From positions 1 to 64,000 of the forward strand of contig WQXO01000006.1 of NCBI GenBank assembly GCA_009784825.1: a stretch of 64,000 nucleotides of DNA, written 5' to 3'. The translations under genes and the position numbers were made by a program. Origin of the DNA: Oscillospiraceae bacterium (GTDB lineage Bacteria > Bacillota > Clostridia > Oscillospirales > Ruminococcaceae). Under the pieces are notes generated by a model. The model was not told the DNA's origin. It searched no databases and worked only from the letters and a program-made list of their open reading frames with translations. The stretch's first letter is position 1. Each line of letters starts with the position of its first letter. Below are positions 1 to 64,000 of this stretch, in pieces.

Positions 1-301
1 AAAGCAATAAAGTAACTTTTTCGCCTTTTCCTAAAATCGCTTTGTGTTTATCTTGTTCGCCATTCGGAATAAAAATAACATCATTCTTTTTATAGCGTTC
101 AACATTTCCGTTGTAGTCAATTGCAAATGTGCCATCAAGAACATAGCCCGCATGACCCTTTTCACACCAATCATGTTCAATAAATCCCTCTGAAAATTCA
201 AGGAGCTTTATTTCTTGATTGCCGTTGACAAATGATTTATAGCGCATTCCTAAAACAGGTTCGTTCCATTGTAATTTATCAAATTCTATAAGGTGATTCA
301 T
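1..301 (-). CDS. Cupin-domain protein (C-terminus cut by window edge)
   Basis: This reading frame starts at an ATG (299-301) preceded by a GGGAG ribosome binding site and runs off the left edge of the window after 100 codons. The visible part is a small beta-rich protein resembling single-domain cupins. It holds HDWCEKGHAGYVLDGTF, then a segment ending in DVIFIPNGEQDKHK, the usual spacing of cupin motifs 1 and 2. Proteins of this kind bind a metal or small ligand, and many are stand-alone with no assigned substrate. No neighbour within the window suggests a pathway, so the function is open. The family call is fairly good; the substrate is unknown. Confidence 0.7.
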   Translation of the reverse strand, partial: MNHLIEFDKLQWNEPVLGMRYKSFVNGNQEIKLLEFSEGFIEHDWCEKGHAGYVLDGTFAIDYNGNVERYKKNDVIFIPNGEQDKHKAILGKGEKVTLLL

Positions 302-429
302 TATCGTTCTCCCTGCACATTATATAAAATCTATGTAGTTACCCACTCTACCCATTTTAACATAAAACAGTTTGAATTGCAAACACTATTTTCCGCAACA
401 CTCATCATATGTTAATTCTGCTGTATATA

Positions 430-948
430 TTAAGAATTAATTTTATGGTGAATATAATCCTTAAATTCTTTGTATTGTATTTCTGACTCAAAAACAGAAA
501 GCGGGATAATAAATGCCTGCATTGAACTGAAATATATGTATATGGCTTTTCCTTCAAAGAGTTTTATTATGGTTTCATATTTTATTTTAGTCTCGGTTAT
601 TTCTGTAATCTCGTAAATATAATCTTCTTCAAAAATAATAGTAACCTCTGAACCCATCGGTAATTTCCCGCGTTTCTTGGTTATCTTGATTATTATCCTC
701 ACTGTAAGCATCTCAATAGGTTTATAAAAAACGATTAATGACACACCTAAAATACCATAACTGATAAAATAGTATAGAATAAAACCTTCATCAGTAAATG
801 ATTTCAGTATTACCAATACTAAAAATCCAATAGCTATAACCAAGCGAAAAACAATACTAAAAACTCTATTTGCCAAGTCGTTAGACAAATAATGCTTGTT
901 AAACTCTAAATAATCCTTTTCGTTCAACGAAAACTTGAATTGATACAT
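430..948 (-). CDS. YcxB-like membrane protein
   Basis: This is a 172-residue protein with two membrane helices close together (about residues 33-50 and 57-76) and a soluble C-terminal half rich in beta strands (motif EVTIIFEEDYIYE). That layout matches the YcxB family: a short cytoplasmic N-terminus, a hairpin of two helices and a PH-like C-terminal domain of unknown role. The start is well supported by GGGGGAGG just upstream of the ATG and by a consensus promoter at 977-1005. It appears to be a single-gene transcript. Family assignment is by overall pattern; no biochemical function is implied. Confidence 0.65.
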   Translation of the reverse strand: MYQFKFSLNEKDYLEFNKHYLSNDLANRVFSIVFRLVIAIGFLVLVILKSFTDEGFILYYFISYGILGVSLIVFYKPIEMLTVRIIIKITKKRGKLPMGSEVTIIFEEDYIYEITEITETKIKYETIIKLFEGKAIYIYFSSMQAFIIPLSVFESEIQYKEFKDYIHHKINS

Positions 949-976
949 ATGAACCTCCCCCTATATAATGTTTATA

Positions 977-1005
977 ATTATATAGTATTTCCCAAATAAT
1001 GTCAA
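977..1005 (-). promoter_or_regulatory. Sigma-A type promoter of the YcxB-like gene
   Basis: Reading the minus strand, TTGACA (1000-1005) is separated by exactly 17 bases from TATAAT (977-982), both perfect matches. The predicted start of transcription is about 20 bases upstream of the start codon at 948. Confidence 0.8.
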
Positions 1006-1031
1006 GTTCGCCAAAACTGAATAAAGAATAA

Positions 1032-1052
1032 GAGGCGGGTAATTCCCGCCTC
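1032..1052 (-). terminator. Stem-loop terminator after the 1059-1592 gene
   Basis: GAGGCGGG and CCCGCCTC form a perfect 8-bp stem with a 5-base loop directly after the stop codon of the minus-strand gene ending at 1059, followed on that strand by a U-rich tail (TTATTCTTT). Confidence 0.8.
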
Positions 1053-1058
1053 GATTTA

Positions 1059-1592
1059 TTACAAATTACAACACTTCACAATCCCGCAGGTCAGCATATC
1101 CGCCATACTAATCGCCTCTTTCTCAACCGCCGCAAACGCTTCAATATCTTTTTTATACTTCTTTGCCAACCGTGCCGCAACCTCCGTTTTTGTCAAATCA
1201 AGATGTGTGAAAAGCATTTTCTTCCACTCACAAAACTCGTAGCACGGGTTCATGCAATGTAGTGCCTTTGCCATTTTCTCTGCGTTTATGTACCAACTCT
1301 TGTCTAACTCATCGGCGTTTTTACTCCCGTCACGTAATGCGGTAATCAGCTCGGCACCGATATTCAAATGCTCTGTAAGCAGACGTTCAACCTCACACGC
1401 ACAATCATGCGGAAAATACTTCTTAAAAATACAAGCTATGTCCTTAGGGTTCTGCAACAGACGTGCTGCCGTGTCCGATTGGTCATCTAATTTTTCCGCA
1501 ATGCTGATTAATAATAACCGTGTCCAATAAACGTGCTGTAACCAGACTAAACGCATACACTCCTTTAATTCTGTGTTTCTTTTTTGATTCAT
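1059..1592 (-). CDS. Conserved all-helical protein of unknown function
   Basis: A 177-residue, cysteine-containing, almost wholly alpha-helical protein. I place the start at 1592 (MNQKRN) because GGAGG lies the right distance upstream of it; an earlier ATG at 1607 overlaps that ribosome binding site. The segment LVWLQHVYWTRLLLISIAE and the later HLDLTKTEVAARLAKKY resemble an uncharacterised Clostridia/Bacillus family of about 175 residues that looks like a four-helix bundle. No catalytic motif is evident. An 8+8 inverted repeat at 1607-1629 covers its promoter region, so it may be regulated. Function unknown. Confidence 0.6.
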   Translation of the reverse strand: MNQKRNTELKECMRLVWLQHVYWTRLLLISIAEKLDDQSDTAARLLQNPKDIACIFKKYFPHDCACEVERLLTEHLNIGAELITALRDGSKNADELDKSWYINAEKMAKALHCMNPCYEFCEWKKMLFTHLDLTKTEVAARLAKKYKKDIEAFAAVEKEAISMADMLTCGIVKCCNL

Positions 1593-1606
1593 AAAAAATA
1601 CCTCCA

Positions 1607-1629
1607 ATATGATATAATACTTATCATAT
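1607..1629 (-). promoter_or_regulatory. Inverted-repeat operator candidate upstream of the helical protein
   Basis: ATATGATA (1607-1614) and TATCATAT (1622-1629) form a perfect 8-bp inverted repeat with a 7-base centre, directly upstream of the ribosome binding site of the gene starting at 1592. On the minus strand the centre supplies a TATTAT-like -10. The position suits a repressor site; no regulator can be named. Confidence 0.4.
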
Positions 1630-1662
1630 GACGGGAGGTATGTTAATGTGAGGGATAATATG

Positions 1663-1938
1663 CTATCCCCTTTCGATTGATACTAATTCGGCGTCAGGGT
1701 TATTTTCCATAAAACGGATTATTTCTTCAAGAGAGTTCTGTGCGTGAGCCATATCTCCGGAAACAACCGCAATTCCGACAGTCAGAGTTCGGTAAATGTC
1801 CTGTGTGTCTACTTCCGAAACAGATACGTTAAATCGCTGCCGTGTCTTGTCAATAAGACTGCGGCAGATTTGGCGTTTGTCTTTAAGCGAATCAGCGTGG
1901 TGAATGTGGAAAGTCAGACAGGCGGTTAATGTATGCAT
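1663..1938 (-). CDS. ylxP: DUF503 family protein (YlxP-like)
   Basis: This 91-residue protein has the features of the DUF503/YlxP family: an N-terminal strand (TACLTFHIHHADSLKDKRQI), the SLKDKR motif at residues 17-22, a central VSVSEVDTQD and a C-terminal EEIIRFME helix. YlxP is a small ferredoxin-fold protein usually found near infB-rbfA; in Bacillus it has been linked to ribosome assembly, but here the translation genes are absent and the gene follows the RelA/SpoT-domain gene by 28 bases. GAGGT precedes the ATG. The stop codon sits in a GGGATA/TATCCC stem (1652-1669). Length is typical and no key residue is missing. Confidence 0.75.
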   Translation of the reverse strand: MHTLTACLTFHIHHADSLKDKRQICRSLIDKTRQRFNVSVSEVDTQDIYRTLTVGIAVVSGDMAHAQNSLEEIIRFMENNPDAELVSIERG

Positions 1939-1966
1939 GAGTTACCTCGTTGAATAAGATATAGTA

Positions 1967-3010
1967 TTAAAATTGAATTCCTATATTATATTTTTCACAA
2001 ATACTATCAATATTAATATGTTTATAACAATCCTTATAAAATTGATATGACTCATAATCAAATGCTTCCCAATTTCTGTTCCATACTTGATTAAAGTACT
2101 TATCTGTGTTTGAAATAATCATAACATCTCTAATCAAACCACTATAATTGGTATTTGTAATGTTTTTATAATTATTGAGAAACTCATCGGTAATTATTGA
2201 ATTCAACTTTGCTATTGTATTTATTCCAAAATCTTTTAACTCTTGTATTATTAATGCATTGCGATTACCAAAAACCTTTTCAACATTATTAAAACCTTTA
2301 AATTTTTCATCTAAATATTCATTTAGAGAGGCAGAATTTATTTCAATTTCAAGTTTGCTCTCCTTAATATTCGTACTGACATTTTTCTTATATTCCGTCA
2401 AATTATTAGAGAGTTTTTGGAATTCCATATCCATTAATTCAAGTGTTCCGGCGATTAAATAGAATTCTCTTTCTATTTCTTTTGGTAGCTTTCCTGCAAA
2501 TTTATATCCGTTATCGTGTTCAATTTCCGCCCATGCATGCTGTAACAATGTCCTAATTTGTATTTCAAACACCTTATCCACAAAATGCTGATTTTCAGGC
2601 AATTCACGCCTTGTAGCGTTTAGCTTTAATACATAGTGGACAGATTGATAACCCACTTCATTTCCTTTCAACTTTTGAGTTTTATCATCTTCCTCAACAA
2701 CGTCAAACGCCTTCTTGATTAGATTACAGACCTTATCAACATCCTCTAAAATAAGTGTAATTACACGAATCCCAACAACATCATTCATTTGATTTATACC
2801 GCTATATCTTTTATCTTCATATTTCTTAAGAAAGCTGTCTTTCTTTTTTACTCTCCCGTTTACTATATGTACATGTAATTTTTCTGATTCTATAATATCT
2901 CTGATTATTTTTTCCATTTCTAAACAAAATTTATCATTTGTTAGTTTGTTATCATCATACCATTTTCCTGTTTCAGACTTACTCATTTTTGAAGTTTCAT
3001 TAACTGTCAT
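1967..3010 (-). CDS. Stand-alone RelA/SpoT-domain nucleotidyltransferase
   Basis: A 347-residue protein. The start at 3010 (MTVNETSK) has a strong GGAGGG site; an upstream in-frame ATG at 3088 lies before the likely transcription start. Residues about 20-190 carry the RelA/SpoT synthetase fold: RVKKKDSFLKK (ATP-binding G-loop region), NDVVGIRVI (metal-binding Asp), GYQSVHYVL and FEIQIRTLLQHAWAEIEH. There is no HD hydrolase, TGS or ACT domain. The C-terminal 150 residues are helical and do not resemble a known domain. Such enzymes make (p)ppGpp or related alarmones; related single-domain proteins include toxins that pyrophosphorylate adenosine nucleotides or tRNA. No adjacent antitoxin is obvious, so a housekeeping small synthetase is equally possible. 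Confidence 0.75.
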   Translation of the reverse strand: MTVNETSKMSKSETGKWYDDNKLTNDKFCLEMEKIIRDIIESEKLHVHIVNGRVKKKDSFLKKYEDKRYSGINQMNDVVGIRVITLILEDVDKVCNLIKKAFDVVEEDDKTQKLKGNEVGYQSVHYVLKLNATRRELPENQHFVDKVFEIQIRTLLQHAWAEIEHDNGYKFAGKLPKEIEREFYLIAGTLELMDMEFQKLSNNLTEYKKNVSTNIKESKLEIEINSASLNEYLDEKFKGFNNVEKVFGNRNALIIQELKDFGINTIAKLNSIITDEFLNNYKNITNTNYSGLIRDVMIISNTDKYFNQVWNRNWEAFDYESYQFYKDCYKHINIDSICEKYNIGIQF

Positions 3011-3053
3011 TATAAACCCTCCGTTTTTTACATTTCCTTTGAATACTTTATAA

Positions 3054-3082
3054 AATATACCATAATTATATAGTATTGTCAA
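3054..3082 (-). promoter_or_regulatory. Sigma-A type promoter of the RelA/SpoT-domain gene
   Basis: On the minus strand TTGACA (3077-3082), a 17-base spacer and TATATT (3054-3059), preceded by an extended TGG. The transcription start falls near 3047, downstream of the ATG at 3088, which supports the start codon at 3010. Confidence 0.75.
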
Positions 3083-3088
3083 TAACAC

Positions 3089-3115
3089 TAAACCCGTCCT
3101 ACCTGAACGGGTTTA
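3089..3115 (-). terminator. Terminator of spoVT
   Basis: TAAACCCGT and ACGGGTTTA form a 9-bp stem around a 9-base loop, 20 bases after the spoVT stop codon and just before the promoter of the next gene. The U-tract after the stem is weak. Confidence 0.6.
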
Positions 3116-3135
3116 CTCTATACATAATTAATCCC

Positions 3136-3678
3136 CTACTCTTCCATCTGCTTACTGAAATACATTGCCGCCGCATTAACCAACGCCGTCTGCTCCGGAT
3201 TAGCATACTCATGCCCCTCTGAAGCGAGCATCATGACTGCCCCGCTGACATCACCCTGCGAGATTATCGGAGAACACGCAATGGCATACCTGTCCATTCC
3301 CTCAATCGGGGTCAACCGCTTATCCTCATATGATTTATAAACATGCGATTTCCGCTGTTCGATTAAGTCTTCTAATGAGTTAGAAACACGCCTTTCGAGA
3401 ATTTCCTTTTTCTGTATTCCCGAAGCGGCAATAACATGGTCACGGTCGCAGATTACCGCAGGACACCCGCCGATTTTCGATAACACATCAGCATATTGAG
3501 TAGCGATACTGGAAATTTCTCCAACAGGGGAGTATTTTTTGAAAATGACCTCGCCGTCTACGTTAGTGTATATTTCAAGAGGGTCGCCTTCCCGTATCCT
3601 CATAGTCCTTCTAATCTCCTTCGGGATAACCACACGCCCCAAATCGTCTATTCTTCTTACAATGCCTGTTGCTTTCAT
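3136..3678 (-). CDS. spoVT: Stage V sporulation protein T
   Basis: This 180-residue protein matches SpoVT, a forespore transcription factor that tunes sigma-G dependent genes in Bacillus. The N-terminal 50 residues are an AbrB-type swapped-hairpin DNA-binding domain (ATGIVRRIDDLGRVVIPKEI, then REGDPLEIY). Residues about 60-178 form the GAF-like regulatory domain (GGCPAVICDRD, PIISQGDVSGAVMM). The start at 3678 follows GGAGG at normal distance, and the length equals that of the family; an in-frame upstream extension to 4035 is an artefact overlapping the divergent kinase gene. A sigma-G-like promoter lies at 3716-3744. Its presence is good evidence for an endospore former. Confidence 0.95.
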   Translation of the reverse strand: MKATGIVRRIDDLGRVVIPKEIRRTMRIREGDPLEIYTNVDGEVIFKKYSPVGEISSIATQYADVLSKIGGCPAVICDRDHVIAASGIQKKEILERRVSNSLEDLIEQRKSHVYKSYEDKRLTPIEGMDRYAIACSPIISQGDVSGAVMMLASEGHEYANPEQTALVNAAAMYFSKQMEE

Positions 3679-3715
3679 ATATAAATTCCTCCAAAATTGT
3701 AAATTTTCATGAAAA

Positions 3716-3744
3716 TAGTATTTGTAAATTCGGGGAGTATATAC
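3716..3744 (-). promoter_or_regulatory. Sigma-G/F-like promoter of spoVT
   Basis: On the minus strand GTATA (3740-3744) is followed after 17 bases by AATACTA (3716-3722), close to the forespore sigma-G consensus GHATR-17/18-CATNHTA with one mismatch in the -10. spoVT belongs to the sigma-G regulon in Bacillus, which fits. This is a pattern match only. Confidence 0.5.
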
Positions 3745-3777
3745 CAAAGAATTTTTATCGTTTTTTACACTTTTGTA

Positions 3778-3806
3778 TTGCTTATTTAAATAACTCATGT
3801 TATAAT
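3778..3806 (+). promoter_or_regulatory. Extended -10 promoter of the large hybrid kinase
   Basis: TGTTATAAT (extended -10, hexamer 3801-3806) with a weak TTGCTT -35 (3778-3783) at 17-base spacing. Transcription would start near 3813, past the first in-frame ATG at 3805, so the true start codon is downstream. Confidence 0.55.
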
Positions 3807-3849
3807 GTTCTATAAAATGATTATTATGACCACAGCAACTGAGGTAAAT

Positions 3850-6800
3850 ATGAACGAGAACAATAAAAAATCGGCTGACCAAGCCGAATTCTCTCAAAAT
3901 TTTGAAACCACCCGAAGCATACTGAACAATATCGACGCCATGATTTATGTAACCGTTCCCGACACAGGCGAAATATTGTTCATCAACGAGCATATGAAAC
4001 AACACTATGGGCTTAAGGGTGACATAGTGGGACAAACCTGCTACAAGGTCTTACAGGACGGTATGGACAGCAGGTGCGAGTTCTGCCCATGCTTCCGATT
4101 AGACAAAAGCCCGGACGATATTGTCGTTTGGGAGGAACACAGCTCACTTACCGGTCGTACATACAAGAATACCGACCGTTACATAAACTGGGCAGACGGG
4201 AAGAAAGTCCACCTGCAACACTCGGTTGATATTACCGATATGATGGAAACACAAGTCTCTCTTAAAATAAACCTCGAACGTATAGAAAGAAGAGACAACC
4301 TGTTACAGGCAGTGAACCAAGCTGCCGCTTTACTGCTTAATGTCAGTGACGATGATGATATTATATCTTCAATTGCGACAAGCTTGGAGCTTGTGGGTAA
4401 CGCCATAAACGCCGACCGTGTTCATATTTGGAAAAATGAGTTAATCGACGGAAAAATGCACTTCTTTCTCTCATATACATGGGTGAGCGAAGCGGCAAAA
4501 AACCTCACTCCCGTTCCCCTTGGGGACAGGTTTTCCCACGACCGGTTCGACAACTGGAAAAAGACATTCATGAAAGGCAAATGTATAAACGGAATAGTCT
4601 CCCAAATGTCACAGGAATACCAAGATTTTTTCAATGAGGTTGACATAAAATCAGTTACGTTAATTCCGCTGTTCCATAACGAGCAGTTATGGGGAATGTT
4701 CAGCATTGATGACTGCACGAATGAGCGAACCCTCCCCGAAAAGGAAATCAGTATTCTGCGTTCAATCAGCCTCATGATGGTAAGCTCAATCAGCCGCTAT
4801 TCATTAATCACAAAAATGAATGAAGCCGGTGAGCGTTCAATGCTCATGTTAGACTCGGCTCCATTATGTGCACAAATCTGGGACAGAAACCTCAACACTG
4901 TCGATTGCAACGAAGCGGCAGTCAAGCTTTACGGGTTTAAGGACAAACAGGAATACGCTGAAAAATTTATAACCCACTGCAACCCCGAATACCAGCCGGA
5001 CGGCAGGCGTTCCGACGAAAAAGCGGTGGCATTAGTTAATGAAGCCTTTGAAAAAGGCTCATGTATTTTCGACTGGATGCATAAAATGCCGTACAACGAC
5101 ACGCCTATGCCGGCAGACGTTGTACTTGTCAGAGTGAAATACGGTGGCAACGATGTTGTAATCGGTTACACTCGTGACATGCGTGAACATTACAATATGA
5201 TGAAAAAAATCGCAAAACACGATGAAATGCTGTGGGCGGTAAACCAAATTGCGGTTTTGTTGCTTAATACCGATATTAAGCTATTTAAAACAGCCATGCA
5301 GGAAAGCATGAGGGTTATCGCATACGCTGTAAACGTCGACCGTGTATATATCTGGAAAAATCATAATGTAGACGGGCAATTGTATGCTTCTCAATTGTTC
5401 CAGTGGTCTGAAAAAGGCACAGTTTATTCAAGCACCGAAAAGTTTTACACATATAACGAGCTCTTCCCCGGCTGGGAGGAAGACTTGTCGAGGGGTGAGT
5501 ATAAAAACGGTCCTGTCAGTCAAATGTCGCAAGAACTGCAGGAGCTGTTAAAACCGGCAGGCATCGTGTCTATAGTAGTAGTGCCGATATTCATGGAAAA
5601 CCAGTTTTGGGGTTTTATCGGCTTCGACGACTTTTATAAAGAACGGTCATTCACAGCGGAGGAAGAGGCTATTCTTAATTCTGCCAGCTTGCTGTTTGCC
5701 AACGCCTTTGTCCGCAACGAAATGATTGTCGACATGCAAGACTCAGCCAAACAGCTGCACGAGCAGGATAAACTATTGCGTGCCGTTAATCAGGCATCTA
5801 CCTTGCTGTTAACAACCAAAGAGGGCGAAAGCATAGAGGCTTCGCTTAAAGCAGGTATGGAAATCATCGGCAACTCCATAGCTGCCGACCGCATTCATAT
5901 TTGGCAAAACATGTCAGTTGACGGTGGTGTGCATTTTGTGCGGATTTATGAATGGTTCAACGATATAGGCAGTGAAAAATTTAAAGTTCCCGACGGTGTA
6001 ATGACTCCTTTTTCAAAAATGGCTGAATGGGAGGCAAAATTCAAACGCAAAGAATATGTGGGCGGCTGCCCCGTTTCAAAAATGTCACCCGAAGAAAATG
6101 AATACTTCACATCCTTTGACGTGAAATCGGTTATTCTCATTCCCTTATTTTTAGACGAGCATTTCTGGGGCGTGGTCAGTCTTGACGATTGTATCAGTGA
6201 GCGTTATTTATCCGAGGAAGAAATTTCTATTCTGCGTTCAATCAGCCTGATAATGGCGAGTGCAATTAACCGTAACGCCTTAATCGAAAAACGCACACGT
6301 GAGCTTGCAATGCAAACAGCAACCATGACCACCTTATTCGATGCAATCCCCGACCTCATTTTCACAAAGGATAAAAACCTGCGGTTCATGCACTTTAACA
6401 AGGTTTTCATGGAACACTCGGGCAAAACTAAGGAAGAACTCATCGGGAAAAACGATGAAGAGTTATTCGATTTCCCTGCCGAAATGGTGGCATGGTACAA
6501 GGAGAAAGACCTCGAAACAATGCATGGAGGGATTCCGGTTACAGTTGACGAAATTATCCCCCACGTCAACGGAACAAACCCGCTTTTTGAAACTACAAAA
6601 GTACCGCTCGTGTTAGACGGTGAATCCATCGGTATTCTCGGTATATCTCGTGATATAACCGAGCGAAAGGAAAAAGAGCAAAAAGCAAAAGAACAATTAG
6701 AATATACAAAAACGCTCACTGACGCCTTAGCGAAAATCACAAAATCGCCGACTATTTCAACAGGTGATTTAAAAGCCGCCTCCGACATTATTGCACGTGA

Positions 6801-9063
6801 AGCCTGTAAAGCCATTAACACCCATCGTATAGGAATGTGGTACATCGCTGAAGACAAAAGCTCGTTAAAGAATATCTCCTGCTATGACAGTAATTTGGAA
6901 GTATGTGTCATTCAGGAGGATTTTGACCTGATTACCCGCCCGAAATACATCGAACGCTTACAAAGCGAGCGTTCAGTCGCCACTAATACTTCTGAGGAAT
7001 GTAATGAAGCGTTCGGGGAATACGGTTCACTTTTATGTGCAACTCTCGATGCTCCCATTCGTATTGACGGTAAACTCATCGGTGTGGTATGTATCGAGCA
7101 GGAAGCCTGTGAAGAATACCCCGACAAGCGGGAATGGATGATAGAGGAGCAGAACTTCTCGTCCTCGTTAGCGGATTTAATGGCACTTGCGATTTCCAGC
7201 CACGAACGTGTTAAAGCACAAACCGAGGCAGAAATGGCAAACAAATCCAAGTCCACGTTCCTCGCAAACATGTCTCACGAAATCCGCACCCCCATGAACG
7301 CTATATTAGGCACCACCGAAATTCTGTTCCAATACGAATCGCTACCCGTCGAAATTGAGGAAGGCTTAGGCAAAATATATAATTCCGGAGATTTACTGTT
7401 AGGTATAATTAACGATATATTAGACCTGTCGAAAATCGACGCAGGCAAGCTCGACATATCGGCACGCCTGTATAACGTCCCAAGCTTAATCAGCGATTCC
7501 GTACAGCTTAATATGATGCGTATTAATAACACATCAGTAAGGTTCGAGCTGCACGCAGACGAAAATATCCCCACAAGCCTAATCGGTGACGAGCTTCGTT
7601 TAAAACAAATATTAAACAATCTGCTCTCCAACGCTTTTAAATACACCGAGGAGGGTGAGGTTCTGCTGTCCGTTACCTTTGACAAACCGTCAAGCAGCCT
7701 TGTCATAAAAGTGCAGGATACAGGCTACGGTATGACAAAAGAACAATTGAGCATGCTTTTCGAGGAATACTCACGCTTCGACAACACCAGCAATAAATTC
7801 GTCGAAGGAACCGGGTTAGGCTTAGCCATAACACAGCGTCTGATATACCTGATGAACGGTGAAATCAATGTGGAAAGTGAACCCGGGAAAGGTTCGCTGT
7901 TCACAATAAAAATCCCGCAGGAAACAATAAACGATGAGGTTATCGGCGAAGAATTGTCAACAAACCTTAAAAACTTCCGTGCAAATTATATGACCAACAG
8001 AGAAAGACGGCGTGTAGTGCGTGACTATATGCCCTACGGAAAAGTATTAGTGGTTGACGATGTGGAACCGAATTTATACGTTGCAGAAGGTCTTATGAAG
8101 CTATACCATCTTCAAATCAGAACAGCGTCCAGCGGGTTTGAGGCTATCGACATAATTAAAAGCGGCAATGTATTCGACGTAATTTTCATGGACCACATGA
8201 TGCCGGAAATGGACGGTATCGAAACCGTCAAGCATATCCGCGATTTCGGATACACCGGGTCTATCGTCGCTTTAACAGCCAACGCAGTAGCGGGACAGAC
8301 AGAGGTTTTCTTGGATAACGGGTTCGACGAGTTTATATCAAAGCCCATCGACATAAGGCACTTAAACCTTATATTAAACAAGCTTGTCCGTGATAAACAG
8401 CCTCCCGAGGTTATTGAAAACGCACGATTGCAAAAGGATGCCGTAACAGTCGAGAAAAAAACGCCACCCTCCCGCTTGCTTAATATGGAAACCAAAGGCA
8501 TTGATTTGAAAAAGGGACTTCTGAGATACGACTCAGACGAAGCGGCATACATAAAAATCCTTCGTTCATATGTTGCGAGTATCCGCTCCATGCTTGACAC
8601 AATCAAGGTTTTCAACGAGCAGGACGCCGCTAATTACAAAGTGAGGGTTCACGGAATAAAAGGTGCATGTCTTGGTATATTCGCCGACGAAATCGGGAAA
8701 AAAGCCGCCGCCCTCGAAACTGCGGCAAACGAAAAGGATTTCGACTTCATCAAAGATAATAACCCGCCATTTATTCTGTCAGCATATGAATTAGTTGAAA
8801 ATCTTTCGGCACTTCTCGCCTCTCTCGACGATGATAGCCCGAAATTGCAAAAAGCAAAGCCCGACACCGAGTTGTTGAAAAAACTGCTCTTCGCCTGCGA
8901 AACCTACAGCATGACCCAAGCAGACGAAGCAATGACAGAAATCAGCAAGTATAAATACGATGAGGACGATGGGCTTGTCGCCGAGCTGATGGAATACATG
9001 GATAATATGGATTATTCAAAAATCGCAGAAAGGCTTTCTTACTTAGGTCAGCCACTCACATAA
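3850..9063 (+). CDS. Multi-sensor hybrid histidine kinase (PAS/GAF, HisKA, HATPase, REC, Hpt)
   Basis: A cytoplasmic kinase of about 1737 residues; no membrane segments are visible. I choose the ATG at 3850 because GAGGT precedes it and the promoter -10 lies at 3801-3806. Order of domains: PAS (about 18-135, with a CEFCPC cysteine motif), GAF (150-320), PAS (330-450), GAF (459-620), GAF (641-805), PAS (828-935), GAF (951-1115), HisKA (NMSHEIRTP, His1143), HATPase (DELRLKQILNNLLSNAFKYT; GTGLGLAIT), REC (FMDHMMPEMDG, Asp1448) and Hpt (RVHGIKGAC, His1601). GAF 1-3 are close paralogues (each opens VNQ.A.LLL), so they arose by internal duplication. All phosphotransfer residues of a full relay are present. 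The next gene encodes a double receiver. The ligand is unknown. Confidence 0.92.
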   Translation: MNENNKKSADQAEFSQNFETTRSILNNIDAMIYVTVPDTGEILFINEHMKQHYGLKGDIVGQTCYKVLQDGMDSRCEFCPCFRLDKSPDDIVVWEEHSSLTGRTYKNTDRYINWADGKKVHLQHSVDITDMMETQVSLKINLERIERRDNLLQAVNQAAALLLNVSDDDDIISSIATSLELVGNAINADRVHIWKNELIDGKMHFFLSYTWVSEAAKNLTPVPLGDRFSHDRFDNWKKTFMKGKCINGIVSQMSQEYQDFFNEVDIKSVTLIPLFHNEQLWGMFSIDDCTNERTLPEKEISILRSISLMMVSSISRYSLITKMNEAGERSMLMLDSAPLCAQIWDRNLNTVDCNEAAVKLYGFKDKQEYAEKFITHCNPEYQPDGRRSDEKAVALVNEAFEKGSCIFDWMHKMPYNDTPMPADVVLVRVKYGGNDVVIGYTRDMREHYNMMKKIAKHDEMLWAVNQIAVLLLNTDIKLFKTAMQESMRVIAYAVNVDRVYIWKNHNVDGQLYASQLFQWSEKGTVYSSTEKFYTYNELFPGWEEDLSRGEYKNGPVSQMSQELQELLKPAGIVSIVVVPIFMENQFWGFIGFDDFYKERSFTAEEEAILNSASLLFANAFVRNEMIVDMQDSAKQLHEQDKLLRAVNQASTLLLTTKEGESIEASLKAGMEIIGNSIAADRIHIWQNMSVDGGVHFVRIYEWFNDIGSEKFKVPDGVMTPFSKMAEWEAKFKRKEYVGGCPVSKMSPEENEYFTSFDVKSVILIPLFLDEHFWGVVSLDDCISERYLSEEEISILRSISLIMASAINRNALIEKRTRELAMQTATMTTLFDAIPDLIFTKDKNLRFMHFNKVFMEHSGKTKEELIGKNDEELFDFPAEMVAWYKEKDLETMHGGIPVTVDEIIPHVNGTNPLFETTKVPLVLDGESIGILGISRDITERKEKEQKAKEQLEYTKTLTDALAKITKSPTISTGDLKAASDIIAREACKAINTHRIGMWYIAEDKSSLKNISCYDSNLEVCVIQEDFDLITRPKYIERLQSERSVATNTSEECNEAFGEYGSLLCATLDAPIRIDGKLIGVVCIEQEACEEYPDKREWMIEEQNFSSSLADLMALAISSHERVKAQTEAEMANKSKSTFLANMSHEIRTPMNAILGTTEILFQYESLPVEIEEGLGKIYNSGDLLLGIINDILDLSKIDAGKLDISARLYNVPSLISDSVQLNMMRINNTSVRFELHADENIPTSLIGDELRLKQILNNLLSNAFKYTEEGEVLLSVTFDKPSSSLVIKVQDTGYGMTKEQLSMLFEEYSRFDNTSNKFVEGTGLGLAITQRLIYLMNGEINVESEPGKGSLFTIKIPQETINDEVIGEELSTNLKNFRANYMTNRERRRVVRDYMPYGKVLVVDDVEPNLYVAEGLMKLYHLQIRTASSGFEAIDIIKSGNVFDVIFMDHMMPEMDGIETVKHIRDFGYTGSIVALTANAVAGQTEVFLDNGFDEFISKPIDIRHLNLILNKLVRDKQPPEVIENARLQKDAVTVEKKTPPSRLLNMETKGIDLKKGLLRYDSDEAAYIKILRSYVASIRSMLDTIKVFNEQDAANYKVRVHGIKGACLGIFADEIGKKAAALETAANEKDFDFIKDNNPPFILSAYELVENLSALLASLDDDSPKLQKAKPDTELLKKLLFACETYSMTQADEAMTEISKYKYDEDDGLVAELMEYMDNMDYSKIAERLSYLGQPLT

Positions 9064-9080
9064 TTAAGGAGGGTATTCTC

Positions 9081-9869
9081 ATGTTCAACAAACAAATTAA
9101 AATAATTTATGTAGACGATGTCGCTTTTCAATTGGTATCGGTACAGGAAAGGCTGAAAGGGAGATACGAGGTCATTCCCGCAAAATCGGTAGCCAATATG
9201 TTTGAAATTCTCGAAACCCCGGTCATTCCGGATTTGATTCTGCTTGATATAAACATGCCGGATATTGACGGTTTTGAGGCAGTGGAAAGACTAAACGAAG
9301 ACCCGATTTACGGTTCGATTCCCGTTATCTTCATAAGCTCAAGCTTCGACAAGAATAACGTAAACAGGGGTCTGGGTCTCGGTGTAGTCGATTTTATCAG
9401 GAAACCCTTCTCTGATGCCGATTTGTTTGATTGTATCGAATACCAGCTTAACCCGTTGAAACGTGCTGAAATTAAACCGATTGTCCTCGCCGTTGATGAT
9501 GACCCCGGTACGTTAAAAGCCATCAACTTCTTATTGAAAGACAGGTATTTGACATACACGCTCAACGAATCCATTAAGCTGAAACAGCTACTCACTATGA
9601 TAACGCCCGACCTGTTTTTGTTGGATTGTATAATGCCTGATTTATGCGGGTTTGACCTTGTTGCAATTATTCGGGAGCATGCCGCACACAAAGAAACCCC
9701 GATTGTTTTTATGACAGCTGACGGAACGGCAGACAATATGTTCACTGCGGTAAGCTACGGTGCGAGCGATTTTATTATCAAACCGATTGAGGAAGCAATA
9801 CTGAGCGAGAAATTAGCACTGCATTTAAAACATTTTATTATCAGAAGGCGGTTAAGAAGCATAAAATAA
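9081..9869 (+). CDS. Double receiver-domain response regulator without output domain
   Basis: A 262-residue protein made of two CheY-like receivers in tandem. REC1 (about 5-120) has IYVDD, phosphoacceptor LLDINMPDIDG and the conserved lysine in FIRKP. REC2 (about 130-255) has LAVDDD, LLDCIMPDLCG and FIIKP. Both look competent for phosphorylation. No DNA-binding or enzymatic domain follows. It begins 17 bases after the hybrid kinase behind AAGGAGGG, so the two are co-transcribed and REC1 or REC2 is the probable target of the kinase's Hpt domain. It may act as a phosphate sink or by protein contacts. The partner assignment is inferred from position. Confidence 0.88.
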   Translation: MFNKQIKIIYVDDVAFQLVSVQERLKGRYEVIPAKSVANMFEILETPVIPDLILLDINMPDIDGFEAVERLNEDPIYGSIPVIFISSSFDKNNVNRGLGLGVVDFIRKPFSDADLFDCIEYQLNPLKRAEIKPIVLAVDDDPGTLKAINFLLKDRYLTYTLNESIKLKQLLTMITPDLFLLDCIMPDLCGFDLVAIIREHAAHKETPIVFMTADGTADNMFTAVSYGASDFIIKPIEEAILSEKLALHLKHFIIRRRLRSIK

Positions 9870-9880
9870 ATAACAAAAGG

Positions 9881-9905
9881 GCAGTTCACTATGAACTGCT
9901 CTTTC
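9881..9905. terminator. Bidirectional terminator between convergent genes
   Basis: GCAGTTCA (9881-9888) pairs with TGAACTGC (9892-9899) around CTA. It is followed by CTCTTTCTTATTT on the plus strand and preceded by AACAAAAG, so it can serve both the double-receiver gene and the converging protease operon. Confidence 0.8.
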
Positions 9906-9922
9906 TTATTTATTCTTAATTG

Positions 9923-10747
9923 TCATTTTTCCATCAGAACCATATCTGCTTCATTTAAAAATTCCAATATTCTGTCACTCGGCATAGCCATTGAGAAAAT
10001 AAACCAACCGAAAATATTTTCTCCCCCACCTAAATTAATGCCGACAATTTCCATATCCCGATTTAATAAAGCACCGCCACTGCTGCCGGACGATGTTCTC
10101 GCCGAATGTCGTATAACATTATACTGATTCTTACCTGCCTTATCGCCGAATTCAACCGGACTTCTGCTTGTAACTCTCCCCGTAGTTACAGCGACGCTAT
10201 TATTATAATTCTCCCACGGGTTTCCGAGAGCCGCCACAGAATCGTTGTATTCCGGCGGTTCACTTGCGATTGACAAAACTGTAAAATCAAACTCGGAAAC
10301 AAAGCTCAAAACCGCAAGGTCATACGCCCCATCATAATATTCAATAACCGCCTCGGGAAATTGTGCATAATAAGATGAGCTTCCGATAAAATCATTACCT
10401 TGAACATATACATTCCATATTGGTTGGTCATATCTCAAAACCAAAATCTTAGGATTATCGTATTCAATTGCGTGTAAAGCTGTTAAAACATAATACCTGT
10501 TTTCTTCTTTTTTGAAAATCACACCGCTGAAACCGGTTGAATACGATATTGATGTTACTTCTTCATTATGCACTTCTTCAGTTTCAACAACTAATAAAAC
10601 ACTTGCCGAAATCGCTTGATTGTTGACCGCTTCAATGAACTCCGAGTCCACACTGTAAATATCCGCAAATAATACTGCGGCATATCCTACCACTGTCACA
10701 GCGACTACACCGATAACGATTAAGGATATTTTTTTCTTTCTACTCAT
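9923..10747 (-). CDS. Membrane-anchored trypsin-like serine protease
   Basis: A 274-residue protein with an N-terminal membrane anchor (about residues 6-26, after MSRKKK) and an extracytoplasmic chymotrypsin-fold domain. The triad is visible: His in VLTALHAIE, Asp in GAYDLAVLSF and Ser in TSSGSSGGALLN. It resembles HtrA/DegP peptidases but lacks a PDZ domain, ending soon after the protease fold. The start at 10747 overlaps the permease stop codon by 8 bases, indicating translational coupling; a further upstream in-frame start would extend the overlap. As last gene of the ABC operon it may process the anchored CARDB-like protein or a substrate of the transporter. That role is inference. Confidence 0.85.
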   Translation of the reverse strand: MSRKKKISLIVIGVVAVTVVGYAAVLFADIYSVDSEFIEAVNNQAISASVLLVVETEEVHNEEVTSISYSTGFSGVIFKKEENRYYVLTALHAIEYDNPKILVLRYDQPIWNVYVQGNDFIGSSSYYAQFPEAVIEYYDGAYDLAVLSFVSEFDFTVLSIASEPPEYNDSVAALGNPWENYNNSVAVTTGRVTSRSPVEFGDKAGKNQYNVIRHSARTSSGSSGGALLNRDMEIVGINLGGGENIFGWFIFSMAMPSDRILEFLNEADMVLMEK

Positions 10748-12155
10748 GTGAAATCGCCGCCAACGCACTGATTTTCACGCTTCTGTGAGCGGGGTACAAC
10801 CCTGCCACAACGCCGACTGCCATCGCAATTCCTAATGCCATTAATGCAAGCCACGGCGGAATAACCGATATTCGGATTGCCTCACTGCCTCCTCCACCCA
10901 TCAACCCCATGAACAGCGTCCCTAAGAAATTGTTAATAATAAACGAAAGACCAAGGCTGAGTATTATCCCCGCAACTCCTCCCAAGAACCCGATTGCCGC
11001 CGCCTCCCCGAGGAACATAATGCGGATTTTCCCGACATCACAACCGAGAACCTTCATAATCCCTATTTCCTTAGTTCTCTCGACAATCGCCATAATCATG
11101 GTATTTGTAATATTCATCGCCGCAACGAACAACGACACTGCCGCCAACGCTGCCAACAGCAATTGAATTATCATAATCTGCTGTCTCATATTCTCACGCA
11201 TTTCATTCGCTGACCAAGTTTGATACCCCATCGCCTTTAATTCATCTTCAACAGCAACTACATTGTCCATATCATTCACACGAATTCTTACGTTGTTATA
11301 AACACCGTCAAACTCGGCATATTGATTATCGGGATTAAGCTCGTTATACGCTTCGATTAAACCTTTTATGTAAGAAATATCAATGAATATACCTCTTACC
11401 GTCTCATAGAATGACCAGCTCCCCTCAATAACCCCCACGACATTTAACTGCTCGTTATAATCCATGTGAGGTGCAGTGGGTGAATCGATTACCGAATAAT
11501 CCGGCCGCCATGTATTATAATCCATCGTCAACGGAATAATATACCATTCATCACCCATATGGTCAACGGGAAAACTCAACAGCTCCCATGTATCCCAATC
11601 CCGTTCAGCGTATTCATACTGATAGTTGCCCCATTGGTCGATACCCTCTTCAAAAAGAATAACATATTCTCCAACCTCACTCCCGAAAAGCACGGTAGTG
11701 TTAGGCTCACCCGGTTGCTTGAACCGTCCTTCCTTCAGCTTAAACCCGAAATTTTCCAACTCGTCCATATACACACCCACTAACGGTGTCCATTGTAGTG
11801 CTTTACCGTTGGTGTTATAAACAGCAATCTGCTCCCCCACATAAAAGTTAGTGTAAACCGGCATAACAGAGGTGACATTTTTCAACGCCTTAAATTCCTT
11901 TATTACATCATCAGTAATATCAGCAACCTCGCCGCCTTGGTCAGTCCTGCCACCGTAATTGTACACCTCAATCATGGTCAAGTCTGCCCACTCCTCAATC
12001 ATCTTTGTCATTTCCCTGTCCATACCGATACCAAGCGACATCATAACAATGATGGCACTCGTACCGATTAGAACGCCCGAAACCGTCAGAGTGGTTCGCA
12101 GCTTACGTTTAGTAAGATTACGAAGACAGGTTCTTATTATATCAAATGCTCTCAT
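10740..12155 (-). CDS. ABC transporter permease, MacB/FtsX type
   Basis: This 471-residue protein starts with the signature of the MacB/LolCE permeases (RKLRTTLTVSGVLIGTSAI as first membrane helix, about residues 17-45). A large extracytoplasmic domain covers about residues 50-325, and three membrane helices close the protein (FtsX domain, NTMIMAIVERTKEIGIMKVLG). MacB-type systems do not import solutes; they use ATP to drive mechanical work on periplasmic or surface partners, export peptides or extract lipids. The gene overlaps the upstream CARDB gene by 4 bases (ATGA) and the downstream protease by 8. The ATPase partner is the first gene of the operon. Confidence 0.9.
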   Translation of the reverse strand: MRAFDIIRTCLRNLTKRKLRTTLTVSGVLIGTSAIIVMMSLGIGMDREMTKMIEEWADLTMIEVYNYGGRTDQGGEVADITDDVIKEFKALKNVTSVMPVYTNFYVGEQIAVYNTNGKALQWTPLVGVYMDELENFGFKLKEGRFKQPGEPNTTVLFGSEVGEYVILFEEGIDQWGNYQYEYAERDWDTWELLSFPVDHMGDEWYIIPLTMDYNTWRPDYSVIDSPTAPHMDYNEQLNVVGVIEGSWSFYETVRGIFIDISYIKGLIEAYNELNPDNQYAEFDGVYNNVRIRVNDMDNVVAVEDELKAMGYQTWSANEMRENMRQQIMIIQLLLAALAAVSLFVAAMNITNTMIMAIVERTKEIGIMKVLGCDVGKIRIMFLGEAAAIGFLGGVAGIILSLGLSFIINNFLGTLFMGLMGGGGSEAIRISVIPPWLALMALGIAMAVGVVAGLYPAHRSVKISALAAISHE

Positions 12156-14245
12156 TGATTAACTTCTTCTTTCTCCGGAAAAGGAACAGGTGCAGCCGGT
12201 GTCGGTCTTTCCATCTTCAACTGCGAAAGGAAGTAGTCTATATCATCATCTTCCCCTCTCTTTTTCTTCTTTTTGGTAACAACAACGATTACCACAACAA
12301 TTCCGCCAACCAAGAGTAATATCCCGCCGATTATCCCGATAATAACGAATATTCCACCCCTCGCCGAAGGCTCGTCCCAAGGATAATAATCGTCACCCGG
12401 ATAATAATCATCTCCCGGCCAATAATCGCCCCAGTTTTCAATATATAACGTCGCCTGCGAAACCAATTGCGTCTCGAACATCTGCATTTCATCATTTTCA
12501 TAAGTAATCACAATGATTAAATCCATCATGTCCATACCGTCCTGAGAGAACACATACGCATCTCTGAACCGTACCCGCTCTTTTTCAAGACCCGGTGCAA
12601 TATTGCCGATATATGTTTCCTTAAATATATTCCCGTATATATCAGTGAGAATTGCGTTGACGTTCTTCATTTCTATAGAGCCGTTATTAATCACAGAAAA
12701 CTCAATGGTCGCCATATTGTTATAAATCCAGTCATGCCCTGTAACATTAGTTATAGTCACACGATAATCAATGACCTTCATCTCAAAATCCTGACTGATG
12801 AAAGAAAGTGAATCATCGGCGTTAGTGGCAACCACATGGAACGTCAGATTATAAGTATCAACAACATCATACTTTAATTGAATTTGACCCGTTTTTAATT
12901 CGCTTGCGAAAAAATTCCCGACATACTGCCTTGCCACTTCTGTGCCGTTTGAATCGGTGACATACACCTCAACGAAATAGGCGTTGCCTTTACTCGCATT
13001 GACCAACTCGAAAGGAATAGCAGTTCTCACACCGGAGTAAATCTGCGGCGGAGCATCAATGCTTTGAATTCTGATAGAGGAGGGGTTCTTTGCTTCGGGG
13101 TCGTCCGGTAATAATTCATCTGCAGAAACCACCCGAACGGTTACGCTTTTTCTGATTGACTGTGCCTTATTATCCTTATCGGTATATGTAAGCAACACAC
13201 TCAAGGTATATGTTCCCAAATTCTGGAAACCGGGTATTTCTATAACTACAGGTTCAGCAGAACCTGCCGCCACACCGCCGAAAACGGCAGTCTTACCCAA
13301 TTCTCTCCCGGAGGAATCCTGCACAGCTACATAAACATTGCTTATTCCGTGTATGCTTTCATTGAACACAGCACAGCTAACCATGATTTCCTGCCCTTTA
13401 AGGACTTCGGCACTGCTGACCTTCACATTCTCAAACTTCACAATTCCCGATGTTCCGACAGGTGCTTCGGGTTCTTTCGCTTTTACTTGAATTGTGGTGT
13501 TCTTGCTTAATGAACGAGTGACACCGCCTTCCTCTTTGTATGTAAAGGTAACATTAACTCTGCGGTTGCCGGTGGTGTTTATCCCTTTAACTACAGGTAG
13601 GGTGAATTGTACCGGATTACTCAATCCGAAAGTAGGTCCTATATACTGGCGTGCAAGCTCAGTTCCCGCACTGTCGGTTGCCACTATTACCGCTTCAGTG
13701 AAACGCTTATCCGTAAGATTAAAAACATCAGCATACACCTCAAACGCTTCACCCTGCACCACCTCATAAACATTTGTTCTCACATTTTCGAGAACAGGTG
13801 CAGGAAGAGGAGTTGTCGGAGGTGTGGACGTGTCGGGAGGAGCAGCAACACTTATTACAGTTGTGAAGGTTCTTAAAGTTTTCGCACCCGCATTATCCGC
13901 TTCCACCGTATACACAATGTTATAATCTCCCATAGCACCAACCGGTATACGGAAAGTAAAGGTTTGCGGATTACCGAGAATATCCTCACCGATAATATTG
14001 CTTCCCGCAATCATAGTCAAGCCATCATATTTAAAATCTTTTACAATGATTTCATCTGCAGAACTGCCCGAGGCAACCCCGATATTCATGGTGAAACTGA
14101 AATTCGTTCCGCCACCGCCTACAAAAGCTGATGTGCTGTTGTTTACTAAAGTCGGTGCAGCCGCTGAAGCTGTTATTCCCAAAGCATTCATCACCCCGAA
14201 CGCCATTGCAACTGTAAGTATAATTGATAAAACTCTCTTTTTCAT
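12152..14245 (-). CDS. Secreted, membrane-anchored protein with CARDB/Ig-like repeats
   Basis: A 697-residue surface protein. A signal peptide (MKKRVLSIILTVAMAF..., cleavage near ASA at 27-29) is followed by a series of beta-sandwich repeats resembling CARDB domains. Each contains a phrase like TDSAGTELARQYIGPTFGLS or TDSNGTEVARQYVGNFFAS, and at least four units can be seen between residues 30 and 590. A Tyr/Asp-rich linker (GDDYYPGDDYYPWDE) leads to a C-terminal helix (about 627-652) and a basic-acidic cytoplasmic tail. The outside portion probably binds protein or carbohydrate. It lies between the ATPase and permease genes with 4-base overlaps on both sides, so it is probably a structural partner of that transporter. 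Confidence 0.8.
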   Translation of the reverse strand: MKKRVLSIILTVAMAFGVMNALGITASAAAPTLVNNSTSAFVGGGGTNFSFTMNIGVASGSSADEIIVKDFKYDGLTMIAGSNIIGEDILGNPQTFTFRIPVGAMGDYNIVYTVEADNAGAKTLRTFTTVISVAAPPDTSTPPTTPLPAPVLENVRTNVYEVVQGEAFEVYADVFNLTDKRFTEAVIVATDSAGTELARQYIGPTFGLSNPVQFTLPVVKGINTTGNRRVNVTFTYKEEGGVTRSLSKNTTIQVKAKEPEAPVGTSGIVKFENVKVSSAEVLKGQEIMVSCAVFNESIHGISNVYVAVQDSSGRELGKTAVFGGVAAGSAEPVVIEIPGFQNLGTYTLSVLLTYTDKDNKAQSIRKSVTVRVVSADELLPDDPEAKNPSSIRIQSIDAPPQIYSGVRTAIPFELVNASKGNAYFVEVYVTDSNGTEVARQYVGNFFASELKTGQIQLKYDVVDTYNLTFHVVATNADDSLSFISQDFEMKVIDYRVTITNVTGHDWIYNNMATIEFSVINNGSIEMKNVNAILTDIYGNIFKETYIGNIAPGLEKERVRFRDAYVFSQDGMDMMDLIIVITYENDEMQMFETQLVSQATLYIENWGDYWPGDDYYPGDDYYPWDEPSARGGIFVIIGIIGGILLLVGGIVVVIVVVTKKKKKRGEDDDIDYFLSQLKMERPTPAAPVPFPEKEEVNQ

Positions 14246-14961
14246 GTTAAAACCCTCTCCTGTTTAATTTCTACATTTTTTCTTTCGTCGGAAACGATAT
14301 ACCCGTCATATAACCGAATTGTCCTATCCGCATAAGCGGCAATGTCCTTATCGTGAGTTACAAGAATAAGCGTCTGATTATTCCTGCGGCACATTTCCAC
14401 CATAAGCTCCATTACCTCAATGGTGGTTTTAGAATCTAAGTTTCCGGTAGGCTCGTCCGCAAAAACGATTTTGGGACGGGCGGCGAAAGCCCTTGCAATT
14501 CCCACCCTCTGCTGCTGACCTCCCGACATTTGGGTGGGCTTATGCCTTACCCGCTTCGCAAGCCCCACCATAGCCAACATAAGAAAAGCGATTTTCTCCC
14601 GCTTTTTCTTACGAACCCCACGGAACATCAAAGGCATGGCAACATTTTCCAAAGCAGTAATGCCGTATAACAGGTTATACGATTGAAATATAAACCCTAC
14701 ATTCTTCTGACGAAACTTAGTTACCTTAACCTCATTCATCTTTTCAATATGCTGCCCCCCGATAACTATTTCACCACGGGTGGGTTTTTCTAACCCCGCA
14801 AGCATATTCAATAAGGTTGACTTACCGCACCCGGACGTACCGAGGATACAGCAGATTTCCCCCTGCTCAACATCAAAAGTAAGGTCGTTTAACGCAACAA
14901 CCTTCTCCGAGCCGACCTTATAAATCTTTATGAGATTCTTTACAGAAATCATCGTCCCCAT
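14242..14961 (-). CDS. ABC transporter ATP-binding protein, LolD/MacB type
   Basis: A 239-residue ATPase with all expected motifs: Walker A GTSGCGKST (about 40-48), Q-loop NVGFIFQSYNLL, ABC signature MSGGQQQRVGIARA, Walker B IVFADEPTGNLDS and switch histidine ILVTHDKD. It belongs to the branch that energises FtsX/MacB-type permeases. AAGGAAAGGG precedes the ATG at 14961. It is the first gene of a four-gene operon that overlaps by 4 bases at each of its first two junctions. Upstream are a consensus promoter (15009-15037) and a palindromic operator (14984-15006). Confidence 0.93.
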   Translation of the reverse strand: MGTMISVKNLIKIYKVGSEKVVALNDLTFDVEQGEICCILGTSGCGKSTLLNMLAGLEKPTRGEIVIGGQHIEKMNEVKVTKFRQKNVGFIFQSYNLLYGITALENVAMPLMFRGVRKKKREKIAFLMLAMVGLAKRVRHKPTQMSGGQQQRVGIARAFAARPKIVFADEPTGNLDSKTTIEVMELMVEMCRRNNQTLILVTHDKDIAAYADRTIRLYDGYIVSDERKNVEIKQERVLT

Positions 14962-14983
14962 AAGTTTATCCCTTTCCTTTAAT

Positions 14984-15006
14984 CTGTATTACATGAACTA
15001 ATACAG
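14984..15006 (-). promoter_or_regulatory. Palindromic operator of the ABC-protease operon
   Basis: CTGTATTA and TAATACAG form a perfect 8-bp inverted repeat with a 7-base centre, placed over the expected transcription start. The TGTATTA/TAATACA arms resemble operators of YtrA-type GntR regulators, which control ABC operons in Firmicutes. No such regulator is encoded in the window. Confidence 0.6.
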
Positions 15007-15008
15007 TT

Positions 15009-15037
15009 ATTATACACCATGATTTTTCATTTGTCAA
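15009..15037 (-). promoter_or_regulatory. Consensus sigma-A promoter of the ABC-protease operon
   Basis: On the minus strand TTGACA (15032-15037), 17-base spacer, TATAAT (15009-15014): a perfect match. The operator at 14984-15006 begins three bases downstream, so a bound repressor would cover the start site. Confidence 0.85.
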
Positions 15038-15115
15038 TACCAAAAATAAAAAATTTTTCCCCTATAATATAACACGCCTTATAGAGGGAAAAAGTTTCAC
15101 ATTTTCAAAAAATAT

Positions 15116-16069
15116 TTATTTGATAATCCTTATTTCACACTCCAAAGGGATTCCGGTTTTGTTGAAAACCTCGTCTTTCACGTATTTAATCAGCTCCGTC
15201 ACATCGGAAAAAGTGGCACGGTCACGGTTAATAACAAAACCACAGTGCTTCTCGCTGACCTGTGCTCCACCCACAGAATAACCTCTCAGCCCGCTGTCAT
15301 CGATTAACTTAGCGGCAAAGTACCCCTCAGGACGCTTAAACGTACTCCCCCCGCTCGGGAATTCCAGAGGCTGTTTCTCACGGCGAGCCGCCATAACCTC
15401 GTCCATTCTCGCTTTAATCGCCATTGGCTCACCCTTTTCGAGGCGAAACAATACATGCGTAATCACCCAATCGTTCTCGCAGAACACGCTATGTCGATAC
15501 GACAGGCTCATTTCGGGTAATTTCATTTTTAGTTTATCGCAGTTTTCATTTAAGTAAGAGCAACCCCTCACAACGTCCTTGATTTCGCCGCCATAAGCAC
15601 CTGCGTTCATATATAACGCACCACCTGCAGTCCCGGGAATCCCGTAAGCGAACTCCAACCCCGTCAGCGAATTTTCCAATGCGGCGTTACATATATCGGA
15701 TAACTTCGCCCCCGCCTGACAGCTAATATACTCATTCTCTACCACAATTTTACCGAAGTCGTTCCCGAACAACAAAACCAACCCCGACAACCCGTCATCG
15801 CTGATTAACACATTACTGCCGTTCCCAAGAATATACCTCGTTACATTATTGTCCCGACAATACTGCAAAAGCTCCGCAAGCAGCTCGGTTTTATTAATTT
15901 TTACTATATTACATTTCCCGCCAATGCGAAAAGACGTATACGGAGCAACAGGCACGCCCTCCATAAACGTCGCACCGTATTTCCCACATATCGCCTTAAT
16001 CCCATTAACGTCGATTGGCGGGCGAACACAGTTCGCCCCTACGTTCATTATTAATTGTTCATTATTCAC
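15116..16069 (-). CDS. murB: UDP-N-acetylenolpyruvoylglucosamine reductase
   Basis: MurB reduces the enolpyruvyl group of UDP-GlcNAc-enolpyruvate with NADPH and FAD, giving UDP-MurNAc for peptidoglycan. Visible motifs: TSFRIGGKC (FAD-binding start), ILGNGSNVLISD, GIPGTAGGALYMNAGAYGGEI, PEMSLSYRHSVF, FPSGGSTFKRP (catalytic Ser region) and SEKHCGFVIN. It is a short, type-II-like MurB. The start is uncertain: the only long in-frame choice is GTG at 16069, with a poor ribosome binding site. Its first 20 or so codons are derived from a repeat (AATAATGAA units plus a GTAGGGGCG palindrome). Family-like sequence begins near VNGIKAICGKYG. The stop of hprK is only 6 bases away. Confidence 0.93.
   Translation of the reverse strand: MNNEQLIMNVGANCVRPPIDVNGIKAICGKYGATFMEGVPVAPYTSFRIGGKCNIVKINKTELLAELLQYCRDNNVTRYILGNGSNVLISDDGLSGLVLLFGNDFGKIVVENEYISCQAGAKLSDICNAALENSLTGLEFAYGIPGTAGGALYMNAGAYGGEIKDVVRGCSYLNENCDKLKMKLPEMSLSYRHSVFCENDWVITHVLFRLEKGEPMAIKARMDEVMAARREKQPLEFPSGGSTFKRPEGYFAAKLIDDSGLRGYSVGGAQVSEKHCGFVINRDRATFSDVTELIKYVKDEVFNKTGIPLECEIRIIK
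16019..16042. repeat. GTAGGGGCG palindromic element at the 5' end of murB
   Basis: GGGCGAAC (16020-16027) and GTTCGCCC (16031-16038) form a perfect 8-bp stem with a 3-base loop, followed by CTAC. In murB orientation it reads GTAGGGGCGAACTGTGTTCG and is preceded by AATAATGAA-like short repeats. If the GTG at 16069 is used it is translated as VGANCVRP. Confidence 0.75.
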
Positions 16070-16075
16070 TATTAA

Positions 16076-17032
16076 TTATTTTTCTCCCCAGTCCGTAACA
16101 GTATTCGCCCCCTCCATATTCAGCCCTAACTGGTCAAGGAGGTCTTGTGCCGCATTATAACCCATCTTCTTCTGGCGGTTATTCATTGCCGCCACTTCTA
16201 ATATTACCGCAAGGTTTCGCCCCGGCTTAACCGGAATGGTCAAATGCGGTACCTTCACCCCGAGAATAGACATATAGTGGTTATCCACACCCATTCTGTC
16301 ATATATCTTTTCGGGATTCCACTGCTCAAGCTCAACCACCATATTAATTTTCTCAGACAGCTTAACCGCTCCCATACCGAACAACTGCCGTGCGTTAATA
16401 ATCCCGATACCCCTCAATTCAAGGAAGTGGCGTATATTATCGGGAGAACTGCCCACTAAAGTAATATTCGAGGTCTTGCGAATTTCCACTGCATCGTCAG
16501 CAACAAGCCTATGCCCCCGCTTAACTAACTCAATCGCCGTCTCACTTTTACCGACACCGCTCTCCCCTAATATTAACATTCCCTCACCGTACACCTCGAT
16601 AAGTACGCCGTGCCGTGTTATGCGGGGAGCCAACTTAATATTGAGGAACGCAATCAGCTTGGACATAAACGCCGACGTGCTTTCACGACTGCTCAACACC
16701 GGAACGTCATACTTGTGTGCCATCTCAAGCAGCTCAGGGAACGGCGGAATCTCCCTTGCCAAAATAACAGCAGGCGGCTTAGTCGAAAACAGCTTATCGA
16801 AAATCTGTGTTTTCTCTTCTTGAGAAAAATGCTCAAGATACGCAATTTCCGCCTTTCCTACTATCTGTATGCGAGTGTTATCGAAGTATTCATAAAACCC
16901 CGCAATCTGAAGCCCCGGGCGGTTTATATCATTGTTATAAATGAAAATCTCAGACGGGTCAACAGGACAATAAAGTGCCTCCAACTCGTATTCTTTCATT
17001 ATCACATCAAGCGTAACGCTGAATTCTGCCAT
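16076..17032 (-). CDS. hprK: HPr kinase/phosphorylase
   Basis: This 318-residue enzyme phosphorylates and dephosphorylates HPr on Ser46, the key switch of carbon catabolite repression in Firmicutes. The N-terminal domain (1-130) is typical. The Walker A P-loop is GESGVGKSE near residue 155, followed by DDAVEI and the HprK signature LELRGIGIINARQLFG. The start at 17032 (MAEFSV) has GGAAGG upstream; an in-frame ATG at 17095 adds a non-homologous 21-residue stretch and is rejected. It is transcribed with murB. Length and motifs are complete. Confidence 0.95.
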   Translation of the reverse strand: MAEFSVTLDVIMKEYELEALYCPVDPSEIFIYNNDINRPGLQIAGFYEYFDNTRIQIVGKAEIAYLEHFSQEEKTQIFDKLFSTKPPAVILAREIPPFPELLEMAHKYDVPVLSSRESTSAFMSKLIAFLNIKLAPRITRHGVLIEVYGEGMLILGESGVGKSETAIELVKRGHRLVADDAVEIRKTSNITLVGSSPDNIRHFLELRGIGIINARQLFGMGAVKLSEKINMVVELEQWNPEKIYDRMGVDNHYMSILGVKVPHLTIPVKPGRNLAVILEVAAMNNRQKKMGYNAAQDLLDQLGLNMEGANTVTDWGEK

Positions 17033-17111
17033 ATTTTTCCTTCCCTTCATTTGTATAATCCAGTTTATTATACTACATAAAAAAGAATAAAGCAATATTT
17101 TTTACAAAGTG

Positions 17112-17140
17112 TTGACAGTTTTATTTTTTTATGATATAAT
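17112..17140 (+). promoter_or_regulatory. Consensus promoter of tRNA-Thr
   Basis: TTGACA (17112-17117), a 17-base spacer and TATAAT (17135-17140): perfect hexamers and spacing, ending 33 bases before the tRNA. Confidence 0.85.
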
Positions 17141-17173
17141 TCGTAAAGTATTTTTATGCTATATAATATTTTT

Positions 17174-17246
17174 GCTTCTGTAGCTCAGTCGGCAGAGCGC
17201 GTCCTTGGTAAGGACGAGGTAACCGGTTCGACCCCGGTCAGAAGCT
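17174..17246 (+). tRNA. trnT: tRNA-Thr (anticodon GGU)
   Basis: A complete 73-base cloverleaf: acceptor GCTTCTG pairs with CAGAAGC (17239-17245) with T as discriminator. The D arm contains TAGCTCAGTCGGCAGAGC. The anticodon stem CGTCC/GGACG encloses loop TTGGTAA, giving anticodon GGT, which reads ACC/ACU. The T arm is ACCGG-TTCGACC-CCGGT. No CCA is encoded. It is a single-tRNA transcript with its own promoter and terminator. Confidence 0.95.
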
Positions 17247-17258
17247 CGCATAACCACA

Positions 17259-17293
17259 AAGACAGCCTCATTCTCTAATGAAGCTGTCTTTTC
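17259..17293 (+). terminator. Terminator after tRNA-Thr
   Basis: AAGACAGC (17259-17266) pairs with GCTGTCTT (17283-17290), with an inner TCATT/AATGA extension, followed by TTTCTT. The complement may also serve the converging secreted-protein gene ending at 17318. Confidence 0.85.
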
Positions 17294-17317
17294 TTAATTT
17301 AAATAACTGTTACTCTC

Positions 17318-19318
17318 TTACACCCTGCGTTTTCTCGCTAACACCGCTACTGCCCCCGAAACTAACATAGCTGTCACGCTTATTGTAACGCCTGTGCCGG
17401 GGTTTTCTTCAAGCTCCCCACCCTCAATCTCGAAGTCCATGCTTGCCGAAGAACCGTCAGCGAACAATACCGATATAGTATACACGCCGCCCGGCAGAGA
17501 TTTCAGGAAGTCCGCATAAAGCAATACCAATGTACTGCCGGAATACGCTTTACCGATACTGTCGGTATACGTGAAACTGCCGTAACCGTAATCGGTGCTG
17601 CTGTCTTTGAATAAATCCCACTGCTCGCCGTTGTTCGAGATATTCCCGACTAACTGCTTGCCGTTTAGGAACACATTCACCAAATTCTCATACTTCCCGT
17701 CAAATGCGATAAGCTTGTTCCCCCATTCGTCAGTTGAAGAAACTCCAGTAGATGTTGTGGGAGTATTATTACCGCCGCCACTCGGAGGGGTGTTGTTTCC
17801 GGGAGGAGTGGGAATGGGGTCAACTATAGGACCGGGACCGCCACCGCCTTCATCTTCACCAACTCCATCAAACGCCGGAACTTCACCTGTTATACCCGGA
17901 ACAGTCTTATAAAACCACGGTTTTAACACATTATTTATTACATGGTCAAAGGCGTAGTTTGTTTCATCTTCCATGTGAGCGACTATTTCACTTGCCGCAA
18001 CCCAGAACCCGCCTGTAGTCGGAGTTTTATCGTTGAGCTTAGTTACGATTTTATCTGTCTTTGCCGCGGCGGCAGTAGCATATTTATGGTTATAGTCAAC
18101 TTTATAAATACCTTTGTCCAACTTACCGAACAGTTCCAAACCACCGATATACACATTGTTCACTACAACATCTTCATTCACCCAACCGACCAAGCCGCCA
18201 AGTAATGTACCGTGTTCGCCGGTTAAACCGACGGGGAGGGATATAGTTATCCCCGCCGCCACGGTGTTTATAATACATGCCTCAAGCGGACGCTCTTCCA
18301 ATGATGTATAACCGGCAATCCCGCCGATACTGATTATATAAATATTGCTGTTTTCAACAAAATAACAATGTACACAGTCACATTCGCCGCACTCCCCGCA
18401 AATGCTCTCATATTCACAGAAACCACACGGATTATCTGCGTTAAACGGGGGGCTTTCAATACTCAATTTCGTGCCGTATACTGCGGCGTTCCCGATTGAA
18501 CCCACATAATTCGCACCCGCAATACCGCCCATGTAAACTGCCGCACCGTGTTCATAATGACCCCCGTCATAATAACCTGCGAGTCCCCCGGAAAAAGTAA
18601 TACTGCCGCCATAAACCTCTGCACCGTTGATGATATTAATTACATCGACATAGTCGTCAAGTACATCATCATAATATTCAAACCAATCGGTATAACCTAC
18701 AACACCGCCTAAATAGACAACACCTTCACAATATCCGGAAACATTTATTGTCGGGTTATTAACAACAACATTACGGATTTGCGAACCCTCCGCATACGCC
18801 GCAACCGCACCGGCATAAACCCATTCATTATACGACTCAACATCAATAACAGGATTTGTAAGTGTCAGGTTTTTTACAATGCTGTTTTCAAGCCAAGCGA
18901 AAAGTCCGAAATCTCCCCTCCAACATAAACAAAAACAATCACAAGTACAGTCTTCGTCACATAAAAAGCATACTCCATATTCGTCACAGTATAAACAACC
19001 ACAAACACAGTCGTCGCAATCATGATTACATTCTATCTTCAAGTTACTGATTGTTTTACTGTTGCCGTCAAAGGTCGCATTATACATATTTACAGGCATC
19101 CATTTTTCACCCGCTAAGTTAATATCAGCGGTGAGTCTGATTGTATCACCCTCATAATAATCCTTATCCCGCAGTAAATTCTTAGCAACCTCAAGCAGCT
19201 GAGCTTTGTTGCCGACATTAATTGTGGCTCCCGCCGCACTTGCTGTAATCGCTGTCACCGGTAGAAGTGTAAGTACCATTACCATTGCAATAATAAATGA
19301 TAGTAATCGTTTTTTCAT
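17318..19318 (-). CDS. Secreted cysteine-rich GLUG/beta-helix-like protein with NPGTG anchor
   Basis: A 666-residue exported protein. I use the second ATG of ATG-ATG (19318), which is better spaced from GGAGG; 19321 is possible. A signal peptide ending near ITASA is followed by many short GG(I/V)AGY-type repeats (GGVVGYTD, GGLAGYYDG, GGIAGAN, GGLVGW), characteristic of GLUG-motif beta-solenoids. Two cysteine-rich loops interrupt the solenoid: about residues 94-140 with 13 Cys and about 295-318 with 7 Cys. A Gly/Pro/Thr linker precedes a domain with LVLLYADFLKSLPGGVYTIS. The C-terminus has NPGTG (near 637), a hydrophobic helix and ARKRRV, like a cell-wall sorting signal. Function unknown; surface location is well supported. 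Confidence 0.75.
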   Translation of the reverse strand: MKKRLLSFIIAMVMVLTLLPVTAITASAAGATINVGNKAQLLEVAKNLLRDKDYYEGDTIRLTADINLAGEKWMPVNMYNATFDGNSKTISNLKIECNHDCDDCVCGCLYCDEYGVCFLCDEDCTCDCFCLCWRGDFGLFAWLENSIVKNLTLTNPVIDVESYNEWVYAGAVAAYAEGSQIRNVVVNNPTINVSGYCEGVVYLGGVVGYTDWFEYYDDVLDDYVDVINIINGAEVYGGSITFSGGLAGYYDGGHYEHGAAVYMGGIAGANYVGSIGNAAVYGTKLSIESPPFNADNPCGFCEYESICGECGECDCVHCYFVENSNIYIISIGGIAGYTSLEERPLEACIINTVAAGITISLPVGLTGEHGTLLGGLVGWVNEDVVVNNVYIGGLELFGKLDKGIYKVDYNHKYATAAAAKTDKIVTKLNDKTPTTGGFWVAASEIVAHMEDETNYAFDHVINNVLKPWFYKTVPGITGEVPAFDGVGEDEGGGGPGPIVDPIPTPPGNNTPPSGGGNNTPTTSTGVSSTDEWGNKLIAFDGKYENLVNVFLNGKQLVGNISNNGEQWDLFKDSSTDYGYGSFTYTDSIGKAYSGSTLVLLYADFLKSLPGGVYTISVLFADGSSASMDFEIEGGELEENPGTGVTISVTAMLVSGAVAVLARKRRV

Positions 19319-19442
19319 CATGTTCCTCCATGTGTTTATCTTATTTTGGGATATTATACCACAGAATATATAAAATGTCAATTGCCGTATAATAATTTAA
19401 ACATTTCTTTAGAGAACTCTGTCGATGTAGGGGCGGGCAAAC

Positions 19443-19470
19443 GTAGGGGCGGACGACCCTGTCCGCCCGA
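19443..19470. repeat. GTAGGGGCG palindromic element (intergenic, with a partial second copy)
   Basis: GGGCGGAC (19447-19454) and GTCCGCCC (19461-19468) form a perfect 8-bp stem with a 6-base loop, after GTA. A truncated copy (GTAGGGGCGGGC) lies immediately before it at 19427-19438. It sits just upstream of the toxin-antitoxin promoter. Confidence 0.75.
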
Positions 19471-19492
19471 TTAAAAAACAGCACCTAAACTA

Positions 19493-19521
19493 TTGACAAA
19501 ACAGCACCGATATGCTATAAT
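19493..19521 (+). promoter_or_regulatory. Promoter of the toxin-antitoxin pair, with direct repeats
   Basis: TTGACA (19493-19498), 17-base spacer, TATAAT (19516-19521) with extended TGC. The 10-base direct repeat AAACAGCACC occurs at 19476-19485 and 19499-19508, flanking the -35, a plausible autoregulatory site for the antitoxin. Confidence 0.75.
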
Positions 19522-19553
19522 GAATCACACACCGCATGAAAGGAGATATAACT

Positions 19554-19793
19554 ATGCAAGTGGCTCTGTCAGATTTAAAAATCAATGTCGGGAAATACGT
19601 TGATTTAGCCGAAACAACCGATATTATCATCACGAAATACGGTAAACCGACCGCAAAAATAATACGCTATGACAAAGAACCGTGGTATTTAAAAAAAATG
19701 CCCGATAAAATCACGTCTGTCGAAAGCCTGTTCGGAACACTTCCCGACGATATAGACCTTGACGACGTGAGAATGGAGCGGTTAACTGAATGA
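19554..19793 (+). CDS. Antitoxin of the Phd/YefM type
   Basis: A 79-residue protein starting at 19554 behind AAAGGAGAT. The N-terminal half has the Phd/YefM DNA-binding fold: VALSDLKINVGKYVDLAETT, then IIITKYGKPTAKIIRY, the recognisable strand-helix pattern with a GKPTA turn. The C-terminal part (DKITSVESLFGTLPDDIDLD) is the acidic stretch that would wrap the toxin. It overlaps the PIN toxin gene by 4 bases. Such antitoxins neutralise the toxin and repress their own promoter. No defect is visible. Confidence 0.85.
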   Translation: MQVALSDLKINVGKYVDLAETTDIIITKYGKPTAKIIRYDKEPWYLKKMPDKITSVESLFGTLPDDIDLDDVRMERLTE

Positions 19794-20230
19794 CGGTTTT
19801 ACTCGACACCAACATTATTATGGACGCTTTACAAGAACGCCAACCGTTTGATACAGCGGCAAAGGAAATCCTCCTACGCTCCCAAAACGGTGAGTTTTCC
19901 TTCTGTTTCACCGCAAACACCATAACAGACATTTTTTATTTATACAGTAAAACAAGGGGTATGAAACCTGCAAGAAACGTCTTAGAATTTCTGCTCGCCG
20001 CTTATAAAATCATTTCGGTTTCACACGATGATTGTATCAGTGCCTTGTCTATTCCAATTGAAGACTTTGAGGACGCATTGATAACCCATTGTGCAAAAAA
20101 AGCCGATGTTGATTATATTATTACTCGTGACGAAAAGCTCTTGCGTGATGATAAGCCCGTTAAAACAATTTCCCCGAAAGACTTTTTAGAAAAATTGTCC
20201 CCTACTTCAAAAACCGCCTCAACACATTAA
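19790..20230 (+). CDS. PIN-domain toxin (VapC-like ribonuclease)
   Basis: A 146-residue PIN-domain protein. The acidic metal-binding residues are in place: Asp in VLLDTNIIMD (residue 6), the central DFEDALI acidic pair and Asp in YIITRDEKL. PIN toxins cleave RNA, often tRNA or rRNA, to stop growth. The start codon overlaps the antitoxin stop (ATGA). The last 29 bases overlap the 3' end of the convergent hybrid-kinase gene, so the C-terminal SPTSKTASTH is antisense to kinase codons. Antitoxins of this gene order vary; the pair as a whole is a standard type II system. Confidence 0.88.
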   Translation: MTVLLDTNIIMDALQERQPFDTAAKEILLRSQNGEFSFCFTANTITDIFYLYSKTRGMKPARNVLEFLLAAYKIISVSHDDCISALSIPIEDFEDALITHCAKKADVDYIITRDEKLLRDDKPVKTISPKDFLEKLSPTSKTASTH

Positions 20231-22433
20231 ACAATTCCGCAACATCAATCGGCTTACCGACGTGACCGTTCATTCCCGCCTTGCGGGATTTTTCTACGTC
20301 CTCGACAAACACGTTCGCAGTCATTGCAATAATGGGTATGCTTTTTGAATTGGCGTGGCTCAGCTCCCTTATCGAACGTGTCGCCTCATACCCGTCCTTG
20401 AGCGGCATTTGAATATCCATGAGAATAAGGTCATACCTGTCGGGAGACTCATCGAACATCTCAACCGCTTGAACACCGTTCTCGGCACAATCAATTACAA
20501 TCCCCGTATCCTCAAGCAAAGCCAATGCAATCTCACGGTTAATCTCCACGTCCTCCGCTAAAATTATTCTGCGACCCTTGAAAATCCCGCCGACATCAAC
20601 CGGCTCGGATTTTTCTGCTTTTCCGTCAACATTTTCGATAAGGGGAGAGGTTTTTTCGCTCCCTTGCTTGGCTTTAAAAGTGAACGAGAAAGACGAACCC
20701 TTCCCGAGTTCAGAGAGAACCTCAACATTCCCACCCATCAGTTCAACTATATTTTTAGTAATAACCAAACCTAATCCCGTGCCGCCGAACACCCTTGTCG
20801 TCCCCGATTCAGCCTGCTGGAACGATTGAAACAGCTTCGACTGGTTTTCTTCACTTATACCAATTCCCGTATCAGTAACGGTCACTTTGATGGTATACTC
20901 GCCGTCCTCTTCACCGACAAGGCATATATCAAGATTAATCATTCCGCTCTCGGGAGTGAACTTCACCGCATTGCTGAGTAAATTCGTAATAACCTGTGCT
21001 AACCGCTGGTCATCCCCGATTAAAACACGAGGAATAGCTTTATCGACATTCACCGTCAGCTTTTGGTTCATTTCATCAACACGGAACGAAATAATGCCGA
21101 TTACCCGATGAAGCATTTTCCCGAATTCAAACTCAATATATGACAGTTCAAACTTGTTCGCCTCAATTTTCGATATATCCAAAATATCATTTATAACGCC
21201 TAACAAATGCTGTGAGGCGTTTTCGATTTTCCTGAAACAATAGTCCTTCCGCTCCACCTCATCAGCAGACTTTCCGATAGTCGTCATGCCGATTATGGCG
21301 TTCATGGGCGTGCGAATTTCGTGCGACATATTCGACAGGAAATCACTCTTGGCTCTGCTGGCGGCTTCTGCCTCCTCACGTAATTTCTCTGTCCGGAACA
21401 GGGTTTTCTTTTCCTCGGAAATGTCCATGATTGTGCCTAAGGTTCTGATTGCATTACCGTCCTTATCACGGATTGAATATCCCGTCGCACGGACATAGGT
21501 ATACTCGCCGTTCTTTTTCTTCGCCTGATATTCCGGGTCGAAGGGCGTTTCCCCTGTAGTATCCGCTATATGCCCGTTTATCTTATCCGTCACCATTTGA
21601 TAATCGTCGGGGTGCAGACAATTATAAAAACTGCTCAGCACATCAGGGAAATCCTCACTGTCGGAATATCCCAAAATCTCCCTGAACTCATCAGAATAGG
21701 TAATCCGGTTTTGTATGTTCATGGGGTCATCCCGAATTATCACCATTTCCCACAAGCCTATTCTTGCCGCTTTATTAATCATGTTAAACTTGGTTAGCTG
21801 TATCTCGTTATTTATCAATGTATTCTTGGTTTCGGTAATATCCATCAACGCACCCGCAATACGAATTACATTACCCTCATTATCACGGATTGCCTCACCG
21901 CACGCACGGAAATAAGCGTACTCCCCGTCCTTCTTCATCAGTCGGTATTCTGCGTCATAGGGCGAACTCCCGCTCGTGTCGGAAACGTGTTTAATTACAT
22001 CAGCGATTACTTTTTCTTCTTCGTCGGGGTGGAGGTGGTTTTTCCAGTTGCTTAATGAATCGGGAAAATCAACCTCATTTGAATAACCGAGCATATTCCG
22101 AAATTCATCAGTGAACGTAACCGTGTTATCGGGGTGCAGAAAATCATTGTCGTGTATCCCAACATCGTATAACCCGATTTTCGTGGCTTTAACCACTGCG
22201 TTGAGCTTAATCAACTGCTGCTCGTTGGATTTTTGTATGTCCGAAAGCTCCACTTCCTGTGAGGAGCGTTCAACCTTAAGCATATCCATAACCTTTTCAC
22301 GGGTGGACGCCACCATCTCCGCACGTGCCATTCTCTCTTCCTGAAGCAGAATAGTGCGGTTCAGCTTTTTTATTTGAAGCTGTAAGCTTTCTACGGTGTC
22401 GGCTGTTTTTGAATTGTTGTTCATGCTCAGCAT
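20202..22433 (-). CDS. PAS-PAS hybrid histidine kinase with receiver domain
   Basis: A 743-residue soluble hybrid kinase. An N-terminal coiled coil (residues 8-65) is followed by two closely similar PAS-PAC units (about 70-200 and 210-340; both end in IRxxGxxMDISE/T). Then come HisKA (NMSHEIRTPMNAIIGMT, His371), HATPase (LAQVITNLLSNAVKFT; TGIGISEENQ; GGTGLGLVIT) and REC (LILMDIQMPLKDG, Asp673; IIAMTANV; GKPID). It has no membrane helix and no Hpt domain. The start is ambiguous: ATG at 22433 is 3 bases from GGAG; a second ATG is at 22424. It lies 18 bases after the FIST gene, so that protein is its likely sensory partner. Confidence 0.9.
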   Translation of the reverse strand: MLSMNNNSKTADTVESLQLQIKKLNRTILLQEERMARAEMVASTREKVMDMLKVERSSQEVELSDIQKSNEQQLIKLNAVVKATKIGLYDVGIHDNDFLHPDNTVTFTDEFRNMLGYSNEVDFPDSLSNWKNHLHPDEEEKVIADVIKHVSDTSGSSPYDAEYRLMKKDGEYAYFRACGEAIRDNEGNVIRIAGALMDITETKNTLINNEIQLTKFNMINKAARIGLWEMVIIRDDPMNIQNRITYSDEFREILGYSDSEDFPDVLSSFYNCLHPDDYQMVTDKINGHIADTTGETPFDPEYQAKKKNGEYTYVRATGYSIRDKDGNAIRTLGTIMDISEEKKTLFRTEKLREEAEAASRAKSDFLSNMSHEIRTPMNAIIGMTTIGKSADEVERKDYCFRKIENASQHLLGVINDILDISKIEANKFELSYIEFEFGKMLHRVIGIISFRVDEMNQKLTVNVDKAIPRVLIGDDQRLAQVITNLLSNAVKFTPESGMINLDICLVGEEDGEYTIKVTVTDTGIGISEENQSKLFQSFQQAESGTTRVFGGTGLGLVITKNIVELMGGNVEVLSELGKGSSFSFTFKAKQGSEKTSPLIENVDGKAEKSEPVDVGGIFKGRRIILAEDVEINREIALALLEDTGIVIDCAENGVQAVEMFDESPDRYDLILMDIQMPLKDGYEATRSIRELSHANSKSIPIIAMTANVFVEDVEKSRKAGMNGHVGKPIDVAELFNVLRRFLK

Positions 22434-22451
22434 AATCTCCTGTTTTTTAAA

Positions 22452-23633
22452 TTACAATATACAAACCGTTAATGAAAAATTCTGCAAATGACTGGCATAT
22501 TCCCCGCCGGAAAGCTGCTGAGGGAATATCTCCCCTCCCGCATATACAAGGCAGAAATTACTTTCCTCCCCCAAAAGACTGCATATGGTTTTAATTTCAA
22601 GCTCTCTCTGGGTTACTCCCATAAAATCTATACGTGCCATACAAGAATATATAACGATATTTCTTCCGTTCGATATTTCTAATATGCTTTTAACGATTTC
22701 CTCACTTGTGGAAACTATATCCGACAATTCCAGCAACACAAATCCGATTTCCGCACCCTCGGGAACGTGTCCCCCCATGACCGCACCACCCTGCCCGTCC
22801 CCGCCAATGCAAACCCGTATAATCGTCGAACCGTCGGTTAACTTTGCAATCATCGGGGTGGTATATAATTTTTCCAATTCGCCTCTTTTTTCAATCAGCC
22901 CCGTAGATATTACATAATCCTCCACCGACATTGAATTAATTGTATGTATTATATTCCCCTCAGATTTTGTAACGGTTGCCAATTCCCCGATTATGTTTTT
23001 CCGGGGGACTGCCATTGTCAAAAACTGCGGATTGACATTCCCCGTAACAGCAACAAGGATTGCCGAATTCTCGTAGCTTTCACCGTTATACAGTGTGTAA
23101 CACTCGCTGAAATCAATTCTCTCGGAAAACGATAGTGCCCCGAAAACAGGAACACTCGGAAAACAATCACTTATCTTGCCGACGAATTCATCTGCGTTGA
23201 CCTGTAACACATGCAGGAAAGGAGCATATGTCATCAGCATAGGCGGCATTTCGCCGGTTGCTGTTTTTTCTAAAATTCCGTCACACAGCTTTTGAGTTAT
23301 CTCTGCTATATTCCCGCCGCCTATGTCGATTTTCTCGGAAAGACCGGTGGTGAAATTCACATCGTCGCCCGTAAATATATTAAGCATAAGCCCCAATGAG
23401 CTTATTCTCCCGGATAAGCAGACATAAGGAACTGTTATTCCGACAACCTCAAAAGGAAGCTTCTCGGACAGGGCTTTAACTACACCGCTGTCAATAAATT
23501 CGTAATAACAGTGTAATATACCAATTGAGTTTTTCATCAGCGAGTTTTCTATATCTAACTGGCTCATTATTTCGTCAATCGCTGCGTTTACATCGTCAAT
23601 CTCTTCCGTAAAGGCTGAAAACATTTTAATCAT
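22452..23633 (-). CDS. FIST-domain sensory protein
   Basis: This 393-residue protein has the N-terminal FIST domain (about 30-200) and the FIST_C domain (about 210-385, ending GEESNFCLVYAGGEIFP...). Typical features are GALSFSE, GGHVPEGAEIGFVLLE and the cysteine in IVIYSCMARIDFMG. FIST domains are thought to bind small ligands such as amino acids and usually feed signalling proteins. It is the first gene of an operon with the hybrid kinase, behind GGGGGAA and an extended -10 promoter (23666-23694). The ligand is unknown. Being separate from the kinase rather than fused makes it a candidate dissociable sensor. Confidence 0.85.
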   Translation of the reverse strand: MIKMFSAFTEEIDDVNAAIDEIMSQLDIENSLMKNSIGILHCYYEFIDSGVVKALSEKLPFEVVGITVPYVCLSGRISSLGLMLNIFTGDDVNFTTGLSEKIDIGGGNIAEITQKLCDGILEKTATGEMPPMLMTYAPFLHVLQVNADEFVGKISDCFPSVPVFGALSFSERIDFSECYTLYNGESYENSAILVAVTGNVNPQFLTMAVPRKNIIGELATVTKSEGNIIHTINSMSVEDYVISTGLIEKRGELEKLYTTPMIAKLTDGSTIIRVCIGGDGQGGAVMGGHVPEGAEIGFVLLELSDIVSTSEEIVKSILEISNGRNIVIYSCMARIDFMGVTQRELEIKTICSLLGEESNFCLVYAGGEIFPQQLSGGEYASHLQNFSLTVCIL

Positions 23634-23665
23634 GGTATTCCCCCGTATAATGTACTTTAGCGTTT

Positions 23666-23694
23666 ATTATAACACAGTTAATCGAAAAAATCAA
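23666..23694 (-). promoter_or_regulatory. Promoter of the FIST-kinase operon
   Basis: On the minus strand TTGATT (23689-23694), 17 bases, TATAAT (23666-23671) with extended TGT. It is back-to-back with the tex promoter, whose -35 begins 5 bases away. Confidence 0.75.
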
Positions 23695-23698
23695 GGGC

Positions 23699-23727
23699 TT
23701 GACAAAATCGGTAAATCATGGTATTAT
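23699..23727 (+). promoter_or_regulatory. Promoter of tex
   Basis: TTGACA (23699-23704), 17-base spacer, TATTAT (23722-23727). Transcription should start near 23734, downstream of the ATG at 23718, which rules that codon out as the tex start. Confidence 0.8.
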
Positions 23728-23756
23728 ACTTCGAGATTTTATCAAGGAGAATTACA

Positions 23757-25916
23757 TTGGAAAAACTGATTACACAACTGTCAAAAGAGTTTAAAAGATT
23801 GCCCGAGCATGTCGAAAACGTCATTAAACTAATCGACGAGGGGAACACCATTCCGTTCATAGCACGCTATCGTAAGGAGCTGCACGGAGAAATGGACGAT
23901 TCGTTATTGCGGGATTTATCGGAACGTCTGCAATACTTACGGAATTTAGAGCAACGCAAAGCGGAGATTACCGCCTCAATCGAAAGCCAAGGCAAGCTGA
24001 CGGAAGAGCTTGTTAAAGCAATCGAGGAGGCACAGACGTTGGCTAAGTTAGAGGACATTTACCGCCCGTATAAACAAAAACGCCGCACCCGTGCGACTAT
24101 CGCCCGTGAAAAAGGGTTAGAGCCGCTCGCCGAATTATTGTTTGCACAAGATTTAAGGGAGGGCACTCTTGAGGAATTGGCTCAGCCTTATATCGTTTCA
24201 GAAAAAGGCGTTGAAACCGCCGAGGAAGCGTTACAGGGAGCGAGTGACATAATAGCCGAGCAGATTTCCGATAATGCGGAAATTCGTGAACAGCTACGTG
24301 AATTAATCAATGAATACGGTATGCTGATTTCTGAAGCGACGGACGCAAACGCCGAATCGGTTTATCAGTTGTATTATGAGTTTGAGGAAGCACTTCCCCG
24401 TTTACAAAGCCACCGAATTCTTGCGATTAACCGTGGCGAAAAAGAGAAGTTTCTGAAAGTTTCTATAGACATTGACCCCGCACAGGCACTTAAAATCATC
24501 CGCAAGAAGGTAATAAAACACGGGAGCATTTCCACCGATTTTGTTTCCCGTGCAGGGGAAGATGCCTATGACCGTTTAATCTTCCCGTCTGTCGAGAGGG
24601 AGGCACGCAACACCCTCACAGACACCGCATCGGAACAGGCAATCAAGATGTTCGCAGTTAATCTCAAGCCCACACTTATGCAGCCTCCGGTTAAGAATAT
24701 GGTGACAATGGGGTTTGACCCCGCCTACAGAACCGGCTGTAAAATCGCTGTTGTGGACGAAACAGGGAAGTTACTTGAAACAGGCGTGGTATACCCCACA
24801 ATGCCGCATAACAAAACCGACGAAGCACGTATGGTATTATCCCGAATGATAAAGAAACACGGCGTTAAGGCTATAGCTATCGGCAACGGAACAGCCTCAA
24901 AGGAATCGGAAATATTCGTGGCAGATATGCTTAAAAATATTTCGGGCGTGTCTTACATGGTGGTTAATGAGGCGGGGGCTTCGGTGTATTCCGCTTCTAA
25001 GTTAGCGGCAGGTGAGTTCCCAGAGTTAGACGTGTCTTTAAGAAGTGCTGTTTCGATTGCAAGGCGACTGCAAGACCCGCTCGCAGAATTAGTCAAAATC
25101 GACCCTAAGTCAATCGGAGTGGGACAGTATCAGCATGATATGCCGCCCGCAAGGTTAGACGCTTCATTAGGTGGTGTGGTAGAAGACTGCGTAAACGCTG
25201 TCGGCGTTGACATGAACACTGCTTCCCCCGCATTGTTGTCATACGTTTCGGGGCTTAACGCAACCACTGCTAATAACATTGTAGCCTATCGTGAGGAAAA
25301 CGGTGCATATTCTTCGAGAACGCAGATTAAAAAAATCCCGAAAATCGGTGCAAAGGCGTTTGAGCAGTGTGCAGGGTTTTTACGAATTCCCGAAAGCAAG
25401 AATGTATTAGACAATACCGGGGTTCACCCGGAATCGTACAAGGCAACCGAGAAAATCCTCAACATATGCGGGTATTCACTTAAAGATGTTTTAGCAGGTA
25501 AGGTTTCCGAACTGCGTGAGGTGGTTAAGAAATTGGGGACTGCCACAATTGCCGAGCAAGCGGGAGTGGGCGTTCCCACCGTGAATGACATAGTGGCAGA
25601 GTTACTTAAGCCGGGGCGTGACCCCCGTGACGAATTACCGCCTGCTATGCTGAGAACCGACGTTATGGATATGAAAGACCTCACACCCGGTATGATTATT
25701 AAGGGGACTGTCAGAAACGTGATTGACTTTGGGGCATTCGTGGATATTGGGGTTCACCAAGACGGGCTGGTGCATGTGTCCGAATTGAGCAATCGTTTTG
25801 TCAAGCACCCCTCCGACGCTGTAAAAGTCGGCGATATTGTGAATGTTCGGGTGCTGTCGGTGGATACAGGGAAAAAGCGGATTGCATTAAGTATTAAACA
25901 AGCAGGCGACAAGTAA
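23757..25916 (+). CDS. tex: Tex, S1 RNA-binding transcription accessory protein
   Basis: A 719-residue Tex protein, a nucleic-acid-binding factor related to eukaryotic Spt6 that associates with transcription. The order is the N-terminal helical region (PEHVENVIKLIDEGNTIPFI), the YqgF/RNase H-like domain (MGFDPAYRTGCKIAVVD), a helix-hairpin-helix pair (NIVAYREENGAYSSRTQI) and the C-terminal S1 domain (VIDFGAFVDIGVHQDGLVHV). I set the start at the TTG at 23757, which has AAGGAG 7 bases upstream and matches the family's N-terminus (LITQLSKEF). The ATG at 23718 lies before the transcription start. Length is normal. Confidence 0.95.
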   Translation: MEKLITQLSKEFKRLPEHVENVIKLIDEGNTIPFIARYRKELHGEMDDSLLRDLSERLQYLRNLEQRKAEITASIESQGKLTEELVKAIEEAQTLAKLEDIYRPYKQKRRTRATIAREKGLEPLAELLFAQDLREGTLEELAQPYIVSEKGVETAEEALQGASDIIAEQISDNAEIREQLRELINEYGMLISEATDANAESVYQLYYEFEEALPRLQSHRILAINRGEKEKFLKVSIDIDPAQALKIIRKKVIKHGSISTDFVSRAGEDAYDRLIFPSVEREARNTLTDTASEQAIKMFAVNLKPTLMQPPVKNMVTMGFDPAYRTGCKIAVVDETGKLLETGVVYPTMPHNKTDEARMVLSRMIKKHGVKAIAIGNGTASKESEIFVADMLKNISGVSYMVVNEAGASVYSASKLAAGEFPELDVSLRSAVSIARRLQDPLAELVKIDPKSIGVGQYQHDMPPARLDASLGGVVEDCVNAVGVDMNTASPALLSYVSGLNATTANNIVAYREENGAYSSRTQIKKIPKIGAKAFEQCAGFLRIPESKNVLDNTGVHPESYKATEKILNICGYSLKDVLAGKVSELREVVKKLGTATIAEQAGVGVPTVNDIVAELLKPGRDPRDELPPAMLRTDVMDMKDLTPGMIIKGTVRNVIDFGAFVDIGVHQDGLVHVSELSNRFVKHPSDAVKVGDIVNVRVLSVDTGKKRIALSIKQAGDK

Positions 25917-25923
25917 GAATTAC

Positions 25924-25975
25924 AAAAAGTGCAAAAAAGTACAAAAAAGTGCAAAAAAGTACAAAAAAGTGCAAA
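25924..25975. repeat. Phased A-tract array after tex
   Basis: Five runs of five or six A and a sixth of three A are spaced exactly 10 bases apart (first bases 25924 or 25933, then 25943, 25953, 25963, 25973), alternating GTGC and GTAC between runs. A-tracts in phase with the helix give intrinsically bent DNA. It lies between the tex stop codon and the terminator. Confidence 0.85.
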
Positions 25976-25987
25976 TATGTTAAAAAA

Positions 25988-26008
25988 AGAAGCGGTTAGT
26001 CCGCTTCT
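25988..26008. terminator. Bidirectional terminator between tex and the NPGTG-protein operon
   Basis: AGAAGCGG and CCGCTTCT form an 8-bp stem with loop TTAGT. On the plus strand CTTTAT follows; on the minus strand seven U follow. It can end both converging transcripts. Confidence 0.88.
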
Positions 26009-26088
26009 TCTTTATATAATATTATAATAACGTGTACGCGGGCGGGTGTGCGTTTTATAAAGAAACCTACGGTTATAAGGAGAATTAT

Positions 26089-27147
26089 TTACTTACGTTT
26101 TCTTATGGCGGCTAACGACATTCCACCCGCTATGAGCAGTGCCGATACTCCGATAAGTATACCCGTACCGGGGTTTTCCTCCTCTTCGGACTCTATTTCC
26201 GGCTCGGGGTCGGACTCCGGCTCGGGTTCAGGAGTAGGTTCCGGCTCGGGAGCAGGTTCGGGAGTGGGTTCGATTGCGGGAGGTGCGGGAGGTTGGGGAG
26301 GTTGAGGGGGAGCAGGTACGGCTGTTACAGTTGCTACGAGCGAATCGTTCTCAACCGCAATCGTAAATGTATATACACCAAGTACATAGCCTGTAACAGG
26401 TGTAAAAGATGAGCCTGAAATATCATACACATTATCAATCAGTGTGATTTTGTTGCCGATTGATAAAGTGCCCGGAGTTCCGGTAAGTGTAACACCGCAA
26501 TCAGTTAAAGAATTATTGTAAGGAAGACCTGTTCCTCCACTTCCATACTCATTATGACCTGTTGCGTTTGCTATAACAGAATTATGGCTTGCACCTGTTA
26601 AATCAAATTCATAATCCTCAAAGCTCACAACTGCATAATTACTCATTGTGAGGGTTGTACCCGATTTCACGGAAAGCGTTTCTGCATTAAGCATTGCATA
26701 ACCGCCATTATAACTTCCACTATCGTCACCACCGGCTATAACTATTTCTGAGGCTGTAATTGAAAGTCCGATGACAGTCGCATTTCCTCCGACAGTGGCC
26801 CCTATAGCGTCACCTCCCTTGATTACAAGGGGGGTATCGGTTGCCCCCGAGAGAGTTATGTCATCGTGTATAGTAACTTCTATATCACAATCGCTTGAAC
26901 CTGAAACAGAACCCGTTAATACACCGCTTGTATCTGTGTCCAAATCGCCGATTGAAAAGCTACTGTAAGTAGTAGCGTCATACGTGGCTGAACCTCCGGA
27001 ACTACTCCCGCCCTCAACGTGCAGAAAGTCACCTGCCGCCGCCGATACGTCAACCGCCATGTTTCCGCCTGCGATTACCCCCGCTACAAGCAAGGCTAAT
27101 GCGGCTTTTCGCATTTTTTGAGTTTTTCGTTTTTGCTGTCTGTTCAT
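26089..27147 (-). CDS. Secreted wall-anchored protein with NPGTG sorting signal
   Basis: A 352-residue exported protein starting behind GAGGAG. The N-terminus is basic with a hydrophobic stretch (KAALALLVAGVIAGG) and a likely cleavage near SAAA. Residues 40-260 are rich in Gly, Ser, Thr, Asp and Val, with strands that suggest a small beta-solenoid (SLSVKSGTTLTMSNY-like phrases). A Pro/Glu-rich spacer (about 270-320; PEPAPEPEPTPEPEPE) precedes ENPGTG, a hydrophobic helix and AAIRKRK. This tail matches that of the protein at 17318-19318 and resembles sortase signals with NPXTG in place of LPXTG. It is the last gene of the GH13-HAD-GT4 operon. Function unknown. Confidence 0.7.
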   Translation of the reverse strand: MNRQQKRKTQKMRKAALALLVAGVIAGGNMAVDVSAAAGDFLHVEGGSSSGGSATYDATTYSSFSIGDLDTDTSGVLTGSVSGSSDCDIEVTIHDDITLSGATDTPLVIKGGDAIGATVGGNATVIGLSITASEIVIAGGDDSGSYNGGYAMLNAETLSVKSGTTLTMSNYAVVSFEDYEFDLTGASHNSVIANATGHNEYGSGGTGLPYNNSLTDCGVTLTGTPGTLSIGNKITLIDNVYDISGSSFTPVTGYVLGVYTFTIAVENDSLVATVTAVPAPPQPPQPPAPPAIEPTPEPAPEPEPTPEPEPESDPEPEIESEEEENPGTGILIGVSALLIAGGMSLAAIRKRK

Positions 27148-27168
27148 GTTTTCTCCTCTTTTAATAAT

Positions 27169-28482
27169 TTATCGTTTCTTTTTCCGCATTGCTGCATTTT
27201 GGAATTGCCCTAATAATGCTGTATATCTTTTTTCCAAGGTATCATAATTACGCTTCATTTCGGCGAGTTCGCACTGTAACCGCACGATTTCGGTGTTCTC
27301 GTTTAACACCTCTGAAGAAATATTACTCAACAGTTCATCCGTCCATATTTCGCTGTCGGGCTCTAAGCCTTTCCAGTTTTCAAACGTGTCCATAAGTAGC
27401 TTCTCCCATTTATCGAATATAATATCCTCACTGTATTGCTCTTGAAATAACCGTTGTGCAGCTTTTCCCAAATCCTCCCGTTTCTCGGGTGACAGTGCCA
27501 TTAAGTGACGCAGGGCTTCTGATAAGGCTTCGATTGTGTTTTCTTCAGCGAGAACGCCTGTTTCATCGGTTATTAACGCTTTTGAAGCGGTGCAGGACGA
27601 AAATCCGACAAACGGTAACGCATGGGCGGCGGCTTCCCCGAATACCATCGGCAATCCCTCTGCACGAAACGACGGTAAACAAAATATATCAGCACTGTTA
27701 TAATGCTCTGACGGGTTTGAAACCGCTCCTGTAAAGATTATTAATTCGGGTCGCCCGGGTGTGCGACCCCTACATAATCCTAATTGTTCTGCCATGATTT
27801 TATAGTATTCCATGAAAGACCCGTCGCCCACTAACTTTAACCGCCAATTCGGGAAGTCGTTGGTTAATAAAGCGAATGCCCGCATTAATACCGAGAACCG
27901 CTTGTCCTCTTCGTTAAACCGCCCTACCGCAATTATTGTTCTTGTGTCTTTTTCTCGTCGGTGTGAAAAGTCCACTTTCTCGGGTGGTTGTGCGGGGTTG
28001 CCTATGACGGTCATTCGGGATTGGAGAGGTAGGGGGTAATAGGGAACGTATTCCTTCAAAAGCACTTGAACGGCGGCACAGGAGTATATTGTCCCGTAAT
28101 GCACGTAAGGATTCCACCGTTCATACACGAATACACGAGGGTCGGCAGGTTCACCGTGAACCCATGGAATCCCTGTTCCTCGAAACAGCTTGGGCATAAG
28201 CGATAGTTGACTACTTCCGATTGAAGCGGCACAAATATTAATCCCCGATGCCATGAGTTTCCCCCTTGCTTCGGCGATTCCCGTTTCGCTGTCTGTGTTT
28301 ATTTCGATTAATTCATGTGGGTAGTTTAATTCAGACGGGCGACCACAGGTCGCCCCTACAGCACATGCAATTATAACTACTTCATGCCCTCGAACGGTCA
28401 TGGCTTGTGCTATTCTGTCGATTAATCGTGTTATCCCCGTCCAACTGCGAAGATGGTCTAAGCTGACAAATCCGATTTTCAT
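27169..28482 (-). CDS. Glycosyltransferase family 4 with two in-frame palindrome insertions
   Basis: A 437-residue GT4 (GT-B fold) enzyme. The N-terminal acceptor domain begins KIGFVSLDHLRSWTGITRLI. The donor domain contains the usual landmarks (IIAVGRFNEEDKRFSVLMRA; LVGDGSFMEYY; SADIFCLPSFRAEGLPMVFGEA, the E-x7-E-like nucleotide-sugar region). A C-terminal coiled coil follows (about 385-430). Two GTAGGGG palindromes are translated in frame: VGATCGRP near residues 42-49 and CRGRTPGRP near 237-245, both in loops where family members would have shorter turns. It may glycosylate a glycan or surface protein made with its operon. The donor sugar is unknown. Confidence 0.82.
   Translation of the reverse strand: MKIGFVSLDHLRSWTGITRLIDRIAQAMTVRGHEVVIIACAVGATCGRPSELNYPHELIEINTDSETGIAEARGKLMASGINICAASIGSSQLSLMPKLFRGTGIPWVHGEPADPRVFVYERWNPYVHYGTIYSCAAVQVLLKEYVPYYPLPLQSRMTVIGNPAQPPEKVDFSHRREKDTRTIIAVGRFNEEDKRFSVLMRAFALLTNDFPNWRLKLVGDGSFMEYYKIMAEQLGLCRGRTPGRPELIIFTGAVSNPSEHYNSADIFCLPSFRAEGLPMVFGEAAAHALPFVGFSSCTASKALITDETGVLAEENTIEALSEALRHLMALSPEKREDLGKAAQRLFQEQYSEDIIFDKWEKLLMDTFENWKGLEPDSEIWTDELLSNISSEVLNENTEIVRLQCELAEMKRNYDTLEKRYTALLGQFQNAAMRKKKR
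27748..27773. repeat. Palindromic element inside the GT4 coding region (copy 2)
   Basis: GGGTCGC (27748-27754) pairs with GCGACCC (27763-27769), followed by CTAC. In the gene's sense strand it begins GTAGGGGTCGC and is translated in a different frame from the other coding copies, giving CRGRTPGRP. Confidence 0.7.
28337..28359. repeat. Palindromic element inside the GT4 coding region (copy 1)
   Basis: GGGCGACC (28337-28344) pairs with GGTCGCCC (28348-28355) around ACA, then CTAC. In sense orientation GTAGGGGCGACC..., translated VGATCGRP, the same frame as the murB copy (VGANCVRP). Confidence 0.78.
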
Positions 28483-29129
28483 AAATCAGCTATAATCGGG
28501 ATTATTTCATCAAGGGAATTAACCCGCTTAAATGTCCTTTTCTCTACGTCGGCGGGAATGTCAATAAAGTCTTTCACGTATATGCACCTGACCCCTGCCG
28601 AGGTAGCGGACATTACACCGTTTTTACTGTCCTCCACGGCTATGCAGTCGTCAATCGGGAAGCCTGCTAATTTAGCGGCGGCAAGGAATGGGTCGGGAAA
28701 TGGCTTGCCTTGTTCGGTATCGTCGCCGCCTATGACCCCGTCAAACCTGTTTAGAATTCCTGCCGAGGTTAAATCCTCAACAGCGGCGGCATGCCCTGTA
28801 GATGTGGCAATTACCGCCTTTATGCTGTTTTCTTGTAAATAGTCGCTTAGTTCAAAGAAGCCTTTTTTCACGGGGATACCATTGAGTTTCTTATAGTTAT
28901 GTACCCATGAGGCGGCAAGCGGAAAGGTCTTGTTGAAAAGCTCATCGTCGCTGTAGGTTTCGTTAATCAGCTTTTTACACAATGCCACGGATAAGCCTAC
29001 GCATTTGTTAAATAATTCCTCACTGAACTCATAACCTGCTTTGTCGAAAGCGGCTTTCCATGCTTTTTTATACATTGGCTCGGTGTCTAAAACCGTTCCG
29101 TCCATGTCGAATAATACTGCTTTTATCAT
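28479..29129 (-). CDS. HAD-family phosphatase/phosphoglucomutase-like
   Basis: A 216-residue HAD superfamily protein with the beta-phosphoglucomutase-like cap. Motif I is FDMDGTVLDTEP (nucleophile Asp8, acid/base Asp10). Motif II is VIATSTG, motif III is the lysine of GKPFPDPFL, and motif IV is CIAVEDSKNGVMSA. It could isomerise beta-glucose-1-phosphate made by a phosphorylase or act as a sugar-phosphate phosphatase. It lies 4 bases from the GH13 gene and overlaps the GT4 gene by 4, which supports a role in sugar metabolism. Substrate cannot be chosen from sequence alone. Confidence 0.85.
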   Translation of the reverse strand: MIKAVLFDMDGTVLDTEPMYKKAWKAAFDKAGYEFSEELFNKCVGLSVALCKKLINETYSDDELFNKTFPLAASWVHNYKKLNGIPVKKGFFELSDYLQENSIKAVIATSTGHAAAVEDLTSAGILNRFDGVIGGDDTEQGKPFPDPFLAAAKLAGFPIDDCIAVEDSKNGVMSATSAGVRCIYVKDFIDIPADVEKRTFKRVNSLDEIIPIIADL

Positions 29130-29133
29130 TTAT

Positions 29134-30432
29134 TTATAGCATTGCCTTTCCGTTGATATAGATTTGACAGCCGTAGGCGGGGAGGTCAACCCTGCCTATT
29201 TCTGCAATATCAAATGTGACCGCCTTGTCGTCTGCGTTTAGTAATACTATTGCTTTGGAATCACCGTCCTGCCTTGCGAATGCGTATTGCCTGTTTTGCA
29301 ATTGCAATTGCGTATAGTCCCCATTGTATAGTGCGGGGGTTTCACTGTGCAGGCGGGTCAGTTTGGTAATAAGGTTGGGCAACGGGGCGATGTGGGCATC
29401 GCCCCCTACATAATCTGATAATATAAATTCAGGGCGTAAGCCGTCGTCACCGTCTTTCTTGTCGCCGGTCTGCCCGTATTCACTGCCGCAGTAGACACTC
29501 GGGATTCCGGGCATGGTGAACAATAATGTATATGCGGCTTCGATGTGTTTTGGATTTTTAAGCTGTGTGGTTATTCTTGAAACATCGTGATTGTCAAGGA
29601 AGCAGGAGAGCTTCTTGCCACGGTAAAGACACCAGTTCTCCTTGCCGAATTGGCGGTTCAAAGAATAAGCGATTTCAAACATATTAAGCTCGTTGAAGCT
29701 GGAGAACAACCCCTTGAAGCATTCATAATTCGTGACGCTGTCAAGCATTTCGGGGTTGAGCCACTTATTGTAATCCCCGTGGAGCGTTTCACCGAGGAGC
29801 CAGAAGTCCGGCTTCAAACCCTTGCAGTGAACCCGAAGCTCTTTTAAGAAGTTCAGGTCTAAGCAGTAGGCAACGTCTAAACGGAGCCCGTCTATGTCAT
29901 AATCCCTTACCCAGCCGGAAATGACTTCTTTTAAATAATCACGGACGGCAGAGTTGTAGAGGTTCAGCTTTACTAATTCGTAATGCCCCTCCCACCCCTC
30001 ATAGAAAAAGCCGTCATTGTAATTACTGTTGCCGTCCCTTACGTGAAACCAGTCCTTATATTGGCTGTTGAACTTGTTTTGACGCACGTCCTTGAATTGA
30101 GCAAAATCACGCCCGACGTGGTTAAACACGCCGTCGAGAATAATTTTTAATCCGTTGTCGTGCAGGGCTTGGCAGACTTTTTTAAAGTCCTCGTTTGTTC
30201 CTAAGCGAGAGTCCACCTTTGTGTAATCGGCAGTGTCATACCCGTGGGCAGACGATTCAAACAAGGGATTGAACATTACCGAGTTGAAACCCAACCGCTT
30301 AATTTCGGGGATATGGTCGATTACTCGAAGAATTCTCGATTCGGTTGATTGGACAAAATCGTTTTTTCTGGGGACGCCACAGTATCCTATCGGGTAAATC
30401 TGGTATATTACCGCATTGTTGAACCATTCCAT
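29134..30432 (-). CDS. GH13 alpha-amylase-family glycosidase with in-frame palindrome
   Basis: A 432-residue cytoplasmic GH13 enzyme lacking a signal peptide. The start is taken as ATG 30432 (MEWFNN), where NNAVIYQIYPIGYCG matches family N-termini. GH13 conserved regions: I DGVFNHVGRDF, II DGLRLDVAY (nucleophile Asp), III LLGETLHG (acid/base Glu) and IV FLDNHDVSRI (Asp). These indicate an alpha-glucan or oligosaccharide hydrolase (maltodextrin glucosidase or neopullulanase-like). A palindromic element is translated as VGGDAHIAP near residue 342, at the end of the barrel (DDGLRPEFILSDYVG...). The C-terminal all-beta domain is short. It leads an operon with a HAD protein, consistent with intracellular sugar use. 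Confidence 0.88.
   Translation of the reverse strand: MEWFNNAVIYQIYPIGYCGVPRKNDFVQSTESRILRVIDHIPEIKRLGFNSVMFNPLFESSAHGYDTADYTKVDSRLGTNEDFKKVCQALHDNGLKIILDGVFNHVGRDFAQFKDVRQNKFNSQYKDWFHVRDGNSNYNDGFFYEGWEGHYELVKLNLYNSAVRDYLKEVISGWVRDYDIDGLRLDVAYCLDLNFLKELRVHCKGLKPDFWLLGETLHGDYNKWLNPEMLDSVTNYECFKGLFSSFNELNMFEIAYSLNRQFGKENWCLYRGKKLSCFLDNHDVSRITTQLKNPKHIEAAYTLLFTMPGIPSVYCGSEYGQTGDKKDGDDGLRPEFILSDYVGGDAHIAPLPNLITKLTRLHSETPALYNGDYTQLQLQNRQYAFARQDGDSKAIVLLNADDKAVTFDIAEIGRVDLPAYGCQIYINGKAML
29384..29409. repeat. Palindromic element inside the GH13 coding region
   Basis: GGGGCGATG (29384-29392) pairs with CATCGCCCC (29397-29405) around TGGG, then CCTAC. Sense orientation GTAGGGGGCGAT..., translated VGGDAHIAP in the same register as the GT4 copy 1 and murB copies. 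It is a perfect 9-bp stem inside an enzyme gene. Confidence 0.78.
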
Positions 30433-30470
30433 TATGTACACCGCCTTTACAGTAGATTATAGGTAAGTAT

Positions 30471-30500
30471 ATTTTATCATATATGTCGGGGATTTGTCAA
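30471..30500 (-). promoter_or_regulatory. Promoter of the GH13-HAD-GT4 operon
   Basis: On the minus strand TTGACA (30495-30500), 18 bases, TAAAAT (30471-30476). It lies about 40 bases before the GH13 start codon. Confidence 0.7.
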
Positions 30501-30596
30501 TGGTGGGGAGATTTATTAGAGGCATTGTGCAAAATCTACGAAAATCCGACAAAATATATGTTGTAATTAACTATAGATTTTTTGCATATATTGTGG

Positions 30597-30602
30597 TATA
30601 AT
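30597..30602 (+). promoter_or_regulatory. Extended -10 promoter of the first TM2 gene
   Basis: TGGTATAAT, with TATAAT at 30597-30602, located 38 bases before the TM2 start codon. A -35 of only 3 of 6 matches (TAGATT) lies 17 bases upstream. Confidence 0.55.
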
Positions 30603-30639
30603 TCTTTTAAATATTTTACTTTAGGAGGTTTTTCTTAAA

Positions 30640-30837
30640 ATGAAAAACAAAACTGTAGCAATCGTATTAGCAATTTTAGTGGGCGAATTCGGAATTGACC
30701 GTTTTTATACCGGTCATATCGGTTTGGGCGTTGTTAAGTTGCTCACTTTCGGCGGTTTCGGCATTTGGTGGTTAATCGACATTATTATGTTACTTACCGG
30801 CAAGTATGAACCCAAGAACGGCAGTTGGGAAGCGTAA
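30640..30837 (+). CDS. TM2-domain membrane protein (copy 1)
   Basis: A 65-residue TM2 protein with two membrane helices around the conserved turn (helix 1 about 5-22 with LAILVGEFGIDRFYTGHIGLG; helix 2 about 28-50 with LLTFGGFGIWWLIDIIMLL). The family signature DRFYxGxxxLGxxKLLTxGGxGIW is complete. TM2 proteins are often found with sporulation, zinc-ribbon or DNA-binding partners; their molecular role is not settled. TAGGAGG precedes the ATG. It lies in tandem with a paralogue 52 bases downstream. Confidence 0.88.
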   Translation: MKNKTVAIVLAILVGEFGIDRFYTGHIGLGVVKLLTFGGFGIWWLIDIIMLLTGKYEPKNGSWEA

Positions 30838-30889
30838 TTATATTCAGGCATAATTAAATTTATGGTATAAATTTTGGAGGATTTTTCAA

Positions 30890-31090
30890 ATGAAAAACAA
30901 AACTACCGCTATCATTCTCGCTCTTCTTCTTGGTTCTCTCGGCGTTGACCGTTTCTACTTAGGCTACACCGGTTTAGGTGTCGTTAAATTACTTACAGTG
31001 GGCGGCTTTGGCATTTGGTCACTTATCGACCTCATCATGCTCATCATGGGCAAATACGGCCCTGCTGACGGTTCTGAGTGGGCAGCGTAA
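30890..31090 (+). CDS. TM2-domain membrane protein (copy 2)
   Basis: A 66-residue paralogue of the preceding TM2 protein, sharing MKNKT.AI.LA and the DRFY..G..GLGVVKLLT.GGFGIW core, with a slightly different C-terminus (GKYGPADGSEWAA). It has its own TTGGAGG site, and a hairpin terminator follows at 31158-31181. The pair most likely arose by local duplication. The two could form hetero-oligomers or be expressed from the one upstream promoter. Confidence 0.88.
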   Translation: MKNKTTAIILALLLGSLGVDRFYLGYTGLGVVKLLTVGGFGIWSLIDLIMLIMGKYGPADGSEWAA

Positions 31091-31157
31091 TTTAAAGAAG
31101 AATTAACTGGATTTGGGCGGTTCGAGTGTTATCTTGGGTATCGCCCGCTTTCCTTTG

Positions 31158-31181
31158 GGACAGACTCGTCTGTCCTTTTTT
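31158..31181 (+). terminator. Terminator after the TM2 pair
   Basis: GGACAGA (31158-31164) and TCTGTCC (31169-31175) with loop CTCG, followed by six T. A strong rho-independent signal. Confidence 0.88.
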
Positions 31182-31238
31182 CTTGGTTGTTTTTTTGTAA
31201 TTATTTTTGTAAAAAGCATAGCTTTTTTTATTTTATTA

Positions 31239-31247
31239 TGTTATAAT
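31239..31247 (+). promoter_or_regulatory. Extended -10 promoter of the hydrogenase operon
   Basis: TGTTATAAT at 31239-31247, 42 bases before the first hydrogenase gene. No good -35 hexamer is present, so the extended -10 is the main evidence. Confidence 0.5.
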
Positions 31248-31289
31248 TAGTTTTGTTATTATTTATATAAGAGATAAGGAGGAAAAGGC

Positions 31290-31787
31290 ATGGCATTAAA
31301 AATGTGTGCTGTTCCTTTTGCAGGAACGGCTCAACAGCAAAAGTCGCTTATGGATGTCATTGACAAGTACAAGGACGTTCCGGGGGCTTTGATGCCCGTG
31401 TTGCAGGAGGCACAGGAAATTTACGGGTATCTCCCGATTGAGGTTCAATCGATGATTTCCGATGAAATGAACGTCCCTTTGGAAAAGATTTACGGGATTG
31501 TTACGTTTTATTCGCAGTTTTCACTGAGTCCGAAGGGCAAGTATAAAATTGCTGTTTGCCTCGGAACTGCTTGCTACGTTAAGGGTGCGGGCGATATTTC
31601 CAAAAAGTTTCAAGACAAGTTGGGGATTAAAGCGGGCGATGTCACTCCCGACGGGAAGTTCTCGATTGAAGACTGCCGCTGTATCGGGGCGTGCGGGTTA
31701 GCTCCCGTTATTATGATAAACGATGACGTTTACGGAAGGCTCAACGGTACTGATGAGGAAGTCAACGAAATTTTAGCTAAGTATTAA
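31290..31787 (+). CDS. hndA: [FeFe]-hydrogenase subunit, NuoE-like [2Fe-2S] protein
   Basis: A 165-residue homologue of NuoE/HydC/HndA, the small electron-transfer subunit of NAD(P)-linked [FeFe]-hydrogenases. The [2Fe-2S] cysteines are in CLGTACYVKGAG and CRCIGACGLAPVI. The N-terminal helical bundle (VLQEAQEIYGYLPIEVQSMI) is typical. It carries electrons between the FMN subunit and the rest of the complex. RBS AAGGAGG. First gene of a five-gene operon ending with the catalytic subunit. Confidence 0.93.
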   Translation: MALKMCAVPFAGTAQQQKSLMDVIDKYKDVPGALMPVLQEAQEIYGYLPIEVQSMISDEMNVPLEKIYGIVTFYSQFSLSPKGKYKIAVCLGTACYVKGAGDISKKFQDKLGIKAGDVTPDGKFSIEDCRCIGACGLAPVIMINDDVYGRLNGTDEEVNEILAKY

Positions 31788-31792
31788 CCGTT

Positions 31793-32353
31793 ATGATGTC
31801 GGAATTGTCATTAAACGTTCTTGATATTACGCAGAACAGCGTTAAGGCGGGAGCAGGGTTAATCGAAATAAGCGTTAGCATTAATGCCGATGTTATGATT
31901 ATTGAAATTATTGACGACGGCTGCGGAATGTCCGACGAGCAGTTAAAAGCAGCGGTTGACCCGTTTTATACCACTCGTACCACGAGAAGTGTGGGGCTGG
32001 GTATCTCGTTTTTTAAGCAGGCGGCTGAAATGACCGGAGGCAGGTTCTGTATCACCTCCGAGGTTGGTATAGGTACACGGGTTAAAGCCGAGTTTGTGTT
32101 AGGGCATATTGACCGATTACCCTTAGGTGACATGAACGCCACTGTTGAAACTCTTATACTGTGCAACCCCGACATTAACTTTGTTTATCGGTATCGGGTT
32201 TGTGAAACCGAGTTTACACTTTCTACTTCTGCTATTCGGGAAATTATGGAGGATATTCCACTGAACGCACCCGAGGTCACTAATTTTATCAAGGATTTTC
32301 TGAGAGAAAACACTAACAATTGCAATAAACTTTTGAAAGGATTACACATATGA
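31793..32353 (+). CDS. GHKL ATP-binding protein within the hydrogenase operon
   Basis: A 186-residue protein with a histidine-kinase-like ATPase fold: N box (SLNVLDITQNSVKAGAGLIEI), G1 box (IIDDGCGMSDEQLK) and G2 box (GLGISFFKQAAEMTGG). It lacks a dimerisation and phosphoacceptor domain. Its C-terminal 70 residues are not recognisable. The same small ATPase is found between hydC and hndB genes in other Clostridia hydrogenase operons (for example in Clostridium thermocellum as I recall it). It may act as an anti-sigma-like or regulatory kinase for the operon or the enzyme. It begins 5 bases after hndA without a good RBS and overlaps the next gene by 4. Confidence 0.75.
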   Translation: MMSELSLNVLDITQNSVKAGAGLIEISVSINADVMIIEIIDDGCGMSDEQLKAAVDPFYTTRTTRSVGLGISFFKQAAEMTGGRFCITSEVGIGTRVKAEFVLGHIDRLPLGDMNATVETLILCNPDINFVYRYRVCETEFTLSTSAIREIMEDIPLNAPEVTNFIKDFLRENTNNCNKLLKGLHI

Positions 32354-32724
32354 AAACTTTAGCGGAGTTACAGGCGATTAAAGAAAAAATGGTCGGGCAG
32401 ATGAACGTTCGTGAGGGTGATAAGTCTGTTCGGGTTGTCGTGGGTATGGCTACCTGCGGAATTGCGGCAGGGGCACGCCCTGTCTTGCAGACTTTTTCGG
32501 AGGTTGTGCAGAAAAATAACCTTTCCGATGTTGCAGTAACCCAGACGGGCTGTATCGGGTTATGCCAGTTTGAGCCGATTGTCGAGATTACTAAGCCGGG
32601 TGAGGAAAAAGTAACCTATATCAATATGGACGCCGATAAGGCACGGGAGGTCGCCGAGCAACACCTTATGAGAGGCATTATCATCGCAGAATATACAGTA
32701 AATAATTCAACATTAGTAAAATAG
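32350..32724 (+). CDS. hndB: [2Fe-2S] ferredoxin-domain hydrogenase subunit (HndB-like)
   Basis: A 124-residue thioredoxin-like [2Fe-2S] protein. The four cysteines occur as VGMATCGIAAGA (one Cys in this region) and TGCIGLCQFEPIVEI. It resembles HndB and the N-terminal domain of NuoF-like subunits. It probably relays electrons in the NAD(P)-linked hydrogenase complex. It follows the GHKL ATPase with a 4-base overlap, and 21 bases with GAAAGGA precede the next gene. The subunit is small but complete; only three Cys are evident in the two motifs, so cluster binding may depend on a partner residue. Confidence 0.82.
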   Translation: MKTLAELQAIKEKMVGQMNVREGDKSVRVVVGMATCGIAAGARPVLQTFSEVVQKNNLSDVAVTQTGCIGLCQFEPIVEITKPGEEKVTYINMDADKAREVAEQHLMRGIIIAEYTVNNSTLVK

Positions 32725-32745
32725 AAGAAAGGAATATAGCAAATT

Positions 32746-34542
32746 ATGTTTCGTTCACACGTATTGGTCTGCGGCGGTACGGGCTGTATCGCTACCGGCA
32801 GCGAAAACATTATAAACGCATTAAACGAGGAAATCAAGAAAGCGGGCTTGGAAAACGAAGTCGGCGTGGTGAGAACCGGCTGTTTCGGTTTATGCTCGTT
32901 AGGTCCTGTTATGATGGTTCATCCCGAGGGGTGCTTTTACTCTGCCGTTGATGTAAAAGACATTCCCGAAATCGTTTCAGAACACCTACTCAAGGGGAGA
33001 ATAGTCGAACGCTTACTCTATCGTGAAACCGTTGAGGACGGCGGTATTAAATCGCTCAACAACACTGCGTTCTACAAAAAGCAGTTCAGAATTGCTTTAC
33101 GTAACTGCGGTGTTATTAACCCTGAGTCTATCGACGAATACATAGGGGTTGACGGGTATCAGGCATTAGGTAATGTATTAACCTCTATGTCACCTGAGCA
33201 GGTCATTCAAATAGTCCTCGATTCCGGATTACGAGGAAGAGGGGGCGGCGGTTTCCCGACGGGCAGAAAATGGGATTTGGCTCGTAAATTAGTCCCCGAC
33301 GCTGACCAGAAGTTCGTCTGCTGTAATGCTGACGAGGGTGACCCCGGTGCGTTCATGGACCGCTCAATCTTAGAGGGTGACCCCCATGCTTTAATCGAGG
33401 CAATGGCTATTGCCGGTTATGCAATCGGGGCAACCATGGGTTATATCTACATTCGTGCGGAATACCCCATCGCTGTTAAACGCCTTGAAATTGCTATTCA
33501 GCAAGCTAAGGACTACGGTTTATTAGGCGAGGATATTTTTGGAAGCGGGTTTAACTTTGATTTGGAAATTCGCTTGGGTGCGGGTGCATTCGTCTGCGGT
33601 GAGGAAACTGCGTTGATGATTTCAATTGAGGGTAACAGGGGTGAACCCCGTCCCCGTCCGCCGTTCCCCGCCGAGAAGGGTTTGTTCGGCAAGCCGACGA
33701 TTTTAAACAACGTAGAGACTTATGCGAATATACCACAGATTATTCTTAAAGGGGCTGAATGGTTCACCTCTATAGGAACAGAAAAGTCCAAAGGTACTAA
33801 GGTATTCGCATTGGGCGGGAAAATTAATAACACCGGTCTGGTGGAAATTCCCATGGGTATGTCGTTAAGAGAAGTCGTTTATGAAATAGGCGGCGGTATT
33901 CCCGACGGTAAAAAGTTCAAGGCGGCACAGACAGGCGGCCCGTCCGGCGGGTGCATATCTGTTGAAAACCTGGATATTCCCATTGACTATGACAACCTTA
34001 TTTCAATCGGCTCAATGATGGGTTCGGGCGGGTTAATCGTTATGGACGAGGACAACTGTATGGTGGATATTGCCAAGTTCTTCCTTGAATTTACTGTTGA
34101 CGAGTCCTGCGGAAAATGTACCCCCTGCCGCATCGGTACTAAGCGGTTGTTTGAAATGCTTGAGGATATTACTGCCGGCAACGGTACTATGGAAGACTTG
34201 GACGAAATGGTTGAGTTATGCGAATATATCAAGAATAACTCGTTGTGCGGACTGGGGCAGACCGCTCCTAACCCGGTTTTATCAACCTATCACTATTTCA
34301 AGGACGAGTATATCCAGCACGTCCGTGATAAGAAATGTGCGGCAGGAATTTGTACCGAGCTGACACAGTATATTATCTCAGCCGATAAGTGTGTGGGCTG
34401 TACCTTATGTAAAAAAGTATGTCCTGTTGATGCAATTGTCGGTGAGGTTAAGCAGAAGCACGTTATTGACCAGAGCAAGTGCGTTAAGTGCGGAGTCTGC
34501 GTGGACGCTTGTAAGAAATTCGGTGCAATAACCAAAGGTTGA
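32746..34542 (+). CDS. hndC: [FeFe]-hydrogenase subunit, NuoF-like FMN/NADH protein
   Basis: A 598-residue NuoF/HydB homologue. Order of domains: N-terminal thioredoxin-like [2Fe-2S] (CGGTGCIATGS; TGCFGLCSLGP), FMN/NADH core (GLRGRGGGGFPTGRKWDLA; NADEGDPGAFMDRSILE; GAGAFVCGEETALM), NuoF C-terminal [4Fe-4S] (CGKCTPCRIGTKRL) and an extra C-terminal pair of [4Fe-4S] clusters (CVGCTLCKKVCPVDAI; CVKCGVCVDACKKFG). It binds NADH or NADPH and FMN, the site of electron confurcation with ferredoxin. All cluster ligands are present. It is followed by the catalytic subunit. Confidence 0.96.
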   Translation: MFRSHVLVCGGTGCIATGSENIINALNEEIKKAGLENEVGVVRTGCFGLCSLGPVMMVHPEGCFYSAVDVKDIPEIVSEHLLKGRIVERLLYRETVEDGGIKSLNNTAFYKKQFRIALRNCGVINPESIDEYIGVDGYQALGNVLTSMSPEQVIQIVLDSGLRGRGGGGFPTGRKWDLARKLVPDADQKFVCCNADEGDPGAFMDRSILEGDPHALIEAMAIAGYAIGATMGYIYIRAEYPIAVKRLEIAIQQAKDYGLLGEDIFGSGFNFDLEIRLGAGAFVCGEETALMISIEGNRGEPRPRPPFPAEKGLFGKPTILNNVETYANIPQIILKGAEWFTSIGTEKSKGTKVFALGGKINNTGLVEIPMGMSLREVVYEIGGGIPDGKKFKAAQTGGPSGGCISVENLDIPIDYDNLISIGSMMGSGGLIVMDEDNCMVDIAKFFLEFTVDESCGKCTPCRIGTKRLFEMLEDITAGNGTMEDLDEMVELCEYIKNNSLCGLGQTAPNPVLSTYHYFKDEYIQHVRDKKCAAGICTELTQYIISADKCVGCTLCKKVCPVDAIVGEVKQKHVIDQSKCVKCGVCVDACKKFGAITKG

Positions 34543-34545
34543 CGA

Positions 34546-34580
34546 ACAATTGACAATTGACAATTGACGATTGACAATTA
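34546..34580. repeat. Heptamer tandem repeat before hydA
   Basis: Five units of ACAATTG (fourth ACGATTG, fifth ACAATTA) in a row begin 4 bases after the hndC stop. They create successive TTGACA hexamers and feed the promoter at 34557-34584. Related 7-base runs occur near murB and at about 46575-46612. Confidence 0.75.
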
Positions 34581-34584
34581 TAAT
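34557..34584 (+). promoter_or_regulatory. Internal promoter before the hydrogenase catalytic gene
   Basis: TTGACA (34557-34562), 16 bases, TATAAT (34579-34584). It lies 28 bases before the hydA start codon and could raise expression of the catalytic subunit independently of the operon promoter. Confidence 0.65.
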
Positions 34585-34611
34585 ATTTAACGAAAGGATA
34601 ATAATAAGTTC

Positions 34612-36366
34612 ATGATTAATATAAAAATTAACGGGAAAGAATGTTCGGCGGCAGAGGGATTAACTATTCTTGAAGTCGCACGTGAAAACGGCATTAATAT
34701 TCCCACTTTATGCTGGCTGAAGGACATTAACGAAATCGGGGCATGCCGCATTTGCGTTGTGGAAATGAAAGGCTGGAAAGCGTTAGTTCCCGCTTGTGTT
34801 CGCAGGCTGTCGAAGTTCGATGAGGGGGTTGAAATTCTGACCCAGTCCCCTGCTGTTTTAGAAAGCAGAAAAATGACACTCCAGTTAATGCTGTCTGACC
34901 ATGACAAGAAGTGCTTATCTTGTGTGAGGAGCTTCAACTGTGAGCTGCAGACACTTTGTAAGGAATTGGGCGTTGATAATGCTGTACGGTTCGACGGGGC
35001 GGTTAATGCTTCTGAAATTGATGATTCGTCACTGCATATGTATCGTGATAATTCTAAATGTATCAGCTGTCGCCGTTGTGTCGCCGCTTGTGAAAAACAA
35101 GACGTAGGTGTTATCGGGGCGAATGACAGAGGGTTCAAAACCTCCATAGCTTGTGCTTTTGATATGCCGCTCGCTAATACTTCATGCGTTTCCTGCGGGC
35201 AGTGCATTAACGTATGCCCGACCGGTGCATTATCTGAAAAGGACGACACTAAGGAAGTTTGGGACGCATTAAATGACCCCGAAAAGGTAGTGGTGGTTCA
35301 GACTGCTCCCGCTGTTCGTGCGGCGTTGGGTGAGGCGTTCGGGTTCGCTATGGGTACTCCCGTTGAGGGGAAGATGGCTGAGGCTTTGAGGAAACTCGGT
35401 TTCAACTATGTGTTTGATACCAATTTCGGGGCTGACTTGACCATTATGGAAGAGGCTAATGAGTTGTTAGAGCGGGTTCAAAACAACGGCGTGCTTCCTA
35501 TGATAACCTCCTGTTCACCGGGGTGGATTAGGTATTGTGAAGCGTATCATCCGGAAATGCTCCCGAATTTGTCAAGCTGTAAGTCACCTCAACAGATGAA
35601 CGGTGCGATTACTAAAACCTATTGGGCGGGTAAAATGAACATTGACCCCGCTAACATAGTTAGTGTGTCGGTTATGCCGTGTGTGGCGAAGAAGTTCGAG
35701 TTATCCCGCAGAGGACAGTCTGGTCAAGGGACTTTCAATGATGTTGATATTTCGATTACTACTCGTGAGCTTGCACGTATGATTGAAAAAGCGGGTATAC
35801 GGTTCGTTGATTTACCCGACGGTGAGTTCGATTCGCCTCTCGGGAATGGTACGGGTGCGGCGATTATATTCGGAGCAACCGGAGGCGTTATGGAGGCGGC
35901 TCTGCGTACTGCTGTGTGGAAATTAACCGGTGAGGATGTTAATTCTACAATCGAGTTCAAGGAAGTTCGAGGGGTTGACGGCGTTAAGACCGCAACCTAT
36001 AATGTAGGGAATATGGACGTTACTGTGGCTGTGGCTTCCGGCTTGGGGAATGCAAAGGCGTTGTTAGAGAAAGTAAAGTCCGGTGAAATGAAAGTCCACT
36101 TCATTGAGATTATGGCGTGTCCCGGTGGTTGTGTCAACGGCGGCGGGCAGATTATTGTACCGAGCAGTGTTCGCAATTTCACGGATATTCGGGCGGAGCG
36201 GGCTAAGGCGTTGTATTCACTCGATGAAGCGAATACGGTTTCGAGAAAATCCCACGAGAGCCCTGATGTTAAACAGGTTTATGCGGAATTTTTGGAGAAG
36301 CCGGGCAGTCATAAGGCACATGAGATTCTGCACACCAATTATAAGGCGACTAATTTAAGAAAATAA
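34612..36366 (+). CDS. hydA: [FeFe]-hydrogenase catalytic subunit
   Basis: A 584-residue group A [FeFe]-hydrogenase. The N-terminal [2Fe-2S] domain (about 1-75; C.GACRICVVE, LVPAC) is followed by the His-liganded cluster (HDKKCLSCVRSFNC), two [4Fe-4S] clusters (CISCRRCVAACEK; CVSCGQCINVCPTG) and the H-cluster domain. H-cluster motifs: L1 TSCSPGWIRYCE, L2 MPCVAKKFE and L3 EIMACPGGCVNGGGQ, with all cysteines that bind the binuclear iron site. It makes H2 from electrons delivered by HndC and probably ferredoxin. Length matches NAD(P)-linked HndD/HydA. The RBS is weak (AAAGGA 12 bases away), offset by the promoter just upstream. Confidence 0.96.
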   Translation: MINIKINGKECSAAEGLTILEVARENGINIPTLCWLKDINEIGACRICVVEMKGWKALVPACVRRLSKFDEGVEILTQSPAVLESRKMTLQLMLSDHDKKCLSCVRSFNCELQTLCKELGVDNAVRFDGAVNASEIDDSSLHMYRDNSKCISCRRCVAACEKQDVGVIGANDRGFKTSIACAFDMPLANTSCVSCGQCINVCPTGALSEKDDTKEVWDALNDPEKVVVVQTAPAVRAALGEAFGFAMGTPVEGKMAEALRKLGFNYVFDTNFGADLTIMEEANELLERVQNNGVLPMITSCSPGWIRYCEAYHPEMLPNLSSCKSPQQMNGAITKTYWAGKMNIDPANIVSVSVMPCVAKKFELSRRGQSGQGTFNDVDISITTRELARMIEKAGIRFVDLPDGEFDSPLGNGTGAAIIFGATGGVMEAALRTAVWKLTGEDVNSTIEFKEVRGVDGVKTATYNVGNMDVTVAVASGLGNAKALLEKVKSGEMKVHFIEIMACPGGCVNGGGQIIVPSSVRNFTDIRAERAKALYSLDEANTVSRKSHESPDVKQVYAEFLEKPGSHKAHEILHTNYKATNLRK

Positions 36367-36376
36367 GGAGAATATT

Positions 36377-36919
36377 ATGAACTGTTCTAAGTGCGGTGGG
36401 AGCAATCTCGCCGGAACTACATACTGCGTCACTTGCGGTAATCGACTTGAGGAAAGTACGTCACCGTTTCCGCAGGTTACTGAAGCACCTGCTATGGCGG
36501 TAGTTGATAATACTGTCGATACTATGCAAGCGGTGTCTGCCGCAACCTATACCCCTCAGCCGGAGCCGACTTATGCTCCGCCACCACCTCCTGCTTATGC
36601 TCCTCCTCCCGTTCCTACCTATCAGCCGTCGCCTTATGCACAGCCGTATGTCGCTCCCGTTTCGTATGGCTCCGGCTCTGATACCGAGGAAGCTGTTAGC
36701 GTGGGGGATTGGGTGCTGACCTATTTCCTTATGGGAATTCCGTTGGCGGGGACAATCATGATGTTTGTGTGGGCGTTCGGCAGCTCCACTAAGAAAAGCA
36801 AGTCTAACTGGGCTAAGGCAATGCTGTTGGTTACAGCGATAATTGTTGCGTTGTATATCGTGGGAGTAATCATTATTGCGGCAGCCGGCGGCGGAATGGC
36901 AGCGTTCCTCTATAATTAG
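36377..36919 (+). CDS. Zinc-ribbon membrane protein
   Basis: A 180-residue protein with an N-terminal zinc ribbon (CSKCGGSNLAGTTYCVTCGN, residues 3-22), a long Pro/Tyr-rich linker (about 60-95, PPPPPAYAPPPVP-like) and two C-terminal membrane helices (about 118-140 and 148-172, with GDWVLTYFLMGIPLAGTIMMF). This resembles a group of Firmicutes proteins with an interaction motif and a membrane anchor. Its start is 10 bases after hydA behind AAGGAG, so it is at least partly co-transcribed, though a hydrogenase function is not expected. Function unknown. Confidence 0.75.
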   Translation: MNCSKCGGSNLAGTTYCVTCGNRLEESTSPFPQVTEAPAMAVVDNTVDTMQAVSAATYTPQPEPTYAPPPPPAYAPPPVPTYQPSPYAQPYVAPVSYGSGSDTEEAVSVGDWVLTYFLMGIPLAGTIMMFVWAFGSSTKKSKSNWAKAMLLVTAIIVALYIVGVIIIAAAGGGMAAFLYN

Positions 36920-36928
36920 GATTAGTTT

Positions 36929-36964
36929 AAAGGCGTTTCGGGGAAAGAGAAACGCCTTTGTCTT
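36929..36964 (+). terminator. Terminator of the hydrogenase operon
   Basis: AAAGGCGTTTC (36929-36939) and GAAACGCCTTT (36949-36959), 11-bp perfect stem, then GTCTTTATTT. Very strong. Confidence 0.9.
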
Positions 36965-36975
36965 TATTTCAAACA

Positions 36976-37008
36976 TGACATACAGATGTCAAGTTTATAT
37001 GTTATAAT
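36976..37008 (+). promoter_or_regulatory. Operator-promoter of the WYL regulator (site 1)
   Basis: TGACATACAGATGTCA (36976-36991) is a near-perfect inverted repeat (TGACAT...ATGTCA). The extended -10 TGTTATAAT has its hexamer at 37003-37008. The start codon at 37015 is 6 bases after the -10, so the mRNA is predicted to begin at or next to the A of ATG (leaderless). Confidence 0.75.
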
Positions 37009-37014
37009 GTATTT

Positions 37015-37944
37015 ATGAAGATTAATCGACTTATTGAAATTACCACAATTCTGCTGAACCGTGGCACGGTAACGGCTACCGAGCTTGCGGAACGCTTCGG
37101 TGTGTCCACTCGAACCATTTACCGTGACATTGACGTTCTGTCATGTGCGGGTGTTCCTGTGTTCGCAACACAAGGGGCGAGGGGCGGGATTTCCATTATG
37201 GACGGGTATACCTTAAACCGCACGGTTATATCTAAATCGGACAGTGACAGCATAATCTTCGCACTTTCGGCGATGAAGGCGGCGAATTATCCCGAAATTG
37301 ATGCCGTTTTAGAGAAATTGGGCGGGATTTTCAAAAGCAACAGCAGTGTTTCTGATTGGATTTCTATTGACTTTTCGCCGTGGGGGAGTGACCCTAACCA
37401 AAGCAACAAGTTCGATATTATAAAGAACGCAATTATGAAAAGTGAGGTTATTGAAACCGATTACATAAACGCACAGAATAAAAAATCCCGCCGAAAAATC
37501 GCACCGCTGAGGCTGTTGTTCAAGTCTTCGGCATGGTATTTATGGGGGTTTTGTTATGAGCGGAGGGATTATCGGACGTTCAGGATTTCACGAATTAAGC
37601 AGGTTTGTATGACAGGAGTGACGTTCGAGCGGAATGGGTTAGAGCCTGTTCCTCGGGACGAAAAAAATGTAGAGTGCTGTGTATGTTCGAGATTTGTTAT
37701 GCGGTTCACCGAGGACGCACTGTTCCGCCTTTATGATGACTATGACGATTATATGTTTTGTAAAAACAATGACGGGTCGTATACACTTGAAGCAGAGTTA
37801 CCCGAGGAAGAATGGGTGTATAATTATATACTGAGCTTCGCCGATTGTGTGGAGGTTATTGAACCGGTACACGTTCGGGAAATCATAAAAGAGAAATGCC
37901 TCAAAATGTCCAAAGCATATAAAAAAATTGCAGAGGGTTATTAA
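37015..37944 (+). CDS. YafY-type WYL-domain transcriptional regulator
   Basis: A 309-residue regulator. Residues 1-60 form a winged HTH (KINRLIEITTILLNRGTVTATELAERFGVSTRTIYRDIDVLS), and residues about 130-200 the WYL domain (LRLLFKSSAWYLWGFCYERRDYRTFRISRI, WYL-like triad at WYLWGF). The C-terminal part is the WCX extension (EDALFRLYDDYDDYM...). YafY-family proteins are autoregulated and sense small ligands. The gene has no Shine-Dalgarno and its promoter puts the transcription start at the ATG. A palindromic site lies just before it and a second after its stop codon, upstream of a GyrI-like gene. It probably controls both. Confidence 0.9.
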   Translation: MKINRLIEITTILLNRGTVTATELAERFGVSTRTIYRDIDVLSCAGVPVFATQGARGGISIMDGYTLNRTVISKSDSDSIIFALSAMKAANYPEIDAVLEKLGGIFKSNSSVSDWISIDFSPWGSDPNQSNKFDIIKNAIMKSEVIETDYINAQNKKSRRKIAPLRLLFKSSAWYLWGFCYERRDYRTFRISRIKQVCMTGVTFERNGLEPVPRDEKNVECCVCSRFVMRFTEDALFRLYDDYDDYMFCKNNDGSYTLEAELPEEEWVYNYILSFADCVEVIEPVHVREIIKEKCLKMSKAYKKIAEGY

Positions 37945-37948
37945 ACCA

Positions 37949-37982
37949 TGACAGACAGGTGTCTTGTTTAGTGTGGTAGGAT
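37949..37982 (+). promoter_or_regulatory. Operator-promoter of the GyrI-like gene (site 2)
   Basis: TGACAGACAGGTGTCT begins at 37949, aligned with site 1 (TGACATACAGATGTCA). The extended -10 is TGG-TAGGAT (hexamer 37977-37982), at nearly the same distance as in site 1 (28 against 27 bases from site start to -10). This suggests one regulator for both genes. Confidence 0.72.
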
Positions 37983-38012
37983 ATTAGTATTAATTAATAA
38001 AGGAGAAATGAA

Positions 38013-38537
38013 ATGGCAGAGATTATTAAAACCTACAAGGAAACATTACCCGCAGTTCGTTTAATCGGTACACGTTACGGCAATAATGACAGAGATGAAT
38101 ATGGCGGTTATGGCGGTAAATGGGGGGAGTGGTTCCAAAGCGGACAGGAGTCCTCACTCAGTAATCTACATAAGCAGTTCGGGAAAGATATGGACGGCTC
38201 TTACCTCGGGTTTATGCGGTGTAATAATACCGATGATGGATTTGAATATTGGATTGGTATGTTCTTTCCGCAGGATACCGCTGTTCCCGAGGGGTATGAC
38301 TTTCTTGATGTGGACGGCGGTGAGGTCGGTGTTTGCTGGATTAAAGGAAGTCACGATGACGGCAGTATATACGGTATGCACGGTGATTGTGCGGAGGCTT
38401 TAAAGAAAAATAATATGGGTGATTTAATCCGTGACGGTTATATGTATTCCTTTGAGCGGTATAGCTGTCCCCGTTTCACCGAGAAAGACAGCGACGGTAA
38501 TGTTATCCTCGATTACGGGATTTATTTGGGTAAGTAG
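38013..38537 (+). CDS. GyrI-like/AraC-effector-binding domain protein
   Basis: A 174-residue protein made of one GyrI-like (effector-binding) domain. Typical stretches are [35 protein letters not shown] and [11 protein letters not shown]-like [10 protein letters not shown]. It is encoded after the WYL regulator with a matching operator upstream and AAAGGAGA before the ATG. GyrI-like domains bind hydrophobic or cationic small molecules; stand-alone forms sequester or hydrolyse toxic compounds and are often regulated by neighbouring YafY proteins. A drug- or toxin-binding role is inferred. The stop TAG is part of a palindromic element at 38534-38560. Confidence 0.82.
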
Positions 38538-38560
38538 GACGCCCGGTGTGCATCCCCTAC
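38534..38560. repeat. Degenerate GTAGG palindromic element between gyrI-like gene and uvrA
   Basis: GTAG (38534-38537) and CTAC (38557-38560) enclose GGACGCCC...GCATCCC with one wobble mismatch. The TAG of the upstream gene lies inside the first arm. The -35 of the uvrA promoter begins at the next base. Confidence 0.6.
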
Positions 38561-38588
38561 TTGACAATAATTGACATTGTGATATAAT
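38561..38588 (+). promoter_or_regulatory. Promoter of uvrA
   Basis: TTGACA (38561-38566), 16 bases, TATAAT (38583-38588). It abuts the palindromic element directly. Confidence 0.75.
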
Positions 38589-38624
38589 GATATACTAAAA
38601 CCATCCCAATAAAAAGGAAAAAAC

Positions 38625-41471
38625 ATGCCGATTACTAAAATCATCATTAAAGGTGCGAGAGAACATAATCTCAAAAATATTGACCTTGAGCTGCCTCGGG
38701 ACAAGCTGATTGTTATGACCGGGTTGTCCGGCTCGGGGAAGTCGTCGTTGGCGTTTGATACCATTTATGCCGACGGTCAGCGACGTTATATAGAAAGCCT
38801 TTCGTCATATGCACGGCAGTTTCTCGGGCAGATGGAAAAGCCGAATGTGGACAGCATTGAGGGGCTTAGCCCCGCTATTTCCATTGACCAGAAAACCACC
38901 TCACGCAATCCCCGTTCGACTGTGGGGACTGTCACGGAGATTTACGATTATTTGCGTTTGATGTATGCTCGGATTGGTAAGCCGCACTGCCCTGTTTGTA
39001 ATACCGAGATTAAACAGCAGACCATTGACCAAATCGTTGACAAGATTATGGAGTTGCCCGAGAAAACAAAGATTCAAATAATGGCTCCGATTGTTCGAGG
39101 GCGAAAGGGCGAGTATGTTAAGGAATTAGATACCATTCGTAAGCAGGGGTATGTTCGGGTGAGAATCGACGGGATTATTTATGAGCTTGATGAAAAAATC
39201 AGCGTTGATAAAAATAAGAAGCACGATATTGAAGTAGTAGTGGACAGGTTGGTTATAAAGTCAGATATTCGGTCACGGTTAAGCGATTCATTAGAAATTG
39301 CGGGCGGGCTTGCAGGTGGGGTGATACTTGTAGATATTGCTGATTCAACCTCCGGCGAAGCCGGCATGCCACCGGAGGCTCTCCGGTTTTCGCAGAATTA
39401 CGCTTGTCCCGAGCATGGGGTTTCAATTGAAGAATTGACACCGAGAATGTTCTCGTTTAATAACCCTTACGGGGCTTGCAGCAAATGCACCGGACTCGGC
39501 ACGTTTATGCGGGTTGACCCGGACTTGCTGATTCCTAATCGGGAATTGTCCATTCGGGAGGGGGCTGTTCGGGCTCACGGATGGAATTATGCCGAGGGAA
39601 CGATTTCTCAAATGTATATGGACGGGTTGGCGAAACATTATAACTTTTCGGTGGATACGCCTGTCGGGGAATTGTCGGAGGATATAGTTAATATTCTGCT
39701 GTATGGGACGAATGGTGAAAAAGTAAAAGTACACCGTGTTTTCGGGAACGGTACGACTACCTATGACACTGATTTCGAGGGGTTTGTGAATAACTTGGAA
39801 CGCCGTTATCGGGATACGGGGAGCAATTATTCCCGTGATGAGATTCAGGCGTTTATGAGTGAGACGCCCTGCACCTCCTGTGACGGTAAACGCTTAAATA
39901 AAGAGGCGTTGTCCGTAACCGTGTGCGATATAAATATTATGGATTTTTGCACCATGAGCATAACCGATGCACTTGATTTCGTGAGAACAATGCAGTTATC
40001 CGAGAGGGATAGGTTAATCGGGGAGCAGATTCTTAAAGAAGTAAAAGAACGCCTCGGTTTTCTGAAAAGCGTTGGGTTGGAATACTTGAACCTTTCACGG
40101 GCGGCAGGGACTTTGTCGGGTGGGGAAAGTCAGCGGATTCGCCTTGCTACGCAAATCGGCAGTTCTTTAATGGGGGTTTTGTATATATTAGATGAGCCGA
40201 GTATAGGCTTACACCAGCGGGATAACGATAAGTTAATCGCAACTTTAAAACGTCTGCGGGATTTGGGGAATACGTTAATAGTCGTCGAACATGACGAGGA
40301 AACTATGAACGCCGCCGATTATATAGTCGATATTGGCCCGGGGGCAGGTATTCACGGTGGGGAAATCGTTTGTGCCGGAAGCTTGGACGATGTGAAAAAT
40401 TGCAAGGATTCGGTGACGGGACAGTATTTATCCGGTAAAAAAACTATCCCCGTTCCGAAGGTACGCCGCAAGCCTAACGGGAAGTATCTCACTATCGAGG
40501 CTGCCGGCGAGAATAATCTGAAGGACATTAATATAAAACTGCCGCTCGGGATTTTCACCTGTGTTACCGGGGTTTCGGGGAGCGGGAAAAGCTCGCTGAT
40601 TAATGAAATATTGTATAAGCATTTGGCTAATCGGTTAAACCGTGCGAGGACACGTCCCGGGAAGTTCGGGAAAATATTAGGCACTGAGCATTTAGACAAG
40701 GTCATTGACATTGACCAGTCACCTATCGGGAGGACACCACGTTCTAACCCTGCGACTTATACAGGGGTGTTCACCGATATTAGGGATTTGTTCGCTTCCA
40801 CGACTGACGCAAAAATGCGGGGATATTCCACGGGGCGGTTCTCATTCAACGTTCGAGGGGGGAGATGTGAGGCGTGTGAGGGTGACGGAATTATTAAAAT
40901 AGAGATGCACTTTTTGCCTGATGTGTATGTTCCGTGTGAGGTATGCAAGGGAAAACGCTATAGCCGTGAGACACTTGAGATATTCTATAAAGGTAAGAAC
41001 ATTTATGATATTTTGGAAATGACCGTTGAGGAGGGCATGGAATTCTTCAAGCCTATACCACGCATTGCCCGAAAGTTGGAAACGCTTTATCATGTGGGGT
41101 TGGGATATATTAAAATAGGGCAGCCCGCTACTACGCTTTCGGGGGGGGAGGCTCAACGGGTTAAGCTCGCCACCGAATTATCCAAACGCAGCACGGGCAG
41201 GACGATTTATATTCTTGATGAACCCACCACCGGACTTCACACGGCTGATGTGCATAAGCTGATTGAGGTTCTCGAAAAGTTGGTCGAGGGCGGGAATACG
41301 GTTCTTGTAATTGAGCATAATCTTGATATGATTAAGACTGCTGATTATGTGATTGATTTGGGGCCTGAGGGTGGTGACAAGGGGGGCAGAATTGTGGCAA
41401 CCGGTACACCTGAGGAGGTAAGTAAATGTAAGGGAAGTTATACGGGAGAGTATTTAAAGAAGGTATTGTGA
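38625..41471 (+). CDS. uvrA: Excinuclease ABC subunit A
   Basis: A 948-residue UvrA, the damage-recognition ATPase of nucleotide excision repair. Two ABC cassettes are present: Walker [15 protein letters not shown] near residue 32 and [15 protein letters not shown] in the second half; signatures [15 protein letters not shown] and [15 protein letters not shown]; Walker [12 protein letters not shown] and [10 protein letters not shown]. Zinc-binding modules are CPVC..., CPEHGVS...[17 protein letters not shown] and [17 protein letters not shown]. Length is normal. It appears to be transcribed alone, without uvrB in the window. Confidence 0.97.
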
Positions 41472-41474
41472 AAG

Positions 41475-41502
41475 TAGGGACACCATATATGGTGTCCCTA
41501 CG
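41475..41502. terminator. Perfect 28-bp palindrome between convergent uvrA and transglutaminase gene
   Basis: GTAGGGACACCATA and its exact complement form a 28-base palindrome with no loop bases. It starts and ends like the GTAGGG elements and sits 3 bases after the uvrA stop. It may end transcription from both sides, but no long U-tract follows. Confidence 0.65.
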
Positions 41503-41506
41503 TTTG

Positions 41507-44272
41507 TCATTTATTGAATTTAATCCGTCTTGATAATTTTGATAAGCCTTTTCTTTGGGTGACTGTTATACCGTATAATGCGGCAACGTATTCATACAAA
41601 GAAGCGTACTCCTCGGTGTTTAAATCAAAGTTGCTGAATTCTAACTTTTCAAATACCGGCATTATGTCAGACAGCTTTTGCTCCATATTATAAAATGGGA
41701 TTGTGCTGTCAACCCGCTCGGCGAATTGTGTGGGAGGTTCACCCCGCATACCCGATACTATTCCCTCGGATTTGAGCAGCTTTAACATGAAGCGATACAT
41801 TTCCTCGGCGGTTTTGTTATCGTGTGCGTTTTGGAATTTGTCAAATTTATCCCGCTCGGCTTTTGTTAACGCTTTCAGCGACATATATACAGAAACGAAT
41901 ATTATTATCGGGATTAATGACAATGCGGTTATCATTAGGATTAGCATGATATAACTTTCGTCGGGTTCATTGTCATCATCATCGTCGTCGGTTGTTTGGC
42001 TTGTCGGGGTGGAGATGTTCGGGTCACGGGTGGTGGTTTCACGAGTTGTGGGGGCTGTGGGGGTTGTGATTGTTCTCGGCACAGTAGTACGTTCTGTGGT
42101 TTCACGGGTGGTTGCAAGAGCCGTACCCGATTCTTCACCCCTTACGCCACCTGTCGGGTCAAAGGGAACCCACCCCAATTCGGGGAAATATACCTCTACC
42201 CATGCGTGTAAATCACGTTCGGCAAGGTCGTATTCATAACCGTTTTCGATTTTTTCACCGCTCCCGGAAACTACGAACCCGTTAACGTATCTTGCGGTGT
42301 AGCCGAGCTCACGCATTACTAATGTCATTGCTGTAGCGTATAACGCACAGTGACCTTGTCCCGTTTCAAAAAGGAAGTTACCTAAATATGTGTTGCTTCC
42401 GGAAAGATTGTCAACCTCCAAAGAATAGGCGTAGTTGCTCCTTATATAATCGCAGACGAATTGTGCCTCCGCTAAGGTTATACCTGTGCTGCCGACTTTG
42501 GGGTTGTAGTAGTGTTCTATACCGTCACTACGAGTATATACACCTCTTCCATCGGTGTATGTAAGATAGTCTATCTTTTCATATCCCATTTCCTCGATTA
42601 GTTGAATTATATTATCGTATTCCGCTACAGGAATGTCACCGTATACAGAGCCGATTAATTCGGCGTATCTCTTGATTTTGTAGTTATAGTCTTCTGTGCT
42701 TATCCCGTCAAGCCGCCAGTTGATTTTACTGAAATCATGGTAATTACCGAATACCATGTGCGTCATGTCCGGGCTTTCGGTTAGAAAATCCACTATGCTT
42801 TGGTTAATCGAAAAGTAAGCATAGGCAGTGTCAAAGCGGGAATTACTCATTTTAGGGTACAGCATGTAATAAGTAAACCGGTTAGTCCTGTCACGCCCTG
42901 CCGGTCTTATGACCGTGTCTAACCTCCAGTCGTAGAGGTCACTGTTTTTGTAGAATAGGTCTTGGGTTTGTGTGGGAAGCAGGAGGAAGTTCTTGCGGGC
43001 GAGGTATTCTATTGTTATATCCTGCTTGCCCATGAATTCGTCAGGGTCGTATCCCAGTAGATACAGTTTTTGCCTGTATACCTGATACTCCCATTCGGGA
43101 TAGAAATCTTGTAAAAGGTCGTCAAGCCTTTCAAAATCAACCGAGTTTTGACTGTCTGTCCAGATTCGTTTGTCACTGTCAAAGTCTACTCCTATGGAGG
43201 CACGCAGGTAAACCTTCTCACTGTTATCGTCTAACGTGACCTTGATAATCGGGGTTCTGCCCGTGGGCGGACTGCCCGCACTAATTCCCTGTGATATGTT
43301 TTGGCTGATTGAACCGCCGAAGTAGCCGTTATCATTTATTGAGCCGAAATTGTATTTAAAAAATCTGTAGATTCCTTGGGGGACTTCAACCGTCAGAGAA
43401 GAAACACCCTCTATTATTTTCTGATAGTCTACCCTTACTGCTGTTGAGAACATGTTTGTGGCAACAAACACCGCAACAAATGCCATTGCCGCCGCCGATA
43501 AAGCGTTTCTGCTGTGGCGGTATAAGTATGGCGGTTTCCCGGGCCATACCTTGTAAAACGGTTCTTTCGTTTTATCGGGTTTGGCTTTTTGTTTGATGTC
43601 TCCCGCCCCACCCGCATGGGCAACCCACATTGCATATGATGAGAATAACCCCGCTACGAATAACTCCATCCCGGGGACATAGCCTGCGATTTCTGCCCCG
43701 AATGCGGGTACTAACAGGAATATCGCCGTTACAAGCATTATCCCGATATAACGAATTCTTGAACCTAATGTGAATATAAGTGAGATGATTACACAAATCA
43801 GCAGAAACACCCACTCTATTCTGTCGAGATAGGCTTGGCTTTCAAGCAGTGTGTCGTAGCTCCTCCATGCGTATCTTGCGGTGGACAGTAGCCTGCCGTC
43901 AAGCGTGTGCAGGATATAATCGAAGAAGGTCGAGAAGTTTTTGCTTATGGTTTCCCAGCGTTCTAAAAATACGCTGAACGGTAAAAAAAACATTAATGTG
44001 AATAAACCCATTCCTAAGAAAATTGCCCGCTTTTTCAATAATAAGCCGATTATACTAAACATAAAGGTCGCCATAAAGCTCACAGCTAACACCATCGACA
44101 GTGATACCGGCAGTCTGTATATCTGTGCTAATGTTACTGTGAACCCCATAACCGACATGCATGTCAAAAGAACCTTTATGACTATTCTGGCATAAAAGTT
44201 TTTTTCGGTTTCTGTGTTGGCTTCACCCACGTAAACCGGCATGTAAACCGGTTTATGCTTTTTCTGTTTCAA
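41507..44272 (-). CDS. Transglutaminase-like membrane protein
   Basis: A 921-residue protein. I set the start at the TTG at 44272, which follows AAAGGA 6 bases away, directly after the DUF58 stop codon; upstream in-frame ATGs overlap that gene. Residues about 15-250 hold a cluster of membrane helices (including LMFFLPFSVFLE and FLLICVIISLIFTLG). The extracytoplasmic part has a transglutaminase-like domain with Cys in GQGHCALYATAM, His in LHAWVEVYF and Asp in PFDPTGG. A Thr/Arg-rich linker is followed by one helix (about residues 780-800) and a C-terminal DUF4129-like tail. It is encoded with MoxR and DUF58 proteins; such trios are thought to act on cell-surface proteins. Confidence 0.85.
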   Translation of the reverse strand: MKQKKHKPVYMPVYVGEANTETEKNFYARIVIKVLLTCMSVMGFTVTLAQIYRLPVSLSMVLAVSFMATFMFSIIGLLLKKRAIFLGMGLFTLMFFLPFSVFLERWETISKNFSTFFDYILHTLDGRLLSTARYAWRSYDTLLESQAYLDRIEWVFLLICVIISLIFTLGSRIRYIGIMLVTAIFLLVPAFGAEIAGYVPGMELFVAGLFSSYAMWVAHAGGAGDIKQKAKPDKTKEPFYKVWPGKPPYLYRHSRNALSAAAMAFVAVFVATNMFSTAVRVDYQKIIEGVSSLTVEVPQGIYRFFKYNFGSINDNGYFGGSISQNISQGISAGSPPTGRTPIIKVTLDDNSEKVYLRASIGVDFDSDKRIWTDSQNSVDFERLDDLLQDFYPEWEYQVYRQKLYLLGYDPDEFMGKQDITIEYLARKNFLLLPTQTQDLFYKNSDLYDWRLDTVIRPAGRDRTNRFTYYMLYPKMSNSRFDTAYAYFSINQSIVDFLTESPDMTHMVFGNYHDFSKINWRLDGISTEDYNYKIKRYAELIGSVYGDIPVAEYDNIIQLIEEMGYEKIDYLTYTDGRGVYTRSDGIEHYYNPKVGSTGITLAEAQFVCDYIRSNYAYSLEVDNLSGSNTYLGNFLFETGQGHCALYATAMTLVMRELGYTARYVNGFVVSGSGEKIENGYEYDLAERDLHAWVEVYFPELGWVPFDPTGGVRGEESGTALATTRETTERTTVPRTITTPTAPTTRETTTRDPNISTPTSQTTDDDDDDNEPDESYIMLILMITALSLIPIIIFVSVYMSLKALTKAERDKFDKFQNAHDNKTAEEMYRFMLKLLKSEGIVSGMRGEPPTQFAERVDSTIPFYNMEQKLSDIMPVFEKLEFSNFDLNTEEYASLYEYVAALYGITVTQRKGLSKLSRRIKFNK

Positions 44273-44273
44273 G

Positions 44274-45464
44274 TTAAATCCTTTCACCGATTGACGCAAC
44301 ATCGTCATTGTCAATTCGGCAGAAGTTAATTTTTGTTTGGGTTTCTATATATCTGATTAATTCTTCATTTGTTGGTGATATAGCGGCAAGAACGACGTTC
44401 CGCCTTAATGTGAGACCCAGCAGCCTTAGTTTTTCAACTAATGCTTCGTTTAGATTTGGGGTGATAAAGTATAACGCTCGCTCTAAGTTAATCTCGTTTT
44501 CGTATTCTGAAAGCAGTTGAGTGAATTCGCCATTGAACGGTTCGGGGGGGAGCAGTGTCAGACAGCGAGTCAGTTGTGCGTAGGTGTATGAATCCTCCAC
44601 CTCACGGGTTTCGCTCTTCCCGATACGAATGTCCTGCCATATGACCTGTGCGGTGTTGCCGCTTAAAAGTATTCGCCTGACAATTGCCATTGCCGCCTCT
44701 ATCGTCGGGTCGGTCGCCGATAATGCCGCTTCAATGGTGGGGTAAATTCCTGCATAATCGCAGAAGACCAATGCAGAATTATTATGGTTTTGCTCCATTT
44801 GTTTTACGATAAGCTCGTCTAACCTTGCGGACAGCTTCCAGTGAATGTGCCTTAACGTGTCACCCTCATGGTATTCCCGCAGATGTGAAAAGGTGTTCTT
44901 GTTAAATCCGAGAAGCTTCGGGCGGGCGTTTTCGTTCTCGTCCTCATTATCATCGCGAATTCGGGTTAAACTGAATTCTCGCGGGGAGGAAATGGGATTC
45001 CACCCGTCTTTGAAATTCTTCTTGAAGCTGTATAGCTTAAAAATGTCGAATATTTCTATCTTTTCAAGACCTATGCTGTATTCCCCCCTGTAGCTCATGA
45101 TATTGGAAATTCTCAGCGTTACCCCTTTCATCGGGGGAACGCTGATGACAATCATTCTGTTTTCGGGAGTGTATTTATTCTCGGCACACACCTTTACGTA
45201 AACACGGACGGGCGTTAAGGGAAGAATGAACCTGTTCTTCAAATGCACGGTGAGGACAACCTCGTCCTTACGGAATACCGAATTGGGAAGCTCACCCACC
45301 TTTACCGATAATGCTAAGCGTGAAATTAAACTAAGCAGGAACGATAAAAGGCATACTGCCAGCATAGATGCAAGCAGAACAGGCATTAGGCGGCTTTGAT
45401 AGAAAAAGCATAACGCAAACAGTATTACACTGAGGACGATTATAAAAATTTTGAACTCTCTCAT
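44274..45464 (-). CDS. DUF58 protein
   Basis: A 396-residue protein with two N-terminal membrane helices (about 6-45) and the DUF58 signature FSHLREYHEGDTLRHIHWK near residues 210-230, then LIVKQMEQNHNN. DUF58 resembles a von Willebrand A-like fold, and these proteins work with MoxR ATPases and transglutaminase-like partners. It has AGGAAA upstream and starts 10 bases after moxR. A beta-sandwich region (LKNRFILPLTPVRVYVKV) lies between. The order matches other Firmicutes, where the module is common and its job is not established. Confidence 0.88.
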   Translation of the reverse strand: MREFKIFIIVLSVILFALCFFYQSRLMPVLLASMLAVCLLSFLLSLISRLALSVKVGELPNSVFRKDEVVLTVHLKNRFILPLTPVRVYVKVCAENKYTPENRMIVISVPPMKGVTLRISNIMSYRGEYSIGLEKIEIFDIFKLYSFKKNFKDGWNPISSPREFSLTRIRDDNEDENENARPKLLGFNKNTFSHLREYHEGDTLRHIHWKLSARLDELIVKQMEQNHNNSALVFCDYAGIYPTIEAALSATDPTIEAAMAIVRRILLSGNTAQVIWQDIRIGKSETREVEDSYTYAQLTRCLTLLPPEPFNGEFTQLLSEYENEINLERALYFITPNLNEALVEKLRLLGLTLRRNVVLAAISPTNEELIRYIETQTKINFCRIDNDDVASIGERI

Positions 45465-45474
45465 TTGTTGTTTC

Positions 45475-46485
45475 CTAATCCTGTACTTTTACGCCTGCAC
45501 GGGCTTGGCGTGTTCCCGTGTTTATCGCAACCTCACGGGAAAACGGCGGTGAAACGGATTTCGCGATTTCTTTCAATACGTCCATCTCGTCAACCTTGCG
45601 AATTTTCGCCTCCTGCGTGAGGATTAATCGGTGACGCAGAACATGCGGCATCATCAAAAGTACGTCCTCCGGGATTACATACGCTCGCCCCGATACGAAT
45701 GCACAGCTCTGTGATGCACGCATAAGTGACAGGCTCGCCCTCGGGCTGGCTCCGAGCATTACCGATTTGTGATTCCTCGTGGAGGAAACAAGACTGACGA
45801 TATAATTGTAGATACTACCCTCTATATTGACCCCTCTGACTCCCTCGATTATGGTGTTGATTTCTTCCTTTGAGCAGATTGGTTTTATGGCGGAGAGCGG
45901 GTTTTCAATCTGGCGTTCGGTGATGATTGCCACCTCTTGTTCAAATGTGGGATAACCCATCGAGATTTTCATGAGGAAACGGTCAAGCTGTGCCTCGGGT
46001 AGCGGGTATGTTCCGACGTAGCCAACCTCGTTCTGGGTGGCGATTACCATGAACGGCTTCGGCAGGGCGTAGGTCTTTGAATCAACCGTGACTGTCTGCT
46101 CCTCCATCGACTCAAGCAGTGCCGATTGGGTTTTCGGGGAGGTTCGGTTGATTTCATCCGCTAAGAAAATGTTGCACATGACCAAGCCTTGCCTGTATTC
46201 AAACTTGTTGGTTTCTTTGTTGTACATGGAAAATCCGGTTATGTCCGACGCCATTACGTCCGGGGTGAACTGGGCACGCTTGCAGACTAAACCCATTGCC
46301 CTGCCCAATGCCATCGCAAGGGTGGTTTTACCGACGCCGGGCACGTCCTCAATGAGAACATGTCCGCCTGAAAGCAGTGCAATCAGCAGCAGCTTTACTA
46401 TGTCACGCTTGCCGACTATGACTTTTTCAACCTCGTCTGCTATGTCTCGGATTTTTGCGTAGGATTCTTCTGTAAGATTAATCAT
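45475..46485 (-). CDS. MoxR-type AAA ATPase
   Basis: A 336-residue MoxR family ATPase. Walker A is EDVPGVGKTTLAMALG (about 42-57), Walker B FLADEINRTSPK, sensor 1 VIATQNEVGYVGTYPLPEAQLDRF, and sensor 2 GASPRASLSLMRASQ. MoxR proteins act as chaperones, often inserting metal or assembling complexes with VWA-type partners such as DUF58. It leads the operon moxR-DUF58-transglutaminase, with AGGACAA upstream and an extended -10 promoter at 46519-46547. Confidence 0.92.
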   Translation of the reverse strand: MINLTEESYAKIRDIADEVEKVIVGKRDIVKLLLIALLSGGHVLIEDVPGVGKTTLAMALGRAMGLVCKRAQFTPDVMASDITGFSMYNKETNKFEYRQGLVMCNIFLADEINRTSPKTQSALLESMEEQTVTVDSKTYALPKPFMVIATQNEVGYVGTYPLPEAQLDRFLMKISMGYPTFEQEVAIITERQIENPLSAIKPICSKEEINTIIEGVRGVNIEGSIYNYIVSLVSSTRNHKSVMLGASPRASLSLMRASQSCAFVSGRAYVIPEDVLLMMPHVLRHRLILTQEAKIRKVDEMDVLKEIAKSVSPPFSREVAINTGTRQARAGVKVQD

Positions 46486-46518
46486 TTGTGTAGTTGTCCT
46501 TATCGTTTTGTTAATGAA

Positions 46519-46547
46519 ATTATAACAATTATAGAAATAAAAATCAA
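46519..46547 (-). promoter_or_regulatory. Promoter of the MoxR operon
   Basis: On the minus strand TTGATT (46542-46547), 17 bases, TATAAT (46519-46524) with extended TGT, about 34 bases before the start codon. Confidence 0.65.
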
Positions 46548-46649
46548 GTGTTTGCTTTATAATGTAATAATATTGTAATAATTAACAGTTAATAATTAAT
46601 AATTAATAATTTTGGTATTTGCGTCCGCAAAGATTTTTATTTTAAATCC

Positions 46650-46664
46650 GTCGCCACAGGCGAC
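46650..46664. repeat. Short palindromic element in the 46486-46695 gap
   Basis: GTCGCC-ACA-GGCGAC, a degenerate relative of the GTAGGGGCG elements. AATAATGA-like 7-base runs flank it at about 46670-46695, as at the murB copy. The rest of the gap is AT-rich (TAATAATTAA runs) and shows no gene. Confidence 0.5.
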
Positions 46665-46695
46665 ACCACCATTATTCATTATTCATTATTACTTA

Positions 46696-46932
46696 TTAAT
46701 TAAGATATATCGTTGTTTCGCCGTCGTTCGCAAAGCAGGGCATGATTTCCTTAATCCTCGGCGAGGACAGACTGCGAACCATGTCACGCAGGGCTGTTCC
46801 TCGGTTACTGCCGTGGATAATCAACAGCTTACTGCCGCTCACAGCCCGCTGAACCTCGAATTCGACAATTCTTTTGGCTTGGTCGGGGGTGAACCCGTGA
46901 ATGTCGATTGTTTTTACGCTCACTTTCCTCAT
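46696..46932 (-). CDS. Stand-alone Smr-domain protein
   Basis: A 78-residue protein matching the Smr domain found at the C-terminus of MutS2: IDIHGFTPDQAKRIVEFEV near the N-terminus (D-x-HG motif) and LLIIHGSNRGTALRDMV near the middle, ending FANDGETTIYL. Smr domains bind and cleave structured RNA or DNA. Stand-alone forms of this length exist, with the conserved HG repeats in place. Its ATG overlaps the GH3 stop codon by 4 bases, an unusual pairing with a glycosidase; this may only reflect gene packing. Confidence 0.82.
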   Translation of the reverse strand: MRKVSVKTIDIHGFTPDQAKRIVEFEVQRAVSGSKLLIIHGSNRGTALRDMVRSLSSPRIKEIMPCFANDGETTIYLN

Positions 46933-49736
46933 GTTGTGAGTTTTATGAAAAGCAGGTTTGTTCCTTGGGTGAGCCGAAGCGTGAGCTTACCCGTCACCGG
47001 CAGTTTTTCGGTGAAGCTGCACTTGTGTTTACCGAAGCCGTTCGGGGCGGCGGTGGCAGGGATTTTTAACTCGCCGATTTGCTTTTCGCCCAGTAAAACC
47101 GTAACCGTTCCGTCGAATATGTTCGTGGCGGCGTATACCTCCATACCTTTTACGCCGGATAGCTGAACGTCGAAATAATCGACAGTTCCGCCGAATTCCG
47201 GGGCGTGGATATAATGGCACAGCCTCTCACGGTCAAAGTTAAGCTTGATATTGTGTTTGTTATCGTAGTTTATGGCTTTTGTGCGTTTGGTCATGTCACG
47301 GTGCGGGATTTTTTCACCGTTGATTTTCATGTCCTTTATACAGCGAATATCCTCACTCGAGGAAGCGGCGGCAAACCTGTATTTCCCTGTTTCTACGCAG
47401 AACTTTTCACGGGTTACGTCCCAGAAACGCAGGCGGTTTTTATCGAATGTGAATACTATGTCGGCGGTTTTGCCGGGGTCTATGCCTTGTCTTATAAAAT
47501 CGCAGAGCTGTTTTCTCGGGCGTTTGACCCTCGGGTGCAGGGGGGTGAAGTATAACTGGACAACCTCCTCACCGAATATATCAGACACGTTTTTGACCTT
47601 TAGGCGGGCTTCTATTGTTTTGCCGTGGTCTTTGATTATTAAATCGGAATATTCAAATTTTGAGTAGCTCAGTCCGTGTCCGAACGGGTACAGTGCCTCT
47701 CCTTTAAAATACAGATAGGTCGAATCGCTTGATATTATGTCGTAGTTCTTTATATCGGGAAGCTCCCGCTCGTGCTTGTACCACGTTTGTGGGGTTCTGC
47801 CGGAGGGGTTATATCTCCCGAAGATTACGTCTGCCATTGCGTTTCCACCCTCCGGACCCCCGTGTGCGGTGTAAATAATCGACGGGATTTCCCGTTGTTC
47901 CTTGTTGATTGAATAGGGGTAGCTTGCGTTAATAATCAGTATGGTATTTTTATTGGCTGAGCCTGCCGCATTAATCAAGCGTTGCTGGGCTTCGGGTAAT
48001 GCAAGGGTCTTCCTGTCGAAGCACTCCCGTGCGACAATCATGGGGTTGTTCCCGAGGACAACTATGACATAGTCGGCTTTTTTAGCTAACTTAACCGATT
48101 CGTTAACTGCGTCAAACAGCGTTTCTTCCTTGAAGAGTTTTTCGCTTGTTATGGCATTGTCAAGGATTTCGGACAGGCGGTTATTTGAGTTTATGCCTAT
48201 GTCCTTACGGAACAGGTTCTTATAAACCGTATTCCCCATGTATTCGGTGGGGCGGATAATCATTTTACCGAACCATTCAAACGTGTCAATCCCTACCGCA
48301 TTCATAAAGCCGTTTTCGATTTTTAATAATTTGCCGTTTTGTTCTGATATGTATAACACTTCACCGCCGAAGTCAACTTTTTTGAAGCGGCAGGCGGTTG
48401 TTATTTCGTCAGCAGTCGCTGTGACGGAATTATCCTCGTTTACTGTGAGGTATTTGTTATTATGGAGTGATTTTATGGCGACTATATCACACCCGTCACA
48501 ATGGCTGAGTCGGCTTCCTAATTGGTTTTTCAGCCCTTTCATGATTGTGACGTGATAGTTTGATTTGCCGGTGTACCAGTCGGGGTAGTTAGCATCGGCA
48601 AGCTGACCGATTACTGCAACCTTGATTTTCCCATCGTCATTTATGGGGAGCAGGGACGTACCTGTCGAGGTGGTATTCTTCAATAAAGTAATACATTCAC
48701 GGGAGGCACGTGCGTTTGTTGCACGAAAGTCTGCACAGTTGAGCAGCTTGTCGGGGGTGTTGGCATAAGGGTTTTTCTTGTCCGAGTCGAATTCGCCGAG
48801 CATAAACCGTGCCTTGAGCGTTTCTTTTATAATATTGTCGATTTCTTTTTCAGTGATTAAGCCTTTTTTGACTGCTTCCTTGGCGGCGGCAATGGTGGTT
48901 TCCTTACTGTCTAACATAATATTATTGCCCGCCTTAACCGCTGAGGCAATCGTTTCGGCGTGGGAGGTTCCGAATCTGTGGTGCAAAACATTCTGGGTGA
49001 AGTCGCCCCCGTCGGTGACTGCGAGCAGCATTCCCCATTCGTCACGGCAGACTTTCCTTAAATCGGGGTTAATCATTGCGGGGACACCGCTTAACTCGTT
49101 ATACGCTGTCATGACGGCGTATGCCCCTCCTCCTTTTATCGCCGTTTCAAAAGGGGCGTAGTAGTATTCCCTGAGTGTCCTCGGGTCTACATCGGCATTG
49201 TCCTTTATTCTGTCTTCCTCGTGGTTGTTACAGCAGAAATGCTTCAAAATCGGGATTACACGGGAATACCGCTTGTGCTTACCGGACATGCCTTTCACAT
49301 ATGCCGAAGAGAGTTCGCCGGATATGAGCGGGTCTTCCCCGTAAGCTTCCTCGTTCCTGCCCCAGCGGGGGTCACGCAGTAGGTCTACAGTTGGCCCGAA
49401 CATCATTAATTTTGACGTCGGGGTCTTTTTATGGTAAATCCTCGCCTCTGTTCCTGTGATTTCACCGAGGGAGTACATTAATTCGGGGTCGAACGTCGAC
49501 GCTAAGCCGATTGGCTGGGGGAACACGGTGGAATATTCCGTCGCCTCACGCCCGACATAACCTCGTGCCACCTCTGTCCCGACGTTCCACTCACCTATAC
49601 CTAATCGGGGAATGGCAGGTTGGTATGCAGTCATTAAGGTGATTTTTTCATTTAATGTGAGGCGGGAAATTAAATCGGTTATGCGTTTTTTGAACGACAG
49701 CTCGGGATTTTGAAACGGGTATTTCTTGTTTTTCAT
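46929..49736 (-). CDS. GH3 beta-glucosidase-like enzyme with fascin-like insert
   Basis: A 935-residue GH3 protein with a strong AGGAGG site. The N-terminal TIM barrel (about 15-340) has TEVARGYVGREATEY, GPTVDLLRDPRWGRNEE, PILKHFCCNN (KH motif) and nucleophile Asp242 in VTDGGDF. The alpha/beta sandwich (about 370-740) is split by a beta-trefoil/fascin-like insert (DGCDIVAIKSLHNNKYLTVN to VYKNLFRKDI, about 420-510). A fibronectin III-like domain (SDIFGEEVVQLYFTP) and a C-terminal carbohydrate-binding-like domain (about 820-935) follow. No signal peptide is seen, so it is probably intracellular. Likely substrate: beta-glucosides or beta-xylosides. Confidence 0.88.
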   Translation of the reverse strand: MKNKKYPFQNPELSFKKRITDLISRLTLNEKITLMTAYQPAIPRLGIGEWNVGTEVARGYVGREATEYSTVFPQPIGLASTFDPELMYSLGEITGTEARIYHKKTPTSKLMMFGPTVDLLRDPRWGRNEEAYGEDPLISGELSSAYVKGMSGKHKRYSRVIPILKHFCCNNHEEDRIKDNADVDPRTLREYYYAPFETAIKGGGAYAVMTAYNELSGVPAMINPDLRKVCRDEWGMLLAVTDGGDFTQNVLHHRFGTSHAETIASAVKAGNNIMLDSKETTIAAAKEAVKKGLITEKEIDNIIKETLKARFMLGEFDSDKKNPYANTPDKLLNCADFRATNARASRECITLLKNTTSTGTSLLPINDDGKIKVAVIGQLADANYPDWYTGKSNYHVTIMKGLKNQLGSRLSHCDGCDIVAIKSLHNNKYLTVNEDNSVTATADEITTACRFKKVDFGGEVLYISEQNGKLLKIENGFMNAVGIDTFEWFGKMIIRPTEYMGNTVYKNLFRKDIGINSNNRLSEILDNAITSEKLFKEETLFDAVNESVKLAKKADYVIVVLGNNPMIVARECFDRKTLALPEAQQRLINAAGSANKNTILIINASYPYSINKEQREIPSIIYTAHGGPEGGNAMADVIFGRYNPSGRTPQTWYKHERELPDIKNYDIISSDSTYLYFKGEALYPFGHGLSYSKFEYSDLIIKDHGKTIEARLKVKNVSDIFGEEVVQLYFTPLHPRVKRPRKQLCDFIRQGIDPGKTADIVFTFDKNRLRFWDVTREKFCVETGKYRFAAASSSEDIRCIKDMKINGEKIPHRDMTKRTKAINYDNKHNIKLNFDRERLCHYIHAPEFGGTVDYFDVQLSGVKGMEVYAATNIFDGTVTVLLGEKQIGELKIPATAAPNGFGKHKCSFTEKLPVTGKLTLRLTQGTNLLFIKLTT

Positions 49737-49752
49737 GATGCCTCCTATATAG

Positions 49753-49780
49753 GTAGGGGCGACCTCGTGCGGCCGCCCTA
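49753..49780. repeat. GTAGGGGCG palindromic element upstream of the GH3 gene
   Basis: GTAGGGGCGACC (49753-49764) and GGCCGCCC (49771-49778), 8-bp stem with one mismatch and a 6-base loop, in the 64-base gap between the diguanylate cyclase and GH3 genes. Confidence 0.65.
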
Positions 49781-49800
49781 TGGTTTAGTGGTTATTGTGG

Positions 49801-51759
49801 CTATTCGTCTTCATCCTCGATTTGGATTTCATCCTCGTTGACGTATGAAACCTCGGATTGTTTTGCGTTGATGAAATAGTTGGATTTACCGCTCTTCTTA
49901 ATCTTGTACATGGCATCGTCTGCCGCACCTACAACGATTTCAACACGTTCGGAGGAATCGACGACGATATATATACCGATACTGACCTTTATGCTGATAC
50001 GGTCGCCTGTGTCCGCAGTGTAGCCTTCGCTCAGGCGGGACATGATTTCCTCCGCTATTCTCGAGGGGTCGTTTACATCGGGGTTTTTCGCCATTACAAG
50101 GAATTCGTCACCACCGTAACGCCCTACCATTCCGAAGCCCGCTACTATGTTATTAAGCGTTTGTGCGGTGAATTTCAACACCTGGTCGCCTGTTGCGTGG
50201 CTGAAGTTGTCGTTGAAATCCTTGAAGTCGTCAATATCGACGAAGAATATTGTAAATTTCTCCCTGCGTACCGATACTAAGTCGATTTCGCTTTCGATAA
50301 AGCTCTCGATAGAGTCACGGTTGTATACATTCGTGAGGGCATCGTAGCTCGCACGGTTGACAAGGTTTTCCTCACTTTTCTTGGCACGGTCAATATCAAC
50401 GATTACGCCGACGGTTTTAATGATTTCGTTGTTTGCATCTTTAATCGAAGCAGTTCTTATCAGAACCCATATAAAGTCGTTGTAGATGTTTTTAATCCTG
50501 TATTCATTGTGCTTGAAATCCTCACCTTTGCCCAATTTCTCAAGGTCTTCACGGTATTTCGGGGCATCGTCCGGGTGAACCTTACATTTCAAAAGGAAGC
50601 TGTCGCCAAAGTGGTCGGAGGGTGAACGATAGCTGAATTTTTTATTGAAGTTGTTGGAGAATGTTACCTCGTTTGTCTTCTTGTTCCACTCGAATATGAC
50701 GTTGTCTGACATTTCGATAATAGTACGGTAACGGGATTCTCCGACGACTATATCGTCAATCAAGTCGTTGAACAGTCGGGCGATTTCACCATATTCATTA
50801 TTTGCCATTACTTTAATTCGCACGTCATGGTCGCCTCGGCGAATTTGCATGATTGTTCTGGATATAGTATTCAAAGGTTTCGTAAATACGCCGACTGCAA
50901 AGAAAGTCCCCACTAATCCCGCTATACAGATGAGCACAGTTAATACTGTTATAACGTTGGTTGCATCAGACGCAGTTTTCTGTGCCATGTCGATGTTGCC
51001 GACACCCACTACAGTCCAGCCTGTTTCGCCCGCATCACCCCTGCATGCAAAGAAATCTGTGTTGTTGTTGGTTCTGAAATTGTATTTCGTTGACAGTGAG
51101 TTGACTAAGTTTTCGATTTCAATATATTCACTCATCCTCGGTGCTGTGGAAACTCTGAGTGATTGATAGTATGCACCCTCGTCAATTACGTTTCTCGATG
51201 GGCTGAGGAAGAAAACCCTCCCTCCCGACGGCATAACCGCACCGTCAAGAAGCCTGTTGATATTAGTGCCGGAATAGGTCACTATGAGCGTTCCACCCTC
51301 AACCGGTGCTTTCGCAAATAATCCGATACCTGAGCCGGGATTGTAAGCGTGGATTTTGTTGTCGGCATAACTGCCAATCCTGTCATAGTCTAACTTTTCA
51401 ACCACGTTTTCGTCACTGGTTACTTCAACAGCTCCACCCGCCGCAACTAAACTTATGCTGGTGATGTCGCTCCTTTCGCCTTGGTAAGCCTTGAAGAATT
51501 CCTCAAGTGAGAAGTCTTCATCCGTGTCGGCATCGTTAATGCTGTTCACGTTTTCTAATAAAGCGGCAAAGCTGCCCTCTACCGTGTTAATGTAAACCTG
51601 AAGGTTTCCCGCTTGCTTTATTGCCGCTGTTTCTATCATGTCTACATACTCTCTCTCGGTTTCGTTCGCAAGAGAGATAGATGTGCCCACTGCAAAGGCA
51701 ATGACCGCCGACAATGAAAAAATCGCGAAAATAAAAGTAAGTAATGATTTAATACTCAT
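49801..51759 (-). CDS. Membrane diguanylate cyclase with Cache, HAMP and PAS domains
   Basis: A 652-residue sensor. An N-terminal membrane helix (about 6-28), an extracytoplasmic Cache-like sensor (about 40-270) and a second helix (about 275-298) are followed by HAMP (FTKPLNTISRTIMQIRRGDHD), PAS (about 345-455, VIFEWNKKTNEVTFSNNF) and GGDEF (about 470-630). The GGDEF motif is intact (GRYGGDEFLVMA), so it should make cyclic-di-GMP. No EAL domain is present. The C-terminus is acidic. It lies alone between the GH3 gene and the spore-protein gene. It links an external signal to c-di-GMP; the ligand is unknown. Confidence 0.93.
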   Translation of the reverse strand: MSIKSLLTFIFAIFSLSAVIAFAVGTSISLANETEREYVDMIETAAIKQAGNLQVYINTVEGSFAALLENVNSINDADTDEDFSLEEFFKAYQGERSDITSISLVAAGGAVEVTSDENVVEKLDYDRIGSYADNKIHAYNPGSGIGLFAKAPVEGGTLIVTYSGTNINRLLDGAVMPSGGRVFFLSPSRNVIDEGAYYQSLRVSTAPRMSEYIEIENLVNSLSTKYNFRTNNNTDFFACRGDAGETGWTVVGVGNIDMAQKTASDATNVITVLTVLICIAGLVGTFFAVGVFTKPLNTISRTIMQIRRGDHDVRIKVMANNEYGEIARLFNDLIDDIVVGESRYRTIIEMSDNVIFEWNKKTNEVTFSNNFNKKFSYRSPSDHFGDSFLLKCKVHPDDAPKYREDLEKLGKGEDFKHNEYRIKNIYNDFIWVLIRTASIKDANNEIIKTVGVIVDIDRAKKSEENLVNRASYDALTNVYNRDSIESFIESEIDLVSVRREKFTIFFVDIDDFKDFNDNFSHATGDQVLKFTAQTLNNIVAGFGMVGRYGGDEFLVMAKNPDVNDPSRIAEEIMSRLSEGYTADTGDRISIKVSIGIYIVVDSSERVEIVVGAADDAMYKIKKSGKSNYFINAKQSEVSYVNEDEIQIEDEDE

Positions 51760-51938
51760 TTATACACCTCTTATATAATAACAACCTATTATCTTATCTA
51801 TATTACCACATAATAATGGAAAAGTAAACATACTGTTTTCGATTTGTTAAACATTACAAACATTTTATGAAAATTTGTGCAATTTAACGTATAAAAATTA
51901 CCTATAATATTCTCGCCGAACTGCGTTATAATATTATC

Positions 51939-52017
51939 ACAAAGGCAAAACGACCTTTGTAATTGCAATGAAAAAGACGCATATGCTGAGTTGCGTAGGT
52001 AATTCAGAACGTCTTTT
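51939..52017 (+). promoter_or_regulatory. Two stem-loops in the leader of the spore-protein gene
   Basis: Hairpin 1 is ACAAAGG/CCTTTGT (51939-51960). Hairpin 2 is AAAAGACG (51972-51979) with CGTCTTTT (52010-52017). A 17-codon open frame (ATG 51968 to TAA 52021, MKKTHMLSCVGNSERLF) covers hairpin 2. The structure lies just before the Shine-Dalgarno of the spore-protein gene and could regulate its expression. Function is inferred only. Confidence 0.4.
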
Positions 52018-52037
52018 CTAATAATGGAGGAATAACA

Positions 52038-52214
52038 ATGGCTAGCAAGAATAAAGATGCTTTAAACGGATTAAAAATGCAGGCTGCTAACGAAGTAAAC
52101 GTTCCTTTGAAACAGAACGGTTACAACGGCGACCTCACCGCTAAACAGGTTGGTTCCGTAGGCGGTCAAATGGTTCGTAAGATGATTGAAAATTACGAAA
52201 ACGGCATTAGATAA
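52038..52214 (+). CDS. ssp: Alpha/beta-type small acid-soluble spore protein
   Basis: A 58-residue protein of the alpha/beta-type SASP family, which coats and protects spore DNA. The two hallmark segments are present: the first helix and protease site region ALNGLKMQAANEVNVPL, and YNGDLTAKQVGSVGGQMVRKM. The second segment is nearly invariant among SASPs. The start has TGGAGG, and a terminator follows. The gene is shorter than many SASPs but complete. The upstream region (51760-52037) holds no gene apart from the leader structures; a sigma-G promoter could not be fixed there with confidence. Confidence 0.96.
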   Translation: MASKNKDALNGLKMQAANEVNVPLKQNGYNGDLTAKQVGSVGGQMVRKMIENYENGIR

Positions 52215-52239
52215 GTAATTTCTAATTTCCGATAAAAAT

Positions 52240-52271
52240 AATCGCCGCTTTTAATTAAGCGGCGATTGTTT
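52240..52271 (+). terminator. Terminator of the spore-protein gene
   Basis: AATCGCCGCTT (52240-52250) and AAGCGGCGATT (52257-52267), 11-bp stem, then GTTTTG. Confidence 0.88.
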
Positions 52272-52310
52272 TGTGAAATATAGCATATAGCATTTAAGCA
52301 GATTTTATTC

Positions 52311-52339
52311 TTGACAGAATTATTCGATTATGTTATAAT
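52311..52339 (+). promoter_or_regulatory. Consensus promoter of the two-gene retropepsin-like unit
   Basis: TTGACA (52311-52316), 17 bases, TATAAT (52334-52339). It lies 37 bases before the first start codon, which has AAGGAGGT. Confidence 0.85.
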
Positions 52340-52376
52340 AAAATCGCAAGCAAACACATGACAAGGAGGTGTTTTT

Positions 52377-52625
52377 ATGTATCGGACGATGGAACAAATC
52401 CACGAGGAATTTACTAAAGACTGGGTTTTTATGATAAATTGCATACGTGGAGAGCATGGTTCTTTGGCGGGTGGCGAGGTAGTTTTGCATAGCGAAAGTA
52501 AAAAAGAAGTCCTCCGAGAGATGGAAAAATATGATTATGAACCAAGTTTGACATATTTTGGATATGTCGGAAAAATACCGGAGGATATGCACTTGTGGTT
52601 ATCAGTAATGCCATGCTCACAATGA
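52377..52625 (+). CDS. Small conserved protein paired with a retropepsin-like protein
   Basis: An 82-residue protein with an excellent AAGGAGGTG site. Features: EFTKDWVFMINCIRG (aromatic-rich strand), LAGGEVVLHSESKKEVLREMEKYDY and a C-terminal PSLTYFGYVGKIPED. It resembles small DUF-type proteins that open with a WV.I strand and GG(E)V(V/I).HS motif and are typically followed by a retropepsin-like gene. No catalytic residues or membrane segment are seen. Its stop codon overlaps the start of that gene (ATGA). It may be a partner or antagonist of the protease. Function unknown. Confidence 0.6.
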   Translation: MYRTMEQIHEEFTKDWVFMINCIRGEHGSLAGGEVVLHSESKKEVLREMEKYDYEPSLTYFGYVGKIPEDMHLWLSVMPCSQ

Positions 52626-53005
52626 AGACAACCTCTCCTTTAATGACCGAAATTGATTTTTGGAATAAAAGGAAAAGCAATTACAGCGTATTCTCTATAA
52701 TAGTCGATACCGGAGCACACATGACCTGTATTGACAGAGATACCTTGATTCGTGCCGGGTATGATGTAAAATCCGGTAATAAAAGACGAATTACAACAGC
52801 AAGTAGGGTTGAATATGTGAACGAAGTTTATATTGACAGAATAAAGCTCGGTGATATTGAGCTTGAGAATATCTTAGTGTATGCCCATGAGTTTCCGGAA
52901 GAATGCCTTATGTATGGTGTTCTTGGTCTTAACGTGTTGTCGAAATATGATGTAAACTTGCTCTTCAGTAAGAAGTTGATTGAACTGACAGCAATAAGCG
53001 GTTGA
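52622..53005 (+). CDS. Retropepsin-like aspartic protease-domain protein
   Basis: A 127-residue protein with one retropepsin-fold domain. The active-site signature is SIIVDTGAHMTCIDRDTL (Asp-Thr-Gly), followed by hydrophobic strands, a flap-like stretch (TTASRVEYVNEVYIDRIKLGDIE) and YGVLGLNVLSKYDVNLLF, where the second psi-loop hydrophobic-Gly (LGLNVL) is present. A homodimer would complete the two-Asp active site. The start at 52622 uses the ATGA overlap with the previous stop; an earlier in-frame GTG is possible. It is not a retroelement, since no reverse transcriptase or integrase is nearby. Target unknown. Confidence 0.78.
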   Translation: MKTTSPLMTEIDFWNKRKSNYSVFSIIVDTGAHMTCIDRDTLIRAGYDVKSGNKRRITTASRVEYVNEVYIDRIKLGDIELENILVYAHEFPEECLMYGVLGLNVLSKYDVNLLFSKKLIELTAISG

Positions 53006-53024
53006 GTTATGTAGGTGTAAATAA

Positions 53025-53057
53025 AACAGGGAGCAGCTTTAAGGGTTGCTCCCTGTT
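53025..53057 (-). terminator. Terminator of the SPFH-SppA-RDD operon
   Basis: AACAGGGAGCA and TGCTCCCTGTT form an 11-bp perfect stem with an 11-base loop. On the minus strand TTTTATTT follows, so it terminates the operon ending at 53088; it may also end the retropepsin transcript. Confidence 0.85.
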
Positions 53058-53087
53058 CACGTCCATAATCACCACATTAACTATTAA

Positions 53088-53819
53088 TTATTCAATAATT
53101 CTCGGTTCGCCGCAGTCGGCACAGAACCGGCAGGTGTTCGGTGTGCCGCAGACACATTTCCATTCAGGGAAAACCGGCATGGGTTCGGGGGTAATCGGAG
53201 GTTCTATAAATGATTGAACAGGTTCTGAAAATACAGGTGGCGGTATTATCGGGGGCGGAACAGGTAATGGTTGTGCATATTCCGCAGGCGGCGGCGAATA
53301 CATTACAGGTGGCGGTACATAAACCGGTGCAACTTTCACGGGTTTCTTTAAATTGAAAGTATACACCACCCTTGTGTTGCCCATGAAATCATGCAGTCCC
53401 CGCCTTTCGGGGTTAAATGCGATTATTATATACAGCAACGGTATAATATTCGTCAGATACCGCCCGATTGTTTCCCTGAAAGCAACATCGAAAAAGGAAA
53501 GCTTTTTCGTTTCACCTTCTTCGTCTTTTTCGACAGATATTACCTTTATACTCAGGAGAAGTTTTCCTATAGTCACACCCGTGAAATATGTGAACAGGAT
53601 AAAATAGGAAACTCCGACAAAATATGCTGCAATGTCTAAAGCACTGAAGCTGAACAAGAGCGGTTGTGCCAAGGGAGTTCTGCCGAGCCCCAGAAAAGTC
53701 ACCCTTGCTCCGAGAATTAGAATTAATTGAATCAACAGGTCAATTACGTATGCACAGAGCCTTACACCGAAGCCTGCCGAAATCAATTGCTTTTCTTGGT
53801 ATGTTTCGCAGTTCAGCAT
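53088..53819 (-). CDS. RDD-family membrane protein with zinc ribbon
   Basis: A 243-residue protein. The N-terminal RDD domain (about 10-150) has three membrane helices (GFGVRLCAYVIDLLIQLIL; LDIAAYFVGVSYFILF; YLTNIIPLLYIIIAF). A Pro-rich spacer (about 160-205, PPPVMYSPPPAEYAQP) and a C-terminal zinc ribbon (WKCVCGTPNTCRFCADCG, about 220-237) follow. The ribbon matches three copies in the SPFH protein of the same operon. It overlaps sppA by 7 bases. RDD proteins are membrane proteins of unknown transport or structural role; here it probably partners the SPFH protein through the shared motif. Confidence 0.85.
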   Translation of the reverse strand: MLNCETYQEKQLISAGFGVRLCAYVIDLLIQLILILGARVTFLGLGRTPLAQPLLFSFSALDIAAYFVGVSYFILFTYFTGVTIGKLLLSIKVISVEKDEEGETKKLSFFDVAFRETIGRYLTNIIPLLYIIIAFNPERRGLHDFMGNTRVVYTFNLKKPVKVAPVYVPPPVMYSPPPAEYAQPLPVPPPIIPPPVFSEPVQSFIEPPITPEPMPVFPEWKCVCGTPNTCRFCADCGEPRIIE

Positions 53820-54781
53820 ATATACATCAGCACCCCATTTCCTCTTCTTTCATACGCTTCAAGAATTACCTGTGTGTCGGATTTTTTGTTGAATTCATTG
53901 GCTAATGCGAACATTTGACTCCAAAAATCAACGGAAGCCAGAGGCTCGAAAATCACTATGTCATCGCCTAAGTCTTTTCTGATAATATCCTTGACTTCCT
54001 CATAGGTCTTTACACCGTCAATCAAATCAGCTGCATAGGCTTGTTTGGCAGTCATAATCCGCCCGTCGGCAATTGCACGGACTTGAGCATCGGTCATTCC
54101 ACGCCCTTTTACAATGATTTCCACAAATCTGTCGTAGGATTCGTCAACCATTGACTGTAAAATTGCATTGTCTTTCTCCATGCCCTCTATGTCTTTACCC
54201 ATGCCGAACATGTCCTTATGCTCACCGCTGGTGATTGTTATATCCCTTATCCCGAATTCTTCAAAAAGGTCGTGCAGGTTCATGTATGAAATAATTACAC
54301 CGATTGATGCCGTCCAGCAGTTTACGTTAGCGTATATGTTCCTGTCGGATGCCATCGAGATATAATACCCACCCGACGCCCCCATTCCGTGCATGTATAC
54401 ATAGATGGGGCGGTTGGTGGTTTCACGGTAATCCATGAGCTTCATGTATAACTCTTCACTCTCGAAAACACCGCCGCCGGGTGTGTCTAAATAAAGAAGA
54501 ATTCCTTTGTTGTTGGGAGCGTGTTTCATTTCCTCAATTGCGGCAAGTGTTCCCTTATGGTCATACGTGGGTGTTGAGAAAAACGACGCCTCCTCCTCTA
54601 ACATTGTGCCTTTTATATACACCACGCCGACATATTCGCTGTACGTTCCGTATGTTCCTAAACCCTCGAACATATCGAAATTCAAATTCCTAATATAACT
54701 GTTGGTGAGGGCACTCGTAACCGACACAAACGTAAATACAAGCCCTGCCGCTATTAATCCGATAATTTGCATTTTCTTCAT
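53813..54781 (-). CDS. sppA: Signal peptide peptidase SppA (S49)
   Basis: A 322-residue membrane protease of the SppA family. An N-terminal membrane helix (about 5-25) is followed by the S49 domain. Nucleophile Ser is in MGASGGYYIS, the general-base Lys in TSGEHKDMFG, and the oxyanion region is LDTPGGGVFESEEL. Length is that of the short Gram-positive SppA, which cleaves remnant signal peptides and works with SPFH proteins of the NfeD/YqfA kind. Here it is encoded 6 bases after an SPFH gene. Its C-terminus (EAYERRGNGVLMYIC) is unusual but intact. Confidence 0.93.
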   Translation of the reverse strand: MKKMQIIGLIAAGLVFTFVSVTSALTNSYIRNLNFDMFEGLGTYGTYSEYVGVVYIKGTMLEEEASFFSTPTYDHKGTLAAIEEMKHAPNNKGILLYLDTPGGGVFESEELYMKLMDYRETTNRPIYVYMHGMGASGGYYISMASDRNIYANVNCWTASIGVIISYMNLHDLFEEFGIRDITITSGEHKDMFGMGKDIEGMEKDNAILQSMVDESYDRFVEIIVKGRGMTDAQVRAIADGRIMTAKQAYAADLIDGVKTYEEVKDIIRKDLGDDIVIFEPLASVDFWSQMFALANEFNKKSDTQVILEAYERRGNGVLMYIC

Positions 54782-54787
54782 CTGAAT

Positions 54788-56182
54788 TTATACCTTCGCC
54801 TTTCCACAATCGGCACAGAATCTGCCTGTGTTCGATTTCCCGCAGACACAGCTCCATTCGGCGGGAGCTTCGGGTTTCGCTGTTCCGCAGTTGGCACAGA
54901 ATTTCCCTGCATTGTCCGCACCGCATAGGCATTTCCAGTCACTCGAGGCAACCGGTGCAGGTTTTGCTGTTCCGCAGTCGGCACAGAACCTGCCGGAATT
55001 CGATACACCGCATACGCAGCTCCATGAATCTGCGGAGGCTTGCATAACTTGTGCGGGCTGTGTCACTTGGGTTGGTTGAACGCCGCCTCCGGGGAATGCA
55101 CCTGCTTGCGGGAAACCGCTACTCTGAGGGAATGCACCCACTCCCTGCTGACCCTGCTGCATTTGCTGGGCTTGCATTGTGTTTTCGGGGGCTTGACCCA
55201 TTTGACCCATTATGCCGCCTCCCGTGTTCATAGCCATGTTCATACCCATGAAGCCCATCATTGCTCCGCCCTCGTTGCCTGCCGCCGCCTCAATTCCGCG
55301 TGCAACACTGCCTGCCATCATGGCACGCTGAACGTCGCCGCCTAACATAGTATCGGCTTTGAGTCTGTCCTTGAGCAGTTCTTTACTTTCGTCACATATG
55401 GTAACAGGCCCCATTCCTATGTTTATGACCTTGAAGCCCCTTGTCATCCATGTGTCTTTTGTGCAGTTCTGAACGTGGTTGGTTAAATCCAACAGATGGC
55501 TCGAAAATTGGTTATAGCTTACTCCCTGTGCAGAAAGAAGGTTCAACGCTTTCATCATAGACTGCATGAATTCGTTTTTGTATTGCTCACTCTTAAACGT
55601 GTCGGTGACTAACATGTCGCCCGCACCTGAACCTTTATTGGCTACCTGTTGGTAAAACCTTACTGCCATTTCCGCATCTTCGATTTGGATTTCAAATGTA
55701 CCGTAAAACCTAAGGTTAATCGTTGTGTTATAGCGTGGGTCGGGGTAAGGAACAGGCTGTCCCGTTCCGAACGGGATTCCGGGAAGCGGCATGAGGTTAA
55801 TATAAACCACACGTTGTTCCATATTCGGGGTTCCGCCGAACATGAAACGGTTAAGTGCCTCCTTGAGTGTGTCGGTAATCTGCCCTACAAATAATGATGG
55901 GGCAGACGAATTGTCAAGCGTGTATTGCCCGGGTTCTGTGACGATGTTTGTGATTTTTCCGTTGTCTATCGTCAGCATACAGGTGTTTTCCTCAACAATT
56001 ATCGTTGAGCCGTTGGTGATGATTTCGGGGTCGCCCTTGACGTTAGCACCCTTGCCTTGGTTCATCCTCGTACCCTTGCGGAGCATGACGGTATTGTCCA
56101 TTCTCTGGCAGTGCAATGCGTCTTTCCACTGTTCGGCAAGTGTTCCGCCTACTGCGGTTGTTGCGGCTTTAATGAGTCCCAT
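54788..56182 (-). CDS. SPFH-domain protein with three C-terminal zinc ribbons
   Basis: A 464-residue protein of the YdjI/'virion core protein-like' SPFH group. The SPFH domain spans about residues 25-300 (KGTRMNQGKGANVKGDPEII, TEPGQYTLDNSSAPSLF, FYGTFEIQIEDAEMAVRFYQ). A Met/Gln/Gly-rich segment (about 300-380) and three zinc ribbons follow: WSCVCG...FCADCG (about 386-406), WKCLCG...FCANCG (412-432) and WSCVCG...FCADCG (441-462). SPFH proteins scaffold membrane microdomains; there is no membrane helix here, so recruitment may be via the RDD protein or lipids. RBS AAGGAAAG. First gene of the SPFH-sppA-RDD operon. Confidence 0.88.
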   Translation of the reverse strand: MGLIKAATTAVGGTLAEQWKDALHCQRMDNTVMLRKGTRMNQGKGANVKGDPEIITNGSTIIVEENTCMLTIDNGKITNIVTEPGQYTLDNSSAPSLFVGQITDTLKEALNRFMFGGTPNMEQRVVYINLMPLPGIPFGTGQPVPYPDPRYNTTINLRFYGTFEIQIEDAEMAVRFYQQVANKGSGAGDMLVTDTFKSEQYKNEFMQSMMKALNLLSAQGVSYNQFSSHLLDLTNHVQNCTKDTWMTRGFKVINIGMGPVTICDESKELLKDRLKADTMLGGDVQRAMMAGSVARGIEAAAGNEGGAMMGFMGMNMAMNTGGGIMGQMGQAPENTMQAQQMQQGQQGVGAFPQSSGFPQAGAFPGGGVQPTQVTQPAQVMQASADSWSCVCGVSNSGRFCADCGTAKPAPVASSDWKCLCGADNAGKFCANCGTAKPEAPAEWSCVCGKSNTGRFCADCGKAKV

Positions 56183-56217
56183 AATTAATCTTTCCTTTCT
56201 GAATTATAAGAATTTAT

Positions 56218-56487
56218 TTAAATAATTTTTTCCACGTTTAATTGAATGGCTGTTTTTTCAACATCGTCAATTGTGATTTCTGTGAACATGGGTCGGCAGA
56301 TAATATCGACGTCCTCAGCTGCCATATACGTTCTCGCAATTGCCACCGCCTTGACCGCTTGGTTGGTTGCACCCGCTCCCACCGCCTGCACCTCGGCGAT
56401 ACCGCCTTCACGGATTACTGCGGCGATTGCTCCCGCAACAAGTTTCGGCATGGAGCGTGATGAGACTTTTATGATTTCATTTTGCAT
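56218..56487 (-). CDS. spoVS: Stage V sporulation protein S
   Basis: A complete 89-residue SpoVS with the typical VSSRSMPKLVAGAIAAVIREGG, GAGATNQAVKAVAIAR and EDVDIICRPMFTEI segments. SpoVS is a small Alba-like protein needed for proper coat assembly and late sporulation in Bacillus. In Bacillus it lies next to ymdB; here ymdB is 1.7 kb upstream, separated by the restriction-modification pair. CAGGAGAA precedes the ATG. It lies 13 bases downstream of the endonuclease gene. Confidence 0.95.
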   Translation of the reverse strand: MQNEIIKVSSRSMPKLVAGAIAAVIREGGIAEVQAVGAGATNQAVKAVAIARTYMAAEDVDIICRPMFTEITIDDVEKTAIQLNVEKII

Positions 56488-56500
56488 AGTGGTTCTCCTG

Positions 56501-57223
56501 TTAGTGTGGTTTGTATTCGGCTAATTCTTTGCCGGAAAATTCCTTGATAAATTTATTCGCTTTTATTTTTAACTGGATGTTATTTCCGGGGTGTTGAATT
56601 GAGTTTCTATGATGTTTTTTACTTGATGACCCGTCCCCGCCTTTTCTTTGGAAAGATAAGCAGTCACCTATGTTTATTCCGCCCCTTGTGAAAGTTATGT
56701 TCGTTGTTATGTTTTTAAGCACATCTTCCATTAAGTAAATTCTCATTATTGAAGTTTTTTTATCATACAATACAAAGATTTCACGCTTTGAGTTGTTGGA
56801 AAAACCCCATTTTACAATTTCTTTTGTTTTATCGGAGAAAACCTTGCCCCATTTTACTCTGCTTTCCTGTGGGAACAAATCGTTACCAGATTTTTTTGAT
56901 TTTTCTACGACAAAGCCCTCTAATTCCTCACAATAATCCTCACTCAGCCCGAATTTATTGCAAAAATTCGATACTGTTGCTCTTGTCATTTGATTAAATG
57001 CGATTTTGAAGCTTTTAACACTGACATCAATTTGTTGACCGCACTTGAAATTCATTTTTACATCTGCTTTTTTGCCTTTTGTGCCAACTACAATAATATT
57101 GTCCAAATCACTCTTAATACTAAAGTGGTTTTGCAATTTCTTAATAATTTCGGTTTGTTTAATAATACTGTCCTTAAACAGGTTTTCAACCTCTATTCCT
57201 TCATAAGCGTTTCTATTTTTCAT
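56501..57223 (-). CDS. Putative type II restriction endonuclease
   Basis: A 240-residue protein with no close family recognised by eye. It is encoded directly after a C5 DNA methyltransferase (start codon overlaps its stop, TAATG), so it is probably the cognate nuclease. A candidate PD-(D/E)XK-type core is KADVKMNFKCGQQIDVSVKSF, residues about 52-73, with Asp and Val-Lys pairs at the expected spacing; the middle acidic residue is not obvious. The base composition looks more AT-rich than the flanking genes. It might instead be a specificity or control protein, but its size suits an endonuclease. Confidence 0.55.
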   Translation of the reverse strand: MKNRNAYEGIEVENLFKDSIIKQTEIIKKLQNHFSIKSDLDNIIVVGTKGKKADVKMNFKCGQQIDVSVKSFKIAFNQMTRATVSNFCNKFGLSEDYCEELEGFVVEKSKKSGNDLFPQESRVKWGKVFSDKTKEIVKWGFSNNSKREIFVLYDKKTSIMRIYLMEDVLKNITTNITFTRGGINIGDCLSFQRKGGDGSSSKKHHRNSIQHPGNNIQLKIKANKFIKEFSGKELAEYKPH

Positions 57224-58164
57224 TAAATCACCTTTATACCTTCATATACGTATTTCACCATGTCCGGAATAACAGCATTACCTAACTGTCTATACCCGTG
57301 TACTCCGCTACTGACCTTGTGGCGGGGGGGGAACCCCATAACCCTCTTACACTCATCTATGGTTAGTTTCCTAATACCTTGCTTTGTTTTGTATAATCCC
57401 GTTTTTGCTCCTACTCCTCCGCCGTATGCGGATTGAGTTATTGCGTGTCCTTTCGGGCTGTATATTCGTTCACCCTGACCTCCCTTATTCACCAATCCGA
57501 CTCTGATTGGTTGTAGCTTATAGTCGATTTCATCTTCGGATTTTGTGATATGTATATCATCCCTTTGCAGTATGAAACTGCTGTCGACTTCATTGTCTAA
57601 TAAATCCTCTAAAAATACTTCGGTGTTTTTTTCTTTCGGAGGTTCATATGCAGGTTTATTCGAGGTTTTCATGTCCTTTCGCAGTGCTACAAAATAAACC
57701 CTTTCCCTTGATTGAGGGATACCGTAAAAAGATGAATTTAATACGTGAGTTTCTAAGTCATACCCGATTTTATTTAACTCTTTTTCTATTGTTCTTATGA
57801 CACTGCCATTATTAACCGTTAAAATGTTTTTCACATTTTCTAATAATAATAAATACGGTTTGTGGTATTCGGCAATCCGAAGTATTTCATAGAACAGTTG
57901 CCCTCTGTAGTCTGAAAATCCGCTTTGCTTCCCCGAAATGCTGAACGATTGACAGGGAAAACCTGCACATATAATATCATGCTTGGGTATATTACGGGCG
58001 GCTATCTCCCTTATATCGCCACTTGGTAATTCACAAAAGTTTTCTTTGTATGATTTTCGTGCGTTCGGGTCAATTTCACTTGAAAAGACACACTCTAACC
58101 CTTGTGCTTCTAAAGCCAATCTGAAACCGCCTATTCCGCAAAACAAATCAATAAATCTATACAT
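57223..58164 (-). CDS. DNA (cytosine-5-)-methyltransferase
   Basis: A 313-residue C5 methyltransferase with the motifs in order: I IDLFCGIGGFRLALEAQG, IV AGFPCQSFS (Cys71), VI LLENVKN, VIII SRERVYFVALRKD, IX RKLTIDECKRVMGFPP and X GYRQLGNAVIPDMV. The target-recognition region (about 175-245) contains QSAYGGGVGAKTGLY, resembling M.HhaI-like enzymes, but the recognised sequence cannot be deduced. It probably protects host DNA from the adjacent endonuclease. GAGGT precedes the ATG. It lies between ymdB and spoVS. Confidence 0.93.
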   Translation of the reverse strand: MYRFIDLFCGIGGFRLALEAQGLECVFSSEIDPNARKSYKENFCELPSGDIREIAARNIPKHDIICAGFPCQSFSISGKQSGFSDYRGQLFYEILRIAEYHKPYLLLLENVKNILTVNNGSVIRTIEKELNKIGYDLETHVLNSSFYGIPQSRERVYFVALRKDMKTSNKPAYEPPKEKNTEVFLEDLLDNEVDSSFILQRDDIHITKSEDEIDYKLQPIRVGLVNKGGQGERIYSPKGHAITQSAYGGGVGAKTGLYKTKQGIRKLTIDECKRVMGFPPRHKVSSGVHGYRQLGNAVIPDMVKYVYEGIKVI

Positions 58165-58176
58165 TCAATAACCTCA

Positions 58177-58944
58177 TTATATCATTTTCTTAATCCGTTT
58201 GATTGAAGCCGCTTTACCGGTTTTTGTGTCTATTGAGATTATTACTGCATTTAACTCGGTTTCGCCGAATGCAAAGCTGTGCTTAACGGGGTAATAGTCG
58301 GTGAACTTTTCAATTATATTCATCTCACAACCGATTATTGAATTTGCTACTCCTGTCATACCGACATCGGTGATATATGCGGTGTGATTGTTCAATATAG
58401 TTTCGTCGGCGGTTTGAACGTGTGTGTGCGTTCCGATTACCGCAGAAACCCTCCCCGATAAATAATGTCCCATTGCCTTTTTTTCTGACGTTGCTTCTGC
58501 GTGGAAATCTACGATTATATTCTTGGTGTCGAGCTTTTTTAAAATATCGTCAACACACTTGAACGGGTTGTCGCACGGGGGCATATACGTCGTTCCCATT
58601 ATGTTAATCACCGCTATTTGACAGTGTCCGAAGTCGATAATAAACACGCCTTTTCCGGGGCAATTCTGTCCATAGTTAGCCGGTCGTAGAACCTCTGCCC
58701 GTGAGTTAAATAAGTCATCGGCTTCTTTGAGCTTAAACGCATGATTTCCTGTTGTAATCACGTCTGCACCAATATCAAACAGCATTTGGGCGGAAGCACG
58801 GGATATTCCGTTAGCGTCTGCGGAATTTTCTCCATTGATAACAGTCAGCTCGATGTTTTCTTTTTGTTTTAAATCAGGTAGAATGTTCCCGAGTTTTTCA
58901 ATTGAGTTTTCGCCTTGAACATCACCTATAAACAGAATATTCAT
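58177..58944 (-). CDS. ymdB: YmdB-type phosphodiesterase
   Basis: A 255-residue metallophosphoesterase matching YmdB: FIGDVQG (usual FIGDVVG), INGENSADANGI, TTGNHAF, VDFHAEATSEK and GTHTHVQTAD. YmdB hydrolyses 2',3'-cyclic nucleotides and influences sporulation and biofilm gene expression in Bacillus, where it lies between rny and spoVS. The di-metal site ligands are all visible. It follows the GT2-TPR gene by 6 bases. Confidence 0.93.
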   Translation of the reverse strand: MNILFIGDVQGENSIEKLGNILPDLKQKENIELTVINGENSADANGISRASAQMLFDIGADVITTGNHAFKLKEADDLFNSRAEVLRPANYGQNCPGKGVFIIDFGHCQIAVINIMGTTYMPPCDNPFKCVDDILKKLDTKNIIVDFHAEATSEKKAMGHYLSGRVSAVIGTHTHVQTADETILNNHTAYITDVGMTGVANSIIGCEMNIIEKFTDYYPVKHSFAFGETELNAVIISIDTKTGKAASIKRIKKMI

Positions 58945-58950
58945 TGTTTG

Positions 58951-60582
58951 TTATTTCCCCGCTAATTCTCGAAGAACGCTTGCATAAGACACACACTGTG
59001 AGGCGGCTTCCTCAACCGAAAAGGTGTCAACATTCTGCATTAATGCGATGTAGTAGCCCACTCTGTGAAGCTCCGGTAAAGCCGATATGTCACTGTCGTT
59101 TAAGAGTTCATGATTGTATGCATTAGCTGTGTAAAGTGAGGTGAAATGTGCGAAGTTCTCACATAAGCGTGAGCTTTCCTCCTCGCTTATGTTACCTCGA
59201 TTTGTTATTGCGGCGGAATATGCCGTTGCCGCCCAGAATAGTTCGGGTAAGCTCGATGAAAAGTCTTCGGGAGTACAGTATGAAAGGGTGATTTCTGCGT
59301 AGTTTTTCAGTGAGAATTTAAGCATGTCAATAACAGAAACCATCTGCTCGGCGTTAAACTTTAGCAGAACCGTGCGGACATATTGTGTGATTTTTTGCGG
59401 GGCTTCGGAGAATACGGCAAGAATAGCCTCCTGTGTATTGGCAGGCGGTTTTTGACCAATGCTTACCTTTGTTATGCCTTCTTTGAAAGAGATTTTCGCC
59501 CGCCCCGTTTTCGAGAGAAGGGTAGAGTGATTGTTCTTGATATTTACATATTCCTCGGGTTCGTGAAAAGAGAGCGATATGTCACCTAATTCATGGGTGG
59601 TAAGCTTATCCTCGGTGTATAGCTTGTAGAATTTGAAGTATTCCTCATAGGCTTCGATTGCTTCATCAAATTTTTCTTGTTTATGGAAGATTAATCCTTT
59701 GCAGACCAAAACCTCAAGCGTAAGCACGCTGTTGCTCCTGAATTTGAAATGCTTGAAGTATTCATCTATATATCCCTGTGCCTTGTCAAATTCGTTTGCG
59801 GCATAGTTAAACACTATTGCTGTCACAAACGCTACGGGAGCTAAGGGGTCGCTCAGCTTTTTCCTCACACTTTGGAGAAATTTCGGCAGAAACTCATGCA
59901 GTTCATCTATCTCTAACTCTTTACTCATGTGCAGAAGTGTTCGCAGGTCGTCCGGCTTTTTTTCAAGCTCCTGCTCTAAAAGTATCATGTTTCTGTTTCG
60001 TTTGGTTTTCCTTTGCTCCACAGTTTCATGTGCATAACCCCAGTGGTGTGCAAATGTGGTAAAATGACAATAAGGCGGGGGAAGATTGGGAATGTATTCG
60101 TGAATGGGATTTTCAAAACGGGTTTGATTAGTCCTCCTGACTAAACGGTATTTTATGCTTTTTAAATAATCGCTGCCCTCCGGATTAGTGTAGTTGTATA
60201 AAATATAGGACGCAGCGTTATATTTGGCACGGAGATTGTCATTTTTGAAGAAGCTGACCATCTCGCTTAAATCTTCATCGAATATTTCGTCGGCGTCAAG
60301 GTACATGAACCATTCGCCCCTGCACTTATCCATTGCGAAGTTTCGGGCGGCGGAAAAGTCGTTGACCCATTCAAAGTGATATATTTTATTGGTGAACCGT
60401 TCGGCGATTTCTACCGTTTTATCGGTTGAGCCGGTATCGACGATTATAAGCTCGCTGTTTATTTCGTCAAGAAGGGGTTTTATAGATTTCAGACACTTTT
60501 CTAAGTATTTCTCCTCGTTTTTGACAATCATACCTATGGAAAGTGTGCATTTCGGTACGAATTGAACAATCCTTGCTTTCAT
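58951..60582 (-). CDS. GT2 glycosyltransferase with TPR-like C-terminus
   Basis: A 543-residue protein. The first 230 residues are a GT2 domain with LSIGMIVKNEEKYLEKCLKS, ELIIVDTGSTDKTVEIAE and the catalytic DXD-like MYLDADEIFD. The remaining 300 residues are helical, with TPR-like pairs (FDEAIEAYEEYFKFYKLY). Such GT2-TPR proteins in Clostridia glycosylate surface structures such as flagellin or spore components. Its start overlaps the small membrane gene upstream by 4 bases. Substrate unknown. Confidence 0.85.
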   Translation of the reverse strand: MKARIVQFVPKCTLSIGMIVKNEEKYLEKCLKSIKPLLDEINSELIIVDTGSTDKTVEIAERFTNKIYHFEWVNDFSAARNFAMDKCRGEWFMYLDADEIFDEDLSEMVSFFKNDNLRAKYNAASYILYNYTNPEGSDYLKSIKYRLVRRTNQTRFENPIHEYIPNLPPPYCHFTTFAHHWGYAHETVEQRKTKRNRNMILLEQELEKKPDDLRTLLHMSKELEIDELHEFLPKFLQSVRKKLSDPLAPVAFVTAIVFNYAANEFDKAQGYIDEYFKHFKFRSNSVLTLEVLVCKGLIFHKQEKFDEAIEAYEEYFKFYKLYTEDKLTTHELGDISLSFHEPEEYVNIKNNHSTLLSKTGRAKISFKEGITKVSIGQKPPANTQEAILAVFSEAPQKITQYVRTVLLKFNAEQMVSVIDMLKFSLKNYAEITLSYCTPEDFSSSLPELFWAATAYSAAITNRGNISEEESSRLCENFAHFTSLYTANAYNHELLNDSDISALPELHRVGYYIALMQNVDTFSVEEAASQCVSYASVLRELAGK

Positions 60583-60782
60583 TTAAAATACACCCTCCAT
60601 AACCAAAAATAAAATGATGCCACAATTGTTAATAGAATTATAACCACTATTGTTCCGGCACTCCATAAGCTGTTTACCGTGAAATATGCCGACAGTCCCA
60701 CGATTATCGCTGTAATCAAAAAGAAATTCGTCTTTATGGAAAAGCTGCCCCTGCCTACTCTTTTGTCCCTGTTCTTTTTCAT
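60579..60782 (-). CDS. Small two-helix membrane protein
   Basis: A 67-residue protein with a basic N-terminus (MKKNRDKRVGRGSF) and two membrane helices (about 19-40 and 43-63; LITAIIVGLSAYFTV and IVVIILLTIVASFYFWLW). It overlaps folD by one base and GT2 by four, so it is translated as part of the operon. No family recognised. It could be a subunit or anchor for a neighbouring enzyme. Confidence 0.6.
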   Translation of the reverse strand: MKKNRDKRVGRGSFSIKTNFFLITAIIVGLSAYFTVNSLWSAGTIVVIILLTIVASFYFWLWRVYFK

Positions 60783-61618
60783 TATGATTGCAGTTTTTTC
60801 GCCGACAGTGTGTTTTTCATCAGCACCGCACGGGTCATAGGCCCTACCCCGCCCGGAACAGGTGTAATATACGAAGCTTTTTCGCTGACCTCGGCATACT
60901 TAACGTCACCGCACAGCTTACCCTCGCTGTTGCGGTTCATGCCTACGTCTACGACTACTGCATTTTCCTTTACCATGTCACTTGATACAAAATCTGCAAT
61001 TCCCACCGCACTCACAAGAATGTCTGCCCTCTTAGTCACCGACGGTAAATCCTTAGTTCGGCTGTGGCAGATTGTCACTGTGGCGTTCTCATGTAAAAGC
61101 AGCATTGCCATCGGTTTGCCCACTATGTCGGAACGCCCGATTACCACACATTCTTTCCCCGCTATTTCTATTTCAGCCGCCCTGAGCAGCTCCATAACTC
61201 CCGCCGGAGTACAGGGCAGAAACGAATACTTGCCTGCCATAATTCTGCCGGCACTTTCAAACCGAAAGGCATCAACATCTTTTAAAGGTGATATTGTTTC
61301 GTTAACTGCTGTTACGTTAATATGCTTCGGAAAAGGCTGCTGAACTAATATGCCGTTAATGTTTTCGTCTGCGTTCAGCTTTTCTATAAGCTCAATCAGC
61401 TCCTGCTGGGTGGTTTCCTCCGGTAATGCGAATTCGTGTGAGGTTATGCCGCATTCCGTACAGTCACGCTTTTTATTATCCACGTATACCCTGCTGGCAG
61501 GGTCTGCACCTACGATAACCACCGCTAACCCTACTTTTAGATTATCTTGTTCGATTTCTGTTTTAATCTGCTGCTTTATTTCTGCGGATAACGCTTTTCC
61601 GTCAAGAATTTTCGCCAT
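60782..61618 (-). CDS. folD: Methylenetetrahydrofolate dehydrogenase/cyclohydrolase
   Basis: A 278-residue FolD, which interconverts methylene-, methenyl- and formyl-tetrahydrofolate using NADP. Motifs: VYVDNKKRDCTECGI (with catalytic Lys), NGILVQQPFPKHI, PCTPAGVMELL, VVIGRSDIVGKPMAMLL and TPVPGGVGPMTRAVLM. I place the start at 61618 (MAKIL), with GGAGG 9 bases before; the ORF could extend to 61663 but that part lies in lgt. The gene overlaps lgt by 17 bases. Confidence 0.95.
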   Translation of the reverse strand: MAKILDGKALSAEIKQQIKTEIEQDNLKVGLAVVIVGADPASRVYVDNKKRDCTECGITSHEFALPEETTQQELIELIEKLNADENINGILVQQPFPKHINVTAVNETISPLKDVDAFRFESAGRIMAGKYSFLPCTPAGVMELLRAAEIEIAGKECVVIGRSDIVGKPMAMLLLHENATVTICHSRTKDLPSVTKRADILVSAVGIADFVSSDMVKENAVVVDVGMNRNSEGKLCGDVKYAEVSEKASYITPVPGGVGPMTRAVLMKNTLSAKKLQS

Positions 61619-62642
61619 TTTCATCTTCCTCCGATTGAATGATTGTTGGGGCAGTCGGTTCACCGAGTTCTCGCTGTGTACGCCTTAATGCGGTTTTTGC
61701 TTTTTCCTGCTCCTCCCGAAGCTTAATCTTGTATTGATATTCCTCGATTAATTTCTTGCTTTCTTCGGTTTCAGCATACATAACATATTCTTTTTTCTTT
61801 TGCAATTGCATTTTGAAATAAACAAACAGGATTGCCGCAAATGCTGCACTTGCTATTGCAAGAACCTGCGACACCTTCAGCCCGCCCGCATATAATGAGT
61901 CGGTTCTGAGTTCTTCTATAAAAGCCCTGCCCGTCCCGTACCAGACTACATACATTAAAAAGATTTCCCCGTCAAAGGTACGCCACTTCCTCAAGTAGAA
62001 ATGCAGGACTATAAATCCTAACAAACACCACAGGCTTTCATAAAGGAAGCAGGGGTGAACTAATGCGTTCGGGTCTGCTCCCTGTGCGTGAAGGTCTGCC
62101 ATTATTCTGTCGCCTGTCATTCCCCAAGGAAGCTCACTTGCTGTGGGGGCTCCGAACGCCTCTTGATTAACAAAGTTGCCCCACCTTCCGATACAATGCC
62201 CGATTAGGAAACCTAACCCCGCCAAATCTATAACCGGCAGCAGCTTAATTTTCATCAATCGTGACACGACAATCGCACCGACAACTCCGCCGATTACGCC
62301 GCCGTATATAGCTAATCCGCCATCACGTATTCCTGTGAATGTCCTCAGTAAATCATACTTATACTCGTTTTCCGGGTTGAGATTCCAGAATATGACATAA
62401 TAAAGCCTTGCTCCGACTATTCCGCAGATTGTACCCCAGAACGCCAAGTCGAACACCTTGTCCGAGAGAACGCCGACACGATGTGCGTTTTGAAGTGCGT
62501 ATACCACTGCTAAAATGACCCCTCCCGTGATAATTATACCATACCAGTATACATCAATTCCGAATAGGGTGAACGCAATTCGATTGATAATAATGTCATT
62601 TTGGAATAAATTAGGAAATTCAATTCTGCTTGATTGATTCAT
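61602..62642 (-). CDS. lgt: Prolipoprotein diacylglyceryl transferase with extended tail
   Basis: A 346-residue Lgt, which attaches diacylglycerol to the lipobox cysteine of preprolipoproteins. The signature GHCIGRWGNFVNQEAFG is at about 150-166, with RDGGLAIYGGVIGG and further membrane helices. The usual length is about 270; here a highly charged tail of about 75 residues (coiled coil with EESKKLIEEYQYKIKLREEQEKAKT-like composition; no single run quoted) follows the last membrane helix. The start is 17 bases after the M16 peptidase. The tail overlaps the folD start region. Confidence 0.93.
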   Translation of the reverse strand: MNQSSRIEFPNLFQNDIIINRIAFTLFGIDVYWYGIIITGGVILAVVYALQNAHRVGVLSDKVFDLAFWGTICGIVGARLYYVIFWNLNPENEYKYDLLRTFTGIRDGGLAIYGGVIGGVVGAIVVSRLMKIKLLPVIDLAGLGFLIGHCIGRWGNFVNQEAFGAPTASELPWGMTGDRIMADLHAQGADPNALVHPCFLYESLWCLLGFIVLHFYLRKWRTFDGEIFLMYVVWYGTGRAFIEELRTDSLYAGGLKVSQVLAIASAAFAAILFVYFKMQLQKKKEYVMYAETEESKKLIEEYQYKIKLREEQEKAKTALRRTQRELGEPTAPTIIQSEEDENGENS

Positions 62643-62659
62643 TTTTCATCTGTCCTTTG

Positions 62660-63919
62660 TTAATTGTCGATTATAGAAATACATGAGTTTTCTTCATCGA
62701 AGTTTTTTAATTTTTCGGTGATGTCAGCATAAGTCACCTGTGCGGCGGTTTCTATATTAGCGAACATGTCGGTATTATCGAATTCGGCGTTCATCATGTT
62801 GTTCGCCACCGTTTCGATTTTTGCGAGTGAACCTATGAGTTCACCATAGGTCTGCTTCTTTACTGCTGTGAAGTCGGCTTCGGGTAAGCCGGCTTGTTTA
62901 AGGCGTTTCAGTTCTTCTTTTATAGCAGTGTAAACCTTTTCAGGTTCACGGGCTTCGCCGTCTGCTAAGCATAGGAAAAACCCCCTCCCGTTGAATACCG
63001 AGACACTAAAGGTTTCGTTGATTAATCCGCTTTCGTAGGCGGACTGGTAGAACCTCGAGGTCTTCCCGAGTGCGGTTTCAAGAAGAATATTATAGTGGAC
63101 GAAGTTCTCGTCGGCTGAAGCGAATTCGTTCGGGAGCTTAAACGCAATCTGGAATAATGGAATTCCGCAGGGGAGCTTCTCCCGCACGATTTTTTCCTTA
63201 ACTTCACGAGGTTCATCAGGAATGACGGACTGTAAACCCATATCGGTTGACGGTTTCAACAGCCTGTCACATATTGCTAATGCCTCCTCCGGGTCGAAGT
63301 TACCTGCAATCGACAAAACCATATTATTGAGGTTATAAAAAGTGTTGTAGCACCTGTACAGCAAGTCCTTGTCGATTTCGGAAATGCTTTCGACTGTTCC
63401 GGCAATATTAATCCTTACGGGGTTGTTGTGGTAAACCGTTTCTAAGTTATTAAAGAATACCCGCCAGTCGGGACTGTCGTCATACATTTTAATTTCCTGT
63501 GCAATTATACCCTGCTCCTTTTGAACCGTTGCGTCAGTGAAATACGGCTCTTGTACGAATTTTAAAAGGATTTCAAGGTTTTCGGCGAATTTCTGTGAGC
63601 AGGAAAACAGGTATGCAGTTTTGTCAAACGAGGTGTAGGCGTTAGCACTTGCTCCGGTTTCGGCGTATAGCTTAAATGCGTCACAGTCCTCATTCTCGAA
63701 TAATTTGTGTTCCAAATAGTGTGCAATTCCTGCGGGAACAGTCACAAAATCCGCATCAGCATTGGTTTTGAATGTGCTGTCCACCGAACCGTACTTAGTC
63801 CCGAATAAAGCATACGCAGACGAGAAGCCTTGCATGGGACACAGACAGATTGTACAGCCGCTACTGTGTTTTATTCGGGTGTATTGCTCTTGCACACGGG
63901 TGTTTTTTATAATGTTCAT
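62660..63919 (-). CDS. M16 family zinc peptidase (YfmH-like)
   Basis: A 419-residue M16B protein. The inverted zinc motif HYLEH is at residues 67-71 (H67, E70, H71), and the third ligand is likely E142 in GIIAQEIKMYDDSP, so this is a catalytic subunit. The C-terminal half (ALGKTSRFYQSAYESGLINETFS) is the regulatory-like domain. In Bacillus the pair YfmF/YfmH lie together; here the upstream partner is the partial CDS at 63916-64000, and the two overlap by 4 bases. The start is preceded by GGAGGAA. Confidence 0.9.
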   Translation of the reverse strand: MNIIKNTRVQEQYTRIKHSSGCTICLCPMQGFSSAYALFGTKYGSVDSTFKTNADADFVTVPAGIAHYLEHKLFENEDCDAFKLYAETGASANAYTSFDKTAYLFSCSQKFAENLEILLKFVQEPYFTDATVQKEQGIIAQEIKMYDDSPDWRVFFNNLETVYHNNPVRINIAGTVESISEIDKDLLYRCYNTFYNLNNMVLSIAGNFDPEEALAICDRLLKPSTDMGLQSVIPDEPREVKEKIVREKLPCGIPLFQIAFKLPNEFASADENFVHYNILLETALGKTSRFYQSAYESGLINETFSVSVFNGRGFFLCLADGEAREPEKVYTAIKEELKRLKQAGLPEADFTAVKKQTYGELIGSLAKIETVANNMMNAEFDNTDMFANIETAAQVTYADITEKLKNFDEENSCISIIDN

Positions 63920-64000
63920 GATTCCTCCGTTAATATATAGACAGTGTCTAAAGAAAGGCTCTTCGCCGCCTCGATAATCTGCTCCCTTGTCACCGATAAA
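63916..64000 (-). CDS. M16 peptidase partner (YfmF-like, N-terminal part outside window)
   Basis: The right edge holds the last 27 residues of a protein on the minus strand, ending LSLDTVYILTEES before TGA. The phrase VTREQIIEAAKSLSLDTVY is typical of YfmF-like, inactive M16 subunits, and the gene overlaps the following YfmH-like gene by 4 bases. Only the C-terminus is visible, so the call depends on context. Confidence 0.65.
   Translation of the reverse strand, partial: LSVTREQIIEAAKSLSLDTVYILTEES

Follow-up and report, generated by a model that had tools for sequence, protein, structure and literature searches.

We wanted to understand how a palindrome comes to be read in frame inside an intact enzyme gene. 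On the minus strand, positions 28336-28359 of the window (the whole stretch of 64,000 nucleotides that was analyzed) read GTAGGGGCGACCTGTGGTCGCCCG, a 24-nt palindrome lying within the ORF 27169-28482 (-). Its in-frame reading is VGATCGRP, residues V42 to P49 (codons 42 to 49), and the gene around it is intact, as the first-pass annotation had reported. That annotation further proposed that a mobile or recurrent palindrome had inserted here without breaking the frame, as in Rickettsia, and that copies in murB and in a GH13 gene shared its codon register. The label "GT4" is also taken from it; the profile support is for Glycos_transf_1, a homologue of the protein was found in an Oscillospiraceae MAG, and the enzyme activity of the GT4-like protein is predicted from its sequence.

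The head of the element, GTAGGGGCG, occurred five times in the window versus 0.21 expected, and none of 100 shuffles reached five. The features of the window were the following:

27169..28482, minus strand: intact GT4-like glycosyltransferase gene of 437 aa with two REP copies (Pfam PF00534, Glycos_transf_1, E 2.5e-27)
28336..28359, minus strand: GTAG-REP with a GACC stem, codons 42-49 of the GT4-like gene
27747..27773, minus strand: second, diverged REP-like copy in the GT4-like gene, GTAGGGGTCGCACACCCGGGCGACCCG, with a 7-bp stem and a codon register unlike that of the first copy
29383..29409, minus strand: GTAGGGGGCGATGCCCACATCGCCCCG, a REP-like copy read in frame within a GH13 (alpha-amylase family) gene at 29134-30441
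16019..16042, minus strand: GAAC-stem REP situated at the 5' end of the murB gene (15119-16069) and not certain to be translated
19427..19468, plus strand: pair of GTAGGGGCG heads, of which the second has a GGAC-GACCCT-GTCC stem, within no ORF of at least 100 aa
49753..49778, plus strand: REP-like copy with an imperfect stem, within no ORF of at least 100 aa
41474..41501, plus strand: GTAGGGACACCATATATGGTGTCCCTAC, a perfect double-foot palindrome in the gap between two convergent ORFs, near the ends of both

The proposed sharing of codon register held for the GH13 copy, which is read as GTA GGG like the GT4-like copy and differs from it in the stem. The murB copy has the same register as well, and only its translation is in doubt, because it starts just 9 codons past the earliest candidate start codon and follows an AT-rich stretch. 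The palindrome at 41474-41501 was the sole double-foot palindrome returned by a pattern scan (more than 70% palindromic, 24 to 52 nt) of the genome's scanned loci. Elsewhere in the window, a tandem 10-bp repeat (AAAAAGTGCA/AAAAAGTACA) occupies 25914-25989, just downstream, on the minus strand, of an ORF with Pro/Glu-rich protein repeats.

Over the whole genome (2.18 Mb), we counted 83 copies of GTAGGGGCG versus 8 of a reversed control pattern. The REP unit measures 23 to 26 nt, and its stem was of the GAAC/GTTC type in 36 copies, GGAC/GTCC in 12, GACC/GGTC in 8 and of other types in 27. The GTAG tag flanks the hairpin on one side and takes no part in the pairing; a stem of at least 6 bp was found in 62 of the 83 copies and in none of the other 21. 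Five inverted pairs spanned 70 to 76 nt (L002, L008, L019, L029, and L050). The comparison of coding and intergenic copies that had been suggested as a check was made: by a single gene model based on codon bias, run without annotation and applied to copies with a hairpin of at least 6 bp, 31 of the 62 lay inside ORFs, 26 between genes, and 5 on an edge, and a slightly different counting rule gave 30 coding copies and 31 that were not (n = 61). With coding sequence making up 88% of the genome DNA sampled and 90% of the window, the half of the hairpin copies that lie in ORFs is still fewer than chance placement would give (p = 3e-13), so that genes are avoided.

The 31 coding copies were read 14 times in the sense frame GTA GGG, 5 times in the next sense frame, and 4 and 8 times in two antisense frames, while none used the frame that reads TAG and none the third antisense frame. 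Pfam was run on 28 of the 29 distinct host ORFs from the count of 30 coding copies and on the GH13 ORF, and 28 of these 29 were matched. The matched hosts include MnmG, MutS, Lon, RlmN, FabD, NadC, QueA, DnaX, ThiI, the CCA transferase, a UvrD-type helicase, and Sua5. For copies at ORF ends (e.g., L044, L029, L007, and L037), translation is less certain. At one locus rich in repeats (L004), two GGAC-type REPs lie in adjacent ORFs, one of which has a Big_2 domain.

A GTAG head, a hairpin, inverted pairs, and association with RAYT genes are likewise features of the GTAG REP superfamily, as are intragenic copies, including some in repair and RNA-modification genes, according to the sections of PMC3733652 consulted. 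There, intragenic GTAG REPs, often in repair genes, are treated as insertions and most REPs are intergenic, which differs from the 31 of 62 hairpin copies that are coding here. The kind of element is thus already known, and the present copies are another family of GTAG REPs, in a genus that is unnamed in the parts of the literature examined; the main text of PMC3733652 does not contain the words Clostrid, Firmicutes, or Ruminococc. A search of paper texts for the GTAGGGGCG string was discarded, since the titles among the matches listed look unrelated. The parallel drawn with Rickettsia turned out to be loose. In-frame palindromes in likely functional genes are common to both, but the intragenic repeats of R. 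conorii are, in the consulted sections of PMC3733652, RPE-1, which is longer, and RPE-4 and RPE-6, which belong to the CGTC superfamily, a class without association to transposase genes, whereas the tag here is GTAG.

We then looked for the mobilizing enzyme. PF01797 (Y1_Tnp) gave no match in this genome, and the suggestion that the genome has no mobilizer was misleading: RAYTs score weakly against PF01797, which thereby missed the RAYT-like genes. Weak PF01797 matches in G020 and G052 were both RAYT-like ORFs, and an alignment of these two genus proteins matched 11 of the 71 genus genomes, including this one (partially in G004, G055, and G062). This genome carries two RAYT-like genes, on contigs C3 and C25 (the latter cut by the contig end), and a fragment on C15. 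Strong Y1 matches in the genus mostly had open frames of 135 to 175 aa, a size that we take to be that of IS200 transposases. All nine ORFs scanned with NF047646 matched with an E value of 1.5e-14 or better; since their scores (54.1 to 63.8 bits) fall below the curated cutoff of 80, we call the genes RAYT-like and do not file them under that family. The low scores presumably reflect interruption of the profile by REP peptides. In the seven ORFs examined, which leave out the RAYT-like match of G022 (L182), a simple motif search found an HUH motif and a C-terminal Tyr motif every time, with an in-frame REP between the two. REPs in frame within the transposase gene, generally between HUH and Tyr, as well as double-foot palindromes, are described for TnpA-REP subclass 2.4 in the portions of PMC6006769 consulted; the likeness is one of REP position between the motifs, and five of the seven ORFs here differ in also having a REP upstream of HUH. 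The REPs within the C3 and C25 reading frames are of the GGAC and GAAC subtypes, respectively, which are the two commonest stem types of the genome. The C25 ORF (L187:1-504), whose beginning coincides with the contig end, opens on a series of PQPPVC repeats.

The number of REPs follows the presence of these genes. The median number of GTAGGGGCG copies was 38 in genomes with a RAYT match versus 5 in those without (71 genomes, relatedness ignored; Mann-Whitney p = 1.1e-5), and a match was found in 9 of the 13 genomes with at least 20 copies versus 2 of the 58 with fewer, relatedness again being ignored. Against the link, four of the REP-rich genomes lacked a match; G049 and G043 are 61 and 71% complete, but G064 and G070 are 96 and 98% complete.

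The bases next to the tag were also informative. A pyrimidine (C or T) preceded GTAG in 57 of the 61 copies and G in none, and the dinucleotide CT stood there in 17 of 61 versus about 4 expected. Flanking direct repeats of 3 to 5 bases did not exceed their level in shuffles (four offsets for 61 copies), hence there was no sign of a target-site duplication; this class of enzyme is expected to leave none. The pyrimidine and CT bias is in line with the cleavage of REP substrates at CT by TnpA-REP: in the parts of PMC8266576 consulted, the enzymes of E. coli, S. maltophilia, and Marinomonas share the GTAG foot and cleavage at CT (in Marinomonas also at CA), whereas the enzymes here are known from their genes.

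We conclude that the palindrome at 28336-28359 belongs to a family of GTAG-tagged REPs very probably mobilized by the genome's own RAYT/TnpA-REP-like HUH single-strand transposases. The enzyme would probably recognize the GTAG foot and the hairpin on single-stranded DNA, cut next to a CT-like dinucleotide, and then transfer the REP strand, and a copy landing in a gene would persist only if it keeps the reading frame open and is tolerated by the protein fold. Both mobilization itself and the strand-transfer step are what we infer here. Of the original proposal, a recurrent, probably mobile element lying in frame thus stands. Its insertion at this very site is not supported: the annotation had expected homologues to lack 8 to 10 residues exactly at the palindrome, and all four homologues (L063, L088, L089, and L090; 55 to 59% identity) are instead longer there by 1 or 3 residues, so nothing was added. 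At 28336-28359, the REP codons stand where the homologues have a segment of much the same length. The same check applied to the copy at 27747-27773, which had escaped the annotation, gave the predicted result, exactly 8 residues being absent from all four homologues.

This duality extends to other genes. We compared residue counts with homologues at 12 sites (12 of the 31 coding copies and the diverged GT4 copy, with MutS classed by its commonest value), and six were in place within 3 residues while six were net insertions of at least 8. In FabD (29 sequences aligned of 67 other genomes with a match), 27 of the 29 genus orthologues aligned without a gap, as did the three PDB chains shown, and two were shorter by 3 residues. 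In an alignment of 18 sequences, the FabD REP comes directly after an Arg that never varies, and a Met that hardly varies has been lost. RlmN was 2 residues longer than 26 of 29 relatives (from 67 other genomes), differed by +1, +3, and 0 from one each of the others, and showed no net change from two PDB chains. QueA differed by -3 and -1 from two PDB chains, and NadC by +3 from three. For MutS (26 of 29 rows used, three blank rows being left out), the difference was -1 for 17 relatives, 0 for 2, -2, -3, -5, +2, and +3 for one each, and +8 for 2; this site is weak evidence because the length of the loop varies. The MutS loops of the REP-rich G017 and G022 (L296 and L303) are 8 residues shorter than that of the REP-bearing MutS of this genome. 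Besides the diverged GT4 copy, net insertions were found in ThiI (about +10), the CCA transferase (+14), Lon (+14), a methionine-gamma-lyase family protein (+16 to +18, with more REP-like sequence adjoining the copy), and MnmG (+20, with an inverted pair). No empty site was seen at the DNA level among the aligned relatives, whose protein identity is at most 75%.

The in-place sites could have arisen in two ways, both compatible with mobilization by RAYT-like enzymes. REPs may always land as plain insertions, later deletions having restored the length of the loop, so that the in-place appearance is secondary; we hold this to be a serious contender whose chances fall slightly short of even. Six of the 12 compared sites are indeed net insertions of at least 8 residues, the MutS loop ranges from 5 residues longer to 8 shorter than here over 26 relatives, two of which lack exactly 8, the GT4 loop differs by 2 residues across its four homologues, and the closest FabD relative found (L092, 64% identity) is among those that are 3 residues shorter at the site. 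What this account explains less simply is FabD, since it requires an insertion and then a deletion that matches it in length, within a conserved block, directly after an invariant Arg, where the eight REP codons align gapless with nearly all relatives and with the PDB chains. Alternatively, and more tentatively, RAYT-type strand exchange might overwrite, a resident stretch of the coding strand being swapped for a REP of similar length without lengthening FabD, RlmN, QueA, or the GT4-like protein; we consider this possible, though rather unlikely. A limited literature search, covering parts of PMC3733652, PMC6006769, PMC8266576, and PMC2817692 among others, found no description of REPs as replacements rather than insertions.

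A different view is that the palindromes are maintained because they act at the RNA or protein level, as mRNA hairpins, terminators, or peptides, and are not mobile DNA. Usage of the five open frames is indeed uneven (14, 5, 4, 8, and 0; p = 0.0015), which makes selection on the encoded peptide probable, and mRNA and gyrase-binding roles of other REPs are discussed in the sections of PMC3733652 consulted. However, unrelated genes carry the REPs in either orientation and in a total of four frames, and RAYT-like genes are present, which makes such a function improbable as the reason for their existence. The idea that the GT4 match arose by chance from the codons of an ancestral protein can safely be set aside: eight residues carry little information alone and none were added at 28336-28359, but the 24-nt unit recurs across the genome in several frames and between genes, and none of the four homologues shares the residues and codons; such sharing is what the annotation had named as evidence against an insertion.

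To place the GTAG-REP family in its genus, we turned to coding occupancy in the congeners. In G020, which has 793 copies in all, 53 copies in 141,772 bases included none wholly within a predicted gene and two overlapping an edge, and under the hairpin rule 0 of 27 copies were inside genes. In G022, for which 19 of 82 copies were examined, four of the six with a hairpin lay inside ORFs. Coding occupancy differed between this genome and G020 (p = 1e-6) and, given the 0 of 27 in G020, is not a fixed property but varies within the genus. REPs have mostly been described as intergenic, and here half of the hairpin copies are in reading frames, many of them of housekeeping enzymes; a congener with about ten times the copies, none of those examined being inside genes, makes the entry of REPs into genes testable. 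The in-place cases raise the possibility that replacement of short segments is a route of protein change. If overwriting were true, short segments of core enzymes would have been replaced by a REP-encoded peptide.

Outside the genus, the exact GAAC subtype was absent from 397 of 398 genomes of the phylum, in a sample composed without congeners and without G020, which has the subtype; the single match was this genome. The exact 23-nt GAAC-type REP was also found in 20 stretches of viral contigs (L263 to L282), some copies lying within ORFs of at least 100 aa, which may indicate that the element travels with phages or that these contigs are host DNA.
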